A stretch of DNA of 64,000 nt from Sphaerochaeta pleomorpha str. Grapes (GCF_000236685.1 NC_016633.1:1550001-1614000); one strand, 5' to 3'. Counted from the first letter of the stretch, positions 1 to 64,000 are shown. The notes: a model not told the origin generated them from the sequence alone. Program-made: numbers and translations.

Positions 1-1
1 C

Positions 2-1240
2 CTCTCTGACTATACGATACTCAACAGGGAAATTGCCATTTCCCTCCAGCGCCTGAAAGTTTCCTATGAGGAAAACCCCAAGCTCTATTTCCTATATAAA
101 GGCATCGACAACGGACTCGATTTCATCAAGCTTTCGCTCGACCAGATGGAAGGCCTCGACCCTAACACACAGACAAAAGAATACTTCAGCATCTATTATT
201 CAGGAGACAAGGTTTATCCCTACCTACAGGATTATGCTTTCAACAAGTATTTGTCCTATGAAGTTGAGGCCGATGCCACCTGGATGGCAGAAGCCCAGAG
301 CAGGGTTTCACAGTATCGAACGTTTTCGGTTTTCCTATTCGTCATCATCGCCCTGAGTTACAGCCTTCTCGTGTACAAGATGACCATGCGGCTGGTACGG
401 CCGGTCAACACCATGGTAGAGACCGCAGACCAAATCTATCACGGTAATTTCGACGGTCCCCCCATTCCCCTTGACGGGCCGGAAGAACTGATCTATCTGG
501 AACAGAACCTGAACCAGATGAAGCAAAGCCTGCGAGAACGCCTTGATATGATCGAACAGAATGCCCAGTTGGAGAAACTGGTCCATTCGCAGGAGCTCGA
601 GCAGATGAGAACAACCAGAGAGTTGGAAAAAGCTCGTTACAAGGCCTTGCAGTCACAGATTAATCCTCATTTCTTGTTCAACACACTCAATATCATAAGC
701 AGGACCGCCCTCTTTGAGGATGCAAATTCCACAGTCGACCTGATAGACAGCCTAGCCTCCATCTTCCGCTATACCCTTGAGTACCATGACGATGTATTGC
801 TAAAAGATGAATTGGAATTTGTCAGACAATATCTGACCATCCAACAATTCCGATTCGGCGAGCGGCTGGAATTTTCCATTGATTGTCCGCTGGAATTCAA
901 TGACGTCAAGATTCCACCGTTAGTCATCCAGCCATTTGTAGAGAACGCTATGGTGCATGGGCTTGAACCAAAAGAGGAAGGCGGGAAAATTGAGGTAGCT
1001 GTCAAGAAGGAAGGGAGACGGCTGGTTATCTCCATTATCGACACCGGGGTGGGAATAGACTTGGCAAAACTGAATCTGCCAAAACCGAACGGAAAGCAAC
1101 ATATCGGGGTGAAGAATATCGGAGACCGTCTGAAACTCTACTATAAAGGAAAAGCAAACCTTGCAATTTCGCGAGTAAGTGAGGAAGGGGGCACTTCGGT
1201 AACGATTACCCTACCATATAGGATAAGGAGGGAAGCCTGA
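2..1240 (+). CDS. YesM-type sensor histidine kinase (5' end outside window)
   Basis: The reading frame is open to the left edge, so the N-terminus is missing. What remains is the end of an extracellular sensor region, one membrane segment (FLFVIIALSYSLLVYKM), a HAMP-like linker, and a His_kinase domain with the phospho-acceptor motif QINPHFLFNTLN. The ATP-binding lobe carries a DTGVGI box and a late GVKNIGDRLKLYY segment. This is the layout of YesM/LytS-class kinases that often sense sugars or sugar-binding proteins at the membrane. Its stop overlaps the start of the next gene, a YesN-type response regulator, so the two are translationally coupled partners. The signal sensed cannot be read from the sequence. 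Confidence 0.93.
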   Translation, partial: LSDYTILNREIAISLQRLKVSYEENPKLYFLYKGIDNGLDFIKLSLDQMEGLDPNTQTKEYFSIYYSGDKVYPYLQDYAFNKYLSYEVEADATWMAEAQSRVSQYRTFSVFLFVIIALSYSLLVYKMTMRLVRPVNTMVETADQIYHGNFDGPPIPLDGPEELIYLEQNLNQMKQSLRERLDMIEQNAQLEKLVHSQELEQMRTTRELEKARYKALQSQINPHFLFNTLNIISRTALFEDANSTVDLIDSLASIFRYTLEYHDDVLLKDELEFVRQYLTIQQFRFGERLEFSIDCPLEFNDVKIPPLVIQPFVENAMVHGLEPKEEGGKIEVAVKKEGRRLVISIIDTGVGIDLAKLNLPKPNGKQHIGVKNIGDRLKLYYKGKANLAISRVSEEGGTSVTITLPYRIRREA

Positions 1241-2724
1241 TGTACACCTTGCTTATTGCCGATGATGAACGAATCGAATGTGATGCTATAGAACTGTTAG
1301 TCAACAGGGCAAAACTCCCTCTGGAATGCATCAAAGCAAAGAATGGCAGGGAAGCTGTCGAGTTGGCCCTCCAACATCAACCAGATATTGCCTTTCTCGA
1401 TATCAAGATGCCTGGGATGGATGGGATCGAGGCCGCAAAGCATATTCGCGAAAACAACCCTGAATGCCATATAATTTTCCTTACGGCCTGGAGTTCCTTT
1501 GAATTCGCCCAACAGGCTATTCGCCTCGGGGCAAGCGAATACCTGGTTAAACCGGTACAAAGAAAAGATGTCTACGACCTGCTCGATTCCCTTATTGAAA
1601 AACTTGATGAAAAAAAACTTGCCAAGGAACAGCATTCAGGGGAAATTCAGGAAGTATTGAATCTATTTTCCCGAGAATTCTTTGCAGCGTTGAAATTTGG
1701 CGAGTTACCCTTGGATTCGGTGAAATCCTATTTTGCCATGCAAGGCATTACCTCAGAACAAGGGGTAGCCTTGGTTATCGGTGGTATGGAAGAATCTGAT
1801 GTCAAATCATTTTTCCAAAACAACCAGAAATTGCCAAAACTACAGCTTTGCTATTTCCCGGCTGTCGACCGTATTACCGTATTGGTTTTTACCAACCAGC
1901 CAGCCAAGATAATTGAGCAACTGGCAGGTTTCCAAAGCCTTGCCTACTCCAACATTGGCTCGGGGATGTTTTTTTCCGACCTTGCAGGAATCCCTCAATC
2001 TATCAGCACAGCCTCCATTTCTTACTCCCATGCCTACCGTCTCCATATGCGGTTCCAGCGTTTCATCGATATCCTCAAAATTCCCAAAGACAGTGTAAAC
2101 CTTCAAGCCAGGACTGATGAAATGCTCCAGAACACTTTGGAAGGTGAATTAGGGAAAGCAAGGGAAATTGCCCATGAGATCATCGATATAATAAACACAA
2201 GCAATGATACTCCCCAGAAAGCAATGGATGAATTGTATGAAATCCTGGTTGTCTTCTGGTATGAGCTGAATAAGTCTATTCCCCTCTTGAATCTGGGAAA
2301 ACCACAGAAGGGAGCAGTAATGGAACTGGAAATCTATCTCATGGATTTGCTCGACTCAACCTGCCAGGCAGTCCTGGAAGACAAACAAGACCGCTACAGC
2401 CGCGCATTCAAGATTGTAGACCAATACCTGCACGCCCATTACGAGCAACCCATTTCCATTGAGTTGACTTCCAAGATGGTCAATCTCAACCCAAAGTATT
2501 TCAGCCAGCTGTTCAAGACATATCTAGGTTCTCCGTTTGTCGAATACCTGACCAAAATACGTATGGAAAAAGCAAAGCAATTACTTGATGAGGGTACCTG
2601 GAATGTCAAAGAGGTGGCAGAGATGACAGGATTCTTAGACGGGAACTATTTTACCAGGGTCTTTCGTCAATATTATGGAATGGCGCCTTCGGTTTACAGG
2701 GAAGAGAAAGAAGAGAAGAAATAA
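1240..2724 (+). CDS. YesN-type response regulator, receiver plus AraC DNA-binding domain
   Basis: 494 residues. The N-terminal receiver has the acidic pair DD at residues 8-9, the phospho-acceptor Asp at about 54 (FLDIKMPGMDG) and the conserved Lys in YLVKP. A central linker of about 240 residues is followed by a C-terminal AraC-type double helix-turn-helix (NPKYFSQLFK and VAEMTGFLDGNYFTRVFRQY). Its ATG shares one base with the kinase stop (TGATG). With the kinase it forms a two-component system of the kind that switches on polysaccharide or sugar-uptake genes. The likely targets are neighbouring transport genes, but this is inference. Confidence 0.95.
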   Translation: MYTLLIADDERIECDAIELLVNRAKLPLECIKAKNGREAVELALQHQPDIAFLDIKMPGMDGIEAAKHIRENNPECHIIFLTAWSSFEFAQQAIRLGASEYLVKPVQRKDVYDLLDSLIEKLDEKKLAKEQHSGEIQEVLNLFSREFFAALKFGELPLDSVKSYFAMQGITSEQGVALVIGGMEESDVKSFFQNNQKLPKLQLCYFPAVDRITVLVFTNQPAKIIEQLAGFQSLAYSNIGSGMFFSDLAGIPQSISTASISYSHAYRLHMRFQRFIDILKIPKDSVNLQARTDEMLQNTLEGELGKAREIAHEIIDIINTSNDTPQKAMDELYEILVVFWYELNKSIPLLNLGKPQKGAVMELEIYLMDLLDSTCQAVLEDKQDRYSRAFKIVDQYLHAHYEQPISIELTSKMVNLNPKYFSQLFKTYLGSPFVEYLTKIRMEKAKQLLDEGTWNVKEVAEMTGFLDGNYFTRVFRQYYGMAPSVYREEKEEKK

Positions 2725-2747
2725 GGGGCAGGTACGAAAGGTTTTTG

Positions 2748-3608
2748 CTAGCACAGTTTCTCTCGTATGAATATAGCCGACTCTGCTGCAAGGACATCAA
2801 GATCCGCATTCTCGACAAGCTCCCTCCAGACAGAAAGATCCTGGCCTACCTGACCTTTGGGGGTGATAAAAGATTCCTGTATCAGGGGACCTTCATAGAA
2901 AATATCATCCAAGGCCTTTTTGATTCCGCTCCAGGGTTGTCTCCCAATTCCCACTGGTTTCCTGTTTGTCTCTCCCAGGTGAAACCCATGGAGATACAGA
3001 CCTGCCATGCGAATTGCATTTTCCAGGGAATCTTCCTCAATATTCATATGAAAAGTATCAAGAAGGATGCCACAATTGGGATGATTGACTGCTCGGATAT
3101 ATGCAAGTCCCTCGGCACAGGTATTTAGCAGAAACTGCTCATATCTGTTTACTACCTCCACATTCAGCATCACATCATTGTCCTCGGCAACACTCATCAA
3201 CGAGCGCATGCTTGCAACGCTTTGATCAAAATACCAACGTTTGTCCTCGCCTTTGGCAAGTCTGCCTGGCCAACTGGCATAGATAACACCACCGATATCC
3301 CCACCCCCCATGGAACCGACCGCTTTGATCATCTGGGTCATGAAGGCAACCCCTGACCTCCTAATATTCTCATCAAGGGAAGAAATATCGAATTGCGGGG
3401 AAAGGCCAAGCCCGTAAGACAGGTTGACTTGCTTATCCTTTGCCTCTAAGGCAAGCCGGCTTCGTCCCCAGGGGCTCATGATTGCAACGGTGCTCCCATT
3501 GACTTCCAGCTGGTCATACCCCAATTCTTTTGCTTTTGCTATGAACGGTACGAAATCGACATCCCAATCCTGAACCCAGTATGCATAATTGATCCCGATT
3601 GATCTCAT
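2748..3608 (-). CDS. Sugar epimerase/isomerase of the D-tagatose 3-epimerase type
   Basis: About 286 residues, the usual length for ketose 3-epimerases of the xylose-isomerase-like TIM-barrel family. The four metal/catalytic positions of that family are visible in order: Glu in LNVEVVNRYE, Asp in GILLDTFHMN, His in HGFHLGE and Glu in LIQESFI. Family members epimerise free ketoses such as tagatose, psicose or fructose at C3 using a divalent metal; some relatives act on sugar phosphates or inositol derivatives. Two ATGs compete (3614 and 3608); AAGGAG lies 9 nt before the second and only 3 nt before the first, so 3608 is preferred. It is convergent with the response regulator and lies downstream of the ABC transporter operon on the same strand, 490 nt away. 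Confidence 0.85.
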   Translation of the reverse strand: MRSIGINYAYWVQDWDVDFVPFIAKAKELGYDQLEVNGSTVAIMSPWGRSRLALEAKDKQVNLSYGLGLSPQFDISSLDENIRRSGVAFMTQMIKAVGSMGGGDIGGVIYASWPGRLAKGEDKRWYFDQSVASMRSLMSVAEDNDVMLNVEVVNRYEQFLLNTCAEGLAYIRAVNHPNCGILLDTFHMNIEEDSLENAIRMAGLYLHGFHLGETNRKPVGIGRQPWSGIKKALDDIFYEGPLIQESFITPKGQVGQDLSVWRELVENADLDVLAAESAIFIREKLC

Positions 3609-4094
3609 TGCCATAAGCTCCTTGCCAATTGTTCATCTATTTCAACTAAATAATAACACCATTTCTTTGCAATACAATGACAAAGGACCTTCCAACCTAC
3701 ATTCTGAAGAAAAAATACCTACCAAATCCTTCTTTCCCAAAAACAAAGAAGTGCTGGGTTTGACACCCTATAACTGACGTAGTTCTTCGTAAGACAACCT
3801 TCGTACGAGCGTATCATGAAGCAATCAGTAGGTAGGAAAAGCTACCTTGCATATCCTGACTATCGTACTACCCCAAACACGGGCGCTCACCCATGAAGGG
3901 ACTTACTGGGCCTCAAGTATCTCCTGACTGAAAGCAGGAAACGCTTCCGTATGCCAAATCCAAGCAATATATCCTCACCTACTTGGCAACTCCAGCACCC
4001 CTAGATAGTAACAAGACCTTCAAGGCAACCGGTGGTTTTTTGGCCGGGACCTTGGCCTTCCCAATTAAAACCGGTCAAGTTCCTCTCTATTGTG
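3609..4094. other. Gene-free stretch of about 480 bp between isomerase and permease
   Basis: No open frame here carries a recognisable product or a good ribosome site. The part from about 3780 to 4090 has frames interrupted by a few stops on both strands, so it may hold the decayed remnant of a gene, but I recognise nothing in it. A short hairpin GGTAG/CTACC lies at 3831-3845, and an imperfect inverted repeat (ACCGGTGGTTTT / AAAACCGGT, 4028-4075) containing two GGCC blocks lies just past the end of the permease gene and could weakly end its transcript. The isomerase promoter should be near 3640-3700, but no clear one is visible. Confidence 0.5.
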
Positions 4095-4910
4095 CTATCC
4101 CTTCACAGCACCCATAGTCAGGCCTTTGACTACATACTTCTGGAAGAACATGGTCAACAGAATGGCAGGAGCCATAATCGTAACGGCAGCTGCCATCACA
4201 GCCCCCCAGTCAACCTCGACATAAGAAAGAAAGTTATAGACAGCAATAGGAAGAGTCCTTGTCTTCTGTTGGCTTAATACCTGGCTGAACATAAAGTTAT
4301 TCCAGCTGAAAATAAAGCTTAGCGTAATCGCAGTGACAATTCCCGGACCGGACAGGGGCAGGATAATCTTCAAAAAAGCACGTTGCCTGGTCAATCCATC
4401 TACCATGGAAGCCTCTTCCAGTTCGATAGGTACGGAATCAAAATAGGGAGACATCACCCATACGATCAAGGGAAGCGCAATAAGGATATGTGAAAGGATC
4501 AAGGCGATATACGAATCCATAAGATGGAGCCTGGAAAAGACAATATACCAAGGCATCAGAAATGAAATCCCTGGCATCAAACGTGCAACCAGGATAAACA
4601 TAGACAGTTTTTTCTGTTTATACCTAGCAATCGAATAGGCAGCAGGAAGCCCTAGCAAAAGAGAAAAAACCACACTGGACACCGAGACAATCACTGAATT
4701 TCGCATGTAATGAATAAAATCCTGTTCTATGAATACCCTTTTGAAATTCTGCATCGTAGGGTGAAAAATAAACTTTGGAGGCCAGGAAATTATATCGACT
4801 TGGGTCTTAAAGGAACTCATCAACATCCAGATAAAAGGGAAAATAATCGGGATAACGATACCAACGACCAACAAGGGGAATAAAATACGAAAGGATATAG
4901 ATTTTTTCAT
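4095..4910 (-). CDS. Sugar ABC transporter permease, CUT1 MalG type
   Basis: 271 residues with about six membrane segments. The N-terminus (ILFPLLVVGIVIPIIFPFIW) is typical of MalG/UgpE permeases. The cytoplasmic EAA loop that contacts the ATPase reads EEASMVDGLTRQRAFLKIILP, in the middle of the C-terminal half. It is the third gene of a three-gene unit (binding protein, MalF-like, MalG-like) with an 11-nt gap to the gene before it. No ATPase is encoded in this unit, so a shared MsiK/UgpC-type ATPase elsewhere in the genome is probably used. Substrate unknown; the neighbours suggest a sugar acid or rare sugar. Confidence 0.93.
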   Translation of the reverse strand: MKKSISFRILFPLLVVGIVIPIIFPFIWMLMSSFKTQVDIISWPPKFIFHPTMQNFKRVFIEQDFIHYMRNSVIVSVSSVVFSLLLGLPAAYSIARYKQKKLSMFILVARLMPGISFLMPWYIVFSRLHLMDSYIALILSHILIALPLIVWVMSPYFDSVPIELEEASMVDGLTRQRAFLKIILPLSGPGIVTAITLSFIFSWNNFMFSQVLSQQKTRTLPIAVYNFLSYVEVDWGAVMAAAVTIMAPAILLTMFFQKYVVKGLTMGAVKG

Positions 4911-4921
4911 GGTTTTCCCCT

Positions 4922-5800
4922 CTACTGTTCAAAGATTTTTCGTAGTTTCATTACCAGCAAGCTGAATAACAAAACAATGAAGAACAGGAACACCAGCATG
5001 ACCGCACTTTGTCCCATCCTGAAATATTCGAAACTATATTTGAAGGCAAGTATATTAAGGTTTTCCGAAGCATATCCTGGACCACCGCCGGTCATTGCAT
5101 AGATAATATCATACGTTTTCAATGCGTCGATCGCCCTAAGGATTACCGCGGTCAAAATGGTAGGCATCAGCATGGGAAGCGTTATCCTGAAGAGTACCTG
5201 TCGGCTATTCGCCCCATCTACCATCGCAGACTCATACGGTTCTGAGGAAAGGCCGGCAAGTCCGGCAAGTACAATTATTGCAATCATAGGAGTCCATTGC
5301 CATATATCGACAAGGATCAAGGAAGGCATAACGGTACTGGTTTCAGATACCCAGCCACTCTGGGGCAACCCGAACTTACTCAATACAAAATTCAAGATTC
5401 CAATGGTAGGGTCATAGAAAAGGTTCCAGACAATACCGATAGCCACCGGCGTTGCAACCAGGGGAAGCAACAAAATAGTCTTAACCACTCCTTTTCCGGC
5501 AAAAGAACGGTTGAGGATAAGGGCAAGGACAGTCCCGAGAAAAGTCTCGAAGGCAACGGCTCCAAAGGTAAAATAGAAGGTTCTACCCAGAGCATCCAGA
5601 AAGCGAGGTTCCTTGACCACGGAAAAAAAGCTCTCAAGGCCAACTAGCTGTAAGGGCTTACCACTGGTTAACGTCCAATCCGTAAAACTTAAAAAAAGTG
5701 TATAACAGACAGGAAACAGCATAAGAACCACTACAAACAAAACAGCAGGAAGAGGAAAAAGATATTTTAGATTCTTTTCAAAAAAACCTTTTCGAACCAT
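4922..5800 (-). CDS. Sugar ABC transporter permease, CUT1 MalF/UgpA type
   Basis: 292 residues with about six membrane segments starting at FPLPAVLFVVVLMLFPVCY. The EAA loop is YESAMVDGANSRQVLFRITLP, followed by MLMPTILTAVILRAIDALK, and the C-terminal part has the MTGGGPG motif common to UgpA/MalF permeases. It forms the heterodimeric channel with the MalG-type permease downstream. A GC-rich stem-loop lies in the 69-nt gap between the binding-protein gene and this gene. Confidence 0.93.
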   Translation of the reverse strand: MVRKGFFEKNLKYLFPLPAVLFVVVLMLFPVCYTLFLSFTDWTLTSGKPLQLVGLESFFSVVKEPRFLDALGRTFYFTFGAVAFETFLGTVLALILNRSFAGKGVVKTILLLPLVATPVAIGIVWNLFYDPTIGILNFVLSKFGLPQSGWVSETSTVMPSLILVDIWQWTPMIAIIVLAGLAGLSSEPYESAMVDGANSRQVLFRITLPMLMPTILTAVILRAIDALKTYDIIYAMTGGGPGYASENLNILAFKYSFEYFRMGQSAVMLVFLFFIVLLFSLLVMKLRKIFEQ

Positions 5801-5824
5801 CGAGAAACTCCTTTTACTACAGAT

Positions 5825-5849
5825 GGCCGACCGTTTTTCCCGGTCGGCC
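5825..5849 (-). other. Intercistronic stem-loop after the solute-binding-protein gene
   Basis: Perfect 9-bp stem GGCCGACCG/CGGTCGGCC with a 7-nt loop, 21 nt past the binding-protein stop. On the transcribed strand it is not followed by a T-run, so it looks like an mRNA-stabilising or partial attenuation element rather than a full terminator. The same arrangement follows the other four binding-protein genes in this window. Confidence 0.75.
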
Positions 5850-5869
5850 TTTCCTAATTCGAACAGGTA

Positions 5870-7144
5870 TTATTTCCCGAATTCTCCATCGTTCTTCAAT
5901 AAATCGTCTACAGCTTTAACCTTTTCGGCAGCCATTGCAGGAATCTTTGAAGAAGTACCCTTTGTGTTGATGGATTCAATGATGATTTCCCCGATAAGAT
6001 CCCTAGCCTGACCTACTGAGCTCATGAACGGGCGATCAAACGGATAGCCATTCTGCGCTGCATGAGCCTGGGTTTCCACCAGACCTGGATTCATGACTGC
6101 GCGGACATCAGCATCCTTCCAAACCGAATTCCTCGCCATGGTAATATTGGAAAGCATACCTTCTTTGGCGAGAGCGGAACTTGTTGCCCAATTCAGGAAC
6201 TTCTCTGCTGCTTCCTGATTCTTGGTCTTTGAAGAAATCGACATACCCCATGACACTACAGTAAACGGGGAATCGGCCTTCGGCCCTCTCGGCAACTTGG
6301 CAATTCCAATATTTTCCGGGGCAATCTGCGTCTTGGTCGGATCGATTATCTGCCCATAGAATACAGATGCATCTGTCCACATGGCAGCTTTCCCAGCCTG
6401 GAATACTGGCATGATATTTTCCCAGGACATGCTGGTCACACCCTGAGGTCCATAATTACCAAGCAGGGAACCGTAATACCTGATGGCCTCAATGGCTTCA
6501 GGGCTATCAAAAACCGCTTCACCATTTTCAAGGTATCTGCCACCGAAGTTATACACATAGCTGGAAAGCTGGGTAACAGCCGAAGCACCTTTACCACGGG
6601 AAGCAAATCCGGCAACGCCGTCTCTATTCATGGCAGCAGCGGCCTTTTCAAGTTCTTCAAACGTAGTCGGAACGGTGAGTCCAGCCTTCTTGAGCAAATC
6701 TTTTCTGTAATACAGAACCTGCCATTCGGTTACCAGAGGAACAATATAAGCTTTCCCTGCTTTTTTACCGATATCAACCGAATTGCTGGGATAGTCAGAG
6801 AAATCATAGGTATCAAGGCTCTTGTACCAGCCATTCTTGATGAACATCAACCCTTCTTGGAGGGGACGTGTCATAAACACATCAACAGTCGAGGAATTGG
6901 TTGCAAACTCTGTGGTCAGCTTCTGGGTAAGCTGGCTCTCCTGCAGGCTCTCAAGATTTACTTTGATTCCTGTCTGGGCTTCAAATTCTGGAATCTTTTT
7001 CTTTAGCAATTCCCCATAGGGGTGGTTTGCAAGCAAAACCCGTATTTCCTGCTGGGGTTTCTGTTCTGCTGTTCCTTGGGCAAAGAGAGGGAGCCCCAAG
7101 AAAATCAGCCCGAGCAAAATCACACACAATGTCCTTTTTGTCAT
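5870..7144 (-). CDS. Extracellular sugar-binding protein of a CUT1 ABC transporter
   Basis: 424 residues with a clear Sec signal peptide (TLCVILLGLIFLGLPLFAQG) followed by a family 1 solute-binding fold (IRVLLANHPYGELLKKKIPEFEAQTG region, then an hinge around LYYRKDLLKKAGL and TTFEELEKAAAAM). No lipobox Cys is visible, so it is either periplasmic or held by its uncleaved signal. It is the first gene of the transporter unit, with its own promoter at 7190-7217 and an AAGGAG site before the ATG. It faces the RpiR regulator across a 154-bp divergent promoter region. Confidence 0.94.
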   Translation of the reverse strand: MTKRTLCVILLGLIFLGLPLFAQGTAEQKPQQEIRVLLANHPYGELLKKKIPEFEAQTGIKVNLESLQESQLTQKLTTEFATNSSTVDVFMTRPLQEGLMFIKNGWYKSLDTYDFSDYPSNSVDIGKKAGKAYIVPLVTEWQVLYYRKDLLKKAGLTVPTTFEELEKAAAAMNRDGVAGFASRGKGASAVTQLSSYVYNFGGRYLENGEAVFDSPEAIEAIRYYGSLLGNYGPQGVTSMSWENIMPVFQAGKAAMWTDASVFYGQIIDPTKTQIAPENIGIAKLPRGPKADSPFTVVSWGMSISSKTKNQEAAEKFLNWATSSALAKEGMLSNITMARNSVWKDADVRAVMNPGLVETQAHAAQNGYPFDRPFMSSVGQARDLIGEIIIESINTKGTSSKIPAMAAEKVKAVDDLLKNDGEFGK

Positions 7145-7189
7145 AATTCAATCTCCTTTTGCACAGTCATACATCAATCCTTTTGATTA

Positions 7190-7217
7190 ATTATAACGGG
7201 ATTTGATTAACTGTAAA
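7190..7217 (-). promoter_or_regulatory. Promoter of the sugar ABC transporter operon
   Basis: On the minus strand: -35 TTTACA (7217-7212), 16-nt spacer, -10 TATAAT (7195-7190). The octamer TTGATTAA occurs twice, 20 bp apart (7183-7190 and 7203-7210), one copy overlapping the -10 and one in the spacer, so these are also possible regulator contacts. Confidence 0.75.
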
Positions 7218-7240
7218 GAAAAAATGAATATATTTTCCTA

Positions 7241-7270
7241 TTTACATGAATATTTATTTCATACTATACT
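7241..7270 (+). promoter_or_regulatory. Promoter of the rpiR-gnd operon with a candidate RpiR operator
   Basis: -35 TTTACA (7241-7246), 18-nt spacer, -10 TATACT (7265-7270). The spacer contains ATGAATATTTATTTCAT (7246-7262), an inverted repeat ATGAA/TTCAT of the TGAA-n-TTCA kind bound by several RpiR-family proteins, so the regulator probably represses its own operon and perhaps the divergent transporter. A second ATGAATAT lies at 7224-7231. Confidence 0.7.
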
Positions 7271-7298
7271 GGTGTAACAATCGTACTAGGGAGTGCCC

Positions 7299-8141
7299 AT
7301 GACTGAAGTCAGCGCAATCTATACCATAAAGAACAAGTATGCCAGTCTCAGTGCCAAAGAACGGAAGATCGCTGATTTCATTCTGGAACATCCTTTGGAT
7401 TCGGTAAATCCAAGCATCGAGGAATTGGCCGACAGTATCGGCATCAGCGAATCCACCATGGTACGCTTTGCAAAAAAACTCGGATATAGCGGATATCAGC
7501 GCTTTCGGATAGCGCTGGCAAGGGAAACAGTACCCTCCAATGCACAGGTTTTCGAAACGGAAGTCAATGACAGCGAGGATGTCATCGATACCGTATTCCG
7601 CAATGCACAGAAAACCTGCGAGGCTACCTACCGGAACATTGACCGTGATGCATTGAAAAAAGCAGCAAATATGATTGTCTCCTGTGAGAAACTCTATATT
7701 GCCGGCTTAGGCGGATCAAACATTATTGCCCAGGATGCCTATCATAAGTTCATCAGAACCGGCATATCCTGCAACTATAACAGTGAATATCATATGCAGC
7801 TCATGCTTGCTTCCCAGGCAAGGAAGCAAGATGTTGCCTTCATAATTTCCAATACCGGGGTGAATACGGATACGCTGGCTTTGGCTGAAGAATATCGAAA
7901 CAATGGTTGTCCCATCATTGTACTCACAAGCAACAGCAGGTCCCCACTTGCCCGAATGGGAAATACGGTTCTCAATGTTACCCTCAGTGCAAATTCCATG
8001 GTTGCAGAATCTTTTTCTGCCCGAACGGTCTCAATGGTAATCATAGATGTTTTATATGTGGAAATTCTGGAACAGTTGAAAGACCAGGGAATAGAAAACC
8101 TGAATAACATGCGCAGTGTAATAGCACGCAGACGTATCTGA
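7299..8141 (+). CDS. RpiR/MurR-family transcriptional regulator
   Basis: 280 residues. N-terminal helix-turn-helix of the RpiR type (LSAKERKIADFILEHP, then SIEELADSIGISESTMVRFAKKLGY), followed by a SIS domain (AGLGGSNIIAQDAYHKF, FIISNTGVNTDTLALAEEYR, IVLTSNSRSPLARM) that in this family binds a sugar phosphate. The AGGGAG ribosome site covers an upstream in-frame GTG at 7293, so translation must begin at ATG 7299. It leads a five-gene operon for sugar oxidation and faces the ABC transporter; a phosphorylated sugar made by the operon is its likely inducer. Confidence 0.92.
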   Translation: MTEVSAIYTIKNKYASLSAKERKIADFILEHPLDSVNPSIEELADSIGISESTMVRFAKKLGYSGYQRFRIALARETVPSNAQVFETEVNDSEDVIDTVFRNAQKTCEATYRNIDRDALKKAANMIVSCEKLYIAGLGGSNIIAQDAYHKFIRTGISCNYNSEYHMQLMLASQARKQDVAFIISNTGVNTDTLALAEEYRNNGCPIIVLTSNSRSPLARMGNTVLNVTLSANSMVAESFSARTVSMVIIDVLYVEILEQLKDQGIENLNNMRSVIARRRI

Positions 8142-8154
8142 CAGAGGAGAGAAA

Positions 8155-9600
8155 ATGAAATCATCAATTGGCTTGATCGGTCTGGCTGTAATGGGGGAAA
8201 ACCTGGTCCTCAACCTGGAAAGCAAAGGATATAGTGTTGCAGTGTATAACAGGACAACCTCCAAGGTCGATTCCTTCATACAAGGCAGAGCCAAAGGCAA
8301 ACATATTACGGGTACCTATAGTCTGGAAGAACTGGTAGAAAACCTTGAAAGCCCCAGAAAGGTGATGATGATGGTGAAAGCCGGGGAAGCTGTCGACAAA
8401 ACCATCGAGGCCTTGATCCCGCTTCTCGACAAGGGAGATATCATCATAGACGGGGGAAACTCCAATTATGAAGATACCGGACGGAGACTCAAATATGTCG
8501 AAAGCAAACAATTGCTCTATATTGGAACCGGTGTATCGGGGGGCGAGGAAGGGGCATTGAAAGGTCCCTCCATAATGCCCGGAGGTTCACCGGAGGCTTG
8601 GCCTCTGGTCAAACCGATATTCCAAGCCATATCAGCAAAGGTTGGGGAGGTCCCCTGTTGTGATTGGATTGGGAAAGGCGGAGCCGGACACTTTGTAAAA
8701 ATGGTCCATAATGGCATCGAATATGGCGATATGGAGCTCATATGCGAAATCTATGACATTATGCGTAAGCTTTTACAATTAGACCCAAAAAAAATGGAAC
8801 AGGTTTTTTCAGAGTGGAACAAAAGCGTCCTCGATTCCTACCTGATTGAAATCACCAAGGATATCATGGCCTTTATGGATGAAGACGGCACCCCGCTTGT
8901 AGACCATATCCTCGATTCTGCAGGACAGAAGGGAACCGGGAAATGGACAGGCATCGAGGCACTCAAGGCAGGAGTTCCCCTTACCTTGATCGTGGAGTCG
9001 GTCTTCGCGCGCAGTGTGAGCAGCCAGAGAGAGGAACGTCTGGTTGCCAGCAAGGTTTTCCCAGCCACTGCCATCACCCCGGTAGAAGATCAACAGACTT
9101 TCATTACCATGCTCGAGAAAGCCCTCTACGCTGCAAAGATCATTTCCTATGCCCAGGGGTTTGCACTTATAAAGAGTGCCGGCGAAACAAACGACTGGGA
9201 TCTAGACCTTGGCAATATTGCGCTTTTATGGCGTGGAGGATGCATTATCCGCTCTGCTTTCCTTGATAAAATCAGCAAAGCCTTTATGAGCAAAAAAGAT
9301 CTCCCGAATTTGATCCTTGACCCCTATTTCTTAAAAATCCTAATGGAAAACCAGGAAAGCCTGCGAAAGGTTGTCGCAACGGCAATTTTGAATGGCATCC
9401 CCACTCCTTCTCTCTCTGCAGCCTTGTCCTGGTTTGATAGTTACAGGTGCGATAACCTTCCTGCAAATCTGCTCCAGGCACAACGTGATTATTTTGGGGC
9501 ACATACATATGAAAGGATTGATAAAAAGAGAGGGGAATTCTTCCACACCAACTGGACCGGACATGGGGGCGAGACCGTTTCTACCACGTATAGCATCTAG
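8155..9600 (+). CDS. gnd: 6-phosphogluconate dehydrogenase (decarboxylating)
   Basis: 481 residues, full length for the long Gnd form. N-terminal Rossmann motif GLIGLAVMGENLVLN, the family box IIDGGNSNYEDTGRR, GVSGGEEGALKGPSIMPGG and the catalytic Lys/Asn segment GAGHFVKMVHNGIEYGDM are all present. It converts 6-phosphogluconate to ribulose 5-phosphate and CO2 with NAD(P)+. It follows the regulator by 13 nt with a GAGGAGA ribosome site. Placed here rather than with housekeeping pentose-phosphate genes, it probably finishes a route that makes 6-phosphogluconate from an imported sugar acid. Confidence 0.96.
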   Translation: MKSSIGLIGLAVMGENLVLNLESKGYSVAVYNRTTSKVDSFIQGRAKGKHITGTYSLEELVENLESPRKVMMMVKAGEAVDKTIEALIPLLDKGDIIIDGGNSNYEDTGRRLKYVESKQLLYIGTGVSGGEEGALKGPSIMPGGSPEAWPLVKPIFQAISAKVGEVPCCDWIGKGGAGHFVKMVHNGIEYGDMELICEIYDIMRKLLQLDPKKMEQVFSEWNKSVLDSYLIEITKDIMAFMDEDGTPLVDHILDSAGQKGTGKWTGIEALKAGVPLTLIVESVFARSVSSQREERLVASKVFPATAITPVEDQQTFITMLEKALYAAKIISYAQGFALIKSAGETNDWDLDLGNIALLWRGGCIIRSAFLDKISKAFMSKKDLPNLILDPYFLKILMENQESLRKVVATAILNGIPTPSLSAALSWFDSYRCDNLPANLLQAQRDYFGAHTYERIDKKRGEFFHTNWTGHGGETVSTTYSI

Positions 9601-9610
9601 GAGATTGATA

Positions 9611-10711
9611 ATGGCAACACTACAGATTCGAAAGAAAAGTTCCCAGGCCTTTGATTTCATCTCACTCGGGGCTTTGGTCATCAGACTCGACCCGGGCATT
9701 GTTCCTTTTGCCTATGCAAACGATTTTACGGTACACGTTTCAGGTGGGGAATATAATGTCTCGGCAAACCTTTCCCAGGCCTTCAGCCAGAAATGTGGTA
9801 TTGCCTCGGCTATGGTGGATTATCCCATCGGAATGAAAATCGAGAACGAAGTACGAAAGATGGGAGTATTTGGATTTTACAAGCGATATGCACATGACGG
9901 GGTACGTGGGCCCAACATGGCCCAGGTATACAGTGACCGGGGCCAAGGGCTGAGGGCACCGGTAGTTTTCTACAATAGAGCCAATGAGGCGGCGGCGTTA
10001 CTCGATGCAAAGAGTTTTGACTGGGACGAGATTTTCGCCCCGGGTATACGCTGGTTCCATAGCGGGGGAATTTTCAGCGCCCTTTCTCCGAATATCCCAG
10101 AACTCATCATCGATGCAATGAAAAAAGCAAAGGAAAAAGGGGCTATCGTTTCCTTTGACCTGAATTATAGGGCAAAACTCTGGAACTCCATAGCAAAAAA
10201 GGGAGAGGTTCCCCAACAAGTCGCTGTGAAAATTCTTTCCTCCATAGTCGAGAATGTTGATGTATTGATAGGAAATGAGGAAGACTTGCAGATGGGACTG
10301 GGCCTGAGAGGCCCTGAAGTCACTTCGCAGGGAAAACTTGACCCCTCCTCTTTCTATGCCATGATGGAGACTGTCTCCAGGCGGTTTCCGAATATTAAGG
10401 CGGTGGCAACCACCATGCGGGAAGTAAAGTCAACAAATCGCCATGACTGGAGCGCAGTGCTCTGGTATGACGGGCAAGGATACCAAGCTCCCACCTGTAC
10501 TTTAGATGTCTACGATAGAGTTGGCGGAGGTGATGGCTTTGCAGCTGGCCTGATCTATGGTTTTCTACAAGGGAAAACCCCACAGGAGGCCCTCAACCTA
10601 GGTTGGGCTCACGGGGCTTTGCTGACCTCCTTCCCTGGAGACACAACCATGGCGACACTCAGCCAAGTCGAAGCCTTGACCAATGGCCCTAATGCAAGAA
10701 TTCAGAGGTAA
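9611..10711 (+). CDS. PfkB-family sugar kinase, 2-keto-3-deoxygluconate kinase-like
   Basis: 366 residues from ATG 9611, 10 nt after gnd; the frame is open further upstream but that part overlaps gnd. PfkB features: FHSGGIFSALSP, FDLNYRAKLW (the N-Y-R of KDG kinases), VLIGNEEDL, and the C-terminal anion-hole/catalytic-base motif DRVGGGDGFAAGLIYGF. KdgK-like proteins phosphorylate 2-keto-3-deoxygluconate or similar keto acids at O6. No KDPG aldolase is present here, so in this operon it may phosphorylate another (keto)aldonic acid that gnd or a dehydrogenase then uses. Its substrate is inferred only from family and context. Confidence 0.85.
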   Translation: MATLQIRKKSSQAFDFISLGALVIRLDPGIVPFAYANDFTVHVSGGEYNVSANLSQAFSQKCGIASAMVDYPIGMKIENEVRKMGVFGFYKRYAHDGVRGPNMAQVYSDRGQGLRAPVVFYNRANEAAALLDAKSFDWDEIFAPGIRWFHSGGIFSALSPNIPELIIDAMKKAKEKGAIVSFDLNYRAKLWNSIAKKGEVPQQVAVKILSSIVENVDVLIGNEEDLQMGLGLRGPEVTSQGKLDPSSFYAMMETVSRRFPNIKAVATTMREVKSTNRHDWSAVLWYDGQGYQAPTCTLDVYDRVGGGDGFAAGLIYGFLQGKTPQEALNLGWAHGALLTSFPGDTTMATLSQVEALTNGPNARIQR

Positions 10712-10713
10712 TC

Positions 10714-11748
10714 ATGAAAGCACTGGTGATGACCGAATACAAGAAACTCACTTTTCTGGACGTACCGACCCCGGTTTTGGAGAAACCAAAGCAAGTTTTG
10801 GTACGGATAAAGGCAGCTTCCATCTGCGGAAGTGATATTCATGGGTTCGATGGTTCTACAGGAAGACGGAAGCCCCCGATTATCATGGGGCATGAGGCAA
10901 GCGGAATCATTGAGGCGGTAGGGGCCTCCGTGACTAGGTTCAAGATTGGGGATCGGGTTACCTTTGACTCTACCATCAATTGTGGCACCTGTTCTTTCTG
11001 CACAAGTGGTTTTCCAAACCTCTGTGACAACAGGAAGGTTCTTGGCGTTAGTTGCGATGAATACAAACAGGATGGAATCTTTGCAGAATATGCACTCATT
11101 GAAGAACACATACTCTACAAGATTCCAGATTCCCTGCCGTTTATCCAGGCTTCCCTAACCGAACCTGCAAGTGTGGCAGCCCATGCAATTGCCCGTAACC
11201 AACCGATTCTGGGAGAAGATGTCGCGGTGGTGGGAAGTGGCCTTATAGGGCTGTTGCTCATCAAGCTATTGCGACCCTTGGTCAGTGGCAGGATTTTTGT
11301 ATTGGAAACAGATGGGTCAAGACGCGATATGGCTCTCAAATGCGGTGCCGATTTCGCTGTAGACCCCAGAGATGCAAATCTAGTCTCCTGGATTGCCGAG
11401 AAAACCGAAAGCCATATGGTCGACCGGGTGTTTGAAGCAGTCGGGGCCACCTCTTCAATCGGCAGCGCAATCGATATTACCCGTAAAGGGGGCACTGTCG
11501 TACTGGTAGGGAATATCAGTGCCAAAGTCGATATGCCACTGCAGAAAATAGTGACCCGTCAACTTACCCTGAGAGGCAGTTGCGCCATAAGTGGGGAATA
11601 CCCTACTGTTATCAAGCTGATGGCATCAGGCAAGCTTGAGGTACAGGATTTAATCAGCAAGACAGCACCTCTTAGCGAAGGCCAGATTTGGTTTGACAAA
11701 TTGTATAACAGAGAAGACAACCTATTGAAAGTCGTCCTACTACCCTAA
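10714..11748 (+). CDS. Zinc-dependent medium-chain dehydrogenase (sorbitol/threonine dehydrogenase type)
   Basis: 344 residues. Catalytic zinc residues sit in SICGSDIHGF and IIMGHEASG, the structural zinc four-Cys loop is CGTCSFCTSGFPNLC, and the NAD(P) fold has AVVGSGLIGLLLIKLL. Proteins of this class oxidise a secondary alcohol of a polyol, aldonate or threonine. Start ATG lies 2 nt after the kinase stop, so they are tightly coupled. It shares the unusual GSD..G..GRR.PP.IMGHE pattern with the dehydrogenase at 34460-35488, which suggests they are paralogues for related substrates. Confidence 0.9.
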   Translation: MKALVMTEYKKLTFLDVPTPVLEKPKQVLVRIKAASICGSDIHGFDGSTGRRKPPIIMGHEASGIIEAVGASVTRFKIGDRVTFDSTINCGTCSFCTSGFPNLCDNRKVLGVSCDEYKQDGIFAEYALIEEHILYKIPDSLPFIQASLTEPASVAAHAIARNQPILGEDVAVVGSGLIGLLLIKLLRPLVSGRIFVLETDGSRRDMALKCGADFAVDPRDANLVSWIAEKTESHMVDRVFEAVGATSSIGSAIDITRKGGTVVLVGNISAKVDMPLQKIVTRQLTLRGSCAISGEYPTVIKLMASGKLEVQDLISKTAPLSEGQIWFDKLYNREDNLLKVVLLP

Positions 11749-11764
11749 TAAAAGAAGGTTTACT

Positions 11765-12832
11765 GTGGTCAAATATGCACTCATCGGATATGGGAAGGTT
11801 GCACAATTGCATGCAAGGGCATTGCAAGAAGCCAAGGATTGCATACTGGTTGCCGTATATGGCAGGGATTTTGAAAAAGCCAAGCTGTTTGCAGAAAAAT
11901 GGGGCATCCAAGCCTTTGCCAGCATTTCCCAAATGGTTGATGAAGCAAAAATTGATGCAGTCATCATCACGACACCCCACCCTCTGCATAAAATACATGC
12001 GCTTTTGGCCTTGCAGGCCGGAGCCCACGTGCTTGTAGAAAAACCTATGGCCCTAACCGTCGCGGATTGCCAGGAAATGATCACCGTCGCAAAGCAGTAC
12101 AATCGAGAACTCGGGGTTATCAGCCAACGGCGCTGGTATCCAGCCTGTCAGAGGATACATAAGGCAATCGAAGAAGGAAAACTCGGCATACCGATGCTAG
12201 GACAGGTAACCATGTTGGGATGGAGAGACCAGAGCTACTATGAGAGCGACCCCTGGCGGGGGAAATGGGAAACCGAGGGCGGTGGAGTTCTCATCAACCA
12301 AGCCCCCCATCAACTTGACTTACTCCACTGGTACCTGGGACCGGTCAAAGAAGTATTCTCGTACTGGGATAATATCAACCATCCCTATATTGAGGTAGAG
12401 GATACGGCTGTCGCTACCGTGCGCTTTGCAAGCGGGGCCATGGCTAGCATCCTTGTCTCCAATTCCCAGAAACCAGGAATCTATGCAAAAGTGCATATCC
12501 ATGGATCCAGTGCCTATTCTGCAGGGGTACAGACTGATGGAGGCGCTATGTTCATAGCAGGAAGGAGCGGGGTGCTGGAACCGCCTTTCAATGACCTGTG
12601 GACTATCGAGGGCGAACAGCAGAATCTTGAACCCTGGAAACAAGCAGATACCGAGTTCTTCAAGACAATCGATGCCACCTGGTATTTCTTCAAACTTCAG
12701 CAGGAGGATTTCGCCAATGCAATCCTCAGCGGAAAAACGTGCAGCTCTCCCGGTGAAGAGGGAATGGAAACAGTTAAACTCATAGAGGGCATGTATCTTT
12801 CAGGGAAATCAAAACAACCGGTTAGATATTAA
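11765..12832 (+). CDS. Gfo/Idh/MocA-family oxidoreductase
   Basis: 355 residues, starting at GTG 11765 behind AAGAAGG. N-terminal Rossmann fold (YALIGYGKVAQLHARALQ), the family EKP motif in HVLVEKPMALT, and the C-terminal alpha/beta domain with GGGVLINQAPHQLDLLHWYLG carrying the catalytic His. Family members oxidise or reduce sugars, inositols or sugar nucleotides using NAD(P). As last gene of the operon it may perform the first oxidation or an epimerisation-by-oxidation step together with the zinc dehydrogenase. Confidence 0.92.
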   Translation: MVKYALIGYGKVAQLHARALQEAKDCILVAVYGRDFEKAKLFAEKWGIQAFASISQMVDEAKIDAVIITTPHPLHKIHALLALQAGAHVLVEKPMALTVADCQEMITVAKQYNRELGVISQRRWYPACQRIHKAIEEGKLGIPMLGQVTMLGWRDQSYYESDPWRGKWETEGGGVLINQAPHQLDLLHWYLGPVKEVFSYWDNINHPYIEVEDTAVATVRFASGAMASILVSNSQKPGIYAKVHIHGSSAYSAGVQTDGGAMFIAGRSGVLEPPFNDLWTIEGEQQNLEPWKQADTEFFKTIDATWYFFKLQQEDFANAILSGKTCSSPGEEGMETVKLIEGMYLSGKSKQPVRY

Positions 12833-12834
12833 TA

Positions 12835-12872
12835 AACAGCATCGCCTACCTGGTAGGGAAAGTGATGCTGTT
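12835..12872. terminator. Stem-loop between two convergent operons
   Basis: AACAGCATC (12835-12843) pairs with GATGCTGTT (12864-12872), with an inner CCTACC/GGTAGG stem. No strong T-run follows on either strand (GTTTATT on the minus side), so it is at best a weak bidirectional terminator. Confidence 0.5.
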
Positions 12873-12891
12873 CAGCTTTCATCAAGTACAC

Positions 12892-13878
12892 CTATCTGAT
12901 CAAATCACCAAGTTGTTCGCCCATTGAGCAGATATCAAGCCCTTTGGTGAATTGCAGGCAAGTCCCCGAAGGATATCTCACCTTCTCTACCCACCGTGGA
13001 GGAATCTGGGATAGACCGAACTTAGCCCCCAGGATGGCTCCGGCAACAGCTCCGATAGTATCGGCATCACGTGCAAAGTTACCAGCCAAAACCAAACCGC
13101 TTCTAAAATCCTGATGGGAAAGAGCAAGACAGGCAAAGGCAGCCGGAATGGCCTCAGCAGTAGTTGCCCAAACGCTGGCACGCAATTGGTCATGCAACGG
13201 CATCCAGCAATCCAAGATATTTCCCTGATGTTCCTCAATAATGGCAAAAGCCTGTTTCATATTGTAGTAAAGCCAGCTATCGGTTGGCATCGTCTCCATT
13301 GCAGCGGCGAAAATTTCCTCGAAGGAGCCATCAACCATCGCTACGCTCACAGCGGCAGCTACAGCCTGGGCTCCCCAGATACCATCCTCAGAGTGGCTTA
13401 TGGAAGCATCGACTTCGGCCATCAAGGCCGCTCTTTTCGGATCTCCGGCACATATGATTCCAACAGGTGGGATTCTCATGGCTGTTCCATCACTCATGTG
13501 GAACGTGTTGAACTTCCCTGACTGGGGAGGTCTCAACCCCTTTCTGAGATTGTTTGCAGCAGCAAGTTCGCTTGCACCACCCCGCTTATATTCATCTTGT
13601 ACCACTACATCTTCAAACCACGCCTTTACCACAGCATCTGTGGAAAGGTCGCCCTTACAGCGTATCAAAGTCTTTGCAGTCAACAAGGCAAATTCCGTAT
13701 CATCAGTACTCCAGGTAGCCCCTGCATTGAAATCGGTAATAAACCCATAGCTTTCCCGGTTCGCCTGCATCCTAGCAGCATCCCCGAAGGAATCGCCGAT
13801 AGCCAGCCCTATCAAAGACCCCACGGCCCTGTCTTTCACCAACCCCCTATCTGAGGCCAGTTCCTTTCTCGTTATCAT
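12892..13878 (-). CDS. ADP-ribosylglycohydrolase-fold protein
   Basis: 328 residues, normal length for the ARH/DraG family. The metal-binding signatures are GLAIGDSFGDAARM near residue 25, WSTDDTEFALLTAKTL near 57 and RDADTIGAVAGAILGAKFG in the last quarter, so both Mg2+ sites look intact. Family members remove ADP-ribose from proteins or small molecules, but many relatives in sugar operons have no tested substrate. It is the last gene of the GntR/AtuA/ABC operon, 12 nt after a second, larger ARH-type gene. A catabolic role in hydrolysing an N- or O-glycoside brought in by the transporter is an inference from this context. Confidence 0.88.
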   Translation of the reverse strand: MITRKELASDRGLVKDRAVGSLIGLAIGDSFGDAARMQANRESYGFITDFNAGATWSTDDTEFALLTAKTLIRCKGDLSTDAVVKAWFEDVVVQDEYKRGGASELAAANNLRKGLRPPQSGKFNTFHMSDGTAMRIPPVGIICAGDPKRAALMAEVDASISHSEDGIWGAQAVAAAVSVAMVDGSFEEIFAAAMETMPTDSWLYYNMKQAFAIIEEHQGNILDCWMPLHDQLRASVWATTAEAIPAAFACLALSHQDFRSGLVLAGNFARDADTIGAVAGAILGAKFGLSQIPPRWVEKVRYPSGTCLQFTKGLDICSMGEQLGDLIR

Positions 13879-13890
13879 ATATTCTCCCTC

Positions 13891-16011
13891 TTATAGTTCT
13901 TCCACAGACAAATTACCAAATCCACAACGCCCTGTGCCAAACAAGGCATACCCAACCATCCCATACGCAAAGGAACTATCGTTACAGGAAACTATTGGTT
14001 TTCCATCCATTTCAAACGACAACACAGTCCCAACCGCGCGAAAAACAAACGTATAGGCTTTTTCGTAAACCGGGGTGAAGGTTTCGCTTACCAATGCCTT
14101 GAACACCCCTTGTTCATGCTTGAAGATGCCTATTTTCCCCTGATGGAACCCTGCATAATACCCTCGTCTCGCCCCTTGAACCCTAACAGAAACCAGATGG
14201 GAAGTACCGGTATGGGGGAAAAGGGTACCCTTGACAACCACATCCTCTGCAAAATAATTCCCTGTATAGGATTCACCATGATCGAGAACCATCGCCTCCA
14301 TCATCATGGTATTGTTTTTATCTTTGACCAAATCCCAGGATCCATGATTATGGCTGAACGGGGTGATGGAGGCAAATTCCTTCTTCTGGCACTGTAAGTC
14401 GATTAAATACCTAGGCTTACCGGTGACTGTGAATCGATCAAGGTACAGACAGCCGAAGTCCCGATTCTTTGCAGGGGAATTCGACTCAAAAAGGATTCCG
14501 ACCTCATCAATCATAGATCCTCTCAGTGCAGGAAGGTCTCCATCGATGACAAAGGAAATATCTTTCCACCCTTCGTCCCAGACAATCTGTGAGCCGAAAG
14601 TGATGATTTCCTTTGTTGAGCTGTTCCTGACATACGGTGAAAGCGCGACACTTTCTCCACTGAACTTCTCGAGTCTGATTTTCATTGATACCGTTTGTCC
14701 CGGATAGATAGTCGGGGAGAATACAGGCATGTACCGTTCGTCATCAAAATCGGAGCGGCAATAGAAAGGCTTGTAAAAAATCCTGCACGACTGTGGACGA
14801 ACCATTCGGTCAAACAAAACTTCCAGTGCACCGTCACCACCAACTCCCGCTACTGCATTGTTGCGCAAACTACAGGAAAAGGTATTCGACAGCCGAAAAC
14901 CATGGGTCGACCCCGGAAGGGAAAAGTCAAAATCCAAACGACCTTCACAACTATCCAGTTCTTTTGGAATAACCTTTCCGTCAAGTCGAAGAGAAAGACT
15001 ATACAGTTGTTTGACATAGGTAGGGACATCCAGAATATTCAAGTAACCGGAAATCCCGGAAAGGACAATCATGTCATTGACCGGTTTTCGATAATGACCG
15101 GGAATGGAGGCAAGGCCACCTGCAACACCTAGGATGGAACCGACATTTCCGGCATTGCAGTCGGTATCCCAGCCTGCCATCGTGGCTATTTCGATTCCCC
15201 TGGCAAAGGTCCTGCCATACAGCAAAGCCATGATGCAAACCCCTGCATTGGGAATAATATGACAGACTCCAGGATACCTGTCATAGCCCCAGTTTTCCTG
15301 GAGATACTGCAGGCATTCTTTCCAATCAAGAGGATGTTCCCGATGGAACGCACGTACTGCTTCAACTACCTTGGCATAGGTACTTTCCGGGGGGATACAG
15401 GAAAGCCCTACAGCAATAAGTTCCTCGACGTTATCGGTTTCAAAAGCCTGGGCAATGCAGGCGGCTATAAAGGAAGCTCCATTGAGCCCATCGCCGTCAT
15501 GGGAAACACTGGCTGCTGTTTTTGCATAGGAAGCTGCCCTTGGGGGATTGCCAGGGAATACGAAACCCCAGGTATCGATAAAAATCTGGCCGCCAATCTG
15601 TTCTGCAAGGATTTTCCCGTTTGTTTCAATGGACCCGGAGGCAGGAGCGGGGATACCATTTTTCAGGTTCAAGTATGCAGTATGTTCGGTGCTGACCCCA
15701 TAGCCGCCCCACCAGAACATGCCTATGCCCTCACGCGAATAGTTCAGCCAAGCTTCGCTTACATCTTTTGCAGTGAGCGTTCGGTCAATTGCTCCGTCAT
15801 GTAAGGCACGGAGGAAGAAGACAGGGCCATTTACATCATCGTCTGCTGCAAAGTTCTTGAATTCCTTGACGTACGACTTGATATCGCCATAGAACCGTTC
15901 GATCCGTTCACTATTCCATAGCGTCGGTTCAACCGGGGCTCCCAGGCGAATACCGATGTTCATACCCAAAAAGCCTGCATAGATTTTCTCAAGAATGACC
16001 GATGTTTCCAT
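13891..16011 (-). CDS. Large ADP-ribosylglycohydrolase-fold protein with extra C-terminal region
   Basis: 706 residues. The first 330 or so form an ARH domain: GFLGMNIGIRLGAPVEP, AADDDVNGPVFFLRAL and AGWDTDCNAGNVGSILGVAG give the metal ligands. The remaining 370 residues do not belong to that family: they are rich in beta-type segments and end in a stretch (ending YALFGTGRCGFGNLSVEEL) that reads like a LamG/concanavalin-like beta-sandwich of the sort that binds glycans. No signal peptide is visible, so it should be cytoplasmic. It directly follows the binding-protein gene, separated by a stem-loop. Substrate unknown. Confidence 0.82.
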   Translation of the reverse strand: METSVILEKIYAGFLGMNIGIRLGAPVEPTLWNSERIERFYGDIKSYVKEFKNFAADDDVNGPVFFLRALHDGAIDRTLTAKDVSEAWLNYSREGIGMFWWGGYGVSTEHTAYLNLKNGIPAPASGSIETNGKILAEQIGGQIFIDTWGFVFPGNPPRAASYAKTAASVSHDGDGLNGASFIAACIAQAFETDNVEELIAVGLSCIPPESTYAKVVEAVRAFHREHPLDWKECLQYLQENWGYDRYPGVCHIIPNAGVCIMALLYGRTFARGIEIATMAGWDTDCNAGNVGSILGVAGGLASIPGHYRKPVNDMIVLSGISGYLNILDVPTYVKQLYSLSLRLDGKVIPKELDSCEGRLDFDFSLPGSTHGFRLSNTFSCSLRNNAVAGVGGDGALEVLFDRMVRPQSCRIFYKPFYCRSDFDDERYMPVFSPTIYPGQTVSMKIRLEKFSGESVALSPYVRNSSTKEIITFGSQIVWDEGWKDISFVIDGDLPALRGSMIDEVGILFESNSPAKNRDFGCLYLDRFTVTGKPRYLIDLQCQKKEFASITPFSHNHGSWDLVKDKNNTMMMEAMVLDHGESYTGNYFAEDVVVKGTLFPHTGTSHLVSVRVQGARRGYYAGFHQGKIGIFKHEQGVFKALVSETFTPVYEKAYTFVFRAVGTVLSFEMDGKPIVSCNDSSFAYGMVGYALFGTGRCGFGNLSVEEL

Positions 16012-16041
16012 AATTCCCCCGTTTTACAAACAAAGAAAGCA

Positions 16042-16071
16042 CACATGCCTTGAGCAAAGGCAAGGCATGTG
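16042..16071 (-). other. Intercistronic stem-loop after the solute-binding-protein gene
   Basis: Perfect 11-bp stem CACATGCCTTG/CAAGGCATGTG with an 8-nt loop, 10 nt past the stop of the LplA-like binding protein and before the large ARH gene. No T-run follows on the transcribed strand. Confidence 0.75.
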
Positions 16072-16081
16072 GCCGAGTACG

Positions 16082-17563
16082 TTAGTTCAAAACCGTTGCA
16101 AGGTATTTGCTGATTTCAGTACCACCTGCCTTGTTCCATTTTACGACGAATTCGTCGAAATCGGAAACAGGGCGTACACCACGGATGATATCAGTGGAAT
16201 ATTCGCGGTACAGCTTATCCATTGCATCTTTGAGGGGAAGCAAATCCTCAGGAAGCAAGACATTGGTATCTGGGGCAAAATACTTTGCAGCCTCATCCAA
16301 TGACTTGATAGCCGGAGCGGAAAGGACATCGCCTTCAACCTTGGAAAGATCGAGTCCATTCATGGTTGGCCAGAATTTTGCCCACCAGGAAGGGAATTTG
16401 TCAGTCAGGACGTACTTGCCGTTCTGGACGGTATAATGGATACCTTCCAGTCCAAGCTTGTCCAATTTGCGGCCGTCAGGCCCTGCCATATACTCCAATA
16501 CTGCCCAAGCTGCATCTTTGACAGGAGAACCTGAACTCATGGCGAAACCTCGTGATTCCTTGGTTACGTCGATGCTCTGGTATGCCTGGCTTATACCTTT
16601 GGCAGGAGGCAGAACTGCAAGGTCCACCCCTTGGGTTTCTTTCATCTTGTTATTATAGACATTGACGACATCCCCGGCAGTTCCTGCAACAAACCCGGCA
16701 GTACCTTCATAGAAGGCCTGTTCCATGGTGTCCCAGGTCTTGGTAACATATTCATTGTCCAAAAGCCCATCGGCATACAGTTTGGCATAGAAAGCAAGTT
16801 TATTCTTTGCTGCCATCGTTGCATCGGAATACACCCAGGTGCCGTTTTCTTTGACAATGGTAGCAGTAATGCCAAAGGCATGGTTGAAAACCGAATCGAG
16901 TTTGAGGATTCCGCCATCGGTGGTAATCGGCCACTGGCAAAGTCCACTTTCTTTCATTTCCTTGAACAGGGCATAGTAGGCATCTACACTTGGATTTTCA
17001 AGCAAAGCCTTGCTACTCTTCAAAGAAGCAAACCAGTCAGACCTCATGACAGGAATCTGCACGCGGGCAGGAGCGAGCCACATCAAGTACGGATAGTTTT
17101 TCAAAGCTGCTTTCGTCTGGTCGGGCATGATTGCCTTTACATTGGTTGACTTCTCTACATATGGAGTCAAATCCTCAAGCAGTCCATCAAGTGCCAAAGG
17201 CTGGTCATTTCCCTGGAAATACACCAGATCGGGTGCAATTTGACCAGTACGGAAAGCAATGGGAACAACCGTCTTGTACGACCCGGTCGGAGCACTGAGA
17301 ATTTCCAAATCAACATAATTGCCTTCTTTGGCCATTCCCTGCTCGATCAAAGCCTCCAGTTTACCAAGCTGATCAGCATCGGTAATAGGATCAACATCCT
17401 TGCACATGTACGTAACCTTAACCGGTGACGAAGCAGTTCCGATACCCTTTGAAGAGCCTGATGCTCCTGCTGCCTGGCTGGGGACTTCCTTCGCGCCCGT
17501 AGCAAATACGAACCCTGTACTTAAAAGCAGTACCAGAGCCACCACTACCTTTTTCTTTCCCAT
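16082..17563 (-). CDS. LplA-type extracellular solute-binding protein
   Basis: 493 residues, the longer (about 500) size of LplA/YtcQ binding proteins rather than the 420 of MalE types. The signal peptide is KKKVVVALVLLLSTGFVFA after the start. An upstream in-frame ATG at 17587 exists, but AAGGAGG lies just before ATG 17563, so 17563 is chosen. The protein includes a WAVLEYMAGPDGRKLDKLG segment typical of the family C-terminal half. It works with the LplB and LplC permeases encoded immediately upstream; members of this group import oligosaccharides or glycoside-like compounds. Confidence 0.93.
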   Translation of the reverse strand: MGKKKVVVALVLLLSTGFVFATGAKEVPSQAAGASGSSKGIGTASSPVKVTYMCKDVDPITDADQLGKLEALIEQGMAKEGNYVDLEILSAPTGSYKTVVPIAFRTGQIAPDLVYFQGNDQPLALDGLLEDLTPYVEKSTNVKAIMPDQTKAALKNYPYLMWLAPARVQIPVMRSDWFASLKSSKALLENPSVDAYYALFKEMKESGLCQWPITTDGGILKLDSVFNHAFGITATIVKENGTWVYSDATMAAKNKLAFYAKLYADGLLDNEYVTKTWDTMEQAFYEGTAGFVAGTAGDVVNVYNNKMKETQGVDLAVLPPAKGISQAYQSIDVTKESRGFAMSSGSPVKDAAWAVLEYMAGPDGRKLDKLGLEGIHYTVQNGKYVLTDKFPSWWAKFWPTMNGLDLSKVEGDVLSAPAIKSLDEAAKYFAPDTNVLLPEDLLPLKDAMDKLYREYSTDIIRGVRPVSDFDEFVVKWNKAGGTEISKYLATVLN

Positions 17564-17590
17564 AAAAAACCTCCTTGGTTTTTGCATAGC

Positions 17591-18481
17591 TTATTCTTTG
17601 ATTCCACCTGCCATTACATCCTTGGCGTAGAATTTCAACACAAACGGATAGATCAAGAGAATCGGAATGATGGCAACGATAATGGTCGCTCCCTTGAGAG
17701 CCCCATAGTCGACTCGGGCCATCGTATTGTAGTCAAACACATTCTGTTGTCCGATAATCGACACCGTATCGCCCAGTACGACAAACTGCCTCAAGATTAC
17801 CTGCAGGACCGTATCGGTCGACTTTTTGGTAAGGTAGATGCTCGCCCGGAAATATTCGTTCCACCTTACTACCGCATAGAACATGGTAATGGTAGCTATC
17901 CCGGCTTTGCTTAAAGGATAGAAAATCTTTGCAAGCATCTGCAGGTGGTTCGCCCCGTCAATGACGGCAGCCTCCACAAGCGATTGGGGAACCTTTTCGA
18001 AGTAGCGCATCATGATTACCAGGTAATAGACATTCACTGAGGTAACCAGGATTACCGACCATTTGCTACCCATCAATCCAAGTTGCTGCACCACGATGTA
18101 CTCAGGAACCATTCCCGGGTCGAAAAGCATCATAATGATAAGGAACACCATAATAGGTTTCTTCAAAGTCAGTTTCGGCCTAGTGAGGGCATAGGCTGCG
18201 GTTGTGGTAAGGAGAATGTTGACCAAGGTCCCTACCAGGGTAATGACAATCGAATTGATAAGGGATGGAACCAGTATGGGATGACTGAATACAATTTTGT
18301 AATTCAGCAAATCAACATCCTTGGGAATAATCGATAGGCCTCCCATAGAAGCTGACAGTTCCGGTGATGACAGTGATTTAGCCAAAATATTCAGCAAAGG
18401 CACCAACATTGTCAACGTGATCAGAAACAAGAAGGCAACGAGAACAACCTGGGTAACGGTAATAGGTTTCCTATGCTTCAT
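17591..18481 (-). CDS. ABC transporter permease, LplC/YtcP type
   Basis: 296 residues from ATG 18481, whose ATGA overlaps the stop of the preceding permease by 4 nt; the frame is open further upstream but only inside that gene. About six membrane segments begin at VVLVAFLFLITLTMLVPLL. The EAA loop is LVEAAVIDGANHLQMLAKIFYP, and the sequence ends in the usual FAKDVMAGGIKE that marks LplC proteins. No ATPase is encoded in the operon, as is common for this transporter group. Confidence 0.93.
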   Translation of the reverse strand: MKHRKPITVTQVVLVAFLFLITLTMLVPLLNILAKSLSSPELSASMGGLSIIPKDVDLLNYKIVFSHPILVPSLINSIVITLVGTLVNILLTTTAAYALTRPKLTLKKPIMVFLIIMMLFDPGMVPEYIVVQQLGLMGSKWSVILVTSVNVYYLVIMMRYFEKVPQSLVEAAVIDGANHLQMLAKIFYPLSKAGIATITMFYAVVRWNEYFRASIYLTKKSTDTVLQVILRQFVVLGDTVSIIGQQNVFDYNTMARVDYGALKGATIIVAIIPILLIYPFVLKFYAKDVMAGGIKE

Positions 18482-19419
18482 GACCACACCCCCGTTCCGG
18501 TCATGCGCTTCGAAAAGACATGGGTTCCCCAAACAAGGCAAACACCTACCAGCCCTTTGATCAAGCTGACGGCAGTGGCGAGGGAATACTGCCCCCCCTC
18601 GATTCCGATACGATAGATATAGGTATCGAGGATATCAATGGTACTTTCGACCGCTTGGTTGGAAAAGTTGAACACTTGGTCAAACCCGGCATTGAGAAAG
18701 AAGCCCAGATTCAGGATAAACATGGTAATCATAGGAATAAGCAAAGAAGGAAGTATGATGTGCTTTATGATTATCCATCTCGATGCCCCGTCAATTTCGG
18801 CAGCCTCATACAAGGCCGGTGATATGGATATGATTGCAGTAAAATAAATAATAGAATCCCAGCCCATACTTCTCCAAGCTTCACAAAACATCAATATCCA
18901 TCGGATTTTTAAGCGGTCAGTCATAAAATCAATTTTATCAAGTCCCAATACACCCAGCACTTGATTCAATCCGCCTCCCAAAGAAAGGGCACTGATCCAA
19001 ACCCCTGCTATGACTACCCAGGACAGGAAGTGGGGAAGATAGGAAATCACCTGGACATACTTACGAAACCTGAAGGAACGAACTTCATTGAGTAGCAAGG
19101 CAAAGATAACAAAGGCGGGGAACAGGAGCACATATTTCATAAAACTGATAATCAGGGTATTGGACAGAATCTGCTTGAATCCAGGGCTCCTGAAAATCAT
19201 CTTGAAGTATTTCAATCCTACAAAGGGCCACGTGCCCCTCGCTTTGAATTGGAAAAAAGCAAGGCGCATGTTCACTATCGGCAACAACCGGAAGAGTACA
19301 AAAAAGACCAGCGTAGGGAGCAGGAGAAGATAGAGCATTTTTTCAGCCTTTATTCTCTGCCAATAGGATGTTTTATGTACCAGCAAATTTCGGTCTAACG
19401 CTTTTCTTTGTTTTTTCAT
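18478..19419 (-). CDS. ABC transporter permease, LplB type
   Basis: 313 residues. Start ATG 19419 lies 9 nt after AAGAGAG; an in-frame TTG two codons earlier is unlikely. Membrane segments begin at MLYLLLLPTLVFFVLFRLLP. The EAA loop reads LYEAAEIDGASRWIIIKHIILP, and NTLIISFMKYVLLFPAFVIFALLLNEV is typical of LplB. It pairs with the LplC permease that follows. Confidence 0.93.
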   Translation of the reverse strand: MKKQRKALDRNLLVHKTSYWQRIKAEKMLYLLLLPTLVFFVLFRLLPIVNMRLAFFQFKARGTWPFVGLKYFKMIFRSPGFKQILSNTLIISFMKYVLLFPAFVIFALLLNEVRSFRFRKYVQVISYLPHFLSWVVIAGVWISALSLGGGLNQVLGVLGLDKIDFMTDRLKIRWILMFCEAWRSMGWDSIIYFTAIISISPALYEAAEIDGASRWIIIKHIILPSLLIPMITMFILNLGFFLNAGFDQVFNFSNQAVESTIDILDTYIYRIGIEGGQYSLATAVSLIKGLVGVCLVWGTHVFSKRMTGTGVWS

Positions 19420-19439
19420 GCACAAACTCTCTTTGACTG

Positions 19440-19751
19440 CTAGGGTATGAGCAGTTCCATCAAAGGGGCATGTTGTTGGGCCCCATATACATCCGAGTCA
19501 CCACAGGTACCGGAGGATACCGAGCGGTGATACGTAATCTTGATCCCCAAGGCGGAATCAAAGAAATAGATACCGCATAGCATCCCTTTTTTCAGGTGAT
19601 ACAATTCATTTATCGTCTGTTCGTTCAAGACCCCGCTCTGCACCACTCTCTGATACGTTTCCTTTTCGGAAAAGAAAATGTCGAGGGTGATCAGGAAAGG
19701 ACCGCTATTCTTGCTGCGAAGCATCTGGGCCAAATCTACCAACCTGTCCAT
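19440..19751 (-). CDS. DUF4387-family protein, partner of AtuA
   Basis: 103 residues, the usual size for DUF4387. Its ATG shares one base with the AtuA stop (TGATG), so the two are translationally coupled; in-frame codons upstream fall inside atuA and are ignored. Recognisable segments are LAQMLRSKNSGPFLITLDIFF near the N-terminus and a Cys-Gly-Asp-Ser-Asp-Val-Tyr-Gly box near residue 85. DUF1446/AtuA and DUF4387 proteins are known to occur side by side in many genomes and are likely two subunits of one enzyme, but the reaction is not established as far as I know. In this operon they probably act on the compound imported by the LplABC transporter. Confidence 0.8.
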   Translation of the reverse strand: MDRLVDLAQMLRSKNSGPFLITLDIFFSEKETYQRVVQSGVLNEQTINELYHLKKGMLCGIYFFDSALGIKITYHRSVSSGTCGDSDVYGAQQHAPLMELLIP

Positions 19752-21124
19752 CAGACTTTTCCTCCTCTTTCCCACCATTGCCAGGGAAACAACTCAGCTG
19801 GGTCTGAGACCTCCATCAGATGGTACACGGAGAATTCGTACACTGCCCCAAAGTTGATATCGCTCGGGGCAAAGGGAAAAGCCAGGTTCCCTGCCGTTGC
19901 CTTCCTTCCCTCATATCCATAGTGCATAAAGGTCGATCGCACGGAAGCACAAATCGAAGATGCAATATCCTGGGTTTGCGCAAGGACTTCAAATACTACG
20001 CATAGTTCATGGCCAGCCATGTTGTTAGGCTCAAGTTCCCCCATTACCCCATTTTTCCCATAATTAAGGAAATTGATCGAATAGGAATCCCGGTCAATAT
20101 CGTTGTACTGTTCCTGTACGCTTTCTTTGACCAGGCCTTCGACTTCCTCTATCATTGCAATCAATATAGGGTCACGAACCCCGGCAACGACGAAGGACCG
20201 ATAGGCAACCCTTCTTGCCCCCTCAAGCTTGATACAGTAAGGGTCGGTAGGGAATAAACGGCTATTGCTTACTTGCACCCTGTTTTCCCCGACCTGGGTG
20301 AAAACACATTGGGAAAGGTCCATCTCAATTCCAGGACCATGCAAAAGATACGGGTGGTCTTTTTCATAGAAGGTATGGGCTGCAACGCTCAGCGTCGAGC
20401 ATTTGCGCTTTGGGTCACAGGGGTACACTTCAAAGTCATGCTCATGGAGAACGCCCATCATGCAATCTTTCGTTGTCCCTGGGTTGCAACAAAGGGCCCC
20501 ACATTCGAGCACCTTTCCCATATGGTAACTTAAGCCCGGGTCAAAACCCGCATGGATTCCCACTGCTGCAAAGGGTGCAGGGTCATAGGCTCTTCCGCAT
20601 ACAATAAGGTCAGCTCCCGATTCAAGGACTTTCATAATAGGTTCTATCCCCATCTGGGCCACAACTCCTGTGGTTTGGCTGAGAATCTGGGCATCCAATG
20701 GAAGATAGAGAGCGTCGAGGGGGGTTATTTGATTCTTTGCAAGCTTCTCCAGAATAATCTCATTGGGAATATCGGCCCAGATAAGGGCGGTTTTTGGCTG
20801 CAAAGACCTATTTTCATCCAAAATCTCCGCAATAATATCGAGAGTCCACTCGATATGACTCTTTCCTCCGCTTCCCCCGGCAGATCCGATAAGGACAGGA
20901 ATGTGTAGACTCTGCCCACCTTCAAGGATTCGTTTCAAATCTTTCTTTGCAGCCCTGCGGCTGACTATGGCTGTCTTTGCCCCAAGCTTGTGGGGTCCTG
21001 CATCAGTGGAACCTGCATCGACAACGATTGCATCCGGCTTATCAGCCAACCCTGCGGCAAATGAAGTATCGGGAAAGCCGTACCCAAGGATCCCACAGGG
21101 TGAGAGAATCTTGAAGCTTTTCAA
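19751..21124 (-). CDS. AtuA-family (DUF1446) protein
   Basis: 457 residues, full length for the acyclic-terpene-utilisation AtuA family. Characteristic parts are the N-terminal GILGYGFPDTSFAAGL, DAIVVDAGSTDAGPHKLG, LIGSAGGSGGKSHIEW and VCGRAYDPAPFAA. The family name comes from a Pseudomonas terpene pathway, but there is no other terpene gene here, so the name should not be read as a function. It overlaps the regulator gene by 4 nt and DUF4387 by 1 nt. The glycine-rich and Asp/Ser-rich boxes suggest a small-molecule enzyme. Its place at the head of a transporter operon points to a catabolic step. Confidence 0.85.
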   Translation of the reverse strand: MKSFKILSPCGILGYGFPDTSFAAGLADKPDAIVVDAGSTDAGPHKLGAKTAIVSRRAAKKDLKRILEGGQSLHIPVLIGSAGGSGGKSHIEWTLDIIAEILDENRSLQPKTALIWADIPNEIILEKLAKNQITPLDALYLPLDAQILSQTTGVVAQMGIEPIMKVLESGADLIVCGRAYDPAPFAAVGIHAGFDPGLSYHMGKVLECGALCCNPGTTKDCMMGVLHEHDFEVYPCDPKRKCSTLSVAAHTFYEKDHPYLLHGPGIEMDLSQCVFTQVGENRVQVSNSRLFPTDPYCIKLEGARRVAYRSFVVAGVRDPILIAMIEEVEGLVKESVQEQYNDIDRDSYSINFLNYGKNGVMGELEPNNMAGHELCVVFEVLAQTQDIASSICASVRSTFMHYGYEGRKATAGNLAFPFAPSDINFGAVYEFSVYHLMEVSDPAELFPWQWWERGGKV

Positions 21125-21813
21125 TTTGCTTCCTCCACTTCCTTGGCATGGTGTCGAATCCTGACCATATCCATGTGGTGGGTCATAGCCCTATGGGCGC
21201 CTTCTTTGTCCCTGTTTGCAATTGCCTGGACAATTGCCTCATGTTCCTCGGCAATCTGGACAAGACTCCCTTCCTGTTTCTTGTTCTTGGCAGCAAGCTC
21301 TTCGATGAGATCATAGTAGGTATCGATGAAATTCATGTAGAAAATATTTCTTGATGCCTGGGCAAGCTTATAATGAAAGTAATGGTCAAGGCTGAACTGC
21401 CCGGGAAGGGAACTGCCATCGGCTTTCAATGTCGAGCAGATTTCCTCTATTTCTTCATCTGATGCCCGATCGATGACAATTTCAACCATCTTTGACTCCA
21501 AGGAATCCCTGAAATCAAGTAAATCATGGAAGGTTGCATCTTTGAGGGCATCGGAAACGGGTTTTGAGAGTTTTTCAAAAATATCTTGTTGTATATAGGT
21601 TCCATCCTTTGTTTTGCGACGGATATAGCCCAAGACCTGAAGCTGTATCATCGCTTCCCGGATTACTCCCCTGCTGACAGAGAACTTTTCAGAGAATGTG
21701 ACTTCACTGGGTAGTTTTTCCCCCGGTTTCAACTCACCGTCATGAATCAATTGTAAAATCTGGGAGACTACTTTATCAGAAAGCCTTTCACTTCTCAGTG
21801 GTGTATATTTCAA
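21121..21813 (-). CDS. GntR regulator, FadR subfamily
   Basis: 230 residues starting with TTG 21813; AAGGAG is 8 nt upstream and no ATG fits. N-terminal winged helix-turn-helix (KLPSEVTFSEKFSVSRGVIREAMIQLQ) and a C-terminal all-helical FCD-type domain (LLDFRDSLESKMVEI, SLDHYFHYKLAQASRN, EEHEAIVQAIANRDKEGAHRAMTHHM) that in this subfamily binds a metal and a carboxylate-type ligand. As first gene of the operon, with a perfect inverted repeat between its -10 and ribosome site, it almost certainly controls its own operon. Confidence 0.93.
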   Translation of the reverse strand: MKYTPLRSERLSDKVVSQILQLIHDGELKPGEKLPSEVTFSEKFSVSRGVIREAMIQLQVLGYIRRKTKDGTYIQQDIFEKLSKPVSDALKDATFHDLLDFRDSLESKMVEIVIDRASDEEIEEICSTLKADGSSLPGQFSLDHYFHYKLAQASRNIFYMNFIDTYYDLIEELAAKNKKQEGSLVQIAEEHEAIVQAIANRDKEGAHRAMTHHMDMVRIRHHAKEVEEAN

Positions 21814-21830
21814 GGAATTCTCCTTTTTGT

Positions 21831-21849
21831 CTATTTGTAGGACAAATAG
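21831..21849 (-). promoter_or_regulatory. Operator of the GntR/AtuA operon
   Basis: Perfect inverted repeat CTATTTGT-AGG-ACAAATAG. Its centre TTGTAGGACAA matches the short FadR-type GntR operator style. It starts next to the -10 box at 21850-21855 and ends 18 nt before the start codon, so binding would block transcription. Confidence 0.8.
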
Positions 21850-21878
21850 AGAATATCATTAAACAACCCCGGGCACAA
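21850..21878 (-). promoter_or_regulatory. Promoter of the eight-gene GntR/AtuA/ABC/ARH operon
   Basis: Minus strand: -35 TTGTGC (21878-21873), 17-nt spacer, -10 TATTCT (21855-21850). No other promoter is obvious before 12892, and the genes are spaced by -4 to 70 nt. Confidence 0.7.
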
Positions 21879-21930
21879 TCTTTTTTTCATAAAGTTGCAT
21901 CCGGGGTTTTCGTAAGAAGTGCGTGCTAAT

Positions 21931-24822
21931 TTAGCTTTCGATTACCTTCTGCAGGAAATCCAAAGTCAATTCCCTGGTGTCAGAAAGCACGGCATCTGCC
22001 TCTGGCAACCCTTGCTCGGTTCCAATTCCTACAGCCTTCATGCCTGCCTTCTTGATAGCGGTAATCCCTGCCTTTGCATCCTCAACACCGATACAGTTCG
22101 TATACCAGACACCTATCTGTTCAGCTGCAGCGAGGAAAATATCGGGTTCTGGCTTTGATACCTGAACCTTACGGACATCGGCAACTGCATCGAATAAATC
22201 AAGAATCCCCAGTTTCAGACAGACAATCTCTGCATTCTTGCTTGCAGAGGCCAAGGCAGTCTTGATTGAGTTCTTTTTTAAATCGACAAGCAGTTCCCTC
22301 ATACCAGGATAGACATCATCGGGAGTCAGCGTATCAAGCGAAGCTACGTAGGCCTTGTTCTTTTGCTTGAGTACTTGCTTTTTTTTGTCATCTGGCCACG
22401 AAACCTTGTTATGCTCAAGGATAATCTCGAGGGAAGCCTCACGACTCACTCCAAGCAGCCTCTGGTTCACCTCTTCATCAAAGTGCAAGCCATTTTCGTC
22501 AGAAACAGCTTTCCAGGCAAGGAAATGAAGCTTGGCAGTATCTACAATAACACCATCGAGATCAAAAAGAACTCCCTGCAGGGAAGGAGACAGGGAATAA
22601 CACCGGCTCTCACCTTCTTCAAGGATACAATGCAAATTCCGGTGCACCAAGGAAAGAGAAGTCCCTTCGACAAGGCTGTAACAAACCTCTTCCCTCGAAA
22701 AATGAACTTTCAACACAGCAGGGCCAAGCCTCAGGCAGAAAGTAACACTCTTCCACGAATCGGGAATATGTGGGTTGAAACTGAATTCACCCTTCCAGTC
22801 CCTGAAACCGGCAAACCCATAGACAAGGGCCATCCAGCTTCCAGCCATCGACGCTGTATGAATGCCATCGACAGAATTTCCATGGATATCGTCAATATCC
22901 ATGCGCACCGTTTTCTTGAAATAGGCCCACGCTTTGAGAGGCTGGAACGATTCACTCGCCATAATGCTCTGAATGCAGTGGGAAAGCGAAGAGTCACCGG
23001 TGGTATACGGCTCATAAAAGGCAAAGTTCCGGATTATCTCCGCCTTGGTAAACAAACCGGAAAGCAGAAACTGAGCCAGAACAAGGTCAGGTTGTTTGAG
23101 AACCCGGTGCCGGTAGATGACCAGCGGATGATAATGGAGCAATAGAGGATAGTTCTCCTTCGGGGTATCGGCAAAAGGCCAATCGGCTCGATCCAGGAAA
23201 GAGTCATCCTGTGCATATATTCCCTTTTCACTGTCAAAGGGAATATACATCCCCTGGGCAGCCTCTTTCCAATTTTGCAGTTCATCGCTTCCAAGCTCAA
23301 GGGGAAGTTTCTTTCCCGAATCAAGGTATTGTTCCACCAGCCTGATAGAAAACAGGAGATTTTCCCGAGCCATCAGATTCGTATAGGCATTGTTGTTCAC
23401 ACAGGCACTATATTCATCCGGGCCTGTTACTTCATTGATGCAGAAGCTATTGCCCTTTGACAGAATAAAACTACCCAGGCTGACCCACATCCTTGCCGAT
23501 TCAATAGCCATCTCAATAATCCAGGAAGGAATTTGCCTTTTGGTGGCCTGCAGATATTTCTGTGTGGCATAGAGAATATCGGCATCGATATGATACTGGG
23601 CTGTGCCAGCAGGATAATAGGCGCTGCACTCATTTCCGCTGATAGTTCTCCAGGGAAACAGTGCCCCCTTGAGGTTCATGGTAGCTGCCCTCTGACGGGA
23701 CTGTGGCAAAATGGAATAGCGATATCGTAACAGCTGTTCCGCCAAGTCCGGTTTGAGATACGTAAAGACAGGCAGGGCATAGGATTCAGTATCCCAGAAA
23801 TAATGGCCTTCATACCCTTCCCCAGTCAGACCCTTCGCAGCCATGCTGGTTGCACCGTCTTTCCCGCAGGATTGTAGCAAATGGAACAAGTTGAACTGCA
23901 AGGCCTGTTCTGATAGATCATCGCCCTCGATCCTTATGCGCGCCAAGGCCCAGAAAGAATCGAGATACGATTTCTGTTCCTCGGCAATGGTGAGAAAACC
24001 CTTGAGAGAGAATTTGTGGGCTAAAAAACGTTCATCGTCACCTACCGTACAGTAGGCAATGTATTTGGTAAGGGTTACTGATTCCCCTTCCTTGAGCAAA
24101 AAAGAATAGCCCAAGGCAAGCTCGGGAGGGGAAGGGACAATCTGCAGGGGGTTCTTCGAATAGGTATGAAACGCGGCACCCCGTAGGGAAAGTTTTGTAT
24201 TACGGGTCCTTGCAATAAAGGAAAGCTGGTTTTCCTCAATATGCGTTTCAAGGATTTCCAGAGGGTTTGATGAAAATTTCGACCCAACCCTGGGGTCCTC
24301 GTCGGCAGATCTGTTGTGCGCAGTAACATCAATAAAACTCTTGAGATAAAGGGGAGTATGGTCTTTCTTTGCCGTAACCGTATATTCAATGACCGCACAG
24401 TTCTTCTCTATAAAAGAAACAAGGCGTCGCGAAGTTACTACCACCGAAAAACCGTCCTCACTCGTCCAATCGACAACACGTGTCAGGATACCGGTATGGA
24501 AATCAAGATTGCGGGAGAAAGCATTGACAGTTCCCTTTTTCAGGGAAAAAGGCCTCTCCCCTACCATTAGCTCAATACGCTTGGGATCGGGCAGGTTGAG
24601 AATAGTCTCATGGTTCTTGGCATACCCATAGGCTGTTTCGCCATAGGTTATCGGTTCGCTGTCATAGAACCCATTTATATAGGTTCCCTTATGATAGGTA
24701 CCCTCCTTCTCCTCGAAGTCCCCTCGAAATCCCAAATACCCATTTGCTGTGGTATACAGGGTTTCATTTCGCGCCACTAGCCGCTCATCATACATCTCAG
24801 AACCGAATTGCATCGTATCCAT
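21931..24822 (-). CDS. GH65 disaccharide phosphorylase fused to beta-phosphoglucomutase
   Basis: 963 residues. Residues 1 to about 740 are a GH65 phosphorylase: (YDERLVARNETLYTTANGYLG region), substrate motif EGYEGHYFWDTESYALP, and the general-acid Glu in INEVTGPDEYSACVNN. From about residue 748 a complete HAD-type beta-phosphoglucomutase follows: GVLFDLDGVIVDTAKLHF with the nucleophile Asp, LLGVSREASLE, ASASKNA, KPEPDIFL and GVEDAKAGI. GH65 enzymes split maltose, trehalose, kojibiose or nigerose with phosphate to beta-glucose 1-phosphate; the second domain turns that into glucose 6-phosphate. Usually these are two separate genes. The disaccharide cannot be told from sequence alone. It lies downstream of the LacI gene. 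Confidence 0.94.
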   Translation of the reverse strand: MDTMQFGSEMYDERLVARNETLYTTANGYLGFRGDFEEKEGTYHKGTYINGFYDSEPITYGETAYGYAKNHETILNLPDPKRIELMVGERPFSLKKGTVNAFSRNLDFHTGILTRVVDWTSEDGFSVVVTSRRLVSFIEKNCAVIEYTVTAKKDHTPLYLKSFIDVTAHNRSADEDPRVGSKFSSNPLEILETHIEENQLSFIARTRNTKLSLRGAAFHTYSKNPLQIVPSPPELALGYSFLLKEGESVTLTKYIAYCTVGDDERFLAHKFSLKGFLTIAEEQKSYLDSFWALARIRIEGDDLSEQALQFNLFHLLQSCGKDGATSMAAKGLTGEGYEGHYFWDTESYALPVFTYLKPDLAEQLLRYRYSILPQSRQRAATMNLKGALFPWRTISGNECSAYYPAGTAQYHIDADILYATQKYLQATKRQIPSWIIEMAIESARMWVSLGSFILSKGNSFCINEVTGPDEYSACVNNNAYTNLMARENLLFSIRLVEQYLDSGKKLPLELGSDELQNWKEAAQGMYIPFDSEKGIYAQDDSFLDRADWPFADTPKENYPLLLHYHPLVIYRHRVLKQPDLVLAQFLLSGLFTKAEIIRNFAFYEPYTTGDSSLSHCIQSIMASESFQPLKAWAYFKKTVRMDIDDIHGNSVDGIHTASMAGSWMALVYGFAGFRDWKGEFSFNPHIPDSWKSVTFCLRLGPAVLKVHFSREEVCYSLVEGTSLSLVHRNLHCILEEGESRCYSLSPSLQGVLFDLDGVIVDTAKLHFLAWKAVSDENGLHFDEEVNQRLLGVSREASLEIILEHNKVSWPDDKKKQVLKQKNKAYVASLDTLTPDDVYPGMRELLVDLKKNSIKTALASASKNAEIVCLKLGILDLFDAVADVRKVQVSKPEPDIFLAAAEQIGVWYTNCIGVEDAKAGITAIKKAGMKAVGIGTEQGLPEADAVLSDTRELTLDFLQKVIES

Positions 24823-24865
24823 ATATCATCCTTTGGACTGAACCTGCCAGCAAGTTTTGTATAAA

Positions 24866-24909
24866 GTACCGGTAAAAGAACCCGTTGTGGGGCAAATGCC
24901 TACCGGTAC
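24866..24909 (-). promoter_or_regulatory. Pair of palindromic sites upstream of the GH65 fusion gene
   Basis: GTACCGGTA (24866-24874) and its mirror TACCGGTAC (24901-24909) each contain the perfect palindrome TACCGGTA, 34 bp centre to centre. Both share the ACCGGT core of the operator in front of the adjacent lacI-type gene, so they are likely binding sites of that repressor, possibly looped. Confidence 0.55.
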
Positions 24910-25087
24910 CTGCCTCTGTCACGAAGAAAGGCCATTGCCTACCACCCTTCGGCCTCGCCCCATGCAATAACTTGACGGTATATACCTTACTCATCTGTCC
25001 GCTTTGTCTCAAGAACACCAAGGCGAAAGGCAAATTAACATGCTATCCTCCTCATTTTGCAAGCATCACTAAGTGATGTGAACCAAC

Positions 25088-26098
25088 TTACAGAATCTCA
25101 GTGGAATTCCTTTGGTGCAAGGTCAATTCGATCGTGTTCTTTTTAGGGGGTTTTCCCGGTTCCTTAATCCTCCAAAGAATCGTTTCCGCTGCAAGCACCC
25201 CCGATTCCTCCAAGCTTTGGTTGACAGTAGTCAAATTTACGAATTCAGCCATTTCAATATCATCAAACCCTACGACACCCAGTTCGTCGGGAACCGTAAT
25301 CCCTAGCTGTACGGCACATTTAAGAATCCTTATCGCAAGTGTATCACTGGAGGCAAAAAGACAATCGGGACGATTTGGGCGGTCGAGAATCTTCATGATC
25401 CCGGCATTGGAAGCCTTAGCTACATTATCGCCGGTCCAAACATGCTCCATTTTCAAGGAAATCCCTTTTGAGGCAAAGTAGGAAGCATACCCTCCAAGAC
25501 GTTCCTCGGTCGAATGGGCTGCATAGGGACGACGGGAGGCCTCCCCGACAAAACCAGGGATCCTATAACCATTGGCAAAGAGAAACTCTGCAACCAAAGA
25601 GCCCCCCTCAATGTTTTTAATGACTACGCTGTCAAAACCTTGGACATCGGTCTCCACAAAACAGACAGGAAGGCCAGAATTCTTCAGCTTCGTTACCATT
25701 GCATCCGACAAGGAAAGGCAAAGGAGGATAAGGCCGTCGACCCGCTTGCTTCCGATAAGCATATCGATATACCCCTGCAAATCCTCAATACTCTGTACGG
25801 CATAGATGACCAGCTCGTAATGCTGTCCGGTTAAAACAGAGGCTATTCCTTTGAGCCTTTCCATGAATGACGTTTCGGTAAAGAAGGGGGCAACTACCCC
25901 GATTTTCTTGAATTGTTGCCTTGCAAAGGCAACGGCATCGGCCTTTGGGACGAACTGCAAGATTTCGATCGCCGAAAGGATCCGTGCCTTCTTATCTGGT
26001 GCAACCATTGAAGGTTGATTCAGTACCCGTGATACGGTCGCAGGGCTTACCTGAGCTAGTTTCGCTACATCATAGATGGTAGGTTGCTTGGATTGCAT
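25088..26098 (-). CDS. LacI-family transcriptional regulator
   Basis: 336 residues from ATG 26098. CAGGAG is 5 nt upstream and covers an earlier in-frame GTG (26104), which is therefore rejected. N-terminal helix-turn-helix TIYDVAKLAQVSPATVSRVLN is textbook LacI; the sugar-binding core has GVVAPFFTETSFMERLKGI, RVDGLILLCLS, GFVGEASRRPY and ELGVVGFDDIEMAEFV. Its promoter carries a long perfect palindrome, so it represses itself. The GH65 fusion gene downstream on the same strand has matching ACCGGT sites and is the probable target; the ligand is probably the disaccharide or glucose 6-phosphate. Confidence 0.94.
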   Translation of the reverse strand: MQSKQPTIYDVAKLAQVSPATVSRVLNQPSMVAPDKKARILSAIEILQFVPKADAVAFARQQFKKIGVVAPFFTETSFMERLKGIASVLTGQHYELVIYAVQSIEDLQGYIDMLIGSKRVDGLILLCLSLSDAMVTKLKNSGLPVCFVETDVQGFDSVVIKNIEGGSLVAEFLFANGYRIPGFVGEASRRPYAAHSTEERLGGYASYFASKGISLKMEHVWTGDNVAKASNAGIMKILDRPNRPDCLFASSDTLAIRILKCAVQLGITVPDELGVVGFDDIEMAEFVNLTTVNQSLEESGVLAAETILWRIKEPGKPPKKNTIELTLHQRNSTEIL

Positions 26099-26110
26099 TG
26101 GCACTCCTGA

Positions 26111-26155
26111 ATTATGAAACCGGTTTCATAATACATCATCCTGCCCACATGTCAA
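26111..26155 (-). promoter_or_regulatory. lacI-type gene promoter and operator
   Basis: Minus strand: -35 TTGACA (26155-26150), 16-nt spacer, -10 TATTAT (26133-26128). A 22-bp perfect palindrome (26111-26132), core ATGAAACCGGTTTCAT, overlaps the -10 box and ends 12 nt before the start codon. CG-centred palindromes of this kind are classic LacI/GalR operators. Confidence 0.85.
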
Positions 26156-26320
26156 TGCAAAGAGGCTCAATAAGCATTTCCAGGCTCAGCAGGTTATATT
26201 CTCCTGACTGGAAAAAAACATATATATTTTGAAGCAATTGTATAAAAATTGAGATTTTTTGCATATTTTATTGATATTTTTTCAATATACATAAAAACAT
26301 GCACCTTCAAGCATATTATT

Positions 26321-26349
26321 TTGCACTCTTAAAAAGAGCGTGTTATACT
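26321..26349 (+). promoter_or_regulatory. Promoter of the Fbp-type ABC transporter operon
   Basis: -35 TTGCAC (26321-26326), 17-nt spacer, -10 TATACT (26344-26349). The spacer is occupied by the inverted repeat CTCTT-AAA-AAGAG (26326-26338), a possible operator. The region upstream (26156-26320) is very AT-rich and may act as an UP element. Confidence 0.78.
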
Positions 26350-26376
26350 AACAAAACACAAAAAGGAGAATTTTGT

Positions 26377-27420
26377 ATGAGGAAATCGTTTGGTTTATTG
26401 TGCCTGTTCGTTTTGCTCGGTTCACTTGCATTTGCAGGAGGTGCTTCCGAAGTAAAAGCTACCAATGACTCAGGTCTTAGTGGCAAAGTAATGATCTATA
26501 CCTCGATGTACGATGACGTAATCGAAGCAATTGACAACACCCTTGAAGAGGTGTTCCCTACCGTTGACATTGAGTTTTTCTATGGTGGAACCGGTACCCT
26601 CCAGGCAAAGATTGCCGCTGAGATTTCCGCAGGGAAACTCGGTTGCGACATGCTCATGGTTGCTGACCCCTCGTATGCCCTTGAACTCAAGGGACAGGGA
26701 GTTTTGGAGCCTATCATGGTGAAGGACACGGGAAAACTCGCTTTTGAATATGACAAGGAAGGCTATTGGTATCCAGTGAGAATCAGCAACATGGTTCTGG
26801 CATACAATGCTGGAAAATACAACAAGGCCGACCTTCCCAATTCCTTCTATGATTTTGCCAATGACAAATCCGTAGCAGGTATGATTTCCATGTCAAATCC
26901 GCTTACCAGCGGAACAGCACTCGATACCATCAGTGCGTTGAAAGACAAATATGGCTATGAGTATTACACCGCACTCGGCAACCAGAAAGTGAAGATAGAG
27001 AGTGGTTCCGTTGCCCTGACCAAACTGGAAACCGGCGAATGCAAGGAAATCATGATCCTTGAGGAATCTGTACTGCAGAAGCGCGAGCTCGACAATTCCA
27101 AAATTACGGTCATCTATCCGACAGACGGTACCATTGTAGTTCCCTCCCCGATCATGTCTATCAATGACAAGTGGAGTGCCAACAAGAACATTGAGGCCGC
27201 AAAGGCCATTACTGAGTGGTTCCTTTCCGAGGAAGGGCAGAAAAACATCGTAAAGGCATGGATGCATTCGGTTCGCTCCGATTACCCGGAACCTCCCTAC
27301 GATGCAATTCCCACTGCAGAGATCAGAAAGAACACCATCCCTGTCGACTGGGCGAATACGGTTGCATTGCGTGAAGAAATGCGTACGAAATTCCAGGAAG
27401 CTATCGCTGCAAAGAAATAG
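26377..27420 (+). CDS. Fbp/AfuA-type extracellular solute-binding protein
   Basis: 347 residues from ATG 26377, which has AAAAGGAG upstream. Signal peptide: FGLLCLFVLLGSLAFAGGASE. The mature part resembles Fe3+/phosphonate/polyamine-class binding proteins (VMIYTSMYDDVIEAIDNTLEE, FYGGTGTLQAKIAAE, CDMLMVADPSYALELK, ITEWFLSEEGQKNIVK). The group includes ferric, 2-aminoethylphosphonate, phosphoglycerate and thiamine carriers. The iron-coordinating Tyr-Tyr pair typical of FbpA near the C-terminus is not obvious, so iron is not assured. First gene of a three-gene transporter operon. Confidence 0.9.
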   Translation: MRKSFGLLCLFVLLGSLAFAGGASEVKATNDSGLSGKVMIYTSMYDDVIEAIDNTLEEVFPTVDIEFFYGGTGTLQAKIAAEISAGKLGCDMLMVADPSYALELKGQGVLEPIMVKDTGKLAFEYDKEGYWYPVRISNMVLAYNAGKYNKADLPNSFYDFANDKSVAGMISMSNPLTSGTALDTISALKDKYGYEYYTALGNQKVKIESGSVALTKLETGECKEIMILEESVLQKRELDNSKITVIYPTDGTIVVPSPIMSINDKWSANKNIEAAKAITEWFLSEEGQKNIVKAWMHSVRSDYPEPPYDAIPTAEIRKNTIPVDWANTVALREEMRTKFQEAIAAKK

Positions 27421-27444
27421 CATTTAATTGACATACGTATACGT

Positions 27445-27479
27445 ACACGGGGGCCTGCATAGAATGCATGCTCCCGTGT
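27445..27479 (+). other. Intercistronic stem-loop after the solute-binding-protein gene
   Basis: ACACGGGGGCCTGCAT (27445-27460) pairs with ATGCATGCTCCCGTGT (27464-27479), two mismatches, 3-nt loop, 24 nt past the stop. It is not followed by a T-run and the permease gene starts 21 nt later. Just before it lies the small palindrome ACGTATACGT. Confidence 0.75.
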
Positions 27480-27500
27480 CCAATAAAGGAGTGCAAATCG

Positions 27501-29213
27501 ATGCGTTCTTCTGCAAATAAGGTTTCCAATCTCATGGAACATCAAAAATGGTTCCTTGACCCCAAATGGATAATCATAGGTCTCATCGTATCTTTTCTCT
27601 TGATATTCCAGGTCTTTCCCCTTCTCTATCTGGTTTTCAGGGCTTTCTTTTCAACCGGAAAATTCTCGCTTGAGGCCTTCAAGCGTGTATATACCTACCC
27701 TTTAAACTGGGAAGCCCTTACCAACACCTTGATAACGGCATCCCTTTCCATGGTATTCGGGGTTTTGATAGCCTTTCCCCTTGCCTGGCTGGTCGGCAGG
27801 ACAAACCTCTATGGAAAGAAATTTTTCAGAACCCTTTTTGTCGCAACCTACATGGTTCCCCCCTATGTCGGTGCTATGGCTTGGATGCGGCTTCTCAACC
27901 CAAACGTAGGGACACTGAATGTATTTCTCCAGAAGATTTTCAACTTGTCCTCTGCCCCTTTCGACATCTACACCATCGGGGGACTGGTCTGGGTTCTTAC
28001 CGGGTTCTACTACCCCTACGCCTTCATCACCATAAGCAGGGCAATGGAAAAAATGGACCCTTCGCTTGAAGAAGCCTCTCGGATTTCAGGAGCGAACCCC
28101 CTGACTACACTGAGGACCATTACCCTTCCCATGATGCTCCCTTCAATCGTAGCGGCAGCCTTGCTTGTCTTCGTTGCGGCAGCCTCTTCCTATGGGATTC
28201 CCTCTATTATCGGGCTACCGGGCCAGATCCATACGGTAACGACTAGGATAATCGACTTCGTATATATAGGAAGCCAGGAAGGCCTTACCGACGCTACCAC
28301 ATTGGCAGTCTTTTTGATGGTGATAGCCAACATTGTGTTGTATATCTCTACGTTTACCATTGGCAAGAAACAATACATCACGGTTTCGGGTAAATCGACA
28401 AGACCCAACATAGTCGATCTTGGCAAATGGAGGATACCGATTACCGCTGTGGTTGTCATATTTGCCCTCATCGTGGTTATCATCCCCTTTATTTCCGTGG
28501 CACTCTCAAGTATCACCGTCAATCTGGGGGAGCCGCTTTCAAAGGCAAACATGACCTTCCGGTACTGGGAGAGGATTGTCACCCGCAAATCCATCCTTAG
28601 CTCTGCAAGGAACAGTCTTGTCTCTGCTGTACTGGCTGCGACGTTCGGCATGATTATCTCGGGTATGATGGCCTATCTTCTTGTCAGGACAAAAGTAAAA
28701 GGAAGAAAGATTCCTGACTTCATGATCACGGTAGGAAGCGGAACCCCGAGCGTAGTCATTGCCCTTTCGCTTATCATGACCATGTCGGGAAAGTTCAAGA
28801 TCAACATCTACAATACGCTCACCATCATGGTAATCGCCTATATGATCAAATACATGATGATGGGTATGCGGACGGTAGTGAGTGCACTTACCCAGATAAG
28901 CCCTTCACTTGAGGAAGCGTCACAGATTTCGGGGGCTTCTTGGCTGAAAAGCCTGAAAAACGTTACGCTTCCACTCATCGCCCCGGCTCTGGTTGCAGGC
29001 TGGTTCCTTATCTTCATGCCCTGCTTCTATGAATTGACTATGTCAACCTTGCTCTACTCTGCCAATACGAAAACCCTTGGCTATGAACTGTTTACCTACC
29101 AGACGTACCACAACCAGCAGACTGCCTCGGCTTTGGCAACCGCAATCCTTGTTGTCGTATTCTTTATCAACTGGTTGCTGAACAAGTTGACCGATGGTGA
29201 ATTCTCAATTTAA
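27501..29213 (+). CDS. Fused two-domain ABC permease, FbpB type
   Basis: 570 residues with about twelve membrane segments, two permease domains in one chain, as in FbpB/AfuB. Two EAA loops are visible: LEEASRISGANPLTTLRTITLP in the first half and LEEASQISGASWLKSLKNVTLP in the second. The start is ATG 27501, 9 nt after AAAGGAG; the codons upstream lie in the stem-loop region. It forms the whole membrane channel for the ATPase encoded 13 nt downstream. Confidence 0.94.
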   Translation: MRSSANKVSNLMEHQKWFLDPKWIIIGLIVSFLLIFQVFPLLYLVFRAFFSTGKFSLEAFKRVYTYPLNWEALTNTLITASLSMVFGVLIAFPLAWLVGRTNLYGKKFFRTLFVATYMVPPYVGAMAWMRLLNPNVGTLNVFLQKIFNLSSAPFDIYTIGGLVWVLTGFYYPYAFITISRAMEKMDPSLEEASRISGANPLTTLRTITLPMMLPSIVAAALLVFVAAASSYGIPSIIGLPGQIHTVTTRIIDFVYIGSQEGLTDATTLAVFLMVIANIVLYISTFTIGKKQYITVSGKSTRPNIVDLGKWRIPITAVVVIFALIVVIIPFISVALSSITVNLGEPLSKANMTFRYWERIVTRKSILSSARNSLVSAVLAATFGMIISGMMAYLLVRTKVKGRKIPDFMITVGSGTPSVVIALSLIMTMSGKFKINIYNTLTIMVIAYMIKYMMMGMRTVVSALTQISPSLEEASQISGASWLKSLKNVTLPLIAPALVAGWFLIFMPCFYELTMSTLLYSANTKTLGYELFTYQTYHNQQTASALATAILVVVFFINWLLNKLTDGEFSI

Positions 29214-29226
29214 AAGAGGTGAAAGT

Positions 29227-30297
29227 ATGTCCAGAATTGTTATAAAAGATGTAAAGAAAGCGTTTGACGACGTGGTGGTCCTCAATGATTTCAATGCCGT
29301 TTTCGAGGATGGGGAATTCATTACCCTCCTCGGCCCCTCCGGTTGCGGAAAAACCACTATGCTCAGGATGATAGCGGGTTTCGAGAAACCCACCAAAGGG
29401 GAGATATATATCGGGGAAACGGAGGTAAGTTCCTCCAAAACGTTTGTCCCACCGGAAAAACGTGATATAGGTATGGTATTCCAGTCCTATGCCGTCTGGC
29501 CCCATATGACGGTATTCGACAATGTCGCCTATCCCTTGAAAATGAAGAAAATGGACCGTGCATCCATCAAGGAAGACGTAGAAAGCGTATTGGAAATCGT
29601 ACACCTTTCCCAGTATAGCGAGCGTGTTCCCAGTCAGCTTTCGGGCGGACAGCAACAACGTGTCGCCCTTGCAAGGGCACTGGTGGCAAAACCACAGCTT
29701 CTATTGCTCGACGAGCCGCTTTCAAACCTTGATGCAAAGCTGAGGGACAGCATGCGTTTCGAAATCAAGGAAATTCAGAAGAAACTAAAGATTACCGTAG
29801 TATATGTCACCCATGACCAGATGGAGGCCATGACTATGAGCGACCGGGTCATCGTCATAAACCATGGCGATATCCAACAAATAGGGGCTCCCCCGGAGAT
29901 TTACCGGTACCCAGCAAACCAGTTTGTCGCTGATTTCGTGGGAAAAATAAATTTCATCAGAGCAAAGAGTGAAAATGGCCAGGTAACCTTCAAGGATTCA
30001 AAGCAATCCCTGGACTATAGCGGACCTGTAACAGGGGATGTCGTGGTGGGTATAAGACCGGAAAACCTCAGGTTTATCAGCCGCAATGGTGATTTCCTGG
30101 GTACTATCGTCAGTAAATTCTACTTAGGTGATGTCAATGACTGCCGGGTGGATATCGGAGGAGAACAGCTACGGGTCATTGCCGAGCCAAAATCATTCGA
30201 TACCTATAACGAAGGGGACAAGATACAACTCAGGGTAGATGAGTTCTCGGTCTTCCCCGATAGCGGAGACAAAGACCTGACCAAAATTTTGACATAA
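29227..30297 (+). CDS. ABC transporter ATP-binding protein, FbpC/PotA type
   Basis: 356 residues. Walker A is LLGPSGCGKTTML, the Q-loop is in GMVFQSYAVWPHM, the signature is LSGGQQQRVALARAL, Walker B is LLLLDEPLSNLDAKL and the switch His is in VYVTHDQMEAM. A C-terminal TOBE-like regulatory domain follows (GVRPENL-like segment VVGIRPENLRF). Start ATG 29227 with AGAGGTGA upstream; in-frame codons before it overlap the permease. It powers the fused permease and ends the operon at a strong terminator. Confidence 0.95.
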   Translation: MSRIVIKDVKKAFDDVVVLNDFNAVFEDGEFITLLGPSGCGKTTMLRMIAGFEKPTKGEIYIGETEVSSSKTFVPPEKRDIGMVFQSYAVWPHMTVFDNVAYPLKMKKMDRASIKEDVESVLEIVHLSQYSERVPSQLSGGQQQRVALARALVAKPQLLLLDEPLSNLDAKLRDSMRFEIKEIQKKLKITVVYVTHDQMEAMTMSDRVIVINHGDIQQIGAPPEIYRYPANQFVADFVGKINFIRAKSENGQVTFKDSKQSLDYSGPVTGDVVVGIRPENLRFISRNGDFLGTIVSKFYLGDVNDCRVDIGGEQLRVIAEPKSFDTYNEGDKIQLRVDEFSVFPDSGDKDLTKILT

Positions 30298-30309
30298 CCA
30301 ATGCCAACA

Positions 30310-30353
30310 TAGCCCTAGGCTTTCATACTTCGCTGGAAGCCTAGGCTATTTTT
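30310..30353 (+). terminator. Rho-independent terminator of the Fbp-type ABC operon
   Basis: TAGCCCTAGGCTT (30310-30322) pairs with AAGCCTAGGCTA (30337-30348), one bulged C, followed directly by TTTTT (30349-30353). Confidence 0.9.
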
Positions 30354-30385
30354 ACAAAAAACAGTGGCGAAAAACTAACTGTTCT

Positions 30386-30394
30386 TGCTATGAT
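30386..30394 (+). promoter_or_regulatory. Extended -10 promoter of the asparaginase-like gene
   Basis: TGCTATGAT matches the extended -10 form TGnTATAAT with one change; no -35 box is seen. The strong terminator just upstream makes a separate promoter necessary. Confidence 0.5.
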
Positions 30395-30411
30395 TGGCTA
30401 AGGAGCTTCAT

Positions 30412-30912
30412 ATGGCACAAGAATTACGTATCATTACCACCGGGGGAACCTTTGATAAACAATATGACGCTATAAAAGGAGAATTGACTTTTCGAGAATC
30501 CCAGCTTCCCCGTATTCTTCAACAGGCTAGGTGTACACTCACCGTACAGCTTGAAGGCCCCCTTGCGATTGACAGCCTGTATATGACCGAGGAACAACGC
30601 CATGAAGTTGCCGCTTCCTGCCTCTCTAGCAACGAGGACAGAATCGTCGTCATCCATGGCACCGACACCATGTGCAAGACGGCAGCAGTCGTTGCAGAGG
30701 CTATGGGGAAAGAGAATACCCATGTTATCGTTTTCACCGGGGCCATGATACCCTACTCGTTGGAAAACTCCGATGCGGTCTTCAACCTTGGCTGTGCCAT
30801 CACAGCGGTACAGACCTTGAAAGCCGGGGTCTATATCTGCATGAGCGGAAGGATTTTCCCTTGGGACAATTGTATCAAGAACAAGGATAAAGGAATCTTC
30901 GAGTATCTATAG
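30412..30912 (+). CDS. Single-domain asparaginase-like protein
   Basis: 166 residues, against about 330 for type I/II L-asparaginases. It contains only the N-terminal domain: the catalytic Thr motif ITTGGTFDK near residue 10 and the second motif VVIHGTDTM near residue 85, then VIVFTGAMIPYS. The C-terminal domain that completes the active site in the dimer is absent. The frame ends cleanly before the next gene, so this is the known short asparaginase-domain family rather than an obvious truncation. Start ATG 30412, 6 nt after AGGAG. Activity and substrate are uncertain. Confidence 0.85.
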   Translation: MAQELRIITTGGTFDKQYDAIKGELTFRESQLPRILQQARCTLTVQLEGPLAIDSLYMTEEQRHEVAASCLSSNEDRIVVIHGTDTMCKTAAVVAEAMGKENTHVIVFTGAMIPYSLENSDAVFNLGCAITAVQTLKAGVYICMSGRIFPWDNCIKNKDKGIFEYL

Positions 30913-30913
30913 C

Positions 30914-30959
30914 AAAAAGCCACTTCCCTTCGGCAGGCATTCCTGTCGAGGAAAGTGGC
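30914..30959 (-). terminator. Terminator of the TRAP/transketolase operon
   Basis: On the minus strand a long stem with GCCACTT/AAGTGGC at the base and CAGG/CCTG at the top (30959-30919) is followed by TTTTT (30918-30914). It sits in the 77-nt gap between convergent genes. Confidence 0.88.
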
Positions 30960-30989
30960 AGTCAAGTTCAACCCACTCTGGACACTATC

Positions 30990-31874
30990 CTATGAACGAA
31001 CTTCGATCTTTGCTTCTTTCTCATACCACTGGATCAACCCGCCATGGTCGTCACTCCCTTTTCCTTCAGCTGAGAGCGTCTTCATCATATCGATGACCGT
31101 CTTGCTGATCGGGGCAGGAGTTTCCAGACTTGAGGCAGTATCGAGGGCATTCTGCAAATCTTTAATATGCAAATCGATGCGGAAACCAGGCTTGAAATTG
31201 CCATGCAACACCAAGGGAGCCTTGGCATCGAGTACTGTACTTCCTGCAAGCCCACCCCTGATCGCCCTATAGACTTTCTCCGGGTCGACATTTGCCTTGG
31301 TTGCAAGCACCAGGGCCTCGCTCATGCCGGCAATGTTGGCTGCAACCATAATCTGGTTGGCAAGCTTGGTGATGTTTCCGCTTCCGATTTCACCGACTAA
31401 CGTAACGCTACCACCCATGACCTTGAGAATATCCTCGACTTTTGCAAAGGAAGCTTCAGGGCCTCCGACCATAATGGCCAGTGTTCCATCAACTGCCTTG
31501 GGCTCCCCTCCGCTTACGGGGGCGTCGAACATGACAATGCCCTTCTTTGCAAGCGCTGCAGAGACTTCCTGGCTGACAATGGGGGAAATGGAACTCATAT
31601 CCACAAGGATTGTTCCCTCTTTCATGCTCTCAATAACCCCGCCCTCTCCAAGTACCACCTGTTTCACATGGGGTGAGTTGGGAAGCATGGTCAATACGAT
31701 GTCACTTACAGCTGCCACTTCCTTGGCAGAAGGGGCAGAGACAGCACCACAGGAGACTACCTCGGCAACAGCATCTTTGTTCAAATCGTTTACGGTAAGG
31801 GAGTAACCAGCCTTCAGCAAATTCTTTGCCATTGGCTTTCCCATAATTCCAAGACCGATAAATCCAATCATCAT
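30990..31874 (-). CDS. GarR-like beta-hydroxyacid dehydrogenase
   Basis: 294 residues of the 3-hydroxyisobutyrate dehydrogenase family. N-terminal GFIGLGIMGKPMAKNLLKAGY (NAD(P) site), substrate box FDAPVSGGEPKAVDGTLAIM, and catalytic Lys in GSGNITKLANQIMVAANIAG. Tested relatives reduce tartronate semialdehyde, sulfolactaldehyde, succinate semialdehyde or hydroxyisobutyrate. It is the last gene of the TRAP operon, 12 nt after the transketolase C-subunit, and may reduce the short aldehyde left after transketolase cleavage. That role is inferred. Confidence 0.9.
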   Translation of the reverse strand: MMIGFIGLGIMGKPMAKNLLKAGYSLTVNDLNKDAVAEVVSCGAVSAPSAKEVAAVSDIVLTMLPNSPHVKQVVLGEGGVIESMKEGTILVDMSSISPIVSQEVSAALAKKGIVMFDAPVSGGEPKAVDGTLAIMVGGPEASFAKVEDILKVMGGSVTLVGEIGSGNITKLANQIMVAANIAGMSEALVLATKANVDPEKVYRAIRGGLAGSTVLDAKAPLVLHGNFKPGFRIDLHIKDLQNALDTASSLETPAPISKTVIDMMKTLSAEGKGSDDHGGLIQWYEKEAKIEVRS

Positions 31875-31886
31875 AGCTTTTTCTCC

Positions 31887-32825
31887 TTACTGGTTATTCA
31901 AAACCGAACGGACTTTCTTTGCAACGTCTTCAGGTTCCAAACCATAATGCTTCAACAGAATGTCATAATTCTCAGCAGAAGTTCCGAATGAATCGTTAAT
32001 CCCCAAGATCTCAATAGGAAGTTTCTCAGTTGAGAGAGCAGCACAGACAACACTCCCCAAGCCACCGAATATACTATGCTCCTCTGCCGTTACCACACCC
32101 TTCATTCCCGCACAATAGGCTTTCAGTGCCTCAGTATCCAAAGGTTTGATTGTGCTCACGTTGACAACCCGAATGGAAATACCTTCCTGCTTAAGGATAT
32201 CTGCAGCCTTGAGAGATTGCAAAACCATGACCCCGGTTGCAAAGACAGTGACATCAGTCCCATCGAGTAACTGTGTCATCTTACCAATATGATATTCCTG
32301 GTTCGCGTCGGTAACAAGGGGAAGATCGTTGCGGTTGACCCTCAGATACATAGGTCCCTTCGCTTCGACCATAGCCTTGACCATCTGCTCAGTCTCTACT
32401 GCATCGGCAGGCGAGAGGACCGTCATATGGGGAAGAACCTGCATAAGGGCAATATCGTCGATACTCTGGTGGGTTTTTCCATCACCATAGTCAGAAAGAC
32501 CGGCACTGGAACCACAAATTTTCACATTCAGATTAGCAATCGCTACCGATGACCTGATCTGGTCATAGGCACGTCCGGTTGCAAACACCGCAAAGGAATT
32601 GATGAACGGAATTTTTCCTGTCAAAGAAAGCCCGGCAGCCACGGAAGCCATATTCTGCTCGGCAATACCCATCTGGAAATAGCGTTCAGGATAAGCGGCT
32701 CCATACAGGCTGGACATGGTCGAATTCCCAAGGTCTGCTTCAAGCAGCACAATTGCCTTGTTTTCTTTTCCCAACTCTACCAGGGTTTCCCCATAGGTTT
32801 TTCTCAAACTATCAGAAGTCCTCAT
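31887..32825 (-). CDS. Transketolase, C-terminal subunit
   Basis: 312 residues. It holds the pyrimidine-binding and C-terminal domains of transketolase: the catalytic Glu in MGIAEQNMASVAAG, FATGRAYDQIRSSVA, and SDYGDGKTHQSIDDIALM, then PMYLRVNRNDLP. Its partner N-subunit gene ends 1 nt before this start. Split transketolases are common in anaerobes and archaea, and are often used in catabolic operons for special substrates rather than in the central pentose pathway. Confidence 0.93.
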   Translation of the reverse strand: MRTSDSLRKTYGETLVELGKENKAIVLLEADLGNSTMSSLYGAAYPERYFQMGIAEQNMASVAAGLSLTGKIPFINSFAVFATGRAYDQIRSSVAIANLNVKICGSSAGLSDYGDGKTHQSIDDIALMQVLPHMTVLSPADAVETEQMVKAMVEAKGPMYLRVNRNDLPLVTDANQEYHIGKMTQLLDGTDVTVFATGVMVLQSLKAADILKQEGISIRVVNVSTIKPLDTEALKAYCAGMKGVVTAEEHSIFGGLGSVVCAALSTEKLPIEILGINDSFGTSAENYDILLKHYGLEPEDVAKKVRSVLNNQ

Positions 32826-32826
32826 G

Positions 32827-33669
32827 CTAAATCTCCCTCTTCATGCGGTCAATGCATTCCCATGCCGTCTTATATTCTTCCTCAGTCATCGACGCATTGT
32901 GGTATTTTGCTTTTCCCTCGGCAAAGGGGAAACACTTGCCTTTGACAGTATGGGCCAGAATAACGGTGGGACCTTCGGTATAGGCCTTTGCAGCGTCGAT
33001 TGCGCCAAGGATCTGGACCATATCGTGTCCGTCAATCTCAAGCACATTCCAACCAAATGCCTTCCACTTCTCATTAAGATTCTCGATCGGGAAAATCTTT
33101 TTGGTAGTATCGGTGGCCTGCACACCATTGAAATCGACAATGGCGGTAAGATTGTTGGCAGCAAAACCATGGGCAGCCATCACGGCTTCCCAGATCTGGC
33201 CTTCCGCCAGCTCCCCATCACCACAGATAGCATATACACGGGCATCGTTGTGGTCGAGTTTCAAACCCAGGGCCATACCCAAAGATACTGACAACCCTTG
33301 GCCGAGAGATCCTGTAACCGCTTCGATACCAGGGGTTCTATCCATGTCCGGATGCCCCTGCAACATACCATTGAACGTCTTTACCTTGGCAAGCTCTTCG
33401 CGACCGAAAAACCCAAGTTCTACAAGACAGGCATATTGTACAAGCACTGCATGCCCTTTGCTCATGATAACCCGGTCTCTCGACGGATCTTTAACATCGC
33501 TCGGGTTGATGTGCATTGCAGAAAAATACAATGCGGCCATTACATCGGCAATAGAACTGCTTCCACCAAGATGGCCAACCTTTCCAGGCGGAATCATCTC
33601 AAGGATATTGGCCCGGACCTTAATCGCTTTCATCTTCAATTCATTAATCTGTTCTTGGGAATAATCCAT
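32827..33669 (-). CDS. Transketolase, N-terminal (thiamine-diphosphate) subunit
   Basis: 280 residues. It starts with MDYSQEQINELKMKAIKVR and has GHLGGSSSIADVMAALYF (GHPGGS in most transketolases), GSLGQGLSVSLGMALG, and the ThDP/Mg motif GDGELAEGQIWEA with the closing Asn in VDFNGVQ. With the following gene it makes a complete transketolase able to move a two-carbon ketol unit. The Pro-to-Leu change in the GHPGG loop may be tolerated but is worth noting. The SDR gene lies 29 nt upstream. Confidence 0.93.
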   Translation of the reverse strand: MDYSQEQINELKMKAIKVRANILEMIPPGKVGHLGGSSSIADVMAALYFSAMHINPSDVKDPSRDRVIMSKGHAVLVQYACLVELGFFGREELAKVKTFNGMLQGHPDMDRTPGIEAVTGSLGQGLSVSLGMALGLKLDHNDARVYAICGDGELAEGQIWEAVMAAHGFAANNLTAIVDFNGVQATDTTKKIFPIENLNEKWKAFGWNVLEIDGHDMVQILGAIDAAKAYTEGPTVILAHTVKGKCFPFAEGKAKYHNASMTEEEYKTAWECIDRMKREI

Positions 33670-33698
33670 GTATGTATCTCCTTATCCCATATTTGAAA

Positions 33699-34451
33699 TC
33701 AGCAACAGGTAACCCCACCGTCAACCGGCAGGGAAATGCCGTTTATGAAGGAGGATTCTTCTGATGCAAGAAACAAAACCGCATTCGCTACATCGGCAGA
33801 GGTTGCAAGGCGCCCAAGGGGAACTTCATCCAACCGCTGCTGTTTTTTTATCGGGTCTGCAAACATTTGCTGAACCAGGGGAGTGTCGACAGTACTGGGA
33901 TGAATCGAATTGCATCGAATCCCATCCTTGGCATACCTGCTGGCAATAGATTTGGTCAAAATAGTGACAGCACCTTTCGTTGCAGAATATGCCTCAGGGG
34001 TATACCTATGTCCGATAAGACCGCAGACCGAAGAGGTGTTGATGATCACCCCGTCATGCTGTCTGCGCATCACCGGAATCACATACTTGGTAGAAAGGAA
34101 TACGCTTCCCACATTTACCAGCATCATGGTATTCCATTCCTCCAGAGACATCTGTTCGATGCTCTTGCGGATGTTAATCCCTGCATTGTTCACCAACACA
34201 TCAATGCGCCCCTCTTTTCCAATAACCTTTGCAATCACTGACTCCCAGTCTTCAGCCTGGGTTATATCCATTTTCAAGAAGGTGGCCGTCCCCTTTGCAT
34301 CAGTGATGCTTTTTTCGACAGCTAGCCCTTTGGTCTCGTCCATATCCAGCAGATAGACAATCGCGCCCTGCGTTGCAAGTAACATTGCCATCTCAGATCC
34401 AAGCCCCCCGGCTCCGCCGGTAAGCAAGACAATCTTATCTTTCACGTTCAT
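33699..34451 (-). CDS. Short-chain dehydrogenase/reductase
   Basis: 250 residues, classical SDR. Cofactor motif TGGAGGLGSEMA, Asp in LLDMDETKG that favours NAD, the NNAGI box, Ser in INTSSVCGLIG and the catalytic YSATKG. Nearest named relatives are gluconate 5-dehydrogenase and similar polyol or sugar-acid dehydrogenases. In this operon it and the zinc dehydrogenase next door are positioned to oxidise an imported polyol or aldonate to a keto compound before transketolase. Confidence 0.9.
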   Translation of the reverse strand: MNVKDKIVLLTGGAGGLGSEMAMLLATQGAIVYLLDMDETKGLAVEKSITDAKGTATFLKMDITQAEDWESVIAKVIGKEGRIDVLVNNAGINIRKSIEQMSLEEWNTMMLVNVGSVFLSTKYVIPVMRRQHDGVIINTSSVCGLIGHRYTPEAYSATKGAVTILTKSIASRYAKDGIRCNSIHPSTVDTPLVQQMFADPIKKQQRLDEVPLGRLATSADVANAVLFLASEESSFINGISLPVDGGVTCC

Positions 34452-34459
34452 CCTGTACC

Positions 34460-35488
34460 TCAGCTCTCCAAAAACACTTTGAGCATTTTCCCGTCACGGT
34501 TGTTTTCCAGGTCCTTGAAAGCCTGCACTCCATCTTCAAGTCTGTAGAAATTGGTCATCAGGGGTTGCAAGTTGATCTTCCCCTGCGCAATCAAGTGCAG
34601 GCTCTCATTGAAACCTTCAAGGTCATAGACATAGTTGCCTTTGATCCTCAGTTCCATGGTCACGATTTTCTGCATATTGACTTCGACCATTTTCTGGGCA
34701 TTACCTATCCAAATTGCGGTCCCCCCGATCTTCAGGCACTCGAGGGAGTTCTTGGCAGTAGGGGCTATTCCCACCGCTTCAATGGAGAAATCACAACCGG
34801 TGGAGCCTGTAATTCTCGCAACAGCCTCGCTAAAGTCTTCATTCCTTGGATTGATGGTGAAATCGGCCCCGAGTTGTTTTGCAACCTCAAGACGGAAATC
34901 GGTAGCATCACTGACTATGACGTTTTTCGCACCCCTGTATTTGAGAACTGCAAGGGCAAGAAGTCCGATAGTGCCGGCTCCAATGATGATGGTATACTTT
35001 GCATCCTTGAGCTCTGCATCCGAAATCTTATGTACCGAGCGATAAGCAACAGCCAAGGGTTCAGTAAAAGCAGCCTCGTTGAAAGAGATTCCTTCGAAGG
35101 GAATCAGATATTTCTCTTCGATGGCAACGTATTCGCACATTGAGCCGTTGACATCGAGCACTCCCATGCAGATTCCTTCAGGACATACATTTACCAACCC
35201 TTTCTTGCAGAATTCGCATACCCCACAATAGGGTTTCGGGAAAACCACAACTTTCTGGCCAACAGCATATTTCCCCCCAAAAGGAGCCTCTTGGACAACG
35301 CCCGAAAACTCATGGCCCATGATCATGGGAGGCGTACGCCTTCCGGTCTTTCCTTTGTAACCCTCAAAATCGGAGCCACAGATGCCGTTCGACTTTACCT
35401 GGATGAGATATTCACTACCATGGGGAACGGGTTTCGCTATCTCCCTCATTTCCATGGTACTTTCACCCACATAATACAAAGCTTTCAT
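34460..35488 (-). CDS. Zinc-dependent medium-chain dehydrogenase
   Basis: 342 residues. Catalytic zinc residues in GICGSDFEGY and MIMGHEFSGVV, structural zinc loop CGVCEFCKKGLVNVC, cofactor fold IIIGAGTIGLLALAVLKYRG, and VSDATDFR after it. It resembles galactitol-1-phosphate and polyol dehydrogenases. It shares the GSD-G-GKTGRR-PP-IMGHE pattern with the dehydrogenase at 10714-11748. Located 17 nt after the TRAP permease and 8 nt before the SDR gene. Confidence 0.9.
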   Translation of the reverse strand: MKALYYVGESTMEMREIAKPVPHGSEYLIQVKSNGICGSDFEGYKGKTGRRTPPMIMGHEFSGVVQEAPFGGKYAVGQKVVVFPKPYCGVCEFCKKGLVNVCPEGICMGVLDVNGSMCEYVAIEEKYLIPFEGISFNEAAFTEPLAVAYRSVHKISDAELKDAKYTIIIGAGTIGLLALAVLKYRGAKNVIVSDATDFRLEVAKQLGADFTINPRNEDFSEAVARITGSTGCDFSIEAVGIAPTAKNSLECLKIGGTAIWIGNAQKMVEVNMQKIVTMELRIKGNYVYDLEGFNESLHLIAQGKINLQPLMTNFYRLEDGVQAFKDLENNRDGKMLKVFLES

Positions 35489-35505
35489 ATTCAGTACTTC
35501 CTTCT

Positions 35506-36789
35506 CTAATAAATATATCCAAGCAGACGGGGAACAAAGAGCGTCAAGGTAGGGATATAGGTTAGCAACATCAAAGCAATAAGTTCCACACCGATAAACG
35601 GCATGATAGCTTTAGAGATTTTCTCGATACTCAAACCGGAAATCGGGGCAGCTGCATAAAGACAAGTTCCCACAGGAGGTGTGCTCAACCCGATATTCAA
35701 GTTGACGAGCATAACCAGTGCAAAGTGCAGAGGCTGGATTCCGAGCTGGATGGCTATGGGCAACAGGATAGGGGCCAAGATCAAAACAGAGGCACCGGGA
35801 TCCATGATCATTCCCATGAACAAGAGGAACACATTGATCATCAACAGGAACACATACTTGTTAGTCGTTACGCTGAGCATAAAATTGGCAACGAGGGTAG
35901 GAATTCTCTCGATAGTCAATACTTGGCCGAACAAGTTAGCCATGGCAATAACCATCAACGTGATGGAGGAAGCTACAGCTGCACCCTTGAAACTTTCGAA
36001 TACATCTTTCCAGGTCATAGTCTTGAGGATGAAGACACCTGCAAGAATCGCATAGAGGCAGGAAACAACAGCCGCTTCGGTAGGAGTGAAAACACCACTG
36101 AAAATACCTGCAACAAGAACAACCGGGCACATGAGACCCACAATCGATTTACGAAGGGTAAACACTACCTTTTTGAAAGGAATCTTCTCAGTCCTTCTCG
36201 GATGGTTGAATTTTTTGGCATACACAAATGTGAGGATCATCAAGGAAAGGGCAATTGCCAATCCTGGGATATACCCAGCTGCAAACAAAGCTCCAACTGA
36301 CTCGCCTGTTGCCATGGAATAGATTACCATGACGACACTCGGCGGGATGATCGGGCCGATAACAGAGGAAGCACAGGTAACAGCAGTCGCATACTCTGCC
36401 GTGTACCCTTCTTTCTCCATAGCCGGGATCAGGATTGAACCCAAGGCTGCAGTATCGGCAACCCCGCTACCGGTAATTCCGGCGAAAAACACGCTTGCCA
36501 CGATGTTGACCTGAGCCAAGGCACCGGGAATCCTTCCAACCAGGATGTTTGAAAAACTGATGAGGGCATCGGTTATCTTGGAACGGTTCATCAATTCCCC
36601 AGCCAGGATAAAGAAGGGAATTGCCAGCAATACATAGTTATCGATACCACTGAACATTTTCTGACCAATCATGCTCAGCGGGATATTTCCCAATACAACA
36701 AAGTAATACAAAGAAGAAGCGCCGAGGACAAAAGCAATCGGGATACCAATTGCCATGGCTAGCACAAATACAATCGCAATAACACCCAT
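35506..36789 (-). CDS. TRAP transporter large permease (DctM type)
   Basis: 427 residues with about twelve membrane segments, starting at VIAIVFVLAMAIGIPIAFVLG. Family marks are FFILAGELMNRSKIT, SVFFAGITGSGVADTAALGSI, GPIIPPSVVMVIYSM and MDPGASVLILAPILLPIA. It carries out Na+-coupled uptake of an organic acid or acid-like sugar together with the small permease and binding protein encoded upstream. Confidence 0.95.
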   Translation of the reverse strand: MGVIAIVFVLAMAIGIPIAFVLGASSLYYFVVLGNIPLSMIGQKMFSGIDNYVLLAIPFFILAGELMNRSKITDALISFSNILVGRIPGALAQVNIVASVFFAGITGSGVADTAALGSILIPAMEKEGYTAEYATAVTCASSVIGPIIPPSVVMVIYSMATGESVGALFAAGYIPGLAIALSLMILTFVYAKKFNHPRRTEKIPFKKVVFTLRKSIVGLMCPVVLVAGIFSGVFTPTEAAVVSCLYAILAGVFILKTMTWKDVFESFKGAAVASSITLMVIAMANLFGQVLTIERIPTLVANFMLSVTTNKYVFLLMINVFLLFMGMIMDPGASVLILAPILLPIAIQLGIQPLHFALVMLVNLNIGLSTPPVGTCLYAAAPISGLSIEKISKAIMPFIGVELIALMLLTYIPTLTLFVPRLLGYIY

Positions 36790-36801
36790 GTTTGATTTCC
36801 T

Positions 36802-37302
36802 TTAGATCCCAATCGTTACGTCGGATATCTGTTTAGCCCCAAAAATGGTACTAAAACCCCATGCCAAGTGGAAAAACATCATAAAGAAACTCATTGGAAG
36901 CAACAGTTTCACGTATTTGAGGGAAATAGGGATGATGTCACCCTTGATCCTGCCTGCTTTCAGGGCAGCTTCCCCACTATTGAAAAAGAAATACACAACG
37001 ATCACCATACAGACCACATAGGCAATTCCAACAGCTATCTTTGCTATTTTCTGTGGCATGGCATTAATCACGATATTGACCCCGACATGCTGACGGTTTC
37101 GCAAAGCGGCACTTGCCCCAACATAGCAGAGACTGATAAGCCCCCACCGGGCAAGTTCTTCTGTCCAGGACAGGCGAAGCCCGGTAAACCTACATACGAT
37201 GCCTGCACTGATTACCATGAAAATGGCAATGAGAATAAGACAGGCCAAAAGTGTCGCGAATTTTCCAAACGCCCGACTAATTTTATCAAGGATCGTAACC
37301 AC
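36802..37302 (-). CDS. TRAP transporter small permease (DctQ type)
   Basis: About 166 residues with four membrane segments (LLACLILIAIFMVISAGIVC first) and the LSWTEELARWGLI motif of DctQ proteins. The start is unclear: an ATG at 37323 has no ribosome site and touches the stem-loop, whereas AAGGGGG lies 5 nt before GTG 37302, so the GTG is preferred. It links the binding protein to the large permease. Confidence 0.88.
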   Translation of the reverse strand: MVTILDKISRAFGKFATLLACLILIAIFMVISAGIVCRFTGLRLSWTEELARWGLISLCYVGASAALRNRQHVGVNIVINAMPQKIAKIAVGIAYVVCMVIVVYFFFNSGEAALKAGRIKGDIIPISLKYVKLLLPMSFFMMFFHLAWGFSTIFGAKQISDVTIGI

Positions 37303-37324
37303 GACATCCCCCTTTTTAAACATT

Positions 37325-37352
37325 GACGGCCGCCGCTGATGCAGCGACCGTC
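37325..37352 (-). other. Intercistronic stem-loop after the TRAP binding-protein gene
   Basis: GACGG/CCGTC and CGCTG/CAGCG stems with a small internal bulge, 9 nt past the dctP stop. No T-run follows. It would separate transcript stability of the binding protein from that of the permeases. Confidence 0.68.
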
Positions 37353-37361
37353 CACACTATG

Positions 37362-38510
37362 CTAGTATCCGAAATTCGCTTCTGACTTTTTGACTTCAGC
37401 GAGGAACTTATCAACAATCTCATTACCGACTTCACCCCTGAGCCAATCATAGGTAGGTGCTGCAGCCTTCTTGAATGCATCAAGTTCTGCTGAAGTAGGA
37501 ACATAGACTTCCATGGAGGATTTTACTGATTCGAAATCCAGTACACGGGAGGCCAGATCTTCGGTTGCCCTGTCTGCATTCTGTGCATGATAGGCAGCGA
37601 TGGTGATGATATGCTGGTATTCCTTAGGCAGGGAATTCCAGAAATCACTGTTCATCATGATGAAGTTTTCGCTCCAGGTATGGCCATCGAGGGTGATGTA
37701 CTTCTGGACTTCATTCCACTTGTTGGCAGCAATGTTCCAGATGGGGTTCTCCTGTCCATCAACGACTCCGGTCTGACATGCAGTGTAGATTTCACCAGAA
37801 GCAAGCGGTGTTGCTGCGGCGCCCATGGCTTCAACCATTTTTACGTAGATCGGGCTCTGCATAACACGGAACTTCAGACCCTTCATATCTGCAGGAGTAT
37901 GGATAGGGCGTTTGCTGTTCGTGAAATGTCTTGTGCCGTTCTGGCCGACAGAAAGCATTTTCAAACCGCTCTTCTCTTCAAAAGTCTTGGCCATATCTTT
38001 CCACAGCTGGCTGTTGTCAAAGAAATCCCAGGCCACTTCATCACTCTTGAATACATACGGAAGGAAAATAACCTGCAGCTCAGGCATAATCGAGGAAGCG
38101 GTACCGGTACAGGTAACCATCTCAATCCCGCCTGACATTGCCATTTCCATGGTGGCCTTGGTATCGCCGAGGGCATTTCCCGGATAGAGGTCAACAGCAA
38201 TCTTACCGTTGGAGTTGGCTTCTACGATGCTCTTGAAAACCAAAGCATAGGCATGCTCAGGGAGGGGAAGTTTGGAAATGCTGGGCCATGTAGGCGCATC
38301 ATAATAGGCAAAGCGGATTGTATAATCGGGCTTCACGGTACGAACTTCTTGTTTGACGGTTACATTTGCCTCGGCTTTTACTGGTGCTGTTGCAGCTGGT
38401 GCAGCTGCAGCTACTGGTGTTGCGGGTTTGGCATCTTCTCTCTTGGCACAGCCAAAAAAGAGGGTGGACACGATAGCAATCAAGACCAGAGCTACCATTG
38501 TTTTTTTCAT
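37362..38510 (-). CDS. TRAP transporter solute-binding lipoprotein (DctP type)
   Basis: 382 residues. The signal peptide ends in a lipobox (LFFGCAKRE), so it should be a lipoprotein, followed by an Ala/Pro/Val-rich flexible linker of about 30 residues (PVAAAAPAATAPVKA) that tethers it. The binding domain has GALGD-like NALGDTKATMEM, PIHTPADMKGLKFRVMQSPI with the carboxylate-binding Arg, and GVVDGQENP. These marks indicate an organic-acid or sugar-acid ligand. First gene of the eight-gene operon. Confidence 0.94.
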   Translation of the reverse strand: MKKTMVALVLIAIVSTLFFGCAKREDAKPATPVAAAAPAATAPVKAEANVTVKQEVRTVKPDYTIRFAYYDAPTWPSISKLPLPEHAYALVFKSIVEANSNGKIAVDLYPGNALGDTKATMEMAMSGGIEMVTCTGTASSIMPELQVIFLPYVFKSDEVAWDFFDNSQLWKDMAKTFEEKSGLKMLSVGQNGTRHFTNSKRPIHTPADMKGLKFRVMQSPIYVKMVEAMGAAATPLASGEIYTACQTGVVDGQENPIWNIAANKWNEVQKYITLDGHTWSENFIMMNSDFWNSLPKEYQHIITIAAYHAQNADRATEDLASRVLDFESVKSSMEVYVPTSAELDAFKKAAAPTYDWLRGEVGNEIVDKFLAEVKKSEANFGY

Positions 38511-38543
38511 ACTTACAAAATCTCCTTTTTCGTTTTTTACGCG

Positions 38544-38580
38544 ATATGGTCATATTACAAGTGAAAAACTAATCTGTAAA
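38544..38580 (-). promoter_or_regulatory. Promoter and operator of the TRAP/transketolase operon
   Basis: Minus strand: -35 TTTACA (38580-38575), 17-nt spacer, -10 TAATAT (38557-38552). The inverted repeat ATATG-GT-CATAT (38544-38555) overlaps the -10; a matching site precedes the divergent GntR gene. Confidence 0.75.
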
Positions 38581-38682
38581 GGAATATTTATACATTTTTT
38601 TCAATATGTATATAATTTTATATATATTAATAAATAGCATACTTTCTTATCGAATTATCTAATAATTTATCGATATAATTTA

Positions 38683-38721
38683 TTGCTTTTTTTTCTCTTA
38701 ACTTGTATTATATGTTCATAA
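38683..38721 (+). promoter_or_regulatory. Promoter and operator of the divergent GntR gene
   Basis: -35 TTGCTT (38683-38688), 17-nt spacer, -10 TATTAT (38706-38711). ATATG-TT-CATAA (38710-38721) repeats the ATATGnnCATA pattern found in the TRAP operon promoter, pointing to control of both by the GntR protein. An inverted repeat TATACAT/ATGTATA (38589-38612) lies in the AT-rich middle. Confidence 0.72.
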
Positions 38722-38733
38722 GAAGGGGAAGAT

Positions 38734-39453
38734 ATGGAACCAATCCAAGCCAAGAAAGCAACTTCATTAAGAGCCCAGATTTACCAGCAACTCAGAGTTA
38801 AAATCGAAAACGGATCTTGGGAAATCGGCACAAAAATCCCCTCTGAGAAAATGCTTTGTGATGAATACGGGGTCAGCCGAATCACCATCCGGTCGGCGAT
38901 TCAGCAGCTGGAAGCTTTGGGCTTTGTCCATACCCATCAGGGCGAAGGAACAAAAGTTGTTCGAACCCATGCCAAGGGTTCGGTACACTCCCTCAACCCC
39001 CTCAAACCATCTTCCCTGCAGGAAGATATCATCAAGGTATTGGAATACCGCATGGTGGTTGAACGCGGAACCATCGGGCTTGCAGTCCAGAGGATTACCG
39101 ATGAGGATATCGCCGTACTTGAAGATATTTTCAATACCATGATAGTGAGCCATGATGATATAGATGCATTCAGTAAAGCTGACTACCAGTTCCACGGCAA
39201 GATTGCAGAATTCTCCAAAAACCCCATTCTCATCCAGGCAAACCAAGCAATCGAGGAAGTATTGTCTACCACCATGCATAGCATTGTCGCAATCTTAGGT
39301 TGCGCACTTGGTATACGGTACCACCGGCTGCTCATTGCGTCGTTGCGACAACGAGATAAAAAAGCATGCGAGGAATTGATGGAGGAGCATGTACAGACAA
39401 CCATCGACGGGGTCAAGGCGTTCCTTGATGCCAATGGCACGATACCTGCCTGA
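38734..39453 (+). CDS. GntR regulator, FadR subfamily, of the TRAP operon
   Basis: 239 residues. N-terminal winged helix-turn-helix (KIPSEKMLCDEYGVSRITIRSAIQQLEALGFV) and a C-terminal FCD domain (LEYRMVVERGTIGLAV, KADYQFHGKIAEFSKNPIL, YHRLLIASLRQRDKKACEELMEEH) with the spaced Asp/His residues that bind metal. It is divergent from the TRAP/transketolase operon and has a matching operator half in both promoters, so it should control that operon. The ligand is presumably an intermediate of that pathway. Confidence 0.92.
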   Translation: MEPIQAKKATSLRAQIYQQLRVKIENGSWEIGTKIPSEKMLCDEYGVSRITIRSAIQQLEALGFVHTHQGEGTKVVRTHAKGSVHSLNPLKPSSLQEDIIKVLEYRMVVERGTIGLAVQRITDEDIAVLEDIFNTMIVSHDDIDAFSKADYQFHGKIAEFSKNPILIQANQAIEEVLSTTMHSIVAILGCALGIRYHRLLIASLRQRDKKACEELMEEHVQTTIDGVKAFLDANGTIPA

Positions 39454-39489
39454 GAATTGAATCCAAATCATTGTTTAGAATAGATATAC

Positions 39490-39526
39490 AAAACCAGGGG
39501 CCAGCTCGATACAGCCAGGCCCCTGG
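39490..39526 (-). terminator. Terminator of the oadB-oadG unit
   Basis: Perfect 9-bp stem CCAGGGGCC/GGCCCCTGG (39494-39526) followed on the minus strand by TTTTG. It may also slow transcription from the GntR side, where no T-run follows. Confidence 0.85.
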
Positions 39527-39551
39527 GTACAGGAAAGTTTTATACTGTTTT

Positions 39552-39680
39552 CTATTTCTCCCTGTTTTTTGGCGGACGGCCAAGAAAGAGGATTACCAGA
39601 TAGATGATCAAAATAACGGCAAAAATACCTGCCATACCTTGTCCCATGAGCTTGAGTGACTGGGTGAATGCTGTAATCAT
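39552..39680 (-). CDS. Small OadG-like gamma subunit of a Na+-pump decarboxylase
   Basis: 42 residues, found by reading the strand directly. AGGAGG lies 7 nt before the ATG. The chain has one membrane segment (GIFAVILIIYLVILFLG) followed by a short basic tail RPPKNREK, the build of OadG/MmdD-type gamma subunits, which anchor the alpha subunit to the membrane beta subunit. It starts 11 nt after oadB ends, so they are co-transcribed, and a terminator follows. Minimal gamma subunits are common, but 42 residues is at the short end. Confidence 0.75.
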   Translation of the reverse strand: MITAFTQSLKLMGQGMAGIFAVILIIYLVILFLGRPPKNREK

Positions 39681-39691
39681 AGTTTTGCCTC

Positions 39692-40828
39692 CTAGAGCAA
39701 ACCTGGGATCAAGCCCAGTATTACGCCGCCAGCTACCACCGACCCTATCTGGCCGGCCACATTGGCCCCGACTGCATGCATCAGCAGATGATTCTGCGGG
39801 TCGGCTTCAAGGCCCATCCTCTGGATCACCCTGGCTGACATGGGAAAGGCGGAGATTCCCGCAGCCCCTATCATGGGATTTATCTTATTCTTGCTGAACA
39901 GATTGAGAACCTTTGCGAACAAAACCCCTGCTATGGTGTCGAACACAAAGGCAAGCAGGCCAAGGGCCATGATCATCAACGTCTGGACAGTGACAAACAG
40001 CTCTGCTTTCATGGTAGATGCAATGGTAAGGCCAAGCAGCAAAGTAACCAGGTTGACTAAAACAGTCTGCGCGGTATTCGAGAGGGAATCGAGGACCATG
40101 CACTCCCTGATCAAATTGCCGAACATAAGCATACCGACCAACGAAACCGAGGCCGGGGCAACATACCCTGAGACCACTGTAACGATTATCGGAAACAGAA
40201 TCTTGGAAGTCTTGGTAATTGACCGAGGATTATAATGCATCCTGATCGCCCTTTCTTTCTTGGTTGTTACCAGTTTAATGGCAAAAGGCTGGATGATAGG
40301 AACCAAGGCCATGTAGGAATAGGCAGCAATCGCAATAGGGCCGATGTACCTGCTACCCAGAACCTGCGAGACCAGAATTGAGGTAGGCCCATCGGCTGCC
40401 CCGATGATTCCGATGGAAGCAGCATCTGCAAGATTGAATCCGAGCAGGGTCGCACAGCTGATAGTGGCGAAAATACCCCACTGGGCGGCTGCCCCGAATA
40501 GAATCAGCCGGGGATTCGAGAGCAGTGGTCCAAAATCGATCATCGCCCCGATACCGATGAAGAGCAACAGCGGCATAGCCTCTGCCGCATTGATACCCGT
40601 ACTGAACAGCCAGTCGAGAATTCCGGTCACCTGCCCGATACCCACCATATGCTGGGTAATGGCGCCGCTAAACGGAAGGTTGACAAGGATCGACCCGAAA
40701 CCCATCGGCAGAAGCAGGGCCGGTTCCAACTTTTTGGAGATTGCCAGGTAGATCAGGATACCTCCGACCAGAAACATTACCAGTTGCTGCCAGGTCGTAT
40801 TGAGGATGCCGTTAAACAAGAAACCCAT
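39692..40828 (-). CDS. oadB: Na+-pumping carboxylic acid decarboxylase, beta subunit
   Basis: 378 residues from ATG 40828, 6 nt after GGGAGG; the frame is open for 15 more codons but these have no ribosome site. Around nine to eleven membrane segments. Family marks: LLFIGIGAMIDFGPLLSNPR, the Na+-site Asp in GIIGAADGPTSILVS, and the C-terminal NPMIGAAGISAFPMSARVIQ and LLMHAVGANVAGQIGSVVAGG. This subunit couples decarboxylation of oxaloacetate, methylmalonyl-CoA or glutaconyl-CoA to Na+ export. The alpha (carboxyltransferase) subunit is not in the window, so the substrate cannot be named. Confidence 0.93.
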   Translation of the reverse strand: MGFLFNGILNTTWQQLVMFLVGGILIYLAISKKLEPALLLPMGFGSILVNLPFSGAITQHMVGIGQVTGILDWLFSTGINAAEAMPLLLFIGIGAMIDFGPLLSNPRLILFGAAAQWGIFATISCATLLGFNLADAASIGIIGAADGPTSILVSQVLGSRYIGPIAIAAYSYMALVPIIQPFAIKLVTTKKERAIRMHYNPRSITKTSKILFPIIVTVVSGYVAPASVSLVGMLMFGNLIRECMVLDSLSNTAQTVLVNLVTLLLGLTIASTMKAELFVTVQTLMIMALGLLAFVFDTIAGVLFAKVLNLFSKNKINPMIGAAGISAFPMSARVIQRMGLEADPQNHLLMHAVGANVAGQIGSVVAGGVILGLIPGLL

Positions 40829-41304
40829 AAAGAGCCTCCCAAAAATCGTGATTGGGGAAGAAGTTGACTTCATACCTGTGATATGGAAGCTCCCCCGACA
40901 GGGCCTATCATATTGCGCCCGGGATAATCAGTCAAACTGCCGACTGCACCAAAAGCGCAGAGGTCCCATACTTTTGTACATAAGCAAGCTTTGCCAACCT
41001 GTCATACTTCCTGCTCTGGACTCCACCCCTTGCATCGGGTGTTCGATTCACTGCATAATCAAACCATTACCGGTTTCTTGGTACAGAAAACAGATCCAGT
41101 CCCTTTTTAATCGGATTTCCTACAGACCTTACAGTACATTTCATGGCTCATCAGCCAATGATCAGAGGAACAATTCCTTTCCCCCATTCTTTTCAAATTC
41201 ACTTCGCCATTTTCAAGACAATCTCACTTTCCTATTGCGCTACGGGCATTTTAAATCTTGTACCGAAAGACTAAGGGAAGTATTATAGTAACCAGGAGAA
41301 ACGT
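40829..41304. other. 476-bp divergent intergenic region
   Basis: It lies between oadB (leftward) and the PARG-type gene (rightward). No open frame of note and no tRNA-like fold was seen. The only clear signal is the rightward promoter at 41258-41286. The oadB promoter must lie within the left 150 bp but I could not place it. Confidence 0.5.
41258..41286 (+). promoter_or_regulatory. Promoter of the PARG-type macrodomain operon
   Basis: -35 TTGTAC (41258-41263), 17-nt spacer, -10 TATTAT (41281-41286). The leader is very short, with CAGGAG about 6 nt before ATG 41305. Confidence 0.65.
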
Positions 41305-42234
41305 ATGTGGGATGCAATTACTTTTAAAAAACGCCTAGCCTTAGCTTCCGAATCCAGTGACCGGGAACTACTCCACGAATTGAGAAAATCAGTCTTCAAA
41401 GATACTGTTTCCTGTGTTCTCTCTGAACATTTTCTCTGTGAACATGGTAAAACCATAGCACTTCCCCTCGACGGGAACCTGATTAAAAACAGCATCCTTT
41501 ACAACAAGGAGCTTACCCCTTCCCCTCTGCCCGCTTACAAAACCAAGGTTTCTGTCGTGAACGAGGATTGCCTTGCAGTGGCGCACTCGATCGGTGACAA
41601 TCCCTTGGTCTTGAACATGGCAAACGAATCCCAACCTGGAGGCGGGGTCGAATATGGTTCGGGGGCACAGGAGGAAACCTTATTCCGGTCCTCCAACTAT
41701 TTCCTTTCGCTGTACCAGTTCCACGACTCCTATGCAAAGAAATACAACTTGCCGAGATCCAAGAAAACCTACCCGTTGGACAGCCGCTTCGGGGCAATCT
41801 ATTCACCGGGGGCTACAGTCTTCCGGGGGAAAGAGGAAGATGGGTACCCCCTGCTGGATGTCCCTTTCAAAGTAAGTTTTGTAGCCGTGGCAGCCATCAA
41901 ACAGCCAAAGCTTATCATGGGCACGCATGAGCGGTGGCTTCTCGATGAGGCCGAGGAAACCCTGACAAAAACGAAACTCCGGACCCTATTCTCAGTGGCA
42001 ATGACAAACGGCCATACGGTTTTGGTATTATCCGCTTTGGGTTGCGGGGCTTTCTGCAACCCCCCGGGGCATATGGCGTCTCTTTTCCATGAAGTCCTAC
42101 GTGAAAAACCGTACGTGCAGGCATTCAAAGAGATTGTTTTCGCTATCAAGAATGACCACAATACCCATAAATGGTATAACCCCCAGGGAAATTTCGAGCC
42201 CTTTGCCAATGAATTCAAACGTGGAGTAATTTGA
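41305..42234 (+). CDS. Bacterial PARG-type macrodomain protein (TIGR02452 family)
   Basis: 309 residues. The macrodomain holds LVLNMANESQPGGGVEYGSG and then AQEETLFRSS; GGG and QEE separated by seven residues is the signature of poly(ADP-ribose) glycohydrolases, and the second Glu is catalytic. Other family parts are FGAIYSPGATVFRG and VLSALGCGAFCNPPGHMA. Such enzymes remove ADP-ribose chains or related adducts. The stop overlaps the acetyltransferase start by one base, so they are coupled. Together with the two ARH proteins it makes three ADP-ribose-hydrolase types in the window; there is no ADP-ribosyltransferase nearby. Confidence 0.9.
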   Translation: MWDAITFKKRLALASESSDRELLHELRKSVFKDTVSCVLSEHFLCEHGKTIALPLDGNLIKNSILYNKELTPSPLPAYKTKVSVVNEDCLAVAHSIGDNPLVLNMANESQPGGGVEYGSGAQEETLFRSSNYFLSLYQFHDSYAKKYNLPRSKKTYPLDSRFGAIYSPGATVFRGKEEDGYPLLDVPFKVSFVAVAAIKQPKLIMGTHERWLLDEAEETLTKTKLRTLFSVAMTNGHTVLVLSALGCGAFCNPPGHMASLFHEVLREKPYVQAFKEIVFAIKNDHNTHKWYNPQGNFEPFANEFKRGVI

Positions 42235-43028
42235 TGGAAGTGAGAAAGATACTAAACTGTGATATACCTTTGGTCCTTGAGTATATCAAAAAAGAAAGAG
42301 AGATGAACCTGTTTCTGGAAGGCGATATCGAACAATATGGCCTAGAGGGCCCCATTGTGGAATTGTTTGCTTTTTCAGAGCCCTGGGATTGTATCCTGCT
42401 TAGGTATTTCCAGAACTATGTCATCTACAGCAGTAACGAAGACTATAAGGCAGCGGATGTTGCAGCCTTCCTCAAAGACAAAAAGGTCCAGGTTATCAGC
42501 GGCAAGGAATCCTTGCTGAAAATGATTTCGCCCTATTACCCAAGCCTCAAGATCCAAGGCACCTATCTGTGCAGATGCGAAAGTGGAACAAAGAGGGAAA
42601 CCGTTTACGGTAACAGGGAAATCCGCAAATTGGACAGCAACGACGCAGAGTCTTTGGCAGCCCTGTACAAGACTATCAAGGAATTCTCCAAACCCTATAT
42701 CGAACATGAGGCCGAGAAAATCCAGGAACTCAAGGAAAGCCTTGGTCTTGCAAGCCTGGCATTCGGCCTGTTTGAAGGCCCTTTGCTGGTTTCGGCAGGG
42801 TACGCTACTGCCAAAACAAAATCGGGAGCCATGATAGTCGGGGTTGCAACCCGCGAGGGATATCGACAGAAAGGGTATGCCACGCAAGTCGTAGACGCAC
42901 TCTGCAGCGAAAGCTTCGACTCGGGACTCTCTTTTCTCTGTCTGTTCTATGACAACCCGAAAGCCGGTGAAATCTATCGGAAAATCGGTTTCAAGGAAAT
43001 AGGAAGATGGGGAATGCTCAAATTCTAA
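42234..43028 (+). CDS. GNAT-family N-acetyltransferase
   Basis: 264 residues. The C-terminal half is a GNAT domain: AMIVGVATREGYRQKGYATQ gives the acetyl-CoA loop, followed by LSFLCLFYDNPKAGEIYRK and IGFKEIGRWGML. The N-terminal 120 residues form a separate domain seen in the larger two-domain GNAT proteins. ATG 42234 shares its A with the PARG stop (TGATG). The acceptor is unknown; coupling to a PARG suggests the two act on the same pathway, which is inference. Confidence 0.87.
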   Translation: MEVRKILNCDIPLVLEYIKKEREMNLFLEGDIEQYGLEGPIVELFAFSEPWDCILLRYFQNYVIYSSNEDYKAADVAAFLKDKKVQVISGKESLLKMISPYYPSLKIQGTYLCRCESGTKRETVYGNREIRKLDSNDAESLAALYKTIKEFSKPYIEHEAEKIQELKESLGLASLAFGLFEGPLLVSAGYATAKTKSGAMIVGVATREGYRQKGYATQVVDALCSESFDSGLSFLCLFYDNPKAGEIYRKIGFKEIGRWGMLKF

Positions 43029-43072
43029 TTTGATTCCTTGACAAAATCGATACAATCAAGGACGATTTTCCC

Positions 43073-43936
43073 ATGGCAAATACCATTTTAACCGGAAACA
43101 CGTTCTTTTTTGAGCCTGACCTCCAGCTCAGGGTAGTAAAACGCGACCCAGAAATTCCCTATAGGCTCCATAGCCATGAATTCTATGAACTTGTTTTCGT
43201 GATAGGAGGCAATGGGATCAATTTCACCCAGAGCGAGGAACAGCCCATCAGGGAAGGTACGGTATTTTTCATCTCTCCCGGCATAGAACATGGATACAGG
43301 AACACAGAGAACCTAGTACTCTACAATGTTCTGATTGGCAAAAACCTCTTTGCAAAGAATTTTCTCGATCTTTCCGAGCTTCCCGGTTTCCAGTCCCTGT
43401 TCTGCAAGATCGGTAGCATTCCCTACCTGCAAGTCAACCCCTCACAGCAAGCCGAGCTAATACCCACGCTCCAATTGATGAAGACAGAAGCCGATGACCA
43501 GCTCATAGGGACCGGTTCAAAAACCATGGCCTATTCGTGTCTGCTTATACTGCTCGTCTCACTCTCAAGGATTTACGATGAGATCCCAAGGGATAACAAC
43601 CAAGTGGTTCGGCGTCTTTCAGGGGTTATCGATTTCATGGAAAGAAACAGGAACCGCCCTCTCACCACAAAAGAGCTCACCCAAGTCGCAAACATGAGCA
43701 CCAGCACCCTAAACCGCTATTTCCAGCATTGCACTGCCCTATCCCCCATAGAGTTCCACACCCATAAGCGTATAGCCTATGCCTGCTCACTCATCCAGGA
43801 AGGGAATCTTTCGATGTCAGAGATTGCCCAGGCTACAGGATTTTCCGATGCCAATTATTTTTCGAGGCAATTCCGCAAGGTAATGGGCATGAGCCCGAAA
43901 CAATACCAACGTATCTGGACAAACAAGCTCAACTGA
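43073..43936 (+). CDS. AraC-family regulator with N-terminal cupin
   Basis: 287 residues. N-terminal cupin-like ligand domain (RLHSHEFYELVFVIGGNG, GTVFFISPGIEHGYRN), then a C-terminal AraC pair of helix-turn-helix units (TTKELTQVANMSTSTLNRYFQ and MSEIAQATGFSDANYFSRQFRK). The layout is that of RhaS/RhaR-type sugar-responsive activators. It follows the acetyltransferase by 44 nt and may be in the same transcript, or control the iron alcohol dehydrogenase next door. Confidence 0.92.
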   Translation: MANTILTGNTFFFEPDLQLRVVKRDPEIPYRLHSHEFYELVFVIGGNGINFTQSEEQPIREGTVFFISPGIEHGYRNTENLVLYNVLIGKNLFAKNFLDLSELPGFQSLFCKIGSIPYLQVNPSQQAELIPTLQLMKTEADDQLIGTGSKTMAYSCLLILLVSLSRIYDEIPRDNNQVVRRLSGVIDFMERNRNRPLTTKELTQVANMSTSTLNRYFQHCTALSPIEFHTHKRIAYACSLIQEGNLSMSEIAQATGFSDANYFSRQFRKVMGMSPKQYQRIWTNKLN

Positions 43937-43958
43937 GAAAACAAGGAAGTACAAATCA

Positions 43959-43995
43959 AAAAAGAGGATGCTTGCAATTGCTGCAAACACCCCCT
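43959..43995. terminator. Bidirectional terminator between convergent genes
   Basis: Imperfect stem with TTGCA/TGCAA at the top and AAAG/CTTT at the base, flanked by AAAAA on the left and TTT-C-TT-G-TTTT on the right, so a T-run follows on both strands. Confidence 0.65.
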
Positions 43996-44026
43996 TTCTT
44001 GTTTTATATACGATTTGGACAGTAGG

Positions 44027-45181
44027 TTATTTCACTTCTTTGCCATAGTAGGCTGCGTCGAAAAGCATCTTCACGTCATCTGCACAAGGCTTGCCAGGAT
44101 TGGTGAGGGTGCAAGGATCGGCAAAAGCATTCTTGCTCATGCGGTCCAGGACTTCCAGGAATTTCTTCTCAGAGAAGTCGACTTCCGTACAATCCTTGAA
44201 ACAGGAAGGAATCCCCATCTCTTTGTTCAACTTCTGGATCTCATCCGAAAGGTTATCGATCCCAAGGATCTTCTCACCATAGGCATACTTATCAGAGCTC
44301 TTCCTGTTATATGCAATTACATATGGAAGAAGAATAGCATTTGCCAAACCGTGGGTTACGCCGAACTCACCACCGATTTTATGTGCCATCGAGTGGACCA
44401 GCCCAAGGGAAGCGTTGGTGAATGCCATGCCGGCCAAGGCTGATGCCTCATGCATGTTTTCCCTTGCTACAAGGTTCTTTGGTTCCTTGTAAGCGGTCGG
44501 AAGGTTGTCCAGTACCAAGCGGATAGCCTGGATGGCATAGGGGTCGGTGAAAGAAGTGGCTGCAATGGAAGCCAAAGCTTCGGTTGCGTGGCACATGACA
44601 TCCATACCGGTATTTGCGGTAATATGGGCAGGCATCGTCATCGGGAGACTGGGGTCGAGGATAGCAATATCTGGGACCATGTCAGCTGCAACAATGGGAT
44701 ATTTGATATGGGCCTCAGGGTCGGTTATGACAGAGAAAGCAGTAATCTCAGAAGCAGTTCCGCTGGTTGAGGGAATTGCAATGAACTTAGCCTTGTTGCG
44801 CAAAGAAGGCATGGACCCCGGTTCAATGATTGACTCAAAGGTAATCTCGGGATGCTCATAGAAACACCACATGACCTTGGCTGCATCGAGGGCGGAACCG
44901 CCACCTATAGCCACGATCCAATCGGGATTGAATTCACTCATCGCCTTTGCCCCGCGCATTACAGTACTGACAGAAGGGTTGGGCTCAACACCATCGATTA
45001 AAATGCTGGAAATCCCAGCTTTCTTCAGAAGAGCTTCCGCCTGGTCAAGAAAACCGAATTTCTTCATAGAGTTACCACCGGTTACGATAGCAGCCCTGGT
45101 CCCCTTCAGCTCTGCAAGCTTCTGCAAAGAACCTTCACCGTAATATATCGTCCTAGGAATTGAAAAACTCATTACACCCAT
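44027..45181 (-). CDS. Iron-containing alcohol dehydrogenase
   Basis: 384 residues, full-length family III alcohol dehydrogenase. Cofactor motif VAIGGGSALDAAKVMW, family box STSGTASEITAFSVITD, and the metal-binding Asp/His set in TGMDVMCHATEA, LVHSMAHKIGG and GVTHGLANAILLP. It probably reduces an aldehyde to an alcohol during fermentation (ethanol, butanol or propanediol type). Strong promoter at 45213-45241 and GAAGGAG before the ATG. It stands alone. Confidence 0.95.
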   Translation of the reverse strand: MGVMSFSIPRTIYYGEGSLQKLAELKGTRAAIVTGGNSMKKFGFLDQAEALLKKAGISSILIDGVEPNPSVSTVMRGAKAMSEFNPDWIVAIGGGSALDAAKVMWCFYEHPEITFESIIEPGSMPSLRNKAKFIAIPSTSGTASEITAFSVITDPEAHIKYPIVAADMVPDIAILDPSLPMTMPAHITANTGMDVMCHATEALASIAATSFTDPYAIQAIRLVLDNLPTAYKEPKNLVARENMHEASALAGMAFTNASLGLVHSMAHKIGGEFGVTHGLANAILLPYVIAYNRKSSDKYAYGEKILGIDNLSDEIQKLNKEMGIPSCFKDCTEVDFSEKKFLEVLDRMSKNAFADPCTLTNPGKPCADDVKMLFDAAYYGKEVK

Positions 45182-45212
45182 TGTTGTATCTCCTTCGTTA
45201 ATTCTTGATCAA

Positions 45213-45241
45213 AGTATATCGATAAATAAATAGCGTGTTAA
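45213..45241 (-). promoter_or_regulatory. Promoter of the iron alcohol dehydrogenase gene
   Basis: Minus strand: -35 TTAACA (45241-45236), 17-nt spacer, -10 TATACT (45218-45213). Confidence 0.78.
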
Positions 45242-45477
45242 TACCTTTGATTCAAAAATATGTATATTTTTTATATTTTTGAATATTATCTAAAATTTAG
45301 GTTTTTTTATTTAGGTTTTTATGCTTATTATTTCATTTTATACATTCATTATACTATTTAATGTTCTTTTCTTTCTTTTAATATTATTTTCGTGTTTTAT
45401 TATACTCAATCAAAACACCTAACAAATTAACCATCACCCAAACAAAAAAAGAAATCACAATTCACATTTTGGGTACA
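45242..45477. repeat. AT-rich upstream region with inverted and direct repeats
   Basis: About 235 bp of very AT-rich DNA with no gene, part of the 362-bp gap between the dehydrogenase and SulP genes. It holds an 11-bp perfect inverted repeat TTCAAAAATAT/ATATTTTTGAA (45251-45283), 10 bp upstream of the dehydrogenase -35 box, and a direct repeat ATTTAGGTTTTT (45295-45306 and 45309-45320). It could be a binding site, an UP element or curved DNA. Confidence 0.6.
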
Positions 45478-45513
45478 ATAAAACAGACCCTCTTGCGGTA
45501 AAACAAAAGGGTC
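45478..45513 (-). terminator. Terminator of the sulP-type gene
   Basis: GACCCTTTTG and CAAGAGGGTC pair on the minus strand (45513-45486, one mismatch), followed by TGTTTTATTG. Confidence 0.8.
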
Positions 45514-45543
45514 CGTTCTTAATTATATTGTTTTCACATTTTC

Positions 45544-47172
45544 TCAGGAAATTGATTCCAAGGCGGTAACCACACTGGAGAAGAAAGCCCCTTCCCCAAG
45601 CATATTGGTAAACTCAAGGCGGCGGAACATACTCATAACACCCCCTTGCACACCGCAGAACAACACATCTATATGGTTTTTCTTACAGGTTTCCACAATG
45701 GTGATAAATTCATCGACAGAGCTATGGTCTATGCTTGGCACACCTCGAAGCGAAAATATAATCCTGAAAGTATCGCCTTTCACCAGCTCCTCGACTTCCT
45801 TGGTTATCATATCCTGGGAACCAAAGAACAGGGATCCATCGATATAGACAACCTTGGTATTTGCGACCTTCGGGGGGAAATCTGAAGTGACATCATCCAC
45901 CTCTATGGAAATCTTATGGCTCTTGATTACAAACATGACCATGGAAAATACAATGCCAATCAGAATGGCGGTAGTTAAATCAAAGATAACCGTGGCCACC
46001 AGCGTGACCAGGTATTGGGCCATGGAGGTCTTTATCTTTCGGCGGAAAATCTTTTTGATCGCATGCCACTCATTCATCCTCCAGGCAGTTACCATAAGTA
46101 CCCCTGCCAAGGCAGAGAGAGGAATCCTCCCCATGAATGGTCCAAGCAGAAACATGGAGGCCAAAAGGCCCAGGGAATGGAAAATACCTGTCAGCCTGGT
46201 CTGTTGTCCGCTTTTTATGGCTACGCTGGTACGAGCAATGGCAGCGGTGGCAGGAACTCCCCCAAAGAACGGAATGATAAAGTTGCCCAACCCTTGGGCA
46301 AACAGTTCACGAGTTGCGTTGAGCTTCTCCCCTTTCATCTTCCCAGCCGAAGCCCCGCACAGCAGGCTCTCTACCATACCGAGGGTGGCAATACCAAGGG
46401 CCGGGGAGGCATATCCCAGGATTTTCTCCAAGGAAATCGAATCGAGACGCAACCGGTTTTCCGAGAGCAGCGTTCTCGGTATTGCCCCGACCTCGGTAAC
46501 AGACAGGTCGAAAACCATCTGGAGGATCAGAGCCAATATAATGCCGAGCAAAGAGGAAGGAAACCTTGCATTCCATTTTTTGGGCCATACAATCATTATC
46601 CCAACGACCAGCAAGCCATACCCAAGGGTAGCTGCCTGAGGATGAAAACCCAAAGAGCCATAGGATAGCAGTTTTAAAATGGCATTCTCACCTTGCGAGG
46701 TTGTCCCAAAGAAATTGTCGAGCTGACCCAAGGCTATGATAACGGCAATGCCGCTGGTAAACCCGGTAATTACCGGGGAAGGGATGTAGGAAACCAAAGC
46801 CCCGACACGAAGAAAGGCTGCGAATAAAAGGATGACACCACTTACCATACCGGCAATAAGGACCCCTTCGGCCCCATGGCGTGCAGCCAAGCCAGCAAGG
46901 ATAGCGGCCATTGCCCCGGTAGGCCCCGATATCTGAAAGGAGGCTCCAGAAAGCGACCCGATAAGCAGACCTGCAATAATTGCGGTTATAAGGCCTGATG
47001 CTGCATCCAGTCCCGAACTCACCCCGAAAGCCAAGGCAAGGGGAAGTGCAACCGCAGCCACTGTCAAACCTGAGAGAACATCCTTCGAAAATTTTGATGC
47101 ATTGTAATGAGAGAACTCTCTTCTAAGATCAAGAAGAAACGGGGCCTTAGCAAAACTGCCTTTTTTACCCAT
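45544..47172 (-). CDS. SulP-family anion transporter with STAS domain
   Basis: 542 residues from ATG 47172, with GGAAAGGATGG about 10 nt upstream; an in-frame GTG at 47226 is possible but sits almost on its purine-rich sequence. Membrane part of ten or more segments begins with the family motif LSGLTVAAVALPLALAFG, and continues with GLITAIIAGLLIGSLSGA and ISGPTGAMAAILAG. The last 100 residues are a STAS domain (VVYIDGSLFFGSQD, IIFSLRGVPSIDHSSVDEF). SulP proteins carry sulfate, bicarbonate or dicarboxylates, usually with Na+ or H+. Ion unknown here. Confidence 0.94.
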   Translation of the reverse strand: MGKKGSFAKAPFLLDLRREFSHYNASKFSKDVLSGLTVAAVALPLALAFGVSSGLDAASGLITAIIAGLLIGSLSGASFQISGPTGAMAAILAGLAARHGAEGVLIAGMVSGVILLFAAFLRVGALVSYIPSPVITGFTSGIAVIIALGQLDNFFGTTSQGENAILKLLSYGSLGFHPQAATLGYGLLVVGIMIVWPKKWNARFPSSLLGIILALILQMVFDLSVTEVGAIPRTLLSENRLRLDSISLEKILGYASPALGIATLGMVESLLCGASAGKMKGEKLNATRELFAQGLGNFIIPFFGGVPATAAIARTSVAIKSGQQTRLTGIFHSLGLLASMFLLGPFMGRIPLSALAGVLMVTAWRMNEWHAIKKIFRRKIKTSMAQYLVTLVATVIFDLTTAILIGIVFSMVMFVIKSHKISIEVDDVTSDFPPKVANTKVVYIDGSLFFGSQDMITKEVEELVKGDTFRIIFSLRGVPSIDHSSVDEFITIVETCKKNHIDVLFCGVQGGVMSMFRRLEFTNMLGEGAFFSSVVTALESIS

Positions 47173-47280
47173 ACTGAAAAAACCATCCTTTCCGGTGAAA
47201 TACCGCAAAGAGAATACCCATTTCACCTTCCCCTTTACAAGCGGGGAAGGCTTATATTTCTCATATTACCAAGGTAACAA

Positions 47281-47655
47281 TCAATCTCGTGCAGGAATGA
47301 TTTCCAACCAGTAACCATCAGGGTCACTGATGAAATAGATCCCCATTTTTTCATTCTCATAACAGATACAACCCATTTTCTTATGCAATGCATGGGCTTC
47401 CTCCATAGCAGAGACGGTAAAGGCAAGATGGATCTCATTATCCCCCAGGTTATAGGAAGCCTTCCCCCAATCTCTCAACCAAGTAAGTTCCAACTGGTGT
47501 ACGGAAGAACCATCGGAAAGAAAAACCAACACAAAGGACCCATCGGGGGCAACCTTTCGCTTGACTTCAACGAGACCGAGAGCTTCCTTATAAAATGCCA
47601 GGGATTTCTCCAGATTTATCACATTGAAGTTATTGTGTGCAAAATGAAATTTCAT
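47281..47655 (-). CDS. Glyoxalase-I-like VOC protein
   Basis: 124 residues. Two beta-alpha-beta-beta-beta repeats: FHFAHNNFNVINLEKSLAFY at the start, IHLAFTVSAMEEAHALHKK in the middle and GIYFISDPDGYWLEIIPA at the end. Metal positions match lactoylglutathione lyase (His near residue 4-6, Glu in QLELTW, His in EIHLAF, Glu in WLEIIP), so methylglyoxal detoxification is plausible. Its start overlaps the upstream metallo-hydrolase stop by 4 nt. Confidence 0.88.
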   Translation of the reverse strand: MKFHFAHNNFNVINLEKSLAFYKEALGLVEVKRKVAPDGSFVLVFLSDGSSVHQLELTWLRDWGKASYNLGDNEIHLAFTVSAMEEAHALHKKMGCICYENEKMGIYFISDPDGYWLEIIPARD

Positions 47656-48341
47656 ACAAGCCTCCAGCTTTGTCCTGTATGCTCAACCTGCATCACCGTG
47701 CAGGATAACGCGTCGATCGATGTTTGCAGTTTTCGGCAAACCGAAAAATCATTCCAGAAATGCATAGGAAACAAATACCCTATTCTCCTGTTTTCGAGCA
47801 ACTCCTTTGCCCCTAGGTCAAAAGACTCTTCCAGCCTGGGATCAACAGGGACAAAGGCAATGTCGAGAGCAGAGGGCAACCTTGCAATCTCAGAGCGATA
47901 GGCAAGAGCCATCTGATTGTTCCATCCCTTGTCTTCGCCCTTCCAGAACCAATGGTTCAAATCACCTGCATGGTAGATATGCTTTCCCTCGAGTTTCACC
48001 AGAAAAGCAACCCCTTCATCGGTGGAACGAAGCGTTTCAATCGTTAGGTCCCCTATCGTATACACTTCATGCATGTTTAGGAAATGGGTTTTCCCAAGGA
48101 CAGATTCTGGCACTTTCTTTGCGGAAATGTCAGAGGAAAGCAGGTAGGAAACTTTGGGATGGTCTGCAAAAAGGGTAAAAACAACTGCAGAGAAATGGTC
48201 TGCATGCCGATGGGAAGCAAACACGAAAAGGGGTTTGTCTTTACCTATCGGGGGAAGTTCACCCTCAAAATAGTCAAAAAGCAAGTAGGCCGTGTCGGTT
48301 TCCAGAAGAAAAGAACTGTGATGGATATAGGTAATCTTCAT
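47652..48341 (-). CDS. Metallo-beta-lactamase-fold hydrolase
   Basis: 229 residues from ATG 48341 (MKITYIHHSSFLLETD). The frame extends 34 codons further but that part looks unlike any MBL protein. The zinc motif reads FASHRHADHF, followed by HAGDLNHWFW and PMHFWNDF for the other ligands. This is the compact UlaG-like group of MBL hydrolases. No good ribosome site is visible at the start. Coupling with the glyoxalase-like gene hints at a shared detoxification job, but glyoxalase II has a different motif arrangement. Confidence 0.82.
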   Translation of the reverse strand: MKITYIHHSSFLLETDTAYLLFDYFEGELPPIGKDKPLFVFASHRHADHFSAVVFTLFADHPKVSYLLSSDISAKKVPESVLGKTHFLNMHEVYTIGDLTIETLRSTDEGVAFLVKLEGKHIYHAGDLNHWFWKGEDKGWNNQMALAYRSEIARLPSALDIAFVPVDPRLEESFDLGAKELLENRRIGYLFPMHFWNDFSVCRKLQTSIDALSCTVMQVEHTGQSWRLV

Positions 48342-48521
48342 AGAATGAAGATTGGAACAAAGAAGGCTCCATGTCAAGGAACATAACAGCATCTGGTTGC
48401 AAGGCACCTTGGATAGGACAGTTTCCAACAGTACAGCTTGCAAAGGGGGGAGAGAATGTAAAAATCCACCACATTTTTTTTTCTTTCTTTCTCTTTAATG
48501 CCAATTCTCTCTTTTAAAACC

Positions 48522-48550
48522 TAGACTTTATAAACTTTTAGCTATATTTT
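48522..48550 (+). promoter_or_regulatory. Probable promoter of the AraC gene at 48583
   Basis: -35-like TAGACT (48522-48527), 17-nt spacer, -10 TATTTT (48545-48550). Both boxes are only partial matches. Confidence 0.45.
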
Positions 48551-48582
48551 TAAAGAATCTGACCATACAAGAGAAGAGTGAA

Positions 48583-49827
48583 ATGAAAATTGATTTTCTT
48601 TCTTTCGTTATGAGTACATTTGAAAAAGAATCTATCCACTATACCTTGCTGGAAAAACCCTATGCCAATATACGGCAATTCGACAGAGGGTTTCGAGCTA
48701 ACGTGTATAGATCTGAAGAATATGAAACCATCATAGCCCTGCTGAAACAGAAATGCCAGGAAAATGCAGTATTCCTTTTCAAGGATAGATTTGAGACCAA
48801 CTATACGGTGATCAGATTGCCTGAGACCATATTGGAGCAAGAAGGGTTTTCCTATCTGGTCATAGGCCCCTTTTTAGATCATCACCTATCATCCGAGGAA
48901 CTAGAGCTGATTCTGGCAGATTTAAAGGTTCCTGTCATATTCCAAAATGACTTGAAAGAATATTTCTACAACACAAAGGTGATGGAGTACCCAAAGGTCT
49001 ATTATTCATATATTGAGGTAATCGTCTCCTTTCTCTTCGGAAAAGGAAACTGCCAGAATATTCTCGAAAAAGAACAAATCAAACACCCTTTTCTGCTGCC
49101 TAATAACGACAAAACCAAGGAAAAAGCGCTGCCTAGCATGAAATTCCTTGAACAGTTTCAAGAAATCGAGAATGCATTCTTTGAGGCTGTTGAAAGAGCA
49201 GATACAAAACAGGCCCTTGCATTGCACCTACAGCTTTGCACCTACCCGTTCGGCAACACCATTGCCGATCCGTTGAGAAGGGAAAAGAACAAGGCTTTAT
49301 ACTGCAATGCCCTCCTGCACAGGACTACGGTACAGGCGCAGGTACATCCAGGATTCACCGCACCTGTCTCATCTTCTTTCGTTCGGGAAATTGAAACTGC
49401 CGAATCAAAACCCATACTTGATGACCTCCTGGTCAATATGATCGAAACCTATTGCCATCTTATACGAGAGCATTCTTTACGGGGATATCCGGCCTATCTC
49501 AAAGAGGTAATAAACTATATCGATTTCAATTATACTGAAAACCTTTCACTGAGAACTCTTTCCGAGGCGTTCTCGATCAACCCAAGTTATCTTTCCATGC
49601 TTTTCAAGAAGAAAACAGCAAAAACCCTCACTGAATATATCAATGACAAAAGGATAGCCTATTCGATGGTTTTACTGAAAACAACCGACTTCCCGATCAA
49701 TATAATTGCAAGGGAAACCGGCTTTGAGGATGTCAATTATTTCACCAGGCTCTTTAAGAAAACCAATGGAATTGCTCCCCGCTCCTACAGGATGGGGATA
49801 TTAGCGGACAAGTCTACCCTTTCTTGA
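48583..49827 (+). CDS. AraC-family regulator with large N-terminal domain
   Basis: 414 residues. The C-terminal 100 residues are an AraC DNA-binding region (LRTLSEAFSINPSYLSMLFKK and INIIARETGFEDVNYFTRLFKK). The N-terminal 310 residues are a mostly helical sensor region without a recognisable cupin or receiver motif, like those of AraC proteins that control glycan or sugar-phosphate genes in clostridia. It faces the GH2-like and glycerol-1-phosphate dehydrogenase genes and overlaps the former by 14 nt at the 3' ends. Confidence 0.88.
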   Translation: MKIDFLSFVMSTFEKESIHYTLLEKPYANIRQFDRGFRANVYRSEEYETIIALLKQKCQENAVFLFKDRFETNYTVIRLPETILEQEGFSYLVIGPFLDHHLSSEELELILADLKVPVIFQNDLKEYFYNTKVMEYPKVYYSYIEVIVSFLFGKGNCQNILEKEQIKHPFLLPNNDKTKEKALPSMKFLEQFQEIENAFFEAVERADTKQALALHLQLCTYPFGNTIADPLRREKNKALYCNALLHRTTVQAQVHPGFTAPVSSSFVREIETAESKPILDDLLVNMIETYCHLIREHSLRGYPAYLKEVINYIDFNYTENLSLRTLSEAFSINPSYLSMLFKKKTAKTLTEYINDKRIAYSMVLLKTTDFPINIIARETGFEDVNYFTRLFKKTNGIAPRSYRMGILADKSTLS

Positions 49828-50635
49828 ATCCAATTGCCTCCACTAGGCGCTGGTCATCCCATAATAACCTAACTTCATAGAGTTTAGGATTCTCTACTGT
49901 CCAGATTACCGGCTCAGCTTTGATGATTGCATGCACGCGGCCATTGCTTAAATGCAATTCTTCCGCAATTCCAAGTTCCGGGATTTCCAGACGCATCGTT
50001 TTCGCACAGCAGGCAGAAAGTGCAATATCCAAGGACAAGGCAAAAAAGTCATAACGCGGGGCAAGATTCAGCGACCAATTTTCAATGGTGACAGGAATGG
50101 TCCGTACCAAGGAAACCGTGTTAAGGTGTTTCGGCTTGTCCAGGGGACCTTTGGAAGCATCCTTTGCTACCAAAAGGGTGTTTTCCTGTTTAACGACAGA
50201 GGTGATGTCGATGCTGAAGGATTTTGACTCTTCTTCATGGAAGGCGATGCATTCAGCATTGAGAAATATTACAGCTTTGCTGTCCAATCCACCAAACCTG
50301 AGAAACACTTTCTCATTTGGATCTTGCCGGGAGTACAAAAATTGCCTTGCATAGAGCATATTACCCTCTGCACAGACGCTGTCCATTGAAGCGGTCTGTT
50401 CCCAATCTGCAAAGAAATCAGGAGAAAAAGCAGGCAGGGATTTCCTCTTTGCTTTATTTTCTTTCCATTGGTTCCCCTCCTTGAGGGTAAAAAACCAGTC
50501 TTCAGACAAAGACTCAGCCTCCCTTCCGTCAAGAGGCAAAAGCAAATCGGACGAAACCCGGTGTTTTTCGAATTCCGTGGAATAACCAAATGCGAGAAAG
50601 CTATCGAGAGAAGTGTCAGTAATGTGTTGTTCCAT
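49814..50635 (-). CDS. GH2-like protein with binding domains only, no catalytic barrel
   Basis: 273 residues. It follows the N-terminal half of GH2 beta-galactosidase/mannosidase proteins: a jelly-roll sugar-binding domain (LYARQFLYSRQDPNEKVFLR, RFGGLDSKAVIFLNAECIA, FSIDITSVVKQENTLLV), then the immunoglobulin-like domain ending in WTVENPKLYEVRLLW and AIGFKKG. At that point full-length GH2 enzymes continue into a TIM barrel holding both catalytic Glu residues; here the frame stops and the convergent AraC gene begins. It is either a specialised binding protein or the surviving part of a broken enzyme. No signal peptide. Confidence 0.75.
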   Translation of the reverse strand: MEQHITDTSLDSFLAFGYSTEFEKHRVSSDLLLPLDGREAESLSEDWFFTLKEGNQWKENKAKRKSLPAFSPDFFADWEQTASMDSVCAEGNMLYARQFLYSRQDPNEKVFLRFGGLDSKAVIFLNAECIAFHEEESKSFSIDITSVVKQENTLLVAKDASKGPLDKPKHLNTVSLVRTIPVTIENWSLNLAPRYDFFALSLDIALSACCAKTMRLEIPELGIAEELHLSNGRVHAIIKAEPVIWTVENPKLYEVRLLWDDQRLVEAIGFKKG

Positions 50636-50688
50636 TATAGGTTTCCTTTTGTTCCAACGGATAGTCTAGCACTGGATTTGACTATAGG

Positions 50689-51951
50689 CTATACAGCCAG
50701 CCCTTCAAGTGTGGATAAAGCTTCATCTAGTAGACCAGCTTCATACAATAAATCGAGTATTGTGTACCGGTCCCGAATCATCTGCGCACCTTTGATGGCA
50801 CGGACAAGGTCTTGTCGTGTTGCATTGATTTCCAAAGCCTTAGTCGGACAACTGACTGTTTGCATTGCCTGCGATAGGTTTCTATACCCGGGCAACTGTT
50901 CGGCACATTTTCTCCTTATTGCCATTAAAACGTGTAAAATAGCCTTTCTACGTTCCTCAAGGGCTTTACCCTCAAGGAATTTGGCTTTCGCTATGGGTAA
51001 TACCTGTTCATATATTTTATCGGACGGGAACACCCTGCGAATGCTTGACTCTCTCTCCTCCCAGGTCTCGGCCTTGTTTTCCAAGATGTTGGAAAAATCA
51101 AGGGTCTGGAGTTTCTCATAGAGATAGCTGATCGCAACAGTTCCGATGGCAACCTTGAACCCATGGCTCGCCTGCAAGTGTTCCATTTCCCATACATGGC
51201 TGATAAGATGTTCGCTCCCGCTTGCAGGACGGGAATCATGCATGATCTGCATGGCAAAACCGCTGGCAGAAAGAGCGTCAAACAACATCCCGATAGAAAC
51301 GGGATCCCTTGAACCTATGGCTTGGCAACGAGCGTACACATGGTGCAGTGGATTCTGTACCATATCCCAGACATCCTTCCTGATAGGTTGAATTCCCAGA
51401 AGGTCGGCAACGATCCAATCTGCCCCAGCGGTAAATTTTGCCATACAGTCACCAAAACCGGAGGCTATCATGGGCATCGGGGAAGAACAGAGGATATCGG
51501 TATCGGCAATGACCGCATAGGGGGCACTGCAAGGCAGGGTCTGTTTGAAACCATTGAGTGAGACGGCAGCACCATAGGAGGTATACCCATCGACTGACGG
51601 TGCGGTGGCGACCACCATATAAGGCCTTCCAAACTCAAAACTGATACGTTTTGCGATATCATTCAAGGTCCCTGAGCCAAGGACAACGATAATACTACGA
51701 TCCTTGCGAAGCGATTCCCTGAGTTTTGCAAGGGAGAATTCGTCCGCATACACCATGGGTTCGGCAGGAAAACAACACTGGCGTACGGGGATTTTGTGTT
51801 GTTCCAGGCTCTTCACAACAGCAAACCCTCCCACAGAGAGGGTATTCTCATCAGAAACAAGCAAGGCAGAACTATGGTTGAAGGCTTCGGTAAAAAGTTC
51901 CCCTATACGGTTTATGCAACCTTTTTCGACTAGGGAAATTTTGGTATCCAT
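50689..51951 (-). CDS. Glycerol-1-phosphate dehydrogenase-like protein (AraM/EgsA family)
   Basis: 420 residues. Family marks are VVLGSGTLNDIAKRISFE (NAD binding), VVATAPSVDGYTSYGAAVS, metal-ligand Asp in IASGFGDCMAKFTAGADW, and the His pair in SGSEHLISHVWEMEH. AraM/EgsA enzymes reduce dihydroxyacetone phosphate to sn-glycerol 1-phosphate with Ni2+ or Zn2+; they are best known from archaea and a few Gram-positives. Its neighbours are the GH2-like gene downstream and, divergently, a GDSL hydrolase and an Ugp-like transporter. This suggests metabolism of a glycerol-phosphate containing compound. Confidence 0.88.
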   Translation of the reverse strand: MDTKISLVEKGCINRIGELFTEAFNHSSALLVSDENTLSVGGFAVVKSLEQHKIPVRQCCFPAEPMVYADEFSLAKLRESLRKDRSIIVVLGSGTLNDIAKRISFEFGRPYMVVATAPSVDGYTSYGAAVSLNGFKQTLPCSAPYAVIADTDILCSSPMPMIASGFGDCMAKFTAGADWIVADLLGIQPIRKDVWDMVQNPLHHVYARCQAIGSRDPVSIGMLFDALSASGFAMQIMHDSRPASGSEHLISHVWEMEHLQASHGFKVAIGTVAISYLYEKLQTLDFSNILENKAETWEERESSIRRVFPSDKIYEQVLPIAKAKFLEGKALEERRKAILHVLMAIRRKCAEQLPGYRNLSQAMQTVSCPTKALEINATRQDLVRAIKGAQMIRDRYTILDLLYEAGLLDEALSTLEGLAV

Positions 51952-52047
51952 GACGTTTCCTCCAAATGTAAGCTTATCATATTTCAGAATCAGGGGAACC
52001 CCTACTGCTGTCTTGCATGATCCAATTGCATGGAATACAATCGAGCA

Positions 52048-52689
52048 ATGAAATTCAGCACATTTTCAATTTTGGGAGATTCAATCAGCACTTTTGCAGG
52101 TTTTATCCCTTCACAAAACGAAGCATTTTACCCACGGATCGGCTATGACGTGACCGAGGTGGATCAAACCTGGTGGAGACTCCTTGAAAAGGAGACTTCC
52201 CTTCATTTGGTTGCAAATGAATCCTATTCAGGCAGCAGGGTAAGCAAAACAGGGGCAAGGCCTGTCTGGACTTCCTTTCTCTCTGACAAACGACAGGCAA
52301 ACCTCGAATCAGAGACAATCATCATTTTCGGGGGCACTAATGACTATGGACAGGAGAATCCAGCCTCGCTTGCTGTTTTTTCCGCTGCCTATGAGGAACT
52401 GGTTGCTACAATGCTTGCAAACCATCAGCAGAGCGAACTCTTTTTCTGCACCCCGTTGCAGCGCACAGATAGAGCGATCGACGAACCTAACAGCCAAGGA
52501 TGGAATCAAAAAGAACTTGCAGAGACGATACGTACCTGTTTAAAAAGGCATGAAAAAGCCCATCTCATCGATCTGGCCTCCTATCCGATTCAACAAGGGG
52601 ATGGGCTTCTGCAAGACCAGTTGCACCCGACAAAAGAAGGCATGAGACTCCTCTGCCGATTGATCAAAAAAAGTCTTGAGTGCTACTAA
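52048..52689 (+). CDS. SGNH/GDSL-family hydrolase
   Basis: 213 residues from ATG 52048; another in-frame ATG lies at 52030, and neither has a strong ribosome site. Block I has the nucleophile Ser in FSILGDSISTFAGF, block III the Asn in IIFGGTNDYG, and block V the Asp/His pair in LLQDQLHPTKEG. No signal peptide, so it acts in the cytoplasm as an esterase, deacetylase or lipase-like enzyme. It lies 109 nt before the ABC transporter genes on the same strand and may remove acyl groups from the imported sugar. Confidence 0.88.
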   Translation: MKFSTFSILGDSISTFAGFIPSQNEAFYPRIGYDVTEVDQTWWRLLEKETSLHLVANESYSGSRVSKTGARPVWTSFLSDKRQANLESETIIIFGGTNDYGQENPASLAVFSAAYEELVATMLANHQQSELFFCTPLQRTDRAIDEPNSQGWNQKELAETIRTCLKRHEKAHLIDLASYPIQQGDGLLQDQLHPTKEGMRLLCRLIKKSLECY

Positions 52690-52798
52690 ATATGTTTCCA
52701 TTTTTTCACTTTAATAGATTTTTCATAGTCCTATAGCAAAAAACACATACTACAAGTTCATTTTTCAGACAACAATACTTGTCTCAAGAAGGATGATT

Positions 52799-54130
52799 AT
52801 GAAAAAAATTACACTTGTATTCATGTGTTTGCTTCTGGCAGTTTCCATGGCTTTTTCCAATGGTTCTGTAGAAAGCAAAATCGCGCCTGTTGCCAACGAT
52901 CCTATCGAAATTACATTCTGGCATGCACTCGGCGATGCAAAACGCCAGGGATGGATTCAGCAGAGAGTAGATGAATTCAATGCTTCACAGACTAAATACA
53001 AAGTGGTACAAGAAGCAAAAGGAAGCTATCGTGACACCCTTCAGGCCGCTATTCTTGCCGACAAACAGGGCAAGGCACCAAATCTTGTACATATCTTTGA
53101 AGTTGGAAGCCAGCTTGCCTATGACTCAGGCATCTTCATGCCGGTCAGCGAAATAGGTACCTTCGATACCAGCGATTACATTTCCCCGGTACTTAATTAC
53201 TACACCATCGGGGGAAAAGTAAACTCAATCCCCTTCAACAGTTCTTCCCCTGTTCTCTATATAAATAGCGATAAACTGGTTGCCGCAGGATATAGCGCTG
53301 ACTATGTCCCCGAAACATTCGAAGACATGATCAAAGTTATAAAAACAGCCCGTGCAAGAAACGTTGAAGGTGCAAACATTACGTTCGCCCTCCACGGCTG
53401 GTATTTCGAACAATGGATGGCTGAACAGGGAGCTCCCTTGGTAAACAACGACAATGGTCGTTCAGGGAGGGCAACTGAAGTCAACCTAACCAGCCCTGCC
53501 GCAATAGTTATCGGTAATTTCCTCTCAACCCTTGGGAAAGAGAAGCTTTATTCATACACTGGAAAATTTGAGGATTGGGATGGTAGCGATGCCATTTTTG
53601 TAGGAAACAGATCCATTTTCCACATCACCTCTACCGCAGACCTCGGCAATATAGCCAACGCAGTGAAAGGTACTTTCAATATGACAGTCGGCAAACTCCC
53701 CATCCCTGCCGGTTCAAACAGAAACGGGACAGTAATCGGGGGAGGAAGTGTGTGGGTAACAAAGAATCATACACCAGAGGAACTTGAAGGGGCGCGAGAC
53801 TTTACCCTGTATATGACAAACACCGAGAACATGGTCAGCTGGCATAAACTTACCGGATACTATCCTGTCAGGAATTCTTCGGTTGAGATGCTTAATTCCG
53901 AAGGGTGGTTCGACAGTAATGCAAAGCAAGTTGTCGCCTTCAACCAGCTCCTCACTACGATTCCAAACAGTGCCACAGCAGGAGCCCTCGCTGGCATTCT
54001 GTTAGACAATAGAACAATCATGGAACAGGCAATGCAGAAAATTTTGCAAGGATCTGAGGTCACAGGGGCCCTATCAGAAGCAAAAGTACTTGCAGATGCG
54101 AAACTCAAGGAATATAACGCAAACTTCTAA
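52799..54130 (+). CDS. Extracellular sugar-binding protein, CUT1 UgpB type
   Basis: 443 residues from ATG 52799, 6 nt after AGAAGG (another ATG two codons earlier is less well placed). Signal peptide ITLVFMCLLLAVSMAFSNG. Mature fold: ITFWHALGDAKRQGWIQQ, VDEFNASQTKYKVV, LYINSDKLVAAGY, PETFEDMIKVIKTARA, AQ-like C-terminal part. The ITFWHA start and NxSQxxYKV segment are typical of UgpB-like carriers for glycerol phosphates or oligosaccharides. First of three transporter genes. Confidence 0.94.
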   Translation: MKKITLVFMCLLLAVSMAFSNGSVESKIAPVANDPIEITFWHALGDAKRQGWIQQRVDEFNASQTKYKVVQEAKGSYRDTLQAAILADKQGKAPNLVHIFEVGSQLAYDSGIFMPVSEIGTFDTSDYISPVLNYYTIGGKVNSIPFNSSSPVLYINSDKLVAAGYSADYVPETFEDMIKVIKTARARNVEGANITFALHGWYFEQWMAEQGAPLVNNDNGRSGRATEVNLTSPAAIVIGNFLSTLGKEKLYSYTGKFEDWDGSDAIFVGNRSIFHITSTADLGNIANAVKGTFNMTVGKLPIPAGSNRNGTVIGGGSVWVTKNHTPEELEGARDFTLYMTNTENMVSWHKLTGYYPVRNSSVEMLNSEGWFDSNAKQVVAFNQLLTTIPNSATAGALAGILLDNRTIMEQAMQKILQGSEVTGALSEAKVLADAKLKEYNANF

Positions 54131-54178
54131 ACCACCTCCCCCTTCCATCACTTACTTCTTTCATACTCACTTTTTTTG

Positions 54179-54208
54179 CGAGGTTCCGGTAACCCATACC
54201 GGACCTCG
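54179..54208 (+). other. Intercistronic stem-loop after the solute-binding-protein gene
   Basis: CGAGGTTCCGGTA (54179-54191) pairs with TACCGGACCTCG (54197-54208), one bulged T, 5-nt loop. It is 48 nt past the stop and just before the permease ribosome site; a T-run precedes rather than follows it, so it is not a standard terminator. Confidence 0.75.
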
Positions 54209-54228
54209 TCTCTCTTCAGGAGCATGCA

Positions 54229-55161
54229 ATGAACGACCAAAACGAAGCATTTCATTCACGAATAATTCCTTGGCTCTACCTATCTCCTACTCTCGCTATC
54301 CTCCTCGTCTTCATCTTCTATCCCGCCTGGAAGTCTATTATCCTGAGTCTATTCAGAAGCAATCTCTTTTTGGGCACACGCAAATTTATCGGGTTGGAAA
54401 ATTTCCACAACCTGTTTTCAGGTCCGCTTACACCTGGTTTTCTCCAGGTAATGGTCCAGACCTTGATTTTCAGCAGCCTGGTCGTAGGACTGGGGCTTTC
54501 ACTTTCCCTATTCATCGCACTCCAGGCAAACAAGGATATCAAAGGGGCAAAACTATATAGGATGTTACTCATTTGGCCATTTGCCTTGTCTCCGGCAATT
54601 GCGGCAACCATCTACCTCTTCATGTTCAATCCCGAGATTGGAATCGTAAACTCACTCCTTTCCTTTCTTTTTGGAATAAAACCCCGTTGGCTGGATTCTC
54701 CAATTACTGCCTTTTGCCTGACTGTCTGCGCGGCTGTCTGGAAGAATCTTGGGTATAACATAGTTTTTTATATCGCAGCATTACAGAGTATCCCGAAAAC
54801 ACCCTTGGAAGCGGGGGACATCGACGGAGCCACCGGATTTCAGAAATTTAGATATATCCTGTTGCCTTTACTCAGCCCCACGACATTCTTTTTGCTGTTT
54901 ACCAACATTACCTATAGCTTCTTCGATTCTTTTGGCATCATAGACCTGCTTACCAAGGGAGGACCTGTTGGAAATGGATCTTTTTTCAGTCATGAAGGAG
55001 TGACAACCACACTCATGTACAAGATGTTTTTGGATGGGTTTGGAGGGAGCAGCAACATGGGCTTTGCAGCAGCGGAAGCCTCGATACTTATGTCCTTGGT
55101 GGTGCTTGCAGTCAGTCTCCAATTCAAATTCTTCGCAAAGAGAGTGCATTATGAAGGCTAG
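54229..55161 (+). CDS. Sugar ABC transporter permease, UgpA/MalF type
   Basis: 310 residues, about six membrane segments beginning at PWLYLSPTLAILLVFIFYPAW. The EAA loop is PLEAGDIDGATGFQKFRYILLP, followed by FFDSFGIIDLLTKGGP, a motif of UgpA. CAGGAG precedes the ATG. It forms the channel with the UgpE-like permease whose ATG overlaps its end. Confidence 0.94.
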   Translation: MNDQNEAFHSRIIPWLYLSPTLAILLVFIFYPAWKSIILSLFRSNLFLGTRKFIGLENFHNLFSGPLTPGFLQVMVQTLIFSSLVVGLGLSLSLFIALQANKDIKGAKLYRMLLIWPFALSPAIAATIYLFMFNPEIGIVNSLLSFLFGIKPRWLDSPITAFCLTVCAAVWKNLGYNIVFYIAALQSIPKTPLEAGDIDGATGFQKFRYILLPLLSPTTFFLLFTNITYSFFDSFGIIDLLTKGGPVGNGSFFSHEGVTTTLMYKMFLDGFGGSSNMGFAAAEASILMSLVVLAVSLQFKFFAKRVHYEG

Positions 55162-56056
55162 AAAGAGAATAAAAAACCAGATCTGGGTACATGCAGTGTT
55201 GGTTCTGTCTTGCATTGTAATTTGTTTTCCAGTGGTGTTTGCCATAGTGAAATCGACCCAGGATAGCAACATAGTCCCGACAGCCTCTATGGTTTTAGGA
55301 ACTGCTTTCCTGGACAATTTGAAAGTTGTCTGGACCGATTACCATTTGGGTCGGTATATGCGCAACTCATTTTTCATATCGTTGTGGGTTGCCGGAGGCA
55401 AGATTATTTTGTCTTTGTTTGCAGCACTTGCCTTGGTCTTTTATAGGTTCAAAGGAAAAAAAATTGTTTTTGGGTTTATCCTGCTTACCCTCATGTTACC
55501 TACTGAGGTCTTGATCCTGGGATTGTTTGATCTAGTCAGCAACCAGCGAGCCCCTGACCTTGTAGCCTTGATGCAATGGATGTTCTCTCCAGTTGAATTC
55601 TTTTTTGCCCCTACCAGATATGGATTTGGATGGGGAGACAACCTGTTGGGTGTCATAACACCGTTTCTAGCATCGGCAACGGGAGTATTTCTCTTTAGGC
55701 AACATTTCCTGTCAATCCCCCGGGCCCTTGCCGATTCTGCACGCATAGACGGAGCTTCGTCCTTGCAGTTTCTCATGCATATTCTTATTCCCATGAGTTT
55801 GAACACTATCGGGGCTTTGGCCTTGATACAGTTTGTCTATGTCTGGGACCAATATATCTGGCCGAGGGTTATCTTGAGAAGAACAGCAAACCAAGTCGTA
55901 CAGGTAGGACTCAACATGATTATCTCGACCGGGGAATCAGTTCAGTGGGGACAGGTCATGACCTCTGTCGTTATCGCGATGATACCCCCTCTACTGGTTT
56001 TTGCCTTGCTGTATAAAGCATTTATGAACGGATATGCACTTTCCTCTGACAAGTAG
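55151..56056 (+). CDS. Sugar ABC transporter permease, UgpE/MalG type
   Basis: 301 residues from ATG 55151, which overlaps the end of the previous permease by 11 nt with AAAGAGAG upstream; longer readings fall within that gene. About six membrane segments starting HAVLVLSCIVICFPVVFAI. EAA loop ALADSARIDGASSLQFLMHILIP. Its CLITE is normal length for UgpE. No ATPase is encoded nearby, so a shared ATPase is expected. Confidence 0.93.
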   Translation: MKARKRIKNQIWVHAVLVLSCIVICFPVVFAIVKSTQDSNIVPTASMVLGTAFLDNLKVVWTDYHLGRYMRNSFFISLWVAGGKIILSLFAALALVFYRFKGKKIVFGFILLTLMLPTEVLILGLFDLVSNQRAPDLVALMQWMFSPVEFFFAPTRYGFGWGDNLLGVITPFLASATGVFLFRQHFLSIPRALADSARIDGASSLQFLMHILIPMSLNTIGALALIQFVYVWDQYIWPRVILRRTANQVVQVGLNMIISTGESVQWGQVMTSVVIAMIPPLLVFALLYKAFMNGYALSSDK

Positions 56057-56071
56057 AAAAACTGATTCTCT

Positions 56072-56923
56072 TTACTCTTTCTCCGCCCGTTCAGCCATAC
56101 CTTTGTGCAAAGATTCAAGCTCATCCTCTGCTTTCATCTTTTCCAGGATGAGGGAAACCAGGGAAAACAGGTTTTTCCCTTCGGTGTAGTCTGCTTCCTC
56201 ATAGAAATCGATACGGTCGGCATTCATGAGCTGGAGACAGAGTGCAAGATCGCCTTTCTTGTGGACAGCGATACTTTTTCCACCGTTATTCTTCACCAGT
56301 TTCATGCACGGAACGTCAGTAAGACCATCACCGATATAGATCATGTTTCGAAACGGGATGGCCCTGTTGCCTTCCGGGGTATAGTCATTCAGTTTCCGAT
56401 CCTCTGATACATCCAGGATCCCTTTGTTAATCCTGAACAGAAACTGGGTCTTTGCCGTGTAATTGACAGCAAGTTTCGGCCAGGTTGCTACGCCGTTGAT
56501 GTCGTAAAGATACTCACTGGCATAGATTTGCTTGAACTTCGCTCCGATTGCGGAGCCTTCGATAACTTCATGCAATCCTGAGGAAATGATATAGTGCTCG
56601 ACCTGTATGCCCAGGTCCTTACCCTTTTTGTCTATTGCATCGAACCACTTCTGGACCCCGGGATAAAACTCAAGGCCAGTCCCCAAAGAGACAAAATCAT
56701 CCCTTCTTATCGGCTTATCCTTTTTCCTAGACTCATCGAGCATGAGTTTCATATAGGCAAGGATGCTGTCCATCTGTTCTCTTCTGGCCAACCCATTGGC
56801 CTTGGACCAGAACTGTGAGGAAGTCATACCAAGATTCGGGATGAAGGAATATTCCTGCATGTCCGCAGTCGTAAGGGTTTTGTCAAAATCATACATGATC
56901 GCTATCATCGTTTTCTTTGCCAT
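56072..56923 (-). CDS. HAD-superfamily phosphatase
   Basis: 283 residues from ATG 56923 (an earlier in-frame start lacks support). Motif I is MYDFDKTLTTADMQ with the nucleophile and acid Asp pair, motif II is in YIISSGLHEVIEG, and motif IV is MIYIGDGLTDVPCMKLV. It resembles phosphoserine-phosphatase-like HAD proteins that dephosphorylate small molecules. The gene has an extended -10 box so close to the ATG that the mRNA would be almost leaderless. It is convergent with the transporter operon and stands alone. Confidence 0.88.
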   Translation of the reverse strand: MAKKTMIAIMYDFDKTLTTADMQEYSFIPNLGMTSSQFWSKANGLARREQMDSILAYMKLMLDESRKKDKPIRRDDFVSLGTGLEFYPGVQKWFDAIDKKGKDLGIQVEHYIISSGLHEVIEGSAIGAKFKQIYASEYLYDINGVATWPKLAVNYTAKTQFLFRINKGILDVSEDRKLNDYTPEGNRAIPFRNMIYIGDGLTDVPCMKLVKNNGGKSIAVHKKGDLALCLQLMNADRIDFYEEADYTEGKNLFSLVSLILEKMKAEDELESLHKGMAERAEKE

Positions 56924-56930
56924 AGCCTCG

Positions 56931-56939
56931 ATTATACCA
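56931..56939 (-). promoter_or_regulatory. Extended -10 promoter of the HAD gene
   Basis: Minus strand TGGTATAAT (56939-56931) is a perfect extended -10. The expected start of transcription is about 7 nt downstream, at or next to the ATG at 56923. No -35 is seen. Confidence 0.7.
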
Positions 56940-57007
56940 CAACATGGCAAGGGAAGAAAAAAAAGGGATCAGGGCCAAAAAAATTCCCGGTAGCGGGGAG
57001 CTGGAAG

Positions 57008-57050
57008 AAAAGCCCTGCTTTTCCTCCAATAATCTGGGAAAAAGCAGGGC
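57008..57050 (-). terminator. Terminator of the accBCDA operon
   Basis: GCCCTGCTTTT and AAAAGCAGGGC form a long stem on the minus strand (57050-57012), followed by TTTTCTTCC (from 57011 down). It is 33 nt past the accA stop. Confidence 0.9.
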
Positions 57051-57082
57051 AATGTATGGCTATCTATACGAAGGGATACCTT

Positions 57083-58018
57083 CTATTTGAGATCAACAGT
57101 CTGCTGAAAAACCCTCAGAAGCGGTTCCCACCAGGCCTTTTCACCTTGGTATTCCCCGATTCCCCTGATTTTCTTTATCCGGTACCGAACCAGGTTTTCT
57201 ACCGGTTTATCGCACAGGATGGCAAGGTCACGGATAATTACCTGTTTTATGAGATTTGCCGTGAACGCGGGGTCTACAGAAGCCCCTCCGCTCACCTCGG
57301 GGATTATATCGTGGATGATATTGAAGGACTTCAGGTCCCTGGCAGTCATCTTCATCGCCTCAGCCGCTTCCTGGGCCCTTGAGGGGTCGCGCAATAGAAT
57401 CGATGCAAAACCTTCGGGGGTAATGACCGAATAGACGGCATTCTCCAACATGTAGAGTTTGTCACCCACCCCGATTCCCAAAGCTCCGCCACTGCCACCT
57501 TCCCCAATGATGAAGGAAAGGACCGGCGTCTTCAAAACAGAGAATTCTTTCAGGTTGCGAGCTATGGCTTCCCCGATTCCCCGCTCCTCGGCTCCAAGGC
57601 CGGGATAGGCTCCGGGGGTGTCTATAAAGCATACTACCGGCCTGCCGAACTTCTCTGCCTGTTTTGCCAGACGCAAAGCCTTGCGATACCCTTCCGGGTT
57701 GCTCATCCCATAGTTGCACAAAACATTATCCTTGAAATTTGCACCCTTGCGGTTTCCGATAAAGGTAATGGCACGCCCGTTTATTGTCCCGATGCCCCCG
57801 ATCATTGCACGGTCATCCCCGTAGAGACGGTCACCATGCAACTCGACAAAGTCATCACACATCAAATCAATATATTGCTGGGCTCCTGGTCTGCCCTGCC
57901 GCCGGGAAAGCAATACACATTCCCAGGAAGAACGCCCTTCACACTGCTTTTCTACCCCGGCAATGGACTCTATGCGCTCGACTGAGCTTTCCAGGTCAAA
58001 TTCTTTCTCATCATGCAT
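57083..58018 (-). CDS. accA: Acetyl-CoA carboxylase carboxyltransferase alpha subunit
   Basis: 311 residues from ATG 58018, 8 nt after GAGGAG; the GTG three codons before overlaps that site. Core motifs: RPGAQQYIDLMCDDFVELHG, GGIGTINGRAITFIGNRKG, NPEGYRKALRLAKQAEKFGR, and PVVCFIDTPGAYPGLGAEERG, followed by IIGEGGSGGALGIGVGD for the oxyanion holes. With AccD it transfers the carboxyl group from biotin to acetyl-CoA. It overlaps accD by 8 nt and is last in accBCDA. The last 15 residues lack the longer tail of some AccA proteins. Confidence 0.97.
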   Translation of the reverse strand: MHDEKEFDLESSVERIESIAGVEKQCEGRSSWECVLLSRRQGRPGAQQYIDLMCDDFVELHGDRLYGDDRAMIGGIGTINGRAITFIGNRKGANFKDNVLCNYGMSNPEGYRKALRLAKQAEKFGRPVVCFIDTPGAYPGLGAEERGIGEAIARNLKEFSVLKTPVLSFIIGEGGSGGALGIGVGDKLYMLENAVYSVITPEGFASILLRDPSRAQEAAEAMKMTARDLKSFNIIHDIIPEVSGGASVDPAFTANLIKQVIIRDLAILCDKPVENLVRYRIKKIRGIGEYQGEKAWWEPLLRVFQQTVDLK

Positions 58019-58790
58019 GGGATTCACTCCTCGTATGGGTCTTGATAAGGTAGGAGAGCATACTTCTCAGCTCCTCACGTCTTACGATCAAGTCGACAAA
58101 CCCCCGTTCCAATTGGAATTCGGAACGCTGGAACAGCTTGGGAAGCTTCTCCTTAATCGTACCTTCGATAACCCTGGGACCGGCAAACCCTATGACAGCA
58201 CCGGGTTCAGCCATAATCACATCACCGAGCATAGCAAAAGAGGCGGTTACCCCACCGGTTGTAGGGTTGGTCAAGACAATGAACAACGGGGTTCTTGTCT
58301 CATCAAGCAGGGCTGCCGCACTGGCAGTCTTGGCCATCTGCATCAAGGAAAAGATCCCCTCCTGCATCCGAGCCCCACCGGAAGCGGTAAAGAGAATGAC
58401 CGGGGAATGGGTGAGACACCCTTCGATCATTGCTTCCGTGATTTTCTCCCCTACCACCGAGCCCATGCTTCCCCCCATGAAGGAGAACGACATAATACCC
58501 AGTATGGCTTTCTGGTTCTCGATAGTGCAGGAACCTATGGTTACCGCATCGTTCAGGGATGATTTCTTCTGGTTTTCTTTCAGTTTATCCTCATAGCCTT
58601 CCAGCGATATCGGGTTTGAGGAAACCATCCCCTTGGACATTTCTACAAATGAACCTGTATCGGCTACCAGTTCTATACGTTCAGCAGGAGAGAGGGGAAA
58701 GTAGAATCCACAAAAAGGGCATTCGTTAAGTTTTGTCTTCTCCACCTCTTTCTGACACTGCGCACAGATAGTCTTCTTTTTATTTTCCAT
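58011..58790 (-). CDS. accD: Acetyl-CoA carboxylase carboxyltransferase beta subunit
   Basis: 259 residues from ATG 58790 (MENKKKTICAQC); longer readings lie within accC. N-terminal four-Cys zinc ribbon (CAQC and CPFC), then FVEMSKGMVSSNPIS, GGSMGSVVGEKITEAMIEG, VILFTASGGARMQEGIFSLM and NPTTGGVTASFAMLGDVIMA. It forms the alpha2beta2 transferase with AccA. Slightly shorter than the E. coli protein (about 300) and similar to Firmicute versions. It overlaps accC by 11 nt. Confidence 0.97.
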   Translation of the reverse strand: MENKKKTICAQCQKEVEKTKLNECPFCGFYFPLSPAERIELVADTGSFVEMSKGMVSSNPISLEGYEDKLKENQKKSSLNDAVTIGSCTIENQKAILGIMSFSFMGGSMGSVVGEKITEAMIEGCLTHSPVILFTASGGARMQEGIFSLMQMAKTASAAALLDETRTPLFIVLTNPTTGGVTASFAMLGDVIMAEPGAVIGFAGPRVIEGTIKEKLPKLFQRSEFQLERGFVDLIVRREELRSMLSYLIKTHTRSESHA

Positions 58791-60120
58791 TGCTTTTCTT
58801 CTCCTCTGTAGTACAGACCTTTTTATACAAGTCAGTCCCAAAACGACCTGAACGGAACATGGCCGAAGAGAGGATATCTTTCTGCTCCTCAAGGTTTGTC
58901 TTGATCCCCTCGATGATAACTTCAGAGAGGGCTCTGAGCATCACGGCAAGGCTCTCGTCCCGACTTGGGGTATGTACGATAATCTTGGCAATCAGCGGGT
59001 CATAATAAGGACTGAGAGTCGAGCCTGACTGCAAATAGGAATCGACACGGACAGACGGGCCTGAGGGAAAATTCAGCTTCCCGATAACCCCTGCGGTCTC
59101 TCCATTGATACGGCACTCCAGGCTATGACCCGAAAGATGTATATCTTCTTGCGTAAATCCCAGTTTCTTCCCATCGGCAATCTGTATCTGGGCCTTGATC
59201 AAGTCAATCCCGCTTACCAGTTCACTGACAGGATGCTCTACCTGGAGGCGTGCATTCACTTCCATGAAATAATACTTGCCTTCGTCATAGAGATATTCAA
59301 CAGTTCCGGCCCCCCGGTACCCTAGTTTTTCAAACAGGTTTACCGAATCGGTACACATCTGATTGCGCAGTTTTTCATCCAGCACCGGGGAAGGACTCTC
59401 TTCCAGCAACTTCTGATGGTTCTTCTGGACAGTGCAGTCACGTTCACCGAGATGCACTACCGTCCCCTGCCCGTCACTGAGCAACTGGATTTCCAAATGC
59501 CGTGGATTTTGCAGATATCGTTCCATATGGACCGTTCCATCCCCAAAGAAGGCCAAGGCCTCTTTTTTTGCTATCTGAAGGGCGTGGGCGAGCTGACTCT
59601 CCTCGGTAACGATGCGCATTCCCCTGCCCCCACCTCCGCAGGCTGCCTTGAGAATGATGGGATAGCCGATTTCTTTGGCTGTTGCCATTCCCTCTGCAAG
59701 TGATTCCACAGCAGTCTTGCTGCCTGGAGTTATGGGAAGTTTGCATTCCAGAGCTGTGGTACGGGCTACAACCTTGTTTCCGAGCAACGCGATGGTCTCA
59801 CTTTTCGGTCCAATGAAAATAAGCCCGGCCTCTTCGGTCTCCCTGGCAAAATCGGCATTCTCGGATAAGAAACCAACTCCCGGGTGAATTGCATCGCAAC
59901 GTTTCAGGCAGGCTGCTGCAATGATATTGCGCCAGTTGAGGTAGCTCTGCGAGGATGCAGCCGGTCCGATGCATACAGAATCGTCAGCCATCTGTACCGC
60001 TTGCGTATCCTTGTCGGCTGTGGAATAGACAACGACACTGCGAATATCCAGATCCCGGCACGCCCGTACGATTCTCACCGCTATCTCGCCGCGGTTGGCA
60101 ATCAAAATAGATCTTATCAT
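58780..60120 (-). CDS. accC: Biotin carboxylase subunit of acetyl-CoA carboxylase
   Basis: 446 residues, full length. N-terminal SILIANRGEIAVRIVRACRD, ATP-grasp loop KAACGGGGRGMRIV, catalytic/Mg residues in YFMEVNARLQVEHPVSELV, and C-terminal HSLECRINGE. It carboxylates the biotin of AccB using ATP and bicarbonate. It overlaps accB by 4 nt. A second start is not needed; the frame begins with MIRSILIANRGE. Confidence 0.97.
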   Translation of the reverse strand: MIRSILIANRGEIAVRIVRACRDLDIRSVVVYSTADKDTQAVQMADDSVCIGPAASSQSYLNWRNIIAAACLKRCDAIHPGVGFLSENADFARETEEAGLIFIGPKSETIALLGNKVVARTTALECKLPITPGSKTAVESLAEGMATAKEIGYPIILKAACGGGGRGMRIVTEESQLAHALQIAKKEALAFFGDGTVHMERYLQNPRHLEIQLLSDGQGTVVHLGERDCTVQKNHQKLLEESPSPVLDEKLRNQMCTDSVNLFEKLGYRGAGTVEYLYDEGKYYFMEVNARLQVEHPVSELVSGIDLIKAQIQIADGKKLGFTQEDIHLSGHSLECRINGETAGVIGKLNFPSGPSVRVDSYLQSGSTLSPYYDPLIAKIIVHTPSRDESLAVMLRALSEVIIEGIKTNLEEQKDILSSAMFRSGRFGTDLYKKVCTTEEKKSNGK

Positions 60121-60563
60121 CGCCTTCTCACGGAAAATAAAGGCTGACCGAATTCAACCATGTGCTCTGGTTTCGCCAAGACAGAAACGATTTCACAGGG
60201 GAAATCGGCTTGGAGCTGGTTCATGAGTTTCATGGCTTCGATGGTGCACAGCACATCGCCCTTCTCAATCTTGTCACCTTCATGTACATAGGGAGGAGCG
60301 TCAGGAGCCGGGGTTAGGTAAAAGGTTCCGACAATCGGGGAAGTGACAATAAAAAGGTCTTCCTCTTTTTTCTCACTCTCGGCAGGCATTTCCTTTTCCT
60401 GCTGCTTTTTTACCAGCGGAGGGGCAAGGTATTCGGCAGTACCCCCTTCTTTTCTTTTCATCTTGACGGTAAAGCGACTGCACGAAAGTTCGAGGTCGCT
60501 CAGTGAGCTATGCTCAAATACTGCTATGATCGATGCCAGGTCCATTTGTTCTATTGTTTCCAT
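60117..60563 (-). CDS. accB: Biotin carboxyl carrier protein of acetyl-CoA carboxylase
   Basis: 148 residues. The C-terminal biotinyl domain has the EAMKLMNQ motif with the biotinylated Lys, and SPIVGTFYLTPAPDAPPYV before it; a charged linker (EKEMPAESEKKEEDL) joins it to the N-terminal domain. First gene of accBCDA. The promoter at 60634-60662 shares its palindrome with the fabH promoter. Confidence 0.96.
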   Translation of the reverse strand: METIEQMDLASIIAVFEHSSLSDLELSCSRFTVKMKRKEGGTAEYLAPPLVKKQQEKEMPAESEKKEEDLFIVTSPIVGTFYLTPAPDAPPYVHEGDKIEKGDVLCTIEAMKLMNQLQADFPCEIVSVLAKPEHMVEFGQPLFSVRRR

Positions 60564-60633
60564 TATATTCCTTCCTCAAGGTGTGGGGATGGTAGCGGTG
60601 TCTCCAAAAGGCAGACTACCTTAATTCTTGTTT

Positions 60634-60692
60634 ATAATAACAATAACTAGTTTTAGTGTCAATATTGACAAAATTTCATTTTTTGTAATAAT
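60634..60692. promoter_or_regulatory. Divergent acc/fab promoter with shared palindrome
   Basis: Leftward (accB): -35 TTGACA (60662-60657), 17-nt spacer, -10 TATTAT (60639-60634). Rightward (fabH): -35 TTGACA (60665-60670), 16-nt spacer, -10 AATAAT (60687-60692). Both -35 boxes are the two arms of one perfect palindrome, TGTCAATATTGACA (60657-60670). A repressor bound there would cover both promoters. Confidence 0.82.
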
Positions 60693-60746
60693 TATAGGCA
60701 ACCCAACCACCCTGGCAAAGTGGATTAATTTAGAAGGAGTCACTTG

Positions 60747-61697
60747 ATGGAGACATTGGAGTGCATACATATTACTGCAGTTGGATCTTACACACCGCAG
60801 TTCACCCTTACAAACGACGAGCTGGCAAATCGTGTCGATACCAGTGACGAGTGGATCCGTTCCCACACCGGGATACGCAAACGCCACATAGCAGGTACTG
60901 AAGAGACTTGTTCCGATATGGCAGTGAAAGCTGTTGAGAATATGATTGAAACCTGCAATGTCGATATTGCAAAGATAGACGGCATCGTGGTGGCAACCGC
61001 CACCCCTGACTTCATAGGCTTTCCCTCAACGGGTTGCCTGGTACAGCAAAAACTTCATTTGAAAACTTTTCCTGCTTTCGATGTCAGTGCCGGCTGCACC
61101 GGTTTCATCTATGCACTGGAAACAGCGCGCGGGATGATTGCCACAGGGACTATGCACAGGGTTCTGGTTATCGGGGCGGAAAAACTCTCGTCTATCGTTG
61201 ACTGGGATGACCGCAATACCTGTGTCTTGTTCGGAGATGGGGCCGGATGTGTCCTGCTTGAACAAACAGAAGAAAGCGGGGGAATTCTCGACTGCACGTT
61301 GGGAGCCGAAGGAAGCGGATCTGCAGCCTTGGCCGTGACAGGCGAAAAGAATGCAATCTGCATGGATGGCAGGGCCGTGTATGCCTTTGCCGTACAGGTA
61401 ATCGGGGAAACCATCAAGAAACTGCTTTCTGACAACAATCTATCTATTGAAGATATTGACTGGATTGTCCCGCACCAGGCAAACGAGCGCATCATCTCGG
61501 CCTGTGCAAAACGGTTTTCCCTGCCACAGGAAAAGTTTTTCCTCAACATTGCATCCTATGCAAATACTTCAGCTGCATCCATTCCGATTGCCCTATCCGA
61601 GATGGTGGAAAAAAACCTCCTGAAAACCGGGGACAAGGTAATTTTGATAGGATTTGGAGCAGGCCTAACTTATGGAGGGACCTTACTGACATGGTAA
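60747..61697 (+). CDS. fabH: 3-oxoacyl-ACP synthase III
   Basis: 316 residues from ATG 60747, 7 nt after AAGGAG; an in-frame TTG one codon earlier is rejected. Catalytic triad: Cys in FDVSAGCTGF, His in WIVPHQANERI, and Asn in LNIASYANTSAA. It starts fatty acid synthesis by joining acetyl-CoA to malonyl-ACP. First gene of a fabH-fabD-fabG-fabF unit, facing accB. Confidence 0.97.
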   Translation: METLECIHITAVGSYTPQFTLTNDELANRVDTSDEWIRSHTGIRKRHIAGTEETCSDMAVKAVENMIETCNVDIAKIDGIVVATATPDFIGFPSTGCLVQQKLHLKTFPAFDVSAGCTGFIYALETARGMIATGTMHRVLVIGAEKLSSIVDWDDRNTCVLFGDGAGCVLLEQTEESGGILDCTLGAEGSGSAALAVTGEKNAICMDGRAVYAFAVQVIGETIKKLLSDNNLSIEDIDWIVPHQANERIISACAKRFSLPQEKFFLNIASYANTSAASIPIALSEMVEKNLLKTGDKVILIGFGAGLTYGGTLLTW

Positions 61698-62665
61698 AAC
61701 TAATCGCATTATATCCGGGACAAGGCTCCCAGTTTCCGAAAATGGCACTGGATCTCTTCGATGCCTCGAAAAAGGTACAGGACCTCTTCGCCCTGGCCAG
61801 CGAGGTGTGTAGTGAGGACCTGTACAAGATCCTCAGCGAAGGGTCGGAACAGGACTTGCAAGATACCAGGGTAACCCAACTGGTGGTAACGCTAGCAAAC
61901 CGTGCCGCCTATACCCGTCTGCAGGAAAAAGGTGTTGATTTTCTTTGTCACGCCGGATTCAGTCTCGGAGAACTTTCTGCCTATGCAGCGGGAGGAATCT
62001 TCGATGAAAAGACCCTGTTCACGATTGTAAAGAAGCGGGGTCTCCTCATGGCAAAGGCTGCCGGGGAAGCAGAGAAGAAACAGGGAAAACTGGGCATGGC
62101 TGCAGTCATCGGACTGGGTTTTGCCGAAGTCGAGACCTTATTGAAAACAGAAAAGATTGAAGGTCTGTACTGCGCAAATGACAACGGCCCCAAGCAGGTC
62201 GTAATTTCAGGCAGGGAAAGCATGATTGCCCAGGCAAAGGACCTTCTGATGGGCAACGGGGCAAGAAAGGTGATTCCCCTGAAGGTGTCTGGTCCCTTCC
62301 ACACACCGTTCATGGATGATGCAACTGCAGAATTCTCCGAATTCCTTGCCTCCTGTACGTTCTTTGACCCCATCGAACCGGTGATTTCCTCGGTGAATGG
62401 TGACTTTGTGCAATCGAAAAAAGAAGCCCTTTCACATATATCGAGGCAGCTTGCATCCCCTCTGAGATGGACAGCAACAATGCAAAGGGCTGTTGCCTTT
62501 GCAGACAAACAAGAGTCGGTCTTAATTGGGGAGCTTGGCGGGAAAGATGTGCTTTCCGGTCTCTGGAGATCAAGTGGTTTACCCTATTCATGCAAATGTA
62601 TAGGAACAGAAGCGGCAATTGAAACAATAGGTATACAAGAAAAGGAAGTACTATATGGAAAATGA
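61691..62665 (+). CDS. fabD: Malonyl-CoA:ACP transacylase
   Basis: 324 residues. LYPGQGSQFPKMALDLF at the N-terminus, the nucleophile Ser in HAGFSLGELSAYAAGG, and the catalytic His in SGPFHTPFMDD. The elbow reads GFSLGE where most FabD have GHSLGE; GxSLGE variants occur in clostridia. It loads malonate onto ACP. It overlaps fabH by 7 nt. Confidence 0.95.
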   Translation: MVKLIALYPGQGSQFPKMALDLFDASKKVQDLFALASEVCSEDLYKILSEGSEQDLQDTRVTQLVVTLANRAAYTRLQEKGVDFLCHAGFSLGELSAYAAGGIFDEKTLFTIVKKRGLLMAKAAGEAEKKQGKLGMAAVIGLGFAEVETLLKTEKIEGLYCANDNGPKQVVISGRESMIAQAKDLLMGNGARKVIPLKVSGPFHTPFMDDATAEFSEFLASCTFFDPIEPVISSVNGDFVQSKKEALSHISRQLASPLRWTATMQRAVAFADKQESVLIGELGGKDVLSGLWRSSGLPYSCKCIGTEAAIETIGIQEKEVLYGK

Positions 62666-63404
62666 AAGTAAAACACGCCATGCAGTGGTAACAGGAGGAT
62701 CGAGGGGCATCGGTATGGCCATAGTTGAAGCATTGCTCAAAGATGGCTGTGATGTCTGGTATCTCTCCCGCAGCGAGGGGGAAACCCTGGCTGCACTCAC
62801 TCCCCTTGCACAATCGCTGGGAAAATCCCTTTTCTGGGTTGCGTGCGACATGGCCGACCGACAGGGGGTGGAAACAGCGCTTGATACAGTTATCAAGGAA
62901 GCGGTTACCATCGATGTCCTGGTAAACAATGCGGGCATTACCCGTGATGGGCTTCTCATGCGCATGAAAGACCAGGCATGGGACGATGTCATTGCAGTGA
63001 ACCTGACTGCAGCTTTCCTTACCTGCAGGAAAATAGGCAGGCTCATGGCTGGCCAGAGAAGTGGTTCGATTATCAATACCTCTTCGGTGGTAGGGATCAT
63101 GGGTAACGGGGGCCAGACAAACTATGCTGCCTCAAAAGCGGGTTTGATCGGGTTCTCCAAGAGCCTGGCAAGGGAACTTTCCCTCAGGAATATCAGGGTC
63201 AATGTCGTAGCCCCGGGGTTCATCGAGACTGCGATGACCGAGGTGCTTTCTGACAACCTCAAAGATACCCTCAAGACCCAAATTCCCCTTGGCCGCATCG
63301 GATCGGCAGGGGAAATCGCAGAAGCCGTAGCATTTTTGGCTTCAGATAGGGCTTCCTACATCACAGGTCAGGTTCTGGCTGTCGATGGTGGGATGGCAAT
63401 GTAA
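62655..63404 (+). CDS. fabG: 3-oxoacyl-ACP reductase
   Basis: 249 residues, classical SDR. TGGSRGIGMAI for NADPH, VLVNNAGITRDGLLMRMKDQ (the FabG-specific part), Ser in INTSSVVGIMGNGGQ, and NYAASKAGLIGFSKSLA with the catalytic Tyr/Lys. The C-terminal GQVLAVDGGMAM is typical. It reduces 3-oxoacyl-ACP. It overlaps fabD by 11 nt. Confidence 0.97.
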   Translation: MENESKTRHAVVTGGSRGIGMAIVEALLKDGCDVWYLSRSEGETLAALTPLAQSLGKSLFWVACDMADRQGVETALDTVIKEAVTIDVLVNNAGITRDGLLMRMKDQAWDDVIAVNLTAAFLTCRKIGRLMAGQRSGSIINTSSVVGIMGNGGQTNYAASKAGLIGFSKSLARELSLRNIRVNVVAPGFIETAMTEVLSDNLKDTLKTQIPLGRIGSAGEIAEAVAFLASDRASYITGQVLAVDGGMAM

Positions 63405-63421
63405 AGATGGGAGACAATACA

Positions 63422-64000
63422 ATGGAACAGAAAACTAGAAGAGTCGTAGTAACCGGAATGGGGACTGTCAATCCTTTGGGAAAGCGTGTCGAGGAGTTCT
63501 GGGCAAATATACAAAAGGGCGTATGCGGGATTGGGCCTCTGACCAAGTTCGATACTACCGATTATCCGGCAAAGATAGCCGGTGAAGTAAGGGATTTCGA
63601 TCCCTCCGACCTTCTCGACCGTAAAGAGACCAGAAGTATGGCCGACTTTACCAAGTTCGCCGTCTATGCGGCGGTGCAGGCTATGGACCAGGCGGGCTTG
63701 CAACCGGGCGGGTATGATCCAGACCGTGCCGGGGTATACCTGGGTAACGGTATCGGGGGATTCGAAGTAGTTGAGGAAAACCTCTACAAGCTGTATGAAC
63801 GCGGTCCCCATGCCGTGGCCCCGCTTACGATTCCCAAGCTTATCTCCAATGAGGCAGCCGGGAATATTGCCATCCACTTCGGATTCCAAGGCCCCTGCAA
63901 AACTACGGTGACTGCCTGTGCCTCAGGTACCGATGCCATTGGCGATGCTTTCAATGCAATACGGTTTGGCCTTAGTGATGTGGCTATCAGCGGAGGCACG
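63422..64000 (+). CDS. fabF: 3-oxoacyl-ACP synthase II (3' end outside window)
   Basis: First 193 codons of about 410. Starts RRVVVTGMGTVNPLGKRVEE and continues to the nucleophile Cys in TVTACASGTDAIGDAFN. GGGAG lies 8 nt before ATG 63422; ATG 63407 in the same frame has no ribosome site. It follows fabG by only 17 nt, so no acpP gene sits between them. It elongates acyl-ACP chains. Confidence 0.96.
   Translation, partial: MEQKTRRVVVTGMGTVNPLGKRVEEFWANIQKGVCGIGPLTKFDTTDYPAKIAGEVRDFDPSDLLDRKETRSMADFTKFAVYAAVQAMDQAGLQPGGYDPDRAGVYLGNGIGGFEVVEENLYKLYERGPHAVAPLTIPKLISNEAAGNIAIHFGFQGPCKTTVTACASGTDAIGDAFNAIRFGLSDVAISGGT

Follow-up and report, generated by a model that had tools for sequence, protein, structure and literature searches.

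A conserved eight-gene operon of Sphaerochaeta pleomorpha that may serve the uptake and breakdown of a riboside of citrate or a related acid

A stretch of 64,000 nucleotides of the Sphaerochaeta pleomorpha str. Grapes genome (hereafter the window) contains an operon of eight genes that is real and strongly conserved, and which probably serves the uptake and catabolism of a small riboside. The aglycone would be a polycarboxylic acid with a beta-hydroxy group, citrate being the most likely identity and citramalate a possible one. A narrower proposal, to which we give somewhat less than even weight, is a new pathway for a ribosyl-citrate of the ribocitrin kind. Here the two ADP-ribosylglycohydrolase-fold (ARH) proteins would be small-molecule ribosidases, and AtuA/DUF4387 would be a CoA- and ACP-independent citrate lyase, exchangeable in evolution both for classical citrate lyase and for CoA-dependent lyase modules. 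No description of the pathway was found in the literature searched, which mostly excludes subscription papers, and a search for ribosides of citramalate returned nucleoside chemistry alone.

Gene content, conservation, homology, the exchange of the lyase and the operator are seen in the sequences themselves, whereas the substrate, its anomer and the reactions are inferred. The proposed steps are as follows. An AlgQ-like solute-binding protein (SBP) and LplBC would import the acidic glycoside intact, with a shared ATPase assumed. The two ARH-fold proteins, both cytosolic, would hydrolyse ribofuranosyl bonds to yield ribose and the acid, as suggested by their conserved motifs, their fold and their linkage to ribokinase. 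Ribokinase, encoded within the operon in most relatives and elsewhere in the window genome, would convert the sugar to ribose-5-phosphate. AtuA/DUF4387, as a lyase of the CmlAB type, would cleave the acid in a CoA-free reaction to give acetate plus a 2-oxo acid, which would be oxaloacetate from citrate and pyruvate from citramalate. The GntR/FCD regulator would control the operon through its TTGTNNNACAA operator, presumably relieved by an acid derived from the substrate.

The proposal offers a testable function for two poorly described groups, the ARH-fold proteins and AtuA/DUF4387. If it is true, ARH-fold proteins in sugar operons would be ribosidases and not enzymes that remove ADP-ribose from proteins, and the reach of the AtuA/DUF4387 family would extend from citramalate lyase to a citrate-type lyase that works without CoA and without the phosphoribosyl-dephospho-CoA prosthetic group. 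A further prediction is that compounds of ribose linked to a citrate-like acid, about which little seems to be known, occur in soil and gut in amounts sufficient to serve several phyla as a dedicated food source.

Operon organization and regulation

All eight ORFs of an earlier, sequence-only reading of the window were recovered on the minus strand, from 21,813 to 12,892, and belong to the families it had claimed (Table 1). Its gaps of -4 to 70 nt held in part: the longest ORFs give -4, -28, +14, -64, +3, +70 and +12, and likely internal starts at Met10 of DUF4387 and Met21 of LplC shift the gaps close to that range. The perfect GntR-type operator was confirmed as a 19-bp inverted repeat of 8-3-8 form, CTATTTGT-CCT-ACAAATAG, located 17 nt ahead of the gntR start; it is not a chance occurrence, since among 16 relatives examined 13 have its core upstream of their gntR gene. 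The single promoter claimed alongside it was not recovered, as a sigma-70 consensus scan found no sigma-70-like promoter in the interval from the operator to the upstream gene. The genome itself is 3.59 Mb in a single contig, and the nearest relatives of its AtuA are found in Sphaerochaeta and other Spirochaetota.

Table 1. Features of the operon and its flanks, with positions counted from the first nucleotide of the window.
Feature	Coordinates	Strand	Evidence
GntR/FadR-type operator CTATTTGTCCTACAAATAG, perfect inverted repeat	21831..21849	.	core kept in relatives
GntR/FCD-family transcriptional regulator	21121..21813	-	Pfam GntR 61.6 bits, FCD 81.7 bits
AtuA-family large subunit; predicted CoA-independent citrate/citramalate lyase subunit A	19751..21124	-	PF07287; PDB 9erq_A E 1.3e-136
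DUF4387 small subunit; predicted lyase subunit B	19440..19778	-	PF14330 127.6 bits, cut-off 27; PDB 9erq_B E 2.7e-25
LplB-type ABC permease	18478..19425	-	PF00528 (BPD_transp_1)
LplC-type ABC permease; likely start Met21, about 18481	17591..18541	-	PF00528 (BPD_transp_1)
Solute-binding protein (SBP), AlgQ / chondroitin-disaccharide type, N-terminal export signal in sequence	16082..17587	-	SBP_bac_1; structure model
Intercistronic hairpin, 11 bp, in 70-nt SBP/ARH706 gap	16042..16071	-	
ARH706, predicted ribosidase	13891..16011	-	PF03747; motifs, structure model
ARH328, second ARH-fold hydrolase, predicted ribosidase	12892..13878	-	PF03747; motifs
Terminator-like hairpin just 3' of operon, before convergent Gfo/Idh gene	12833..12873	.	

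Conservation of the gene set

Starting from relatives of the window AtuA, 80 genome loci were collected, of which the 65 longer than 18 kb were taken as complete. ARH706 is present in 61 of these 65 and the importer genes likewise in 61. Both occur in 60, so that AtuA, DUF4387, LplB, LplC, SBP and ARH706 stand together across Spirochaetota, Bacilli and Clostridia. Every one of the 61 loci bearing ARH706 has a further ARH gene (ARH328 in 27, a third type, ARHc, in 31, and both in 3). Sampling from the other side gave the same association, with AtuA/DUF4387 present in 19 of 20 Paenibacillaceae loci that carry ARH706 orthologues. The sequence-only reading had proposed such a search of neighbourhoods, and because the set of AtuA, DUF4387, ARH, LplBC and SBP is kept across phyla, the objection that these genes do not travel together elsewhere falls away. 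A few loci hold accessory genes for HAD phosphatases, PhnP-like metallo-hydrolases or esterases.

Relationship of AtuA/DUF4387 to citramalate lyase

AtuA matches chain A, and DUF4387 chain B, of the solved citramalate lyase CmlAB (PDB 9erq/9evf; CmlA and CmlB, respectively). The pair had been taken to form one two-subunit enzyme, with which this agrees, and to be of unclear function, a description that gives way to that of a CmlAB homologue. The two systems have the same subunits encoded by adjacent genes, with near full-length conservation of both chains, and judging by homology they are likely to have a CoA-free, acetate-releasing type of reaction in common. Their partners differ: methylaspartate-pathway enzymes accompany CmlAB, whereas an importer and ARH proteins accompany the window pair. 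Genes nearly identical to those of 9erq are carried on a Salmonella plasmid, with relatives on a Prevotella plasmid, in operons with glutamate mutase, methylaspartate ammonia-lyase and a class I fumarase (mesaconase), a gene content from which (S)-citramalate must be the compound cleaved; genes for these three enzymes are absent around the window operon. The enterobacterial and Prevotella context agrees with the citramalate step discussed in PMC4682846, where in 2015 no role was known for the DUF1446 gene at this position and what becomes of citramalate in E. coli was left open.

In the AtuA tree, the window clade is a separate sister of the CmlA clade (support 98) and does not fall within it. 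While 99 columns are invariant in both clades, nine differences are fixed, including K46 and K219, which are fixed in the ARH-linked clade and could provide extra carboxylate binding. The same two lysines also occur in two AtuA proteins without ARH (L072 and L073), and in the distant AtuA of one ARH-linked locus (L238) the position of K46 is occupied by Tyr; given these three cases, K46 and K219 were downgraded as proof of citrate.

Replacement of the lyase in related loci

In loci without AtuA/DUF4387, another C-C lyase usually fills its place (REPLACEMENTS). In a clostridial genome (G477), genes for CitD, CitE, CitF, CitC and a CitX-CitG fusion, all passing the curated citrate-lyase cut-offs, lie directly 3' of ribokinase-ARH706-ARHc, contiguous with them and on one strand. 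Citrate lyase thereby fills the AtuA/DUF4387 role in an otherwise similar cluster, although it is an unrelated, ACP-carrying enzyme and is absent from the window operon. Elsewhere, the window genome encodes CitDEF in a cluster of its own that is linked to Tct (L210). In one of the Paenibacillaceae (G157), the place is taken by a CitE-like lyase and an ADP-forming acyl-CoA synthetase, next to a bona fide ribokinase; this replacement and the clostridial one were each seen in one genome.

A third arrangement was found in about a dozen records from Rhizobiales, which were sampled via plasmid records only. Here LacI-permeases-SBP-ARHc-ARH706-UgpC precedes genes for a family III CoA-transferase and a CitE-like CoA lyase, the nearest solved structure to the latter being 5vxc, a mitochondrial citrate-lyase-beta-like protein. 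One locus (L123) has the CoA-transferase without the CitE-like lyase, and, as a point against the proposal, no recognised lyase lies near the ARH genes in L117, L118, L120 and L125; a ribokinase gene is located downstream in L117, and upstream in divergent orientation in both L118 and L125. A CitE gene is absent from all 80 AtuA loci, and distant CoA-transferase matches in two of them are far from the operon. The CitE proteins of Rhizobiales, G157 and G477 form three separate lineages in a tree. Thus AtuA/DUF4387 is substituted by unrelated enzymes of kinds that free acetate (or acetyl-CoA) from a beta-hydroxy acid, which ties the lyase step to the product of the ARH proteins.

Identity of the acid

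In a tree, CitF of G477 falls among the citrate lyases whose genes accompany Tct tricarboxylate transporters (100/100), separately from the citramalate lyases associated with mal and mesaconase genes (100/100), and the CitE tree gives the same grouping more weakly. Citrate is favoured because of this grouping, and we place it ahead of citramalate as the aglycone, though not firmly. That the same pathway instead handles (S)-citramalate or another C5/C6 beta-hydroxy acid, with AtuA/DUF4387 acting as a citramalate lyase like CmlAB, is rather unlikely, but several observations point to it. Aerobes with a TCA cycle, such as Rhizobiales and Paenibacillus, are not expected to need citrate cleavage; their CitE-like lyases would therefore fit citramalate or another acid better. 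The nearest homologue of AtuA with a named function, with which it has the 99 invariant columns in common, is a citramalate lyase and not a citrate lyase, and on homology this counts against citrate. Moreover, CitDEF, a CoA-transferase with a CoA lyase, and DUF1446 all stand at the citramalate step of different pathways or bacteria (PMC4682846 and the gene contexts seen here). The position of CitF and CitE from G477 among citrate lyases and the nine fixed differences from CmlA speak against this alternative. Malate was rejected by reasoning, as it enters central metabolism without any lyase.

With citrate as the preferred acid, the glycoside- or nucleoside-like import of the sequence-only reading is kept as far as a riboside is concerned, and a nucleobase aglycone gives way to a hydroxy-polycarboxylic acid (citrate or citramalate) as the most likely one. 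Ribocitrin, by its name a compound of ribose and citric acid, would be a candidate substrate of the right kind, and in that case such substrates would exist. It is a dextransucrase inhibitor of Streptomyces, and its detection and structure are the subject of a paper cited in PMC13136089.

Importer and solute-binding protein

The model of the SBP (pLDDT 88.5) is nearest to proteins that bind chondroitin disaccharide or oligosaccharides of alginate, with best VIA Z scores of 24.8 to 5gub and 23.6 to AlgQ1/AlgQ2. These fold neighbours fit an acidic ligand without being specific for one. As in a CUT1 sugar importer of the AlgQ/LplA type, the SBP and two permeases are encoded in one operon. The SBP fold (Z 23-25) and the paired permeases are common to the CUT1 importers of acidic oligosaccharides (AlgQ1/AlgQ2 of Sphingomonas and the glycosaminoglycan SBP 5gub), whereas identity over the aligned fold is only 16-19% and a profile search of the eight operon genes found no ATPase gene. 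The Rhizobiales counterparts include an ATPase gene, ugpC. Lpl-type importers share an ATPase, and an ATPase within the operon is thus not strictly defining.

Identity of the sugar

A ribokinase gene is present in 47 of the 65 complete AtuA loci, which makes ribose the sugar most likely to be released by the ARH proteins. Such in-operon kinases are ribokinase-like, and several score above the TIGR02152 equivalog cut-off. Pfam searches of the eight operon genes found no ribokinase, and the route is therefore incomplete in the operon that the sequence-only reading had regarded as a complete one. Ribokinase-like genes exist outside the operon in the window genome; the kinase at L108:5794-6678 (G000:C1:1208793-1209677) shares 45.5% identity with a kinase encoded within the operon of another spirochaete. 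In Paenibacillaceae, a second subfamily of ARH706 (paralogues) adjoins ribokinase and LacI, and one further locus (L177) combines ribokinase with adenine deaminase and nucleoside hydrolase.

Two alternatives bear on these data. The sugar might be another cis-diol furanose, for example apiose or psicose, phosphorylated by a ribokinase-family enzyme of shifted specificity. We consider this unlikely: many in-operon kinases do score too low for the ribokinase cut-off (222-238 bits in loci of spirochaetes and clostridia), and the C-terminal domain of ARH706 resembles CBM66, a fructoside-binding module, but several of the kinases pass the cut-off and the ARH706-paralogue locus is tied to genes of nucleoside catabolism. 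The levanase/CBM66 similarity was set aside as evidence for fructans, the operon being without fructan enzymes. It is more doubtful still that the importer and ARH proteins process a nucleoside- or nucleotide-like compound while AtuA/DUF4387 handles an unrelated acid made from it. The genes around the paralogue in L177 would fit such a role, but no base-catabolism genes were recognised inside the AtuA-ARH operons, and the replacement of AtuA by unrelated lyase modules ties the lyase to the ARH product.

ARH-fold proteins

Both ARH proteins match PF03747 (ADP_ribosyl_GH) with 178.5 and 179 bits against a cut-off of 26.2. ARH706 consists of an ARH-fold hydrolase (residues 1-345), a beta-sandwich (about 358-531) and a C-terminal CBM66-like domain (535-706). 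In its model (pLDDT 82.7), the first of these resembles ARH3 (6g1p, Z 29.2) and the last CBM66 (4azz, Z 21.2). Near-invariant motifs in the orthologues are DDD57-59 and DTDC282-285 (DxDC) in ARH706, and STDDT57-61 and RDADT270-274 (TDD58-60, DxDT271-274) in ARH328; these are the dinuclear-metal aspartate motifs of the ADP-ribosylhydrolase fold family. Inspection of the sequences found no export signal on either protein.

The fold and the Asp/Thr metal motifs are those of ADP-ribosylhydrolases (ARH1/ARH3, DraG, MJ1187), from which ARH706 differs by two extra beta-sandwich domains and by lacking the Thr before the Asp pair, and the window proteins differ in being placed with a sugar importer and, in relatives, with ribokinase. 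This context is also the ground on which the action on small molecules put forward earlier may be upheld. That these proteins have ADP-ribosylated proteins or peptides as substrates and are only passengers next to an operon for a sugar and an organic acid has the fold and motifs in its favour but is hardly credible given the tight linkage to importer and ribokinase over several phyla and the two carbohydrate-binding-like domains of ARH706; we rate it so low because no partner ADP-ribosyltransferase gene was recognised among the recurrent clusters. For the ribosidase role preferred here, the presence of two ARH types per operon may hint at two ribosyl bonds or two anomers in the substrate.

Divergent and apparently disrupted AtuA loci

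At locus L238 (genome G1178), homologues of the large and second ARH-fold proteins, ARH706 (44%) and ARH328 (54%), occur with paired LplBC permeases and are adjoined by a distant AtuA (36%) and DUF4387 (40%). This AtuA represents a second subfamily, in the same setting as the AtuA-ARH operon. AtuA/DUF4387 are also found without ARH, at L072, where their neighbours are an RraA-like aldolase, a small dehydrogenase and a peptide-type ABC transporter. The operon at L211 (G956), which lacks DUF4387 and the permeases and carries an AtuA-SBP fusion ORF, looks to have been broken by deletion. In some Clostridia (L050, L055, L061), the AtuA-ARH clusters include a gene for a PhnP-like metallo-beta-lactamase-fold hydrolase.

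ARH-fold proteins beside nucleoside and ribose genes

A single run of genes in the Paenibacillaceae genome G119 (L177) encodes an importer, two ARH706 paralogues, a PfkB kinase, a nucleoside hydrolase, a ribokinase and an adenine deaminase, and is likely a nucleoside operon with ARH-fold proteins. Staphylococcal SCC elements of S. haemolyticus and S. epidermidis carry an ADP-ribosylglycohydrolase, a purine/pyrimidine-type permease and a ribokinase side by side (PMC3637587); this group may be another ARH ribosidase unit.

Other loci of the window genome

The second importer operon encodes an ARH706 paralogue (711 aa, 38% identical), and AtuA is absent from it. A citrate-use cluster, TctCBA-CitDEF-CitX/CitG (L210), lies separately in the same genome. 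Within the window, the GH65-HAD fusion gene and the adjoining LacI regulator gene form a sugar operon separate from the AtuA-ARH operon.

Coordinates of the loci and genes discussed
Feature	Position	Strand
AtuA/DUF4387 without ARH	L072:8228-11674	
556-aa ORF, AtuA start joined in frame to solute-binding protein (SBP) end	L211:13227-14897	
Second importer operon, window genome	L109:8436-13710 (G000:C1:3449435-3454709)	
TctCBA-CitDEF-CitX/CitG cluster	L210 (G000:C1:2799000-2810000)	
GH65 phosphorylase-type protein fused to HAD (beta-phosphoglucomutase-like) domain	window 21931-24822	-
LacI regulator	window 25088-26104
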